From Candidatus Poseidonia sp. (GTDB lineage: Archaea > Thermoplasmatota > Poseidoniia > Poseidoniales > Poseidoniaceae), in contig JALRLR010000005.1 in NCBI GenBank assembly GCA_023254355.1, forward strand, positions 1 to 35,149: a stretch of DNA of 35,149 bases, written 5' to 3'. The notes under the pieces were generated by a model. That model saw nothing but the letters and a program-made list of their open reading frames with translations, did not search any database and was not told the origin of the DNA. The position numbers were made by a program, and so were the translations under genes. Of this stretch, positions 1 to 35,149 are shown one piece after another (position 1 is the first letter of the stretch; each line of letters opens with the position of its first letter).

Positions 1-264
1 CAGGACGGACCACGCTTGAACCTCCTCCTCGCTCAACGCAAAAGCGACGTCCTCGAGCCGGATGAGCGTGTTCTCAACCTCAACGTCCAGGAGGCTTGGG
101 AGGGTGGACCTGACGACTTTGGCGTGGGTCTCCCCCGCTTTGAGGATAAAGGAGGTCGACACGCCGCCAAGGACACAAATCGCTTCGAGGAACACCTCTC
201 GTATGCTGTCGATGTCGGCTTGGCACACTTGGTTTAGAGTGTTCAAAACCACATCGCTTTTCAT
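1..264 (-). CDS. Hypothetical protein, partial (runs off the window start)
   Basis: Reverse-strand reading from ATG at 264 is open to position 1: MKSDVVLNTLNQVCQADIDSIREVFLEAICVLGGVSTSFILKAGETHAKVVRSTLPSLLDVEVENTLIRLEDVAFALSEEEVQAWSVL...; no family recognised. Confidence 0.6.
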   Translation of the reverse strand, partial: MKSDVVLNTLNQVCQADIDSIREVFLEAICVLGGVSTSFILKAGETHAKVVRSTLPSLLDVEVENTLIRLEDVAFALSEEEVQAWSVL

Positions 265-347
265 AACTCATAGGGCTGGTTGTTCATACATAAAACATTG
301 TTCAAACTGCGGCGCAAGAAGCCTCGCAGCCCCTTATTTTTCAGCAA

Positions 348-926
348 TCATTCCTCGTCCAGGAGAACAACGCGGTCGCCGTCCATTTCGAGGCGAACGA
401 GCGATTGAATCCTGATGTGGGGATATTTCGTTTGAAGGCGCTTCAATCCGCCGCCCTTCTCGACCACGGCGATGATATCGGTGACCTCGGCTTTGGCTCG
501 ACGAACGCCTTCAATCACGGCCTCGAGCGTGCCTCCGGTGGACAGCACGTCGTCGAGAATGGCAATGCGCTCTCCTTGCTTCAGGTTGTTGAGGTACATG
601 GCCCCCTTCGAGTAGCCCGTTGATTGGTCGATTTCGACCTCGCCCTCGAGCCCGTAGGCGCGTTTGCGTGCAATCACCAACGGGATGCCGGTGGCCATGC
701 TCAGCGGTGCGGTGAGCGGGAGGCCCATGGCTTCGATGCCCAACAGAAGATCCACGTCCTCCCAATTCACACGGTCAACGACCAACTCGGTGATGGCGGT
801 GAGCACATCCGGATGCATGCGAGGCACCCCGTCGGTGATGGGGTGAATGAAGTACGGATAGTCACCCTTCCAAATCACCGGGGCGGCTTGGAGGCTCTCC
901 CGAAGTTGTTCCATGGCGTCGGCCAT
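348..926 (-). CDS. Purine/hypoxanthine (adenine-type) phosphoribosyltransferase-like protein
   Basis: 192 aa; PRPP-binding motif AILDDVLSTGGT; N-terminal layout typical of archaeal HGPRTase/APRT-like proteins. Confidence 0.88.
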   Translation of the reverse strand: MADAMEQLRESLQAAPVIWKGDYPYFIHPITDGVPRMHPDVLTAITELVVDRVNWEDVDLLLGIEAMGLPLTAPLSMATGIPLVIARKRAYGLEGEVEIDQSTGYSKGAMYLNNLKQGERIAILDDVLSTGGTLEAVIEGVRRAKAEVTDIIAVVEKGGGLKRLQTKYPHIRIQSLVRLEMDGDRVVLLDEE

Positions 927-991
927 GGGGAGGGGTTTCGTTGTGAGTTAATCATCCTTGAGGAGTCGCTCGTCTCAAGGGAGCCATCCCA

Positions 992-1417
992 TCAAAGTTC
1001 GGCGAGGTACTCGACGTACTCGTCGTGCTCCATGAGGTTCTCCAACAACTGCTTGTCGTCGGGGTTGAACTGCAACTCGTGGGGCTCCAAGAGAATGATC
1101 CAGCCGTCGTTGTAGGCGGAGTCGTTGACCAGGTCGGGGTTGATTTCGACTTCGCCGTTCACGTCCGAAATAACGCCGGAGAAGGGAGAGGTCAACGACA
1201 CTTTTTCGTCGGCACTCCAAAGCGAGAAGAGGCTGCCTCCTTCGTCCACTTCAGTTTCGGCTTGAGGAAGAATGACACGGAGGATATCTCCGATTTCGAC
1301 GCGCATGAACTCGCTCACGCCGATCATCAATTTCTGTTCTTTTTGTTGAAACCACAAGTGGTCCATGGAGTACTTGCGATCTTGGGCAATCACGAATTCA
1401 ACGATTTCGTCATCCAT
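992..1417 (-). CDS. Glycine cleavage system H-like (lipoyl-domain) protein, atypical at the lipoyl site
   Basis: 141 aa; GcvH-like features MIGVSEFMRVEIGDILRVILP, SPFSGVISDVNGEVEINPDLVNDSAYNDGWIILLEP; canonical ESVKA replaced by WSADEK. Confidence 0.8.
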   Translation of the reverse strand: MDDEIVEFVIAQDRKYSMDHLWFQQKEQKLMIGVSEFMRVEIGDILRVILPQAETEVDEGGSLFSLWSADEKVSLTSPFSGVISDVNGEVEINPDLVNDSAYNDGWIILLEPHELQFNPDDKQLLENLMEHDEYVEYLAEL

Positions 1418-1535
1418 AGGGTTCCCTCGATATCGCGGCTTCCACAGGTGGTATATGAAGACTGAGGAAAAAAGTGTTTTTCGAAGCCAACCAACGAGTT
1501 AAGAAACTCCGCTCGCTGGGAGCGACGGGGAGCGC

Positions 1536-2705
1536 ATGAACTTTGGCGAAACCGATGAACAGCAAATGATTCGAGAACTGGTGAGGGACTTTGCTGAGTC
1601 CGTTTTGGCACCCACCGTGGAGCACCGAGACCAAAACCAGATTCCTCCTTCAGATGAATGGCAAGCTTTCCTTGAATACGGCCTTCACGGCATCACCATT
1701 CCCGAAGCCTACGGCGGTTCGCCCATTGACGATGTCTCCGAAGCCATCATCATTGAGGAGTTGGCGCGAGTTGACCCCTCGTTTGCGGTCATGTATTGCG
1801 TCCACGTGGGCCTGTGTTCCATGACCATCGCTCTGCACGGCGATGAACACCAAAAGCAAACCTACCTCCCTCGGCTTGCAGCCGGCGAAGTGGGTGCTTA
1901 CTCACTCTCGGAGGCAGGGGCTGGAACCGACGCCGCCGCCATGGTCTGCAAAGCCAAACTCTCTGACGACGGCAAGCACTACCTCCTGAACGGAGAGAAG
2001 ATGTGGGTCACCAACGGGGCCCAAGCCAACATCTTGGTCCTTTTTGCCAAGGACGTTGACCACCCCGACTACGGGACAAAGAAGCACGGCGGAACCACCG
2101 CCTTTATTGTGGACGCCGATTTTGAAGGGTTCTCAGTGGGTAAAAAGGAAGACAAATTGGGCATCCGTTCATCCGACACCTGCACGCTTGTCCTTAACGA
2201 TTGCAAGGTTCCGGTTGAGAACGTCATCAAAGGCGTCGGCAACGGGTTCCCCATCGCCATGAACGCGCTTGACAACTCCCGAATCGGCATTGCTGCCCAA
2301 GCCCTTGGCATCGCTCAGGGGGCATACGAGTCGGCTCTGAAGTATGCCCACGAGCGAGAAGCCTTCGGCAAACCCATTGCGCACCATCAGATGATCATGG
2401 CTTACCTCGCCGACATGGCCACACAAATTGAAGCAGCTCGAATGCTGGTTTACAAAGCCGCTTGGACCAAGGAGCAGCACTATCACGCTGATGGCCCTCG
2501 TCACTCAAAGGAAGCGAGCATGGCCAAATTGTTTGCCGGTGATACGGCCATGTGGGTTTCGGAGCGCGCCATTCAGGTGCTCGGAGGTTATGGATACACC
2601 AAGGAGTTCCCCGTTGAGCGTTTCTTCAGAGACGCCAAAATCACGCAAATCTACGAAGGCACGCAGGAAGTGCAACGGATTGTCATCGCTCGAGCGTTGA
2701 AGTGA
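1536..2705 (+). CDS. Acyl-CoA dehydrogenase
   Basis: 389 aa; ACAD signatures (AYSLSEAGAGTDAAAM, WVTNGAQANILVLFAK, QVLGGYGYTKEFPVERFFRDAKITQIYEGTQEVQRIVIARAL). Confidence 0.95.
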   Translation: MNFGETDEQQMIRELVRDFAESVLAPTVEHRDQNQIPPSDEWQAFLEYGLHGITIPEAYGGSPIDDVSEAIIIEELARVDPSFAVMYCVHVGLCSMTIALHGDEHQKQTYLPRLAAGEVGAYSLSEAGAGTDAAAMVCKAKLSDDGKHYLLNGEKMWVTNGAQANILVLFAKDVDHPDYGTKKHGGTTAFIVDADFEGFSVGKKEDKLGIRSSDTCTLVLNDCKVPVENVIKGVGNGFPIAMNALDNSRIGIAAQALGIAQGAYESALKYAHEREAFGKPIAHHQMIMAYLADMATQIEAARMLVYKAAWTKEQHYHADGPRHSKEASMAKLFAGDTAMWVSERAIQVLGGYGYTKEFPVERFFRDAKITQIYEGTQEVQRIVIARALK

Positions 2706-3776
2706 TCAGCCTTCCCTGCAAATCAGATGGCGCAATGCCATTGACCAGGCGTGAGGGACCACCGTGACATCCAGATGTTCGCCTTTCGCAAAGGTTCGCT
2801 CGTCGCTTTGCATCATCAATTCGAACCGTTCGCCGTTCTCGTGTACACAGGTGAGTGTGGTCCCGTTACGAAACGCCCCTTCTCCCAACAGCGTACGTTC
2901 ACTGGAGAGCACCGTGAAGCGGACACGGTGCGCCTGCGAAGCGGCAATGATTTGCTCCGTATCGCTTCGCAGCCGGGCGGTGTGAAGGCGTTCAAGCAAG
3001 GACGAAAAGTCGCCCACGACGGTGGTCTCGACCGGCTCACCTTGAACCGGTTCAACGGTGTCTTCAACGAGAGAAGAATCCTCAGCAGGTAATGGCTCTT
3101 CTTCGAGGACGGGACGAGGATGGACGGTGAACGTCGTCGAATCGAGTCGAACGCCAAGATGGAGAAGGTCCACGGTGAACTCGCCGATTTCATCGGATTC
3201 CAAAACGAATTCGTCAAAGGTTGGGTCGTCCATCTCATCCCGTTTCGTTTCGAACGATTCGGTTGCACCCGTGGAGCGGTTGGTGACCGCCAATCCGTAG
3301 GAATCAACGGGTTCGTTGAAGGAAACGGTGATGTTCACGGCATCGTTGACGTGGACCTGTTCGTTGTCCAAGAGCAAGGAGCCCGTCACGATGATGGGGG
3401 TCACGAACAATTCTTCGGGAATTTCGAGGCCACTGGCAGCAAGAAACGCCATCCAATCAGCGACGGGAATGCCCGTGCTCGGGTCCGCATTGACAAACGA
3501 GAACACCACTTCGACGACCCATTCAGGGGGTTTTTCACCCGTCATTTGTCCAAGCAGGCTCGCAAATTCATCGCCCGAGATTGTTCCATCCTTGTCAACG
3601 TCGAGATCTTGGGTCAATTTGACAGGGGACATGGCGGAACTCTTGAGCCAATTCTGGAAGTTAGCGTACAGGAGTTTCGCCATTCCGTTGCTTTGACTGA
3701 TGGATTGAATGCGGCTCTGAACGGTCGCCACGTTGCTTGTAAATTCATCTTTTTGAGGCAAGATGATGGCTGCCAT
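2706..3776 (-). CDS. EF-hand domain protein with additional predicted beta-rich domains; function unknown
   Basis: 356 aa; canonical EF-hand loop DVDKDGTISGDE, followed by a degenerate second loop (FVNADPSTGIPVADWMAFL), then an Ig-like stretch and an unassigned C-terminal region; no obvious signal peptide. Confidence 0.8.
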   Translation of the reverse strand: MAAIILPQKDEFTSNVATVQSRIQSISQSNGMAKLLYANFQNWLKSSAMSPVKLTQDLDVDKDGTISGDEFASLLGQMTGEKPPEWVVEVVFSFVNADPSTGIPVADWMAFLAASGLEIPEELFVTPIIVTGSLLLDNEQVHVNDAVNITVSFNEPVDSYGLAVTNRSTGATESFETKRDEMDDPTFDEFVLESDEIGEFTVDLLHLGVRLDSTTFTVHPRPVLEEEPLPAEDSSLVEDTVEPVQGEPVETTVVGDFSSLLERLHTARLRSDTEQIIAASQAHRVRFTVLSSERTLLGEGAFRNGTTLTCVHENGERFELMMQSDERTFAKGEHLDVTVVPHAWSMALRHLICREG

Positions 3777-3817
3777 GGTACCCCCATGACCTCTTTCGTC
3801 ATGAAGATGATGCCGAC

Positions 3818-5173
3818 TTACGGGAACGAAAGTTGGGGCCAGGACCGATGATCGCCGTGTTCGTAAGGCAGTCGACTCAGAAGTTGTTCCATTTCCGCCA
3901 GCGTGGTGAGGTCGCGTTCAACCTGGAGACGATGAAGCCATTCTTTGAGTCGCCCCAAACGCATCCCTTGGTCCAACCCAGCTCGCTGCATCAACCAGTG
4001 TCCGTCCACCAAACTGGTCAGCGGGCTGGCTCGCTGAGGCAGGCCTTGCCAAGCCTCAAGCACCTGATTCAGTGGATGCTCAGAGGGATGGCCGACCTTC
4101 ACGCCATGCTCGTGAAGGACGGTACGCACCGCGAGATGGGCATCGGCTTCCGCCCCAAGGACATGGGCAAAGACCCTCAAGGCTCCGATGTTTGGTTGAG
4201 GAAGGTGTTGGAGGTGTTCGTGAAATCGGGCTGCTTGGCGTTGAATCTCCCTTGACGTTCGAAGATGGTTCATGGCTTGAAGCAACGCTTTCGTGGGATG
4301 GTTCACGGTGGCCATGGCCAATCGCTGCGGGGCTTCCAAGTCGTCAAGTTCTGGACGGTCCATGGCGGCCAGGATGTTTTCGTGAATGGGCAATTCGGGA
4401 TTGAAAATCGTACTCAATACACCGTCGTTTTGCATCAAACGAAGCAACGAACCGCAACCGGGGAGTTCCAAAATTTTCTGAAGCTCCATCCAGTGACGTT
4501 CCACGGAAACCAATCGCAACCGTTCTCGCTGCTGGCGAACGGCCAACTGCAACCGGGGGTCCATCGTCCACAACGGCCCATCATCGAGTCGAAGAAAGCG
4601 ATAGGCCCGGAGGATACGAAGGGCGTCCTCTTCGCAGCGCTGCATGGCTTCACCCACGGCTCGAAGGCTTCGAGTTTGCAAATCATGTTGGCCTTGAAAC
4701 GGGTCATGGACCGTTTGGCGGGCAGCATCAATGGCCATGCTGTTGATGGTGAAATCCCGTCGGCTCAAATCTTCGAGCAACGAATGGCCCCATTCGACGT
4801 GTTCAGGGCGTCGCCCGTCTCGATACACGGATTCGGTCCGAAGGGTGGTGACTTCGTAGAGTGCGCCGTCGCCCTTGAGCGTCACGGTGCCGAAGGCAGA
4901 ACCGGTGTCGATCGCTTGGCCTTCAAACAGGGCCAGCGTTACTTCCGGCGGGCAAGTCGTCGCCAAATCGATGTCCGTTGAACGTCGCTGAAGCAGAGCG
5001 TCTCGAACACTCCCGCCGACAATCCAAACGCCGTGACCGTGGTCAGCAAACCGGTTGAGCGCCTCAATGAGGTCTGAAGGGAGGCGGTCCAACCACAGGG
5101 CCACATGGGGTGGAACTGGATGCCCGTCTACATCGGCCTCGAGGCCTGGTCGAAGCGATGCGTTCCCCTCCAT
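3818..5173 (-). CDS. Class II tRNA nucleotidyltransferase / poly(A) polymerase family protein (CCA-adding type)
   Basis: Motifs GVWIVGGSVRDALLQRRSTDIDLATTCPPEV, SRRDFTINSMAID, DPFQGQHDLQTRSLRAVGEAMQRCEEDALRILRAYRFLRL. ORF is open to 5425; ATG at 5173 or 5218 is likelier as start because SerK-like gene begins at 5246 on the other strand. Confidence 0.9.
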   Translation of the reverse strand: MEGNASLRPGLEADVDGHPVPPHVALWLDRLPSDLIEALNRFADHGHGVWIVGGSVRDALLQRRSTDIDLATTCPPEVTLALFEGQAIDTGSAFGTVTLKGDGALYEVTTLRTESVYRDGRRPEHVEWGHSLLEDLSRRDFTINSMAIDAARQTVHDPFQGQHDLQTRSLRAVGEAMQRCEEDALRILRAYRFLRLDDGPLWTMDPRLQLAVRQQRERLRLVSVERHWMELQKILELPGCGSLLRLMQNDGVLSTIFNPELPIHENILAAMDRPELDDLEAPQRLAMATVNHPTKALLQAMNHLRTSREIQRQAARFHEHLQHLPQPNIGALRVFAHVLGAEADAHLAVRTVLHEHGVKVGHPSEHPLNQVLEAWQGLPQRASPLTSLVDGHWLMQRAGLDQGMRLGRLKEWLHRLQVERDLTTLAEMEQLLSRLPYEHGDHRSWPQLSFP

Positions 5174-5245
5174 GGCTTCGCCTCTTATTGGATGGCGGGG
5201 CGTGATGTGAAAAAGCATTATGGGACAACGGAGCCTCGCCGAGGC

Positions 5246-5689
5246 ATGGAGTGGACGGAGGAAGATATCGTCCTCGTCCCGCTCGAGTGGCTCAAACCTC
5301 ACGAGGAGGTCAAGGAACGCAATCGAGACAAATTGCTCGAGATGACCAAGCGTTGGGGGGGCTACACCAAACCCCTGATCGTGGACAAGCACACCGGGGC
5401 CATTCTCGACGGTCATCATCGGCACTCCGTTGGTCAGTTGCTCGGACTCAAGCGAGTGCCGGCCATTTGCATCGATTACCTACGCGATGACGATGTACAG
5501 GTCGATGTTTGGCCCGGCTGCGGGTTGGACACCATCAGCAAGCAAGCGGTCATCGACATGAGCTTGTCCGAGGGCGTGTTCCCGCCCAAGACGAGTCGAC
5601 ACACCATCGCCGACCACACCCCACCCATCTTCATTCCACTTGAACGGCTTCTTGTGTTGCCTTCGCTCAACGGTCCTGACGCGACGTGA
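5246..5689 (+). CDS. ParB-like fold protein resembling archaeal ADP-dependent free serine kinase (SerK)
   Basis: MEWTEEDIVLVPLEWLKPHEEVKERN...KPLIVDKHTGAILDGHHRHSVGQLLGLKRVPAICIDY...FPPKTSRHTI; DGHHR and PPKT.RH motifs are typical of the SerK family. ORF extends upstream to 5105, but ATG 5246 fits the family N-terminus. Confidence 0.75.
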   Translation: MEWTEEDIVLVPLEWLKPHEEVKERNRDKLLEMTKRWGGYTKPLIVDKHTGAILDGHHRHSVGQLLGLKRVPAICIDYLRDDDVQVDVWPGCGLDTISKQAVIDMSLSEGVFPPKTSRHTIADHTPPIFIPLERLLVLPSLNGPDAT

Positions 5690-7481
5690 TCCATTCCGTC
5701 CACCGTTCGTTCCCTTTTCCACTCAGGGTAACACCGTGTTGGGGGGACGTGCCGATCTCCACCTCAACGGTGTTCACGATGCCCTCATGGGCCACGTCGA
5801 GGTGCACCGTTTGTCCTGCTCTTCCGGACACCAGTTTTGACAGATGGTTTGGCGAGCGAATTCGGACGCCATCCAACGCCACCACTTCGTCGCCCACTTG
5901 GGTGAAACGGCGCCACGGCGAACCGGCCTGGTAGCCGGCCACCACCGTCCTGCCGTTGGCATCTTTGAGGTGTACGCCAAGCCAGCCTTTCCCTTCCTCG
6001 TCGGAGGCGTGAGGGGCCAGTTTAAGGCGGAAATACGACAGGGCTTTCTTGATGTTGGGCAAGGCGCGTCGTTTGACCAATCGGTCGAGGAACGGTCCCA
6101 TGCCTTCTCCTCCGGGGCACGATTTGAGCGTTGAACGGATGTCGCGATAATCCACGCCATGGGATTGTGCGTCCTCTGAATCCAACGAGAAGCGGCGCAC
6201 CACCTCTCGCATGAGGTCGCAAGCCCCGAAGGTTCCTTGGTTTCGGCGCCGCAATTCAACGTCCAAGCAAAGCATGGCTAATTCCCCCTCGAGGTAATAC
6301 GAAATTTGGCTTTCCCTTGTGTAGGGGCCGCTTCTATAGAGGTGAATCCAGGCATCATGGCTGGACTCTGCTAAGGATTCTCGATGCATGCCGTTGGCGG
6401 ATGTATGCCGCTTCATTTTCCGTTCGAAATCAATTCGCCAATCCTCTTCGGTCCACGCTCCCGAACGAACACACATCATGTCGCCCAGCCATGATGTCCC
6501 GCCCTCAAACCACCAGAGCAGGTCGGTGTGCGTCTCTGATTGCAAATCATAGTCAAGGAAGGCTTTGGGTCGCAAGCGTTTGACGTTCCACTGGTGGAGG
6601 TACTCGTGGGAGAACAAACTCACGAGGTCACGATACTCATCGGGATGGTTCGGAAACAGGCATTGGCGTGGCATCATGGAGGTTTGTGAATTCATGTGCT
6701 CAAGCCCACCACGCGCCGTATCGGTCAGGTGGAGGACGGTGGTGTAATCGGGCCAATCCGGGACGCCAAACAACGCATGGTGCTCTTTGATGATGCGCTC
6801 CATGTCCGCCACAAAGGCTTGCAGACGATCCTCATCGGGTGAATGGCCGCCGCTGTCCCACCACTTCAAGCGATGAACCCGGCCGTCCACCTCATGGTCG
6901 ATGGTGGGATTGGCGTTCACTTCAATGATGCTGTCCAACAAGGCGTCCCTTCCTTCGGTCGTGAACGTCCACGTACGAGCTTCGGTGTTGGGGCCGTTGG
7001 CTTGGTCGGTCAGGGTCAGTTGGGTGGCCGGCATCCAAGCCGACGGGGCCACGAGTTCGACGGTGTGCGTGCCTTGAAGTCGTTCGGTGGCGATGCCTCG
7101 CTCGGGCCAAAACCAGGTGAAGGGTGGCATCAAGTGCAGGTGGGTAGCGTCGAGGTGGTTTGAGCGAACGGTCAATTCGTTGGCGAAGAGGCTGTATTGC
7201 AAGCGAACTTCGCTGGTGTGCTTTTTCAGGCGAACCGTGATGCCGTCAACCCCAACCCGTTTCCAGTTCAAGGCGTCTCCTGTCTCGTCGCAGGCGGTGA
7301 AATCAAACATGTGTTGAATCGGTTCTCTGAGGAAATACGAACCCGGCACCCATCGTGGGAACCGGAGAACGAGGGAGGTTGAAGCGAACGGTCCTGACAG
7401 CGTTAATCCGGCCACGAGGCGGTGTTCTGGGCCATGGGTGGCGTCTGCATGGAAACGGATTCCAGACGGCGTCGTGCTCAT
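5667..7481 (-). CDS. M61-family (glycyl aminopeptidase-like) metallopeptidase with C-terminal PDZ domain
   Basis: HLMPPFTWFWPERG...; zinc motif FSHEYLHQWNVKRLRPKAF; WWFEGGTSW; PDZ-like GWLGVHLKDANGRTVVAGYQAGSPWRRFTQVGDEVVALDGVRI. ORF annotated to 7520; ATG at 7481 (MSTTPSGIRF) overlaps the upstream gene's stop. Confidence 0.9.
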   Translation of the reverse strand: MSTTPSGIRFHADATHGPEHRLVAGLTLSGPFASTSLVLRFPRWVPGSYFLREPIQHMFDFTACDETGDALNWKRVGVDGITVRLKKHTSEVRLQYSLFANELTVRSNHLDATHLHLMPPFTWFWPERGIATERLQGTHTVELVAPSAWMPATQLTLTDQANGPNTEARTWTFTTEGRDALLDSIIEVNANPTIDHEVDGRVHRLKWWDSGGHSPDEDRLQAFVADMERIIKEHHALFGVPDWPDYTTVLHLTDTARGGLEHMNSQTSMMPRQCLFPNHPDEYRDLVSLFSHEYLHQWNVKRLRPKAFLDYDLQSETHTDLLWWFEGGTSWLGDMMCVRSGAWTEEDWRIDFERKMKRHTSANGMHRESLAESSHDAWIHLYRSGPYTRESQISYYLEGELAMLCLDVELRRRNQGTFGACDLMREVVRRFSLDSEDAQSHGVDYRDIRSTLKSCPGGEGMGPFLDRLVKRRALPNIKKALSYFRLKLAPHASDEEGKGWLGVHLKDANGRTVVAGYQAGSPWRRFTQVGDEVVALDGVRIRSPNHLSKLVSGRAGQTVHLDVAHEGIVNTVEVEIGTSPQHGVTLSGKGNERWTEWITSRQDR

Positions 7482-8470
7482 GAAGAGAGTTCGGTTGCGG
7501 CGGTTGATAGGTTCTCGCACGCCCCCTTCAGCAGCGGCCCGAGTTCTCGTTCAAGCATGGCGTTGACCCGTGATTGAACCTCGGGTTCGGCGGCTCGGCC
7601 GATCAAACGCTCCAGCAACTTGCTCCGTTCGACCAAAGCGAGGTCCTCGTTTTCGATGAGCGCCCACCGAAGGTCGTCTTCGGTTCTGCCTTGACGGGCC
7701 ACCCAACGAGCAACAGGCTCAAGGATTTGGGCGCCCAACAAACATTGGACCAAGGGGTCATCGCTCGACGCAATTGATGCTCGCATGTGGTCCGATAGCC
7801 CTTTGATGTCGGTGGCGAGAAGGTGGCCTGCCAGCGTCTCTACATGTTCGGGGGCGTTGGCGGTTGCCCAAATCAGAATCCCGACAACGTTGGTTCCTGC
7901 AGCGGCGTGAGGCAACAATGCATCGACGGTGATGGGCGCTTCTCGTCGCAACACCGCTTCGAGCGCGGCTTGGCGAACCGCTTCCATCTCATCGTTGAGC
8001 CCCGCTTCAAGGGCGTTCGGAGGGAGGTGCGGGTGTTTCATGGCCATGGTTCGGACGACGGGGGAGGCGTGTCGGGCCATGGCGGGGGCAACATCGTCAT
8101 CGGGGTACGCAAGCAATGCATGGGCGCCTTTCTTTTGGACCACGGCATCCTCATCGTCGAGGGCTTGCAGCGCCAACCTTTTCCCTTCGCTACCAAGAGC
8201 AGGCAGCAGGTTTGCACCGGCACGACGGACCTCCAGATTTCCATGTTCGAGCAACGTGGACACGGCCCCTTCGCCGACGGCATGCGCCCACTGGCGATAG
8301 GCGTCCAGGGCCTTGGATACAAACCATGGGTCTTCGTCGTCCAGAAGGGATTCAAAGGCGTCCAGCGTGGCCGGATCGTCGTGTTCAAACAGGGTTCGAA
8401 CGGCACGGCGGCGCGTTCGGACATCACGATGCTTGAGTCGAGCCATCGCCCGTCCAATGTCGCTGGCCAT
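7478..8470 (-). CDS. HEAT-repeat protein
   Basis: 330 aa; repeated alpha-helical units such as RDVRTRRRAVRTLFEHDDPATLDAFESLLDDEDPWFVSKALDAYR, NLEVRRAGANLLPALG, DEDAVVQKKGAHALLAYPDDD. Confidence 0.8.
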   Translation of the reverse strand: MASDIGRAMARLKHRDVRTRRRAVRTLFEHDDPATLDAFESLLDDEDPWFVSKALDAYRQWAHAVGEGAVSTLLEHGNLEVRRAGANLLPALGSEGKRLALQALDDEDAVVQKKGAHALLAYPDDDVAPAMARHASPVVRTMAMKHPHLPPNALEAGLNDEMEAVRQAALEAVLRREAPITVDALLPHAAAGTNVVGILIWATANAPEHVETLAGHLLATDIKGLSDHMRASIASSDDPLVQCLLGAQILEPVARWVARQGRTEDDLRWALIENEDLALVERSKLLERLIGRAAEPEVQSRVNAMLERELGPLLKGACENLSTAATELSS

Positions 8471-8511
8471 GCCCGTGGCACGGCTCGGTCCCTCATAGCC
8501 TGTTGCGTTGT

Positions 8512-9183
8512 CTATCGCAGTTCGAGCCAGGCAAAGAACAGGATGATGGGAAGGAGGTAAAACAGGCGTCTGTGCATGCGATGCGTCGCTTCCATGTGCT
8601 CCAAAATGGAGGTTGGCAGGACCTCAACTGCGGACGACGTCCGCCGCCTTCGGTGCAGTTCAACATGCTGTTCGATGTGGTTGAGGACCTTGGAGCGCAA
8701 GGCCGGGTCCCGGCTTCGTGCTTCGCCACGACCCACGATGTATCGGATGGGAAAGCGCTGAGTCAGGGGGAGGGTCGCCGCCACAATCGCCAGCGGTTGT
8801 GACGAGTTGTGCAGGTCGAGGCGCACGGTTCGCCCGTCACTGCGAACGTGGCTCAACACACGCCATCGGCCTTGGCCTTCGTTGAATTGGGCCAAGACCT
8901 CCCTCACTTCGGCCAAGGGGTCTTCGGTTGGCATGGCCGGCGCTCTTCGCCATGCGAGGAAGGGTCCGAGGACCAACGCTGTACCCAAGGGTGTCACGCA
9001 CATCAGCTGCACCAATTGAATCAAATTCTCGGGTTGAGTTAACGCCGAGAGGACCGCCAGCGAGAATCCCAAAAAGAGCCCGATGAATCCGCCCGCCTGG
9101 ATGCCGGTACGCAACCCGATTCGTGGGGGCAGCGTCGGTTCCATGGTCGTTCCACCGAGTTCCTTGTCTTGAAGGGTGTTCAT
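8512..9183 (-). CDS. Hypothetical membrane protein
   Basis: Hydrophobic segments (AGGFIGLFLGFSLAVLSAL; LVQLMCVTPLGTALVLGPFLAW; LFYLLPIILFFAWLEL). ORF open to 9357, but ATG 9183 or 9144 gives a plausible N-terminus and avoids overlap with the divergent gene. Confidence 0.65.
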   Translation of the reverse strand: MNTLQDKELGGTTMEPTLPPRIGLRTGIQAGGFIGLFLGFSLAVLSALTQPENLIQLVQLMCVTPLGTALVLGPFLAWRRAPAMPTEDPLAEVREVLAQFNEGQGRWRVLSHVRSDGRTVRLDLHNSSQPLAIVAATLPLTQRFPIRYIVGRGEARSRDPALRSKVLNHIEQHVELHRRRRTSSAVEVLPTSILEHMEATHRMHRRLFYLLPIILFFAWLELR

Positions 9184-9225
9184 GCGGGGGCAAAGGCTCA
9201 AGACCTTGGTGAACAGACTCGGGCC

Positions 9226-10002
9226 ATGGAGCCCAACGGCCTTGAGCATCGGCAAGCCGAAGCCAAGGTCGGTCGTTGGGTAATGGGCGTTTGCGGATTC
9301 CTGCTCGCCTCCTTTTTTCTTGCCCCGATGAGCATTGAGGCAGGGACCGTTCAGCACCTTGGAGCGAGGGCCAACGCCATGGACTACTTGTCAGAGGACG
9401 GTTGGGGTTCAAGCGGGAGCACCCCCGTTGCCCCCCACCGTCACGAGGGCGAGGACAACCACACCCACGATGATGTCGCGTGGTCAACTCTCAATCCGTT
9501 TGCGGCGTTGATTTACGGTTTTGGTGACCTTAACTGCCACCAAAAACACGAACGCTCGTGGGAAGTGAACAACAACCAACTTCCCGTTTGCACGCGGGAT
9601 GTTGGCATTTTCATGGGGCTCTTCATGGGAGGAGCTCTGTTTTCTCGACGGGGATGGAATCGATGGACCGTTCGCGACACGTGCCTCTCCCTTTTCCCCG
9701 ACTCATGGATGGATTCCACCTATCAAACGAACCGACGAACGATGGTGTGGTTGGGGGTTGGAACCCTACTCTGCCTACCGCTCATCGCCGACGGATTCTT
9801 GCAATTGCTCACGTCCTACGAATCCACCAACCTCAAGCGGGTTCTGACCGGCGTTCCCTTTGGATTTGGGCTCGGGATCCTGACATGTGCCATGTTCTCC
9901 GCCCGGGCTGGAGCCTTTGTCGGCGCGGGTCAAGTGCTGCTTCCTGGCAACGCCACCTTCGTGTTGGCGAAGTCTTCCCAGGGACTTCATGAAGAGGAGT
10001 GA
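9226..10002 (+). CDS. DUF2085-like membrane protein
   Basis: Conserved NCHQKHERSW...LPVCTRDVGIFMGLFMGGALF pattern plus several TM segments; start chosen at MEPNGLEHRQAEAKVG (ATG 9226). Confidence 0.65.
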   Translation: MEPNGLEHRQAEAKVGRWVMGVCGFLLASFFLAPMSIEAGTVQHLGARANAMDYLSEDGWGSSGSTPVAPHRHEGEDNHTHDDVAWSTLNPFAALIYGFGDLNCHQKHERSWEVNNNQLPVCTRDVGIFMGLFMGGALFSRRGWNRWTVRDTCLSLFPDSWMDSTYQTNRRTMVWLGVGTLLCLPLIADGFLQLLTSYESTNLKRVLTGVPFGFGLGILTCAMFSARAGAFVGAGQVLLPGNATFVLAKSSQGLHEEE

Positions 10003-11354
10003 GTCGGTGGCTCCATCGACCACCAAACGTTCAACTCGGCGGGCGTGGTTGGCAACGGACAGCCTTCGTGTCCGCTGGTGAGGATGGCCAAGCGCTGCCG
10101 AATGTCCTCCACCGCCTTGGTTAAGGAGGTCGACAATTCTTTGCCCTCTTCGACGGCGAACACATCCTCCAAGGCTTGTTCCCAAGGTGCACTGGGGTGG
10201 GCTCGTCGCCACGAGGCTAGGTGGGGTCGCAACGGCCACATGGCCAAGGTCAATCGAGCAAAGCCCAAGCGCTCGTCTCGCAGTTTGAACAATTGAGCAT
10301 CATTGAACGGGGTGTGGTTTTGCTGCTTGTGCACCCAATTTTCGGTTAGGAGCCATTTGATCAGTCGCTGAGTGTGGCGTTGTGTGACCATGCGAACCGG
10401 GCCGAGGGACGCATGGAGTCGAGGGACTTCGCTTGAACCCACCATCAAGGAGAGCGTCCCGAGAATGGACCAGCATGAATGTGCCATCGGTGAAGCGGGT
10501 ACATCGTTGTCCTGTGCCGATTGCGTGGGCCAAGCGTCCTCCGCTTCTTGCATCCATTGCGAGGGAGATTTTCCACCCAACCAGCCAACATGAATAGCGG
10601 TCCTTTCTTGCGGCGCACCGGGCAGTCGCCGTTGTTTTTTGACATCGTGCACCAAGGCGTTGAGTAAGGTTCGGTCAACGGCGTCGAGGTCGACGTTGAG
10701 GGGGGCGGGTTTTTTGTTGAAAAACCGCCGAAGTTCCGTGCGAAGCTTGCTTTTCAACTCGTCAAGACCACCTTCGTTCATGATGGGGCCAACAACGTTG
10801 CAGGCGTTGAACGGCGCTGGCACATCAGCGTCGCTGGCGAACAGTTCGTGGAACCCTTTCCGAATGGTGGTTTGAATTTCCTCGGTTTCAAAGTATTCTT
10901 GTTTTTGGCTTGTCATTCGTAGCGTCCCTGAACGAATGCGTTTCATCGCTTTCTCCGGGTCACAATCAATCCAGAACACCAGGTCGGGAATCATCGCTGC
11001 AGCGTTCATGCTGGCCACACGTTGAAGGCCAAGTTCGCCCACAACACCTTGGTAAATGAGCGAAGAGTGGATGTTTCGGTCTGAAACAACCACGGCACCG
11101 CGAGCCAGATGGGGCCGGATGAACGTGTGGGAATGGTCGAGTCGGTCCGCAGCGAACAACCCTGCTTCCTCAAGCGGGGTTTTGTCCCCCAATTTCACCG
11201 AAGAAAGCGCCAATTTTCCCAATTCACTGTGTCGGCGAGGCTCATGGGTCATCACGACCTCAGGGAACGGAAATTCCGAAAGCAATTCTCCTAGAATTCG
11301 GGCGGCCTCGCCCTTCCCGGACCCGTCACCCCCTTCCACCGAAATCAGGTACAT
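9987..11354 (-). CDS. Thymidylate-kinase-like P-loop protein with a large unassigned C-terminal domain
   Basis: N-terminal MYLISVEGGDGSGKGEAARILGEL, THEPRR, FAADRLDHSHTFIRPHLARGAVVVSDRNIHSSLIYQGV; about 230 extra C-terminal residues with no recognised family. Confidence 0.8.
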   Translation of the reverse strand: MYLISVEGGDGSGKGEAARILGELLSEFPFPEVVMTHEPRRHSELGKLALSSVKLGDKTPLEEAGLFAADRLDHSHTFIRPHLARGAVVVSDRNIHSSLIYQGVVGELGLQRVASMNAAAMIPDLVFWIDCDPEKAMKRIRSGTLRMTSQKQEYFETEEIQTTIRKGFHELFASDADVPAPFNACNVVGPIMNEGGLDELKSKLRTELRRFFNKKPAPLNVDLDAVDRTLLNALVHDVKKQRRLPGAPQERTAIHVGWLGGKSPSQWMQEAEDAWPTQSAQDNDVPASPMAHSCWSILGTLSLMVGSSEVPRLHASLGPVRMVTQRHTQRLIKWLLTENWVHKQQNHTPFNDAQLFKLRDERLGFARLTLAMWPLRPHLASWRRAHPSAPWEQALEDVFAVEEGKELSTSLTKAVEDIRQRLAILTSGHEGCPLPTTPAELNVWWSMEPPTHSSS

Positions 11355-11356
11355 GT

Positions 11357-12217
11357 TCAGTCCTCACGGCGGTCTTCAAAGTCATCCCGTGCGAAGACGT
11401 TCACGACCATGCCGAAGAGGATGAGGGTCGGTCCAACGACGATGAGTCCCCGGCTGAGCAAGGCCACACCTGCGAGGTATTGGCTTCGCCGGTAGCGTTT
11501 TCCGCGGCGAATTTCCACCGCTGATTGAATGCCGAAGAACGCGGTGATGATGGTGATGAGGCCGATGGCGCTGGAGAGAGCAACGGCGTTCTCAAGCGTC
11601 CACCCCGAGATGCTTTGGTCATCGGTTTCCGTTCGGGTTCCCTCCCCGGCCTTCATGGTCACGGGATCCAAGCCGACGCTATCGGGGATGAACGAACGCT
11701 CAACGGTCTCGTAACCGTCCTTGATGAACACGATCAGGTGGAGTTCTTGGTTGACGTTGTTCATGGAGAAATAGCCAAATTGGTCGGTGACCGTTTCTTG
11801 GAGCAACGCTCGTGACTCGGCTTCAAGCAGTTGCACGGTGACGTTGGCCACGCCAGAGCCGTCCACGTCCTCAAGGGCCGAGCCTGAGATGTCGACCGTT
11901 CCTTGGTCGGCAAACAGCGAGGTGTTGAGCAATTCGCTGGGATTTCCCTGGAGGATGAGGGCGCCACTGATGATGCCGAGGAGGCTACCAATGAAAATTA
12001 AGGTGGCCGCGAGGTTTCTCCATCGGTCGGCGTCCCTGTCCAACATTTCGAGCCATTCGTTCGCCCGCTCTTCCGCATGGATGTTGCTCGTAGCGGTCTG
12101 GAGTTCATCGCTGGTCACAACCAATTCTTCGGGGGTTTCGAGGAGGCCACCCGCCTCTTTTTTCGCTTTGACCCGGGCTCGTAGAGCCAGCATGCGTCGT
12201 TCCCGGTCATCGTCCAT
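11357..12217 (-). CDS. Membrane protein with carboxypeptidase-regulatory-like (CarboxypepD_reg/Ig-like) domain
   Basis: TM segments LAATLIFIGSLLGIISGALIL, AVALSSAIGLITIITAFFGI, LLSRGLIVVGPTLILFGMVV; beta domain ISGSALEDVDGSGVANVTVQLLEAESRALLQETVTDQFGYFSMNNV. Confidence 0.7.
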   Translation of the reverse strand: MDDDRERRMLALRARVKAKKEAGGLLETPEELVVTSDELQTATSNIHAEERANEWLEMLDRDADRWRNLAATLIFIGSLLGIISGALILQGNPSELLNTSLFADQGTVDISGSALEDVDGSGVANVTVQLLEAESRALLQETVTDQFGYFSMNNVNQELHLIVFIKDGYETVERSFIPDSVGLDPVTMKAGEGTRTETDDQSISGWTLENAVALSSAIGLITIITAFFGIQSAVEIRRGKRYRRSQYLAGVALLSRGLIVVGPTLILFGMVVNVFARDDFEDRRED

Positions 12218-12288
12218 GCGCTTCCCCCCTTAAACCACCGATGATGTGCGCGGATAATACACCTTCCATCGTTTACCGCGCATGCAAG

Positions 12289-13497
12289 TCATGGTTTACC
12301 CTTCCATTCGACCACGGCCAGCAAAGCGCAAACGGCGCCCAAGGCGACGCCGGCCAGCAGGGCGATGCCTGACGTGTCGTCATGTTCCTCCGCACTGCGG
12401 TCGCCATCAACCTCACCGTCATGTTCGGGGGCGGTTGCGCGCTCATCCGTTGGACTGGGGTTTTCTGCCACGCTGACAAAGGCATCGGTTCGTAATCCGA
12501 GCTCAACCAAGCGACCCACGTGCTCAAGCGAGGTGGCACTGACTTTGTCGGGCGTGTCTTCCATCGTGTGCCAATAACTGCCAAAGGTCATCGCTTTCGC
12601 CTCTCCGTACTGAGGGTCCATCAGGTCCAAACTGGGGATGTTTCGCACGTGGGCGTGATAGTGATCGTCGAGAACGCCCACTTCAACCTCGTATTGGACG
12701 ATGTCCTCGCCAAGTTCTCCATCGCAAGCCTGCCGGTCGGCCACCAAGCCCAGTGCTCCACCGAGTTCGACCACCCGTGATTTCAGGGTGTCGTTTCCGG
12801 GGTTAATGTTCCGGAGCTGGAGGTCTGCGTCGCCAACCATGTCCAAGAGGATGAAGGCCTCCGTGCGATCAATGTCTTCGGAGGTGAGGTTTTCCGCCCA
12901 TGCCTCAGCGCCGACGGTGAAGTTGTCGTTTTGGTCCTCCGCGTCGTTCCAGAACAACACGATGTCGTACTCGAAGGTCAATTGGGGAATGACATGGGCC
13001 AATTCAAACAGCACGGCAGCACCTGAAGCCCCGTCGTTGGCGCCTGGAACGGGCAGGGTCCGATTGGACGCATTGGTGTCATGATCGGCGATGTTGCGTG
13101 AATCGTAATGAGCCGAAAGCACCAGTTGGGGGGCGTTGACCGTGGTCGATGGCCACCGAGCCTCGAAATTGGTGAGGTTCATGCCGTGGCGATGGTGAAC
13201 GGTTTCGGTCACTTCGTAACCCATCGGCTCGAGAACAGAGGTGAGGTGTGCCCTGAAGGCTTCCGATGCGTCGGAACCGGGGAGGCGTGGGCCAAGCGAG
13301 ACTTGCCACTGGACCGATTCGTTCGCTCTCGTTCCGTTGAACACCAAGTCATCAACGGCGTCGCACAACGTCGATGGGTTGGCGGGCCATACGACTGGTT
13401 GGGTCGCATGCACCGTGCCGCCCGTGAACACCGTCGCCACGAGGAGCAAAGCCGTCCACCGAAGAACGGCGCCCCTCCTGCTCTGCCGATGATGCAT
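12289..13497 (-). CDS. M28-family membrane-anchored metallopeptidase
   Basis: LVLSAHYDSRNIADHDTN...PGANDGASGAAVLFELAHV...DIVLFWNDAEDQND; N-terminal signal segment (WTALLLVATVFTGGTVHA) and C-terminal TM (GIALLAGVALGAVCALLAVV). Start at ATG 13497. Confidence 0.88.
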   Translation of the reverse strand: MHHRQSRRGAVLRWTALLLVATVFTGGTVHATQPVVWPANPSTLCDAVDDLVFNGTRANESVQWQVSLGPRLPGSDASEAFRAHLTSVLEPMGYEVTETVHHRHGMNLTNFEARWPSTTVNAPQLVLSAHYDSRNIADHDTNASNRTLPVPGANDGASGAAVLFELAHVIPQLTFEYDIVLFWNDAEDQNDNFTVGAEAWAENLTSEDIDRTEAFILLDMVGDADLQLRNINPGNDTLKSRVVELGGALGLVADRQACDGELGEDIVQYEVEVGVLDDHYHAHVRNIPSLDLMDPQYGEAKAMTFGSYWHTMEDTPDKVSATSLEHVGRLVELGLRTDAFVSVAENPSPTDERATAPEHDGEVDGDRSAEEHDDTSGIALLAGVALGAVCALLAVVEWKGKP

Positions 13498-13520
13498 GGT
13501 GATGCCTCCACCACGGACTC

Positions 13521-13527
13521 TTAAATA
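13521..13527 (-). promoter_or_regulatory. TATA-like box for the M28 peptidase gene
   Basis: TATTTAA on the minus strand, centred about 27 bp upstream of ATG 13497, consistent with a leaderless archaeal transcript. Confidence 0.45.
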
Positions 13528-13540
13528 CCTCCTTTCGCTT

Positions 13541-13550
13541 CGGAAAATTA
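13541..13550 (+). promoter_or_regulatory. Weak A/T-rich TATA-like element for the PKD protease gene
   Basis: GGAAAATTAG centred about 27 bp upstream of ATG 13573, consistent with a leaderless transcript starting at that ATG. Confidence 0.3.
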
Positions 13551-13572
13551 GGAACTCGTGCAACGATTCCCC

Positions 13573-16500
13573 ATGGTGATTTTTTTGTCGGAACGGCGTT
13601 CTAGTCTTGCGTTTTTCTTCATGGTCATGATGTTGCTTTCAAGCAGCACCCCCATGCTCCTCGCCGTGGGCGCAGAATCGGCCGATGACACCGATACCAC
13701 GCCCCCCTACAATGCGGGTGGAATCGTGATTGGGGATCTCAGTCAATTCGACCCCAGCACGGGAAGTGAGTATTTGTTTATTCATGAGGAAGAACCCGTG
13801 GTGTCGGCCACACCGTTCATGCGTCAAGCATGGATTGATGCCGGCCGTCCTGGCGTTGATTCCATGGTCGTTGAACCGTCCTTGGGTCGCTCGGCCGGTC
13901 GCGCTTGCACGCCGCATTCGGTGGGCGACTCCCTGACCGTGAACACGGCCGGTGGCCAAATTTCGGCTTACGTCGCCAAGACAACCACCAGCGTCGCTTT
14001 TATTGTTCAAAGCGGCCGGACGCTCACCTCAACCGTACTCAACAACCTGGCCAGCACGTGGGATTCAACCATTTACCCAACCATGACCACCTATTACGGA
14101 AAGGACTACCAAGACGGGCGCGGCCTTGCCCCCCCCGACGTTGATAACAATTGCCAAGTGCAGATCATCATTTACGATATTGACGGCGCTTACAACACCG
14201 GTGGTTACTTTGCCCCGTCCTTTGCGAGTTCACGGGAAGCGGTGTTCGTCGATTTTGCAGACATCACGCTGAGTTGGGGGAAATCCATCTTGGCCCACGA
14301 ACTCGAGCACCTTCTGCACAATGCGCTCGACCCGTATGAAAACCTCTGGATCGATGAAGGAAACGCAGACGTGGCCATTTACCTGTGCTTCGGCGCCGAT
14401 TCAACGCTTCGCGGTCACGTGAACGCATGGACAGGCTCGCCCGAACAATCCGTGCGATGGTGGAACCAACGCATCGCCGATTACGGTGCGGGCTATCTTT
14501 TCACCATGTACCTCGCTGAGCATCTCGGGGGCGGCCCCGCCGTTCGCCAGCTCGTGCAGGATTCCGCTACCGGCGGACGAGGGGTTGAAAACCTCCTTCT
14601 TTCTCCTCAATCAGGTCAAGTCGGCCTGCTCGGCCGAACCATGAACGAAGCGTTTGCCAACTTCAGCATCGCCGTCACGCTGGACTCCGATCAAGGCATT
14701 TACGGCTACCCAAACCTCGATTTGAATCCGGTTTGTACCGGCGGGGCCTTTTGCCGTGCGCAAGCAACGGAATCCAACAGCGACTGGTCGGGGCCTTGGT
14801 CTTCCACTGGAAACACCGTTGAAGGCTGGGGCATTCGTTCGTTCAAGTTCACCCCAGGAAGCGCCTCGCCCGCCCCTCTCACCCTGCGATTGACCGCCGA
14901 CAAGAGCCAGTTCGAAGGCGTGGTGGTGACCAAGGCGACCACCGACGGTTTGTGGTCGGTGACGGAACTCGATTTCGTGAACAACGTCGCCACTGGATTG
15001 GTGCCTGGATTCGGTAACCTCACCGACGAGGTCTGGGTCATCACGTGGTATGCCAGCACGGTGGCCGACTGCGATTACACCTCTTGCGGCCCCTCATACC
15101 CCACCGGCGTGGTGGACATCGAAGCCGCCCGCATTACCTCGCCCGCCACGCTTTCCCTCAACAACACGGTGCTCTCCGACCGAGACGGTGACGGTCTGGA
15201 AGACACGGTGAACATCAATTACGGCGTTCTCTCCAATGCGTTCTTCGAAGATTTGGACGTTGAGATCAGCGTCCGTGACGCCAACGGGCAGGTGATTGAC
15301 ACCGTCACCGACCGAATCGCTGCCGGCGGCGGCGTTGATGCCCCCGGCGAGGTGTACTTCACGGCGCCACTCTCGGACCAATACTCCTTTGCCATGGTCA
15401 TGAAAGACATGTTGGGTGACGTGGTTGACACCTTGCAAACCTCGCCACAGGTGCTCAACAACATGAAACCCGTCGCCAACGGAAGCGTGTCGCTGAGCGA
15501 AGTTCAAACATGGGAGAACATTCAGTTCCTGGGCAACGGATTCGATGCCTGGGGCCTTTCCTTGGACAACAACAGTTTGCCCTACCTCGATTCGCCAACC
15601 GCCTATGTTTGGGTGTTTGGCGACAACGGCTCCTCCAATCTTAAATCGCCCATGCGCTCCTACACCGAGGTTGGAACCTTCAACGCCACGCTTCGCGTCC
15701 AAGATCAGGGCGGTTCATGGTCGGAAACGCAAGTCCATCCGATCAACGTCTCGGACGATTCGGCTCCTGTCCCCATCATCACGGTCAACAACGTGGTCAT
15801 CGATCAAGAAATCACGCTCCTCACCGGACAACGCATTTTGTTCTCAGCAGGACGGACAGCCGACAACGTGCCGTTGGACAACCTCGTGTTCCAATGGGAT
15901 TGGGGCGACGGGACGAGCAGTGGAGGTCAGGGCGTCTATGCTCAACAGCACGAATGGGACGAGATTGACGGCGAAAACACCACCTTCAACCTCACCCTCA
16001 CCGTCTCCGACGGCATCAATTCCGGCATCAAGACCATTCAAGTTCATGTCAACAATCGCATCCCTGTTCAGATTTACGCCGAGACCATGACGACCATGAC
16101 CTACACGACGCTCGTGATGCCCGATGTGTTCCGTGACGACGACGGTGAAATTCTCGCTTACGATTGGACGTTCACCGACGGGGTTCGTTTAGGCACCGGA
16201 ACCCCTCAGCGAGGGGATGATTTCTCTCAAATTTCCAGCACCTCAACCAATCCGTTGGTGGCATGGGATACGCCGGGGAACAAGACCGTCACGCTTCGGG
16301 TCACGGACGATGGTGGAAGTCAAGCAACGGCGGTGCTCAACATCGTGGTTCTCAATCAGGTGCCCGTGGCCACGTTTGATGTCCGAACCCTTTCGGCCAT
16401 GGGTTCGAGAGAAATTGATTTCCGAGAAGAGGACGGTGAAGTGGACACGGCCTACGTGTTTGACGGACTGGACAGCCTCGACCCCGACGGTCCGGTTGGA

Positions 16501-17790
16501 GACTCGAGCGACATCGAAGTTTGGAATTGGACGTTCTCCGACGGAACGTTTGGTGACCGCCCCCAAGTCACCCACAGTTTCGTGACGCCGGGCATTCATA
16601 CCGTGACCCTCGTGGTGACGGACAAAGACGGCGTCGAAAGCTTCCCCCGGACCATGACGGTACGCATCTCCAATCCGCTGCCCATCATTAACGTCCGAAT
16701 TTTGGACGGTTGGATCGAAGGCGAACTCATCACCACTTCAACCGTGTTCCCGGAAGGCTCCCTTCCCGAAGCATGGTCCCATACGTTCAACGAGGACGGC
16801 GATGTCGTCACTGCACCGCATCGCATGCTGTACTTTGATTCAGCCGGAACCCGCGACGGGGACCGTCAATTCGAAGGCAAATACGTGCCCTTTGAAGCCG
16901 AATCCCCCGACTGGAACGGCCTGGTCGAATACACGTGGGATTTCGGGGACGCCACGCCGCTTGACCACAGCGCTTCGCCGTGGCACGCCTACGACCTCCC
17001 GGGCACTTACCTCGTCTCCCTCACGGTTCGAGACGGCTTTGGAACGGGGGACGTGACTCGCTCGACGTTCACCGTGGTGGTGGACCACCCGCCGGTCGTG
17101 TCCGACATCTATGTTCCCGAGGATGTCTTTGCGGGTTCCTCCGCTTCGTTCGATGCCGAATCCTCGGACATGGAGTCGGGCAGCACGATGGAAATTTACC
17201 GTGACCTTGACGTGGAAGACGGTTCAATCACGGAGCGCGATGAGCGAATCCTTACGGAACTGAGTGTGCGGTGGGATTTTGACATTGAAATCGATGACGA
17301 TGAAAACGGTAACCCACAAGATGACTGGGTTCTTCCCCTCGCCGGTTCATCAACACGAGCGATTCACACCTATGAGAAGACCGGCTATTACACGGTGCTG
17401 ATCGAAGTTTGTGACGGGATGGGCCAATGCGCTTCGTTAAGCGAAGACATTGAAGTCATCCCCGTGCCTGAAGGTCCGCCCTCGCTTTCAGACTTCAGCG
17501 CAGAGGAGTGGAAGTCGTGGATTGCCGATGCCGGCTCGGAACTGGCCACCTTCGTCGCTCTCATCGTCGTTGCCTTGGTCTTGGGTTGGTTGGTCATGCG
17601 CGAACCAAGCCAAATTGAAGAGGAGGCGAAGGAAGCCGCCGAAACCTACACGGACATTGAACACGTTGAATCTCAGGGCGGCTTGCTGGGCATGGACCAT
17701 CACCAGCCGCCTCCAGCGCCGAAAATTCTCTCCAAGGAAGAACGGCGGAGCGACGACAGCGGGTACGTGCGTCCACTCCGTCGAAGGTGA
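13573..17790 (+). CDS. Large secreted, C-terminally anchored HExxH metalloprotease with multiple PKD repeats
   Basis: Signal-like N-terminus; SILAHELEHLLHNALDPYENLWIDEGNADVAIYL (HExxH plus downstream DEG, reminiscent of M30/M6-like proteases); several PKD-like units (FQWDWGDGTSS, YDWTFTDG, WNWTFSDGTFGDRPQVTHSF, YTWDFGDATPLDHSASPWHAY); C-terminal TM LATFVALIVVALVLGWLVM. ORF could also start with GTG 13558. Confidence 0.85.
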   Translation: MVIFLSERRSSLAFFFMVMMLLSSSTPMLLAVGAESADDTDTTPPYNAGGIVIGDLSQFDPSTGSEYLFIHEEEPVVSATPFMRQAWIDAGRPGVDSMVVEPSLGRSAGRACTPHSVGDSLTVNTAGGQISAYVAKTTTSVAFIVQSGRTLTSTVLNNLASTWDSTIYPTMTTYYGKDYQDGRGLAPPDVDNNCQVQIIIYDIDGAYNTGGYFAPSFASSREAVFVDFADITLSWGKSILAHELEHLLHNALDPYENLWIDEGNADVAIYLCFGADSTLRGHVNAWTGSPEQSVRWWNQRIADYGAGYLFTMYLAEHLGGGPAVRQLVQDSATGGRGVENLLLSPQSGQVGLLGRTMNEAFANFSIAVTLDSDQGIYGYPNLDLNPVCTGGAFCRAQATESNSDWSGPWSSTGNTVEGWGIRSFKFTPGSASPAPLTLRLTADKSQFEGVVVTKATTDGLWSVTELDFVNNVATGLVPGFGNLTDEVWVITWYASTVADCDYTSCGPSYPTGVVDIEAARITSPATLSLNNTVLSDRDGDGLEDTVNINYGVLSNAFFEDLDVEISVRDANGQVIDTVTDRIAAGGGVDAPGEVYFTAPLSDQYSFAMVMKDMLGDVVDTLQTSPQVLNNMKPVANGSVSLSEVQTWENIQFLGNGFDAWGLSLDNNSLPYLDSPTAYVWVFGDNGSSNLKSPMRSYTEVGTFNATLRVQDQGGSWSETQVHPINVSDDSAPVPIITVNNVVIDQEITLLTGQRILFSAGRTADNVPLDNLVFQWDWGDGTSSGGQGVYAQQHEWDEIDGENTTFNLTLTVSDGINSGIKTIQVHVNNRIPVQIYAETMTTMTYTTLVMPDVFRDDDGEILAYDWTFTDGVRLGTGTPQRGDDFSQISSTSTNPLVAWDTPGNKTVTLRVTDDGGSQATAVLNIVVLNQVPVATFDVRTLSAMGSREIDFREEDGEVDTAYVFDGLDSLDPDGPVGDSSDIEVWNWTFSDGTFGDRPQVTHSFVTPGIHTVTLVVTDKDGVESFPRTMTVRISNPLPIINVRILDGWIEGELITTSTVFPEGSLPEAWSHTFNEDGDVVTAPHRMLYFDSAGTRDGDRQFEGKYVPFEAESPDWNGLVEYTWDFGDATPLDHSASPWHAYDLPGTYLVSLTVRDGFGTGDVTRSTFTVVVDHPPVVSDIYVPEDVFAGSSASFDAESSDMESGSTMEIYRDLDVEDGSITERDERILTELSVRWDFDIEIDDDENGNPQDDWVLPLAGSSTRAIHTYEKTGYYTVLIEVCDGMGQCASLSEDIEVIPVPEGPPSLSDFSAEEWKSWIADAGSELATFVALIVVALVLGWLVMREPSQIEEEAKEAAETYTDIEHVESQGGLLGMDHHQPPPAPKILSKEERRSDDSGYVRPLRRR

Positions 17791-17836
17791 GGCAATCTCC
17801 TATAACCGCCGCAACCCCCGTACACGCGTGGGCAGC

Positions 17837-18850
17837 ATGAGTTACCGCCTTTGGTTGCTGCTTGGTGTCTTGTTGGTTCCCCTTTTGGGCAGTGCTTCCT
17901 TCTCAGCATCACCGGTTCAAGCAGCGGTGGCTTGTGAGGGTGAAGTGGTGCCTGCCGCCTGGAACGAAACGGTGCAGCGGCACGCCTTGGTCCCGTTTTC
18001 GAATTGGGATTACGAGTACATGTACGAATCCCGTCCCATGGAGGACCCCGATGAAGGTAAACCCAGCGAGGACGGTGCATGGGACAACACCCTCCACCCA
18101 GAGGAGCCGTGGATGTACAACCCGTCCTGGCCCCTACCCGTTCTCGAGCCCATGCGGGAAGGGCATTACGTCTCGATGCAAGTGGGCAACGACAGCGTTG
18201 GCGCCCTTCGCTTCAACCTTTCAAGCGCCCATCGGACCACCTTCTGCGTGACGCTTGCATCGGTGGATGGCAACGCCACCACGCCCATTGAGGGTGATGT
18301 CTACCTCATGACCACTTCACAGTACAATCGATACGAAGAGGTCTATCGCATGGTTCACGGGGGGTGGTGGTTCTGGGATGCCAGTTTCAGCGATGATGGT
18401 GACAACGCGTTGAGCACCATTCCGCCCGAATGGCGCAGCTTTGACCCGACGGGGTGGCAATCCTACCGGGATGTCCATCAATACGAACAACGTTCAGAGG
18501 TCACGTTCTCGGTGACGCTTGATGGCCCGGAGGTCTACAGTTCCTTTTTCGGAAACGATGAGTGGCAAGACTTCTACCTCGTGATCGATGCTTGGGACAA
18601 CACGCATGACAACGATGCAATTTCACCAGGTTCGGTCGTGGTGGCCGATGTCACGGTGTTGGCGGCCCAACGAACGACGGTGTTCCCTGTTTGGACCGTA
18701 CCGCTGGTGCTGGTGGGCGGATTTGCCACGATGGTCATCGCTCCGTTTGTGCTAAACAAACGGTACATGGATGCAGGGCTTGGAAGTGCAAGTGATCAAT
18801 CGGTGGCAACGGAGGACGTTCCTTACCTTGAGCAAATACCCAAGTCCTGA
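17837..18850 (+). CDS. Secreted/membrane-anchored protein of unknown function
   Basis: MSYRLWLLLGVLLVPLLGSASFSASPVQA signal segment; C-terminal TM VWTVPLVLVGGFATMVIAPFVL; no family recognised. The ORF extension to 17450 overlaps the previous gene and is unlikely. Confidence 0.7.
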   Translation: MSYRLWLLLGVLLVPLLGSASFSASPVQAAVACEGEVVPAAWNETVQRHALVPFSNWDYEYMYESRPMEDPDEGKPSEDGAWDNTLHPEEPWMYNPSWPLPVLEPMREGHYVSMQVGNDSVGALRFNLSSAHRTTFCVTLASVDGNATTPIEGDVYLMTTSQYNRYEEVYRMVHGGWWFWDASFSDDGDNALSTIPPEWRSFDPTGWQSYRDVHQYEQRSEVTFSVTLDGPEVYSSFFGNDEWQDFYLVIDAWDNTHDNDAISPGSVVVADVTVLAAQRTTVFPVWTVPLVLVGGFATMVIAPFVLNKRYMDAGLGSASDQSVATEDVPYLEQIPKS

Positions 18851-18876
18851 CCTTGAGCGACTTGGCCCGGTCGCCA

Positions 18877-19674
18877 TCAGTATTCCAGAAGGGTCCAAGC
18901 GTTCTTGAGGTCCTTCACGTTCACGAGGCCCTTGTTGGACAACTTGTGTTCGGAGCGGAGCGTGGCATAGACCATGGATTGACCCAACACGGGAGCGTGC
19001 AATCGGGTCCAGTCGCCACCGTTGCCGAGCCCCATCATGGCAAAAGCATGTTTTGAGTTTCGCAATTCGTAGCTGGCCTCAACGATTTGGAGGGCATCTT
19101 GGTGGTCGTTGACGGTCCCGCAGAACTTGAAGATTTGACCTTCGGTAGCGTGCTCGTTGACCATGTTGACCAATTCTTCAGCGCTGGGGGTCGTGGTGGT
19201 GTTGTGGATGGACGAAATCACGCTGACGTTGTTGGAGGCGGCCTGTTCGATCAGCGCCTTTCGTGCCTTGTCAGCGATGGAGATCTCGAGGTCGATGCTG
19301 TTGACGCCCGAGGCGATGCCTTTCTCGAGGATGGTCATCCGATCGTCTTCAGAGCCGGGGAAGAATCCGCCCTCGGAGGTGGGGCGGACCGTGAAGATCA
19401 CGGGAAGGGGGATGCTCTCTTTCAGGGATTGGATGGCTTCGTCAACGTCCACCTCTCCAACCTCGCGGACGGGCCATTCGTTTTCAGGAGCCATGATGCG
19501 CTTGATCTCCCCGTCCTCGTCTTCAACTTCAACGGGTTCGGGTTTCTTGAGGTACAGTCGGTCAAACCGAACTTCAACAAATTCAGCGCCGGCGAGGTTG
19601 GCCCGAGCGGCTTCATCGGCCATGGCTTTGACGGTCGTTCCATCAAGCGACACGCAAATTTTCGGTCCAGTCAT
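18877..19674 (-). CDS. aroD: 3-dehydroquinate dehydratase, type I
   Basis: KICVSLDGTT, VEVRFDRL, VIFTVRPTSEGGFFPGSEDDRMTILEKGI, VSVISSIHNTTTTPS (catalytic His region), QIFKFCGTVND (Schiff-base Lys region), HAFAMMGLGNGG. Confidence 0.88.
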   Translation of the reverse strand: MTGPKICVSLDGTTVKAMADEAARANLAGAEFVEVRFDRLYLKKPEPVEVEDEDGEIKRIMAPENEWPVREVGEVDVDEAIQSLKESIPLPVIFTVRPTSEGGFFPGSEDDRMTILEKGIASGVNSIDLEISIADKARKALIEQAASNNVSVISSIHNTTTTPSAEELVNMVNEHATEGQIFKFCGTVNDHQDALQIVEASYELRNSKHAFAMMGLGNGGDWTRLHAPVLGQSMVYATLRSEHKLSNKGLVNVKDLKNAWTLLEY

Positions 19675-19833
19675 GCCCCGCCCACCTGCCCACTCCTCTT
19701 AACGCTCACGCTTCGCGTCTTCGGCAACGTGTTTGAGAAGGTCTTTCTCACGATGTTCCTGATGAGGTCGAAATCCAAGGCGTTCGTCAAGCCTGAAGTG
19801 CGGCGCAATCTCTCGTTTACGAGGTGGATTTGG

Positions 19834-19849
19834 GGGTATGTTTATACCC
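19834..19849. promoter_or_regulatory. Inverted repeat GGGTAT-GTTT-ATACCC overlapping a TATA-like element upstream of gyrB
   Basis: Perfect 6-bp arms with a 4-nt spacer in the divergent aroD/gyrB intergenic region; contains TTTATA. Confidence 0.4.
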
Positions 19850-19889
19850 TGTCGTGAGGTCTATTTTTTGTAGGAGGGGCGGTGGCTAA

Positions 19890-24597
<4,708 letters not shown>

Positions 24598-24709
24598 ATG
24601 TCGTTCTTGGCTGCTTTCATCGGCGCTTCAGGTCGCCGAAGCGACGCATTCAAACGGGAAGGGATGTTCTCAACGCCTGCGGGGGCAACTCGCTGCCGCG
24701 GTGAGATTG

Positions 24710-25966
24710 ATGGATGAGCGTTCGCTGATTTACGATTGGAACACGGTAGACTACGACATCAAGCGGGATGCATCCAATCATCCTCACGGTGTATGGTTCG
24801 ATGATGAAACCCTTCGAGATGGATTGCAAAGCCCAAGTGCTCGAAACCCGACCATTGAACAGAAGATTGAGTTGCTCGGCTACATGGAACGCCTTGGCTT
24901 GCAAAAAGTCGACCTTGGTTTGCCTGGAGCAGGGCCGTTCCACCGCGAACACATCGATGCCATGCTCACCCACATCAAGGAGAACGATTTCTCAATCCGT
25001 CCCGGCGCCGCCGTGCGAACGCTCATGGGGGACATTGAGCCCCTGGTTGAGATGCAGGCAAAGCACGAAATGGAAATTCAAGCCTCGGCGTTTTTGGGCA
25101 CCAGTCCCATTCGCCAATACACCGAAGGCTGGACGATGGAGAAGTTGGTCACCACCATGGAGGCGGCCGTTTCCTACGCTGTCGAGAACGACGTCCCCGT
25201 GATGTTTGTCACCGAGGACACGACCCGCTCCAACCCCGACGACGTGAAGATGATCTATCAGCGGGCCATGGAACTCGGTGTTCGTCGCCTCTGCGTTTGC
25301 GACACCTGCGGCCACGTGACGCCCAACGGCGTGAAGAAGTTGCTCAATTTCATCGATGAGGAAGTCATCAAGGACGCTGGTTACCAGCGTCGAGACATCG
25401 AAGTCAATTGGCACGGTCATCAGGACCGTGGCCTGGGCGTGGCCAACAACATCGCTGCCGTAGAAGCCGGAGCCGACGTGATTCACGGTACCGCACTCGG
25501 CGTCGGCGAGCGCGCCGGAAACGCCCCTCTCGACCAAACCCTCGTGAACCTGAAGCTCATGGGCGTGATTGACAACGACCTCACCTTGCTCGACACCTAC
25601 ATGCAAAAAGCCAACCAGTACATTGAGGTCCCGTTGCCACGCAACTACCCGGTGTTTGGCGAAGATGCCTTTGAAACGGGGACGGGCGTGCACGCCTCGG
25701 CCGTCATCAAGGCCATGAGGAAGGGTGATGACTGGCTCGCCGACCGCGTGTATTCTGGCGTGCCAGCCGGCGATTTCGGATTGAAGCAGGTGATTCGCAT
25801 CGGCCACATGTCCGGTCGTTCCAACATCGTTTGGTGGCTCGAACAGAACGGCATTGAGGCGACCGATGACCTCGTTGCCCACCTTTTTGAGGTGGCGAAG
25901 GGCCAAAAGCGCAACATGTTGGACAGCGAGATTCACGCAGCCGTGGCGGCGTTCACGTCGGCCTGA
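24710..25966 (+). CDS. 2-isopropylmalate synthase / homocitrate synthase-like enzyme (HMGL/DRE-TIM family)
   Basis: FDDETLRDGLQSPSARNPTIEQKIELLGYMERLGLQKVDLGLPGAG; DTCGHVTPNGVKKL; NWHGHQDRGLGVANNIAAVEAGADVIHGTALGVGERAGNAPLDQ; no C-terminal LeuA regulatory domain apparent. In-frame GTG 24701 is an alternative start. Confidence 0.85.
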   Translation: MDERSLIYDWNTVDYDIKRDASNHPHGVWFDDETLRDGLQSPSARNPTIEQKIELLGYMERLGLQKVDLGLPGAGPFHREHIDAMLTHIKENDFSIRPGAAVRTLMGDIEPLVEMQAKHEMEIQASAFLGTSPIRQYTEGWTMEKLVTTMEAAVSYAVENDVPVMFVTEDTTRSNPDDVKMIYQRAMELGVRRLCVCDTCGHVTPNGVKKLLNFIDEEVIKDAGYQRRDIEVNWHGHQDRGLGVANNIAAVEAGADVIHGTALGVGERAGNAPLDQTLVNLKLMGVIDNDLTLLDTYMQKANQYIEVPLPRNYPVFGEDAFETGTGVHASAVIKAMRKGDDWLADRVYSGVPAGDFGLKQVIRIGHMSGRSNIVWWLEQNGIEATDDLVAHLFEVAKGQKRNMLDSEIHAAVAAFTSA

Positions 25967-27280
25967 TCAAGCGGCCTCTTCTTCCTCGAATTCCTTCTCG
26001 TTGGTGATTTTCGAGTCAACCCATTCCGAATCAACGTCTTCACCACTCCAAGCCCCATGGAGGGAAATTTCGTTAATTTCGTGTTCTTCTCGCCAAACTC
26101 GTTCCTCCAAGCTGCCGTTGACGATGAAGTGACCGTTGGCGTCAATTTGTTCCTCAAGCAAGGCAAAGTGTTTCGAAATCGGGAGGAAGTGACCAACGGG
26201 CATGCCAGCGGCGGTGAACGGGTTGGTGGCCGCTCCGATGATCAATCCGTCTTCAGGAGCCACGATGTCCACGGTCATGCCGGGGGTCGCCGGGTCGGAA
26301 ATGGTCGCCACGACTTCGCCTTCCCGCATGACGCTGCCTGCAGAAACAAACATGTCGAGCAGACCGCCTTCGGCGGCCCGTAGCCACGTTGAGCCGCTGG
26401 CCATGATGCGAAATTTAGGGCGTTGTGGGTTTCCAGGAATCATGCGCATGGAACGCAACGAGTTGAGGATGCCGTGGACGGCGACCTTCACGGATTGGTC
26501 GCCAAGGAAATCGGCCCCGCCGCCTTCGTAGGTGATGACGGGGATGTCGGCAGCGTTCGCCGTTCGCCGAAGCGTGCCTTTTGGAGGGATGGAATCAAGC
26601 AGGATTTCAATCCCGAACGACTTGGCGAGTAGGTAGGAACTTGTATGGGAGAGGTCGACTCGAACTTGGGGCATGTTGGTTCGACCTTTGGCAGCACTGT
26701 GAAGGTCGATGATGGCGTCGCTATCGGCGACCAAATAATTCCAAATCTGGTCTGCAACCCGCTTGGTTGTTGACCCTCCGGGGTCTCCGGGGAATTGCCG
26801 ATTGAGATCCCTGCCGTCGGGGAAATACCTTGACTTCATTCGGTAGCCTGGAAGGTTGACCACCGGGACAATTCGAAGGGTTCCCGCCAAGGTGGCGGGA
26901 TCAAGCGGCTTCCCGCTGTCGGTAAACGCATTGCTCAGAAGATGCGTGCACGCCGAGGGACCGGTCAATTCGTCGCCGTGAATGCCCCCAAGAACGGTGA
27001 TGCACGGTCCGGGCCTCCCTCCATGAATGACCGTCACGGGAACGGGCCATCGATCACCCAGATTCACGTCCAACAGCGGCAGATGGATGGTACGCATGGT
27101 CCCGGGTTTGATGCGCTTGCGATGGAACCGAATGTCGGACCATTCGGACGTGCGGTCCCATTCCGGGCGGTCTTCCGGTTGATGGGCCTTCATGGCCTCC
27201 TCAATCGCTATACGTCGTCGTTTTGGCAGTTCATGGGCGACGCGAACTTTGCGAACGGACTTCTTCCGTTGCTCGCCCAT
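25967..27280 (-). CDS. Succinylglutamate desuccinylase/aspartoacylase family protein (M14-like)
   Basis: GPCITVLGGIHGDELTGPSACTHLL, VNLPGYRMKSRYFPDGRDLNRQFPGD, DAIIDLHSAAKGRTNMPQVRVDL, VITYEGGG. Confidence 0.88.
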   Translation of the reverse strand: MGEQRKKSVRKVRVAHELPKRRRIAIEEAMKAHQPEDRPEWDRTSEWSDIRFHRKRIKPGTMRTIHLPLLDVNLGDRWPVPVTVIHGGRPGPCITVLGGIHGDELTGPSACTHLLSNAFTDSGKPLDPATLAGTLRIVPVVNLPGYRMKSRYFPDGRDLNRQFPGDPGGSTTKRVADQIWNYLVADSDAIIDLHSAAKGRTNMPQVRVDLSHTSSYLLAKSFGIEILLDSIPPKGTLRRTANAADIPVITYEGGGADFLGDQSVKVAVHGILNSLRSMRMIPGNPQRPKFRIMASGSTWLRAAEGGLLDMFVSAGSVMREGEVVATISDPATPGMTVDIVAPEDGLIIGAATNPFTAAGMPVGHFLPISKHFALLEEQIDANGHFIVNGSLEERVWREEHEINEISLHGAWSGEDVDSEWVDSKITNEKEFEEEEAA

Positions 27281-27338
27281 GGTTTCTGCAGGCTTCGCCC
27301 TGTCATCAACACTCCGCTGTTCTCAGGTGGTAAGAACC

Positions 27339-27833
27339 ATGAAGCGTCGCTTGCCTTGCAGGGCCATGACGGAACCGGGCGTGCAACGTGTCTACGCACC
27401 CAATTCGATTTGCTTTGGTTGTGGTCCTGCCAACGAACACGGTTTGCGCATTGATTCGCATCGCACCGAGGAAGGCTTGGTGATGGAGTTTCAACCCGAG
27501 CCTCACCATCAAGCCTTCCCCGGAATGGTGAACGGCGGTATCATTGGAACGTTGCTTGATTGTCACGGCAATTGGGCTGCGGCCGTGGCGCTGATGGACG
27601 CCCATGGGCTGGATGAACCCCCGTGTACGGTCACCGCCAGTTACGAGATTAAACTCCGTCGACCGACGCCGGCCGACGAACGTTTAACGGTCAAAGCGAC
27701 CGTGAGCGAACTTCTCGACGACCGTGCAACCGTTTCGTTGGTCCTTGAGGCTGCGGGAAAGGTTTGTGCGACGGGAAGCGGTCTTTTTGTCGCTGTTAAG
27801 GAAGGTCACCCTGCCTTCCATCGCTGGTCGTGA
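27339..27833 (+). CDS. Hotdog-fold (PaaI-type) thioesterase
   Basis: CFGCGPANEHGLRIDSH...QAFPGMVNGGIIGTLLDCHGNWAA...VTASYEIKLRRPTPADERLTVKATV. Confidence 0.82.
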   Translation: MKRRLPCRAMTEPGVQRVYAPNSICFGCGPANEHGLRIDSHRTEEGLVMEFQPEPHHQAFPGMVNGGIIGTLLDCHGNWAAAVALMDAHGLDEPPCTVTASYEIKLRRPTPADERLTVKATVSELLDDRATVSLVLEAAGKVCATGSGLFVAVKEGHPAFHRWS

Positions 27834-27842
27834 GGTCTCGGT

Positions 27843-28372
27843 ATGGTTCGGCCCACGCCCGTTCAAACGGCGGGGCTTGACCGCCTTCGTGAGCGGGTGT
27901 TGCTCACGATGCAGGGCATGGCCTCGTTGGGTGACGTTGACTGTTCATCCTTGCGATTAATCCCTTTGGGCTTGTTGCGAAAAAGCGCCACTCAGCGGCA
28001 CGGCGTCACCCGATGGATTCGTCATCCTTCGGGGGAACTGAGCGTGGAAACGGTCGACCTCCACCCTCGCCTGTTGGAGGATGAATGGAGCGATTATGCC
28101 GCTTTGTTCTCTTTCATGAGTATCTCCATGCGCTGGGTTGGCGGGCACACGACCGGACCTTTCGGACCTTGGAAGCGACTTGGCCGGACACCCAGGCCTC
28201 CCTTCGGGGGCCGGACTTTACACGCCGCATGCGGGAAGGGAAAGCCACGTGGTATTGGCGATGCCCTTCGTGCGAACACGACTACCCCCGCCAGCGAAAA
28301 GCAGGAGGTCGCTACCTTTGCCGAACCTGTCGCCATGTGCTGCAGGACGTACCAGCCGAGGACGCCCAATGA
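27843..28372 (+). pseudogene. SprT-like zinc metallopeptidase interrupted by an apparent -1 frameshift (or sequence error)
   Basis: N-terminal part in the frame of 27843 (LRLIPLGLLRKSATQRHGVTRWIRHPSGELSVETVDLHPRLLEDEW); catalytic part in the frame of 28085 (RFVLFHEYLHALGWRAHDRTFRTLEATWP ... CPSCEHDYPRQRKAGGRYLCRTCRHVL). Confidence 0.7.
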
Positions 28373-28386
28373 AATAGGAGAGGGCC

Positions 28387-30450
28387 GTGGTGAGCATGTT
28401 CAGCATGCAACGCTCGTTCGTCCGTTGGTGGTGCCTCACAGCGACGTTGCTGTTGAGCATCGTCTCGCCGTTGGGTGCCTCGTTGGCAACGGCCGGATTG
28501 ACCTCCGGTGATGGAGGAGGCGAGTTGTTTCTCTCTTGTCGTGAAGACAACGATTGCGTCCTGACGCCGACTCCGGTGGGTGAAGAGACCGTCTCTGGAC
28601 AGACCACCGCCACCGCCTTTCAACCTGAAACCCTGACCTTTGAGTTCCAGGCCGATCCCCCTCAACAACATGTTGCGTTGTTGCCCGATACGCTTCGCGA
28701 ACTCGAAATTGATTTTCGTCATCAAACCGAAGCCGGCAGTTGGTTCAGGCCTGCGTTGGAGGTCCGATTGGTCCTTGGTGAGAACGTGAACGAATGGGCG
28801 TTTGAGGCTCAGAACCTTCCTGATTTTTCCAGTTCAACGTACGTCCTTGAGAACGAAGCGTTGGACCTTGACCGTGGGCGTGTCCTGTGGGCCAATGAAC
28901 CCATTCGACTGTTCATCACCGTGACGCTTGACCGACCCGGTTCATGGGCCTTGAACATGCGTGGTGCTTCGGCACTGCAACTCGATGTTGAGTGGTCGTT
29001 GGACCCTGAAAGCGTGAACAGCGACGAGCCCACTTCCACGACCCAACCAAAGGACACGGCGTTTGAGGACCTGCATCGAGGGGCGTTGGTTGGGGCCGAC
29101 CATGACTGTTGGGCCTTCGAGGTGGAGACGCATGAAGTTTTGCGGTTGCTCGTTGAGTGGGAGCAGGTGCCCATCGAGGTTGAGCAACCGCACGGTGTCC
29201 CGGATTTGATCACGGCCGCCGGCCGTCGTGCGCCGGTGCCGGAGGTGCTGGTCGACGACGATGGGGATTCGGTGAAGATGACGTATCGCTGGCGAGCGCT
29301 TTCAACCGGTGACTACACGATGTGTTTGCACGGTTCACCCGAGAAAATCCAACCCTATGTATGGTCGGGCGTTTTTGGTTACGAGAGTTTTGGTCCCACC
29401 GACCCAACCGGCTTTGACACCACGAGTTACTATCCGCAAGGCGCTGCCATCCTTGGCAACCTCGATGACCCTTACACCCTTCACGGTCAAGGCGTAGCCT
29501 TGTTGTTGCTTTCGTTTGCGTTGCTCGGTGTGTTTGGGCTCATGGCGATGAGGCAAACGACCTCCTACGGTTTACGGTTTGGTATGTTTGTCCCAGGGGT
29601 CGTGTTGTTGTTGCTCGGAGGGGTTTTGCATCCCCTCTGGGCGATGGCCGATGAGGTCCAGCAGGAAGATGAAATCACCCTTGATGAGCTCATTGAGATG
29701 CGATTGCAGCAGTTGTGGGATGTCTCGGCGGATGGCGTGCCCGAACAAACCCTGTCCACCCACACGGGAGCGACGTGGGGCATGTTGGACGGTGAATCGT
29801 TGAAATTGAAGTTGACCGTTGAGCAAGCCGTCCCCCTTTCCGACGGTCGATGGCAACTGATCGTTCCTGAACTCGAAGCTCTGCGTCTTGATTCCGTCAT
29901 TTTTGGTCAAGTGGCGAAAGGTCAGACGCAAGGCAGTCAAGACGGCATGTTGGAGAGTCAAACCGTTCGATTTGTCCTCCTTGCCGGCCGTTCGCTCCTG
30001 CTCGACTTGCTGATGCTCGAAGCCTTGCTGGTGGTGGAAGAATTGCCGGAATCGTCGGTGTTCCACATCGAGACGACCATGGTTCAAACCCAAGCATCAG
30101 GTTCCATCGCAGCACCTGCATGGGGTACACGACCGTCTGCCATTCCTGCGAGCGAATGGGTGCGGCTTCAAGCCTCCTTGTTTCCCGAGCGGATCTCCAT
30201 CAGCCTTTGCGATTGCGATTTGGACCTGTTGGACGTGACCTTTTTGCCATCAAACGGTTTTGATGAGGCCGATGTCCCCCAAGGTGATTGGGGGTTGCGA
30301 AACGCCGTTGGTTTGTTGCCCTACGGTTCGGTGATGATGTGGAGTGGACTCTTGCTGGGTGTGGTCGCCACCTCGCTGGAGGTTCAACGAAATGTCCGAG
30401 CCCAACAACTGGCGGCGAGGTACATTCCTCGCACCGAGCGATGGAAGTGA
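28387..30450 (+). CDS. Large secreted/membrane protein of unknown function
   Basis: Signal segment WWCLTATLLLSIVSPLGASLATA; central TMs VALLLLSFALLGVFGLMAM and MFVPGVVLLLLGGVLHPLWAMA; C-terminal TM YGSVMMWSGLLLGVVATSL; starts GTG 28387 or ATG 28396. Confidence 0.75.
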   Translation: MVSMFSMQRSFVRWWCLTATLLLSIVSPLGASLATAGLTSGDGGGELFLSCREDNDCVLTPTPVGEETVSGQTTATAFQPETLTFEFQADPPQQHVALLPDTLRELEIDFRHQTEAGSWFRPALEVRLVLGENVNEWAFEAQNLPDFSSSTYVLENEALDLDRGRVLWANEPIRLFITVTLDRPGSWALNMRGASALQLDVEWSLDPESVNSDEPTSTTQPKDTAFEDLHRGALVGADHDCWAFEVETHEVLRLLVEWEQVPIEVEQPHGVPDLITAAGRRAPVPEVLVDDDGDSVKMTYRWRALSTGDYTMCLHGSPEKIQPYVWSGVFGYESFGPTDPTGFDTTSYYPQGAAILGNLDDPYTLHGQGVALLLLSFALLGVFGLMAMRQTTSYGLRFGMFVPGVVLLLLGGVLHPLWAMADEVQQEDEITLDELIEMRLQQLWDVSADGVPEQTLSTHTGATWGMLDGESLKLKLTVEQAVPLSDGRWQLIVPELEALRLDSVIFGQVAKGQTQGSQDGMLESQTVRFVLLAGRSLLLDLLMLEALLVVEELPESSVFHIETTMVQTQASGSIAAPAWGTRPSAIPASEWVRLQASLFPERISISLCDCDLDLLDVTFLPSNGFDEADVPQGDWGLRNAVGLLPYGSVMMWSGLLLGVVATSLEVQRNVRAQQLAARYIPRTERWK

Positions 30451-30452
30451 AT

Positions 30453-31067
30453 TCACGATTCACCTTGTTTCTTCAACTCAGAGGACACGGCCGCTGAGAC
30501 TTGCTCATCGGTCATGTTGGCCGCTTTGGCGGCTTCATCAATCGATTTCGCCTCTTCGTCCGTGATTTGGCCGTCAGAGGCAGCGGATTTGATGGCCGCT
30601 TCAACGTTCATCTTGGCGGCTTCGCTGTCAGTGATCCCCAGCGCTTGTTGGAAGGATTTGAGTTCCTTCAGTTCCTCTTCGGTGATGACCCCGTCCTCCC
30701 AGGCGGACTGGTAGGCGTGGAGCAAGAAGTCGCTGTAGGCCTCTTGGTTCAAGAGAACATCCCGAATCAGTCCGGTGTCAACCCCGCCACCCTCGGTCAT
30801 GTCTAGCAAAGCGATCGAGCGGCGAATTTCTTTGACGGCCATGTCCTTCAGCCCGTGTCCAGCCCAAACGGCACCGGCGGCAACGACGGCCGCAGAAAAC
30901 CAACGCATGACGTTGGCATCAACCAATTCGCCGGGCTCGACCAGATGAAACACGCCAAGGACCACCATGGCTGCTCCGCACATGACTTCGACCCAGTCGT
31001 TCAAATCGGGTTCATCGTCAAAGACGGAAAGGCGTTCTTCCACCATGGACTCCATGTCGTCGCTCAT
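30453..31067 (-). CDS. Membrane protein with TerB-like acidic helical repeats
   Basis: TMs VMCGAAMVVLGVFHLV and WFSAAVVAAGAVWAGHGL; repeated helix-loop units WEDGVITEEELKELKSFQQALG and ASDGQITDEEAKSIDEAAKAANM. Confidence 0.6.
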   Translation of the reverse strand: MSDDMESMVEERLSVFDDEPDLNDWVEVMCGAAMVVLGVFHLVEPGELVDANVMRWFSAAVVAAGAVWAGHGLKDMAVKEIRRSIALLDMTEGGGVDTGLIRDVLLNQEAYSDFLLHAYQSAWEDGVITEEELKELKSFQQALGITDSEAAKMNVEAAIKSAASDGQITDEEAKSIDEAAKAANMTDEQVSAAVSSELKKQGES

Positions 31068-31155
31068 GCATCAACCATCCCACGATGGGACTTAGGGATG
31101 TCGGCTTGGAAATATCTCCGTTGTCCTTTTGAACCGCTGCCCGAGATGGGGGTTT

Positions 31156-33756
31156 ATGGAGGGCGTTGAGCGAGATGTTTCTCGTCTTGACCTCCCCGAT
31201 ACCCTCAAGCATTTCCTCATTGATTCGTGGGGCATCAACACCTTGCATCCTCCACAAGCACAGGCCCTGCCAGCGCTCTTGCTCGGGAAAAACACCTTGG
31301 TTGCCATTCCGACCGCATCGGGGAAGTCACTTCTTGCTTACATGGCCATGGTGAAGCGCTTAAGTGAAGGTCATGACCGCTCGAAGGCCATTTACATCGT
31401 ACCGCTCAAAGCGCTGGCGATGGAGAAATACGAGGAATTGAGCGAATTGGGTCGTGCCCTGAACCTCTCCGTTGGATTGGGCATCGGCGATGCAACCTCG
31501 GAAGCGAAGAACATCAAGGAGTGCAACATCTTGGTCTGCACCTCAGAGAAGTTGGACTCGCTGCTTCGGCACAACGCCGAAATGGTGGCGGATGTTTGCT
31601 GCGTGATCGCCGATGAATTCCATCTCATGAACGATGGCACCCGCGGCCCTACGTTGGAAATCAACCTCACTCGGCTTCGCCACATCAAACCCGATGCTCA
31701 ACTGGTTGCGCTTTCGGCAACGGTGGGCAATGCTTCGGCGCTGGCCGAATGGTTGGAGGCCGAACTCGTGGTCTCCGAGTGGCGCCCTGTGGCGTTGGAA
31801 TACGCCACGTTTCACGATTTCCACGTTGAGCCTCGAAAAATTCAATCCCCCGGCGAAGGCGGGGCATCAAACCTCCTCAGCCCACCTCGTCACCTCGATG
31901 GGCTCAAGAGTCACCCGGTTTGGAGTGTGGTCAGCGATGGGCTGGACCAAAGCAGTCAGGTGCTGATGTTCGTCGGAACTCGGCGTAGTGCCCAATCCGA
32001 AGCGAAAAACCTCGCAAAACGGGTCAAAAAGCGCCTTGAAAAAGAGGAGCCCGAACGATATGCCGCGTTGCAGGAACTGGCTCAAACCCTTTCGGGAAGG
32101 AGCCAATCCAATCTCGCTGACCAATTGGCGAGTTGCCTTGCGGGCGGTGTCGGCTTCCATCACGCTGGGTTGACTCACGCACAACGAAAGGAGGTTGAAT
32201 CCGCCTTCAAGACGGGCCTTTTGGTCGCTTTGACCGCCACTCCCACGCTTGCAGCGGGGGTGAACTTGCCCGCTCGACGCGTGCTGGTTCGAGACCTCAA
32301 ACGCTGGGATGACGGCATGAGTCGGCCGCTGCCCGTGATGGAAGTACGCCAAATGCTCGGGCGGGCCGGCCGGCCGAAATACGACGACCGAGGTGAAGCA
32401 TGGGTCTATTGCAAAGGCACCGACGGCTGGGAAGTCGCTGATGCAGTGGCTGACCGATACTTCTTCGGACCCGTGGAAGACGTGACCTCAAAATTGGCTT
32501 CCGAGCCTGCGTTGCGGATGCACCTGCTCGCCAGCATCGCCACCGGAGGTCTGGTGCACCGGGGCGACATTGAACACTTTTTTTCGTCCACGTTCCTCGG
32601 AGCCACGCTCCCTGCCTCTCAACTCAAGGAACGCCTCTCAACCATGTTGACTTGGTTGGTTGAAGAGCGGTTCATCCGACGTTGCGGTGCCGATGAGCAC
32701 TACACGCCCCGAAGCGGATTGATGAAGGATGATGTGGAGGAGGCTTGGGACGACTCGGTCCCTGTGTGGGCCTCCAGCGCCATCGAGACCTCGGGCGTGG
32801 TCTGGGGCCCCGAACCCTCCTCCAACCCACCCCCTCATCGAGCCTCGCCCCACGGCCGCCCAACCTTCGGCTTCGCCTCTGCATTGGACCTCAATCCGGG
32901 CGTCGCGCCGGTGCTGCGGGATGTTGAAGATGGCCCGAACATGCGCTACGAAGCCACGGCCATGGGCGAACGGGTGACCCAACTCTACCTCGACCCCCTC
33001 TCCGCCTCAATCTTGCGAACAGGTTTGCGGCGAGCCGTGCGACGCATGGTCCGAATGGACGCCCCGGTTACGGATTTTGGCTTGCTTCACTTGGCCGTTA
33101 CCACCCCTGATTTTTCCTCGCTTTGGGCCAAATCCTCGGACCTCGAAATGAATTCACCCACGTGGCTCAAAGCCAACGCCGTGGAGGGGGAATGCTTGGT
33201 TGAACCCGGCTATGCAGAGGCCATGCTCAGCGATGTGAAGAGTGCCTGGATGATCGAGGAATGGACGGAGGAAACGACGCTCCGACAACTGGAAGCCGAT
33301 TTGGATGTCCTTCCCGGGGATGTCCATCATCGCGTGGACTTGATGGGATGGTTGTTGGCTGGCAGCCAACACATCGTGCTGACCGACGATGTCTTTGCTG
33401 ACGACCACATGCCCGTGGTCTCCCAACTCGTCCAACAAATCAGTATTCTTCAGCAACGCGTTCGTCACGGCTGCAAGTCCGATTTGCTCCAACTGGTTAA
33501 CATCCGTCATGTTGGTAGGCAACGAGCTCGGGAGTTGGCCTCGTTGGGCTTGCGAACTCCTGCTGATGTGATGCACATGCCCTCTGCCGTGCGAAACACG
33601 CTTCTGGCGAAACGTGGATGGGGGCCGTTATTGTTGGATAAAATACACCATGAAATTGAACGTGTCCTGCGGAAAAAAGGAAACGAAGCAACGGTGGAAC
33701 CCGTCCCAAGGGATGACGATGCACCGTTGGAGGGGGAACGAGCAGACCACCTTTGA
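31156..33756 (+). CDS. hel308: Hel308-type superfamily 2 DNA helicase
   Basis: IPTASGKSLLAYMAM (motif I), VIADEFHLMNDGTRGPTLE (motif II), ALSATVGNASALAEWL (motif III), VGFHHAGLTHAQR, ATPTLAAGVNLPARRV, QMLGRAGRPKYD; C-terminal helix-hairpin-helix NIRHVGRQRARELASLGLRTPADV. Confidence 0.9.
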   Translation: MEGVERDVSRLDLPDTLKHFLIDSWGINTLHPPQAQALPALLLGKNTLVAIPTASGKSLLAYMAMVKRLSEGHDRSKAIYIVPLKALAMEKYEELSELGRALNLSVGLGIGDATSEAKNIKECNILVCTSEKLDSLLRHNAEMVADVCCVIADEFHLMNDGTRGPTLEINLTRLRHIKPDAQLVALSATVGNASALAEWLEAELVVSEWRPVALEYATFHDFHVEPRKIQSPGEGGASNLLSPPRHLDGLKSHPVWSVVSDGLDQSSQVLMFVGTRRSAQSEAKNLAKRVKKRLEKEEPERYAALQELAQTLSGRSQSNLADQLASCLAGGVGFHHAGLTHAQRKEVESAFKTGLLVALTATPTLAAGVNLPARRVLVRDLKRWDDGMSRPLPVMEVRQMLGRAGRPKYDDRGEAWVYCKGTDGWEVADAVADRYFFGPVEDVTSKLASEPALRMHLLASIATGGLVHRGDIEHFFSSTFLGATLPASQLKERLSTMLTWLVEERFIRRCGADEHYTPRSGLMKDDVEEAWDDSVPVWASSAIETSGVVWGPEPSSNPPPHRASPHGRPTFGFASALDLNPGVAPVLRDVEDGPNMRYEATAMGERVTQLYLDPLSASILRTGLRRAVRRMVRMDAPVTDFGLLHLAVTTPDFSSLWAKSSDLEMNSPTWLKANAVEGECLVEPGYAEAMLSDVKSAWMIEEWTEETTLRQLEADLDVLPGDVHHRVDLMGWLLAGSQHIVLTDDVFADDHMPVVSQLVQQISILQQRVRHGCKSDLLQLVNIRHVGRQRARELASLGLRTPADVMHMPSAVRNTLLAKRGWGPLLLDKIHHEIERVLRKKGNEATVEPVPRDDDAPLEGERADHL

Positions 33757-33781
33757 AAAACCACCAACCTCTCGCCCGTCC

Positions 33782-34348
33782 ATGGCACCAACTCGCTTTC
33801 CGCACGCGTTTGTGTCGTTCGGCTCCTCCGGCGATTCATCGCCGGTTGACGCCTTTCTGAAACAACGTCCCGATGCCCGTTGGGTGTTGCTCGGTCAGCA
33901 CGCCGTGCAATCGGAGATGCAATTGTGGACGGCTTGGGTGCAAGCCTCACGAAATGAGTTGAGGTCGTCCATGGTCGCTCGGTCAATCGACGCTGAGTTT
34001 CTTCGTTATCTTGCGGGCACGCACCACATTTCGGAGGCGTTTTCCCGTGCAGGCATTCAATCGGGAGACGAGGGGGCGTGGGTGGTCCATCTCCCGCAAG
34101 CCGATGGGGTTGCCAACGATCTGGGCCATCTCCAACCGACCGCCCGTGAAGATGAGGCGTTTAATACAACGTTAAGCAGTCTGGTGAATGGCCTTCAATG
34201 GTCGCTTGAATCACGCTCGAGTGAACTCTCTATAGAGGGCATGTCCCAGTTGGGCATCGACGTTGAAGGATGGGACGAAGCCCGATTGAGCGATGCCTTG
34301 TTGGCTCATATCTTGATGGCCGACGACCAAAGTTCATCCCACCGATAA
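33782..34348 (+). CDS. cgi121: KEOPS complex Cgi121-like subunit
   Basis: SSMVARSIDAEFLRYLAGTHHISEAFSRAGIQSGDEGAWVVHL matches the Cgi121 core pattern; start chosen at MAPTRFPHAFVSFGSSG. Confidence 0.72.
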   Translation: MAPTRFPHAFVSFGSSGDSSPVDAFLKQRPDARWVLLGQHAVQSEMQLWTAWVQASRNELRSSMVARSIDAEFLRYLAGTHHISEAFSRAGIQSGDEGAWVVHLPQADGVANDLGHLQPTAREDEAFNTTLSSLVNGLQWSLESRSSELSIEGMSQLGIDVEGWDEARLSDALLAHILMADDQSSSHR

Positions 34349-34386
34349 GGGGAGAGTTCAAAGGCTACCTGTGCCTCCTTTCTTCC

Positions 34387-35149
34387 ATGGTGATGGCGGC
34401 CAAGCAAGGCGGAGAGCACATGCCTTCCACAGGGCGGTATTTGGACCAAGAAAAAGTACGCAAGGCCCTCGATGCGGCCCAAGAATTTGGCGCACAGTAC
34501 GCCGAAGTCCGTGTGATGGCCATCACCGAGTCCACCGTAGCGATGCGGGACGGTGTTTTGGAACGAGCCATTCCCGGACAAGATCTTGGATTGACTTTGA
34601 GGATCCTCGCTGACGGCGCCTGGGGGGTGCACTCCACCACCGACCTTGCTTCGTTGCCCGACCAAATTGAATCCACCACCCGACTGGCCAAGGCCGTTGC
34701 CAAACGCCGTTCTGCGAAGGATTCGCCCATCGGGTTAGCCGATGTCCCGGTGATTCAAGACGAGCAGCACTGGCGTTCGGTCCTCGATGTCCGACACACG
34801 GAACTTGACACAAAAATGGAGTTGATGAACGACCTTTATCGTGGTGCAAGCGGGCATGACGAGGTCGTTTCGGTGCGAACGGGTTGGAGCGATGAACACC
34901 TCCACACGGAACTCATGACGTCGGAAGGCATGGACCGCGTGTGGTCCTTCCAACGGTCGTTGATTCACGGAATGGTGACGGCCCGGCGTGACGGCGAAGT
35001 CGTGTCTTATCGAACCCGTCACGGTGGGCAAGGTGGCTTGGAAGTCATCCAAGCCTGCGACTTGGTCAACCTCGGGGAAGAAGCCCAGCGTGCTGCCATT
35101 CGCCTGCTTGCAGCGGAACGTGCCCCTTCTGGAAAAATGCCGTTGATCG
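34387..35149 (+). CDS. TldD/PmbA-family metalloprotease-like protein, partial (runs off the window end)
   Basis: Open from ATG 34387: ...GRYLDQEKVRKALDAAQEFGAQYAEVRVMAITESTVAMRDGVLERAIPGQDLGLTLRILADGAWGVHSTTDLASLPDQIESTTRLAKAV...; typical TldD/PmbA N-terminal domain. Not listed in the ORF track because it has no stop in the window. Confidence 0.82.
   Translation, partial: MVMAAKQGGEHMPSTGRYLDQEKVRKALDAAQEFGAQYAEVRVMAITESTVAMRDGVLERAIPGQDLGLTLRILADGAWGVHSTTDLASLPDQIESTTRLAKAVAKRRSAKDSPIGLADVPVIQDEQHWRSVLDVRHTELDTKMELMNDLYRGASGHDEVVSVRTGWSDEHLHTELMTSEGMDRVWSFQRSLIHGMVTARRDGEVVSYRTRHGGQGGLEVIQACDLVNLGEEAQRAAIRLLAAERAPSGKMPLI

Follow-up and report, generated by a model that had tools for sequence, protein, structure and literature searches.

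A SprT-like metalloprotease gene in the window, the whole 35,149-nucleotide stretch of Candidatus Poseidonia sp. that was analysed here, is split over two reading frames by a one-base gap, and we consider it probable, at roughly 60%, that the organism does possess this base and the assembly consensus has lost it, i.e. that the split reflects a consensus or assembly error. The locus (27843-28372) would then hold an ordinary single-frame gene for a SprT-like HExxH metalloprotease from Candidatus Poseidonia, a member of the marine group II archaea, and the lack of a single base at 28105/28106 interrupts its frame in one metagenome-assembled genome (MAG). The real protein would in this case comprise approximately 176 aa, in which an N-terminal part made of helices and strands precedes the HExxH helix, a third His and a C4 zinc ribbon.

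The division of the gene between two frames had been proposed in a preliminary description of this DNA, and both translation and alignment confirm it. The frame that begins with ATG 27843 (MVRPTPVQTAG...EDEWSDYAA) agrees with the intact ortholog of the closest sister genome as far as 28105 and then runs out of frame until a stop at 28511; its N-terminal part (27843-28105) is colinear with residues 1-88 of that ortholog. The C-terminal part follows in the shifted frame at 28106-28372 (89 codons with a TGA end, within the ORF 28085-28372), which is bounded upstream by the TGA at 28082-28084, as had been noted before. This second frame includes the HExxH motif and the cysteine pairs CPSC...CRTC. 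The predicted zinc-binding and catalytic motif HEYLH was correctly assigned to the 28085 frame, but it is found at 28115-28129 and not near 28108; the codon of the third His is located at 28148-28150. The C4 zinc ribbon (CxxC...CxxC; Zn_ribbon_SprT, PF17283, in Pfam) extends from 28262 to 28330. Both halves are colinear with one and the same ortholog, at approximately 90% and 97-99% amino acid identity, respectively, a match that appears well beyond chance.

The neighbouring genes lie on the same forward strand. Upstream, a gene of the thioesterase superfamily (Pfam 4HBT, 23.6 bits vs. a cut-off of 20.6) occupies 27342-27833, its putative start at 27342 having been chosen here, and downstream an open frame from GTG 28387 (28387-30450) encodes 687 aa with apparent membrane segments. 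Hence, the intergenic distances of 9 and 14 bp given earlier are correct. The order of thioesterase, SprT-like and 687-aa gene (27342-30450 in the window) is conserved across Poseidoniaceae: all 80 relatives have the thioesterase gene upstream, and at least 65 of them have the 687-aa gene downstream, in each case in the same orientation as the SprT-like gene; some of the loci end before the 687-aa gene is reached.

The window represents contig C196 of a metagenome assembly (G000; 240 contigs, 82% complete). Its closest sister in the collection (G016, corresponding to JADHNB010000009.1 of the MAG Poseidonia sp. BS301-5m-G57) could be aligned over 22,526 bases with 93.7% DNA identity, and the only gap in this entire alignment with contig C23 of the sister falls between 28105 and 28106, where the window lacks a single base. 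The ortholog of the sister genome is one continuous, colinear frame of 176 codons. A one-nucleotide deletion had been among the options listed in the preliminary description, and the alignment now assigns it to this position. Compared with the sister, 12 codon differences in the N-terminal half (87 codons compared) are synonymous and 6 nonsynonymous; the corresponding numbers for the C-terminal half (89 codons) are 13 and 1, which together amount to 25 synonymous and 7 nonsynonymous differences. The predominance of synonymous changes in both halves indicates that selection maintained the encoded protein up to the very recent past. Such a pattern suggests that selection acted on the whole protein through most of the divergence of the two genomes and that the break would be either very recent or not real. 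A long-standing pseudogene should show relaxed selection, but neither half shows signs of decay in the codon comparison with the sister, and apart from the gap no further lesion was found in the gene in the alignment and the codon comparison with this genome.

Furthermore, the wider relatives were included. In all 80 relatives taken from the contig collection (genome_contigs), tblastn recovered one unshifted segment covering the gene. The order-wide search gave matches in 240 of 293 genomes, and among the matches listed only the assembly of the window showed a match in two pieces. The two-frame layout is thus absent from these relatives and private to this assembly. Full-length single-frame orthologs in all close relatives had been named beforehand as the sign of a sequence error, and exactly these are observed. 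As a separate observation, the ortholog in genome G010 (L044:3001-3528) carries an in-frame TAG four codons before the usual end; we rejected it as a gene disruption, because it trims the tail only.

The most serious competitor of a consensus error is a genuine, very recent frameshift that is private to the sampled population. It would have turned the gene into a young, inactivated pseudogene; the 27843 frame would then yield a shortened protein ending in foreign residues, and no in-frame catalytic helix would be made. We regard such a mutation as possible, with a chance of about one in three. It is consistent with a gap that is present in the consensus, is the sole gap in 22.5 kb and lies outside any homopolymer. 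The gene may also be dispensable, since several genomes belonging to sister family f2 gave no match to it. Against it speak the lack of a second lesion, the apparent selection on both halves and the SprT-like match in every sampled member of the genus. With such a match throughout the sampled genus, and with no second intact SprT-like copy found in the assembly, a real loss would be unusual. The fragmented state of the assembly also counts toward an error in the consensus.

The general quality of the assembly was evaluated from the sampled stretches, which provided 210 kb of sequence alignable with the sister genome. Within these, 21 gaps with a length not divisible by three were counted, 10 of them representing sequence lacking in the assembly of the window and 11 sequence lacking in the sister, and most of them are apparently intergenic or located at gene boundaries. 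Gaps that are about equally frequent in both directions and apparently for the most part outside genes indicate that the assembly is not grossly error-ridden, a point against a consensus error. In addition to the SprT-like gene, an automatic frameshift screen reported three more cases in this assembly; loci L185 and L193 were not counted as frameshifted genes, since their shifts coincide with the probable gene start or precede it. Clear frameshifts within conserved genes amount to two in the assembly of the window (the SprT-like and a lipoprotein-like gene) and none in the sister, counts that are to be read as lower bounds, because the screen in the sister-to-window direction overlooked the SprT-like case owing to its distance limit.

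The second case is a one-base frameshift at L199:677 in a 222-aa lipoprotein-like gene (L199:668-677 on contig C159, compared with L213:795-1463). The deletions in both genes come after the 8-mer GCCGCTTT on one DNA strand, and a deletion is present at 2 of the 10 shared occurrences of this 8-mer in the assembly of the window and at none in the sister. One of the two genes is read from the GCCGCTTT strand and the other one from the opposite strand. The same context with opposite gene strands points to a cause at the DNA level, be it sequencing or mutation, and not to a signal in the mRNA. The link to the 8-mer was spotted post hoc at two sites and is no more than suggestive.

This observation is also relevant for the idea that programmed ribosomal frameshifting or transcriptional slippage unites the two frames, which would agree with the otherwise good conservation of both halves. 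However, with respect to its gene, the deletion at L199 is on the other strand, which leaves no common mRNA motif, the two-frame arrangement occurs in none of the 80 relatives, and the gene is intact in the sister. Direct reading of the junction GCCGCTTTGTTCTC verified the earlier statement that it contains no classical slippery heptamer of the form X_XXY_YYZ, and there is no long homopolymer at the site either. Since no relative shares the layout and no slippery site exists, we rejected recoding, which had been offered as an option before, and we assign it only a minimal probability. Equally improbable is that the break is real and an active enzyme is still made from the two frames, via slippage or via interacting fragments, which would represent a new, lineage-private split protease. 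A shift that is both real and bridged would add a private example of recoding among marine archaea, but the present data offer no support for it.

Internal initiation had been proposed as well. On this reading, the C-terminal 95 aa would be a separate protein starting at the candidate ATG 28085-28087, and the locus would encode two proteins. In the window, this ATG is preceded by GGAGG (28076-28080) and the reading frame stays open as far as 28372. Yet none of the 80 relatives has GGAGG at the corresponding position, an ATG is present in 48 of 80 but is out of frame there, and such a protein would begin with out-of-frame junk that extends to the break. The N-terminal part contains many invariant residues (R46, T50, H53, R57, H74, P75), which makes it unlikely that the C-terminal fragment alone is functional. 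Hence, the comparison lends no support to initiation at ATG 28085, and we consider a second protein very unlikely, albeit slightly less so than recoding.

Returning to the missing base as the favoured explanation, the case also calls for caution, because a one-base difference in the consensus of a single MAG can mimic a split gene or recoding, an ambiguity that aligning a single close relative is sufficient to resolve.

Regarding the identity of the intact protein, residues H92, E93, H96 and H103 (numbering of the sister ortholog), corresponding to the HExxH-6-H ligands, are invariant in both sets of orthologs compared (27 and 38), and the cysteines C141, C144, C160 and C163 of the ribbon are likewise invariant in the aligned orthologs. 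The zinc ribbon of the window matches PF17283 with E=3.8e-5, at 24.1 bits below the cut-off of 28.1, which is exceeded only in ortholog L028 (31.9 bits), the others staying below. The best NCBIfam match is NF003339, with E-values of 1e-8 for the sister ortholog and 3.5e-9 for L020, its scores of 22.1-36.5 bits lying below the cut-off of 113; SprT-like PF10263 reached 13.6-16.7 bits, below its cut-off of 25.6. Catalytic-domain scores under the curated cut-offs justify the term SprT-like and not certified membership in the family. The AF2 model of the sister protein is confident, with a pLDDT of 93.6, and the first PDB match in Foldseek is the SPRTN protease 6mdx, a weak one (E=0.044, TM 0.31), all E-values against PDB being above 0.04. 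Sequence profile searches against PDB returned zinc-ribbon matches near threshold only. The ribbon (approximately 28250-28348 in the window) also resembles that of the large subunit of archaeal DNA polymerase D (5ijl, profile E=0.004). Judged by the resemblance in motif, profile and fold only, the protein is probably a zinc protease of the SprT/SPRTN type, and predicted SprT-like zinc protease is the best label.

Among the known systems, the SprT family (PRK04351/NF003339; PF10263, PF17283) shares with the Poseidonia protein the order of HExxH, a further His and a C4 zinc ribbon, but the catalytic domain of the latter scores under the curated thresholds of the family. For SprT in Poseidoniales, the literature search found nothing except a report that a marine mobile element carries SprT-like genes (PMC12324425). 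The structural model gave the SPRTN protease domain as top match despite its low global TM-score, and the archaeal minigluzincin jannalysin (4jix) was matched weakly alongside. For selecase (4qhi), another archaeal minigluzincin, the TM-score reached up to 0.64 over the target. However, minigluzincins, at approximately 110 aa, do not reach the length of the 176-aa protein and have no room for an additional C-terminal zinc ribbon. SPRTN and Wss1 act in the repair of DNA-protein crosslinks (PMC6945406), and only by analogy with these two proteases a role in crosslink repair may be envisaged for the Poseidonia protein.
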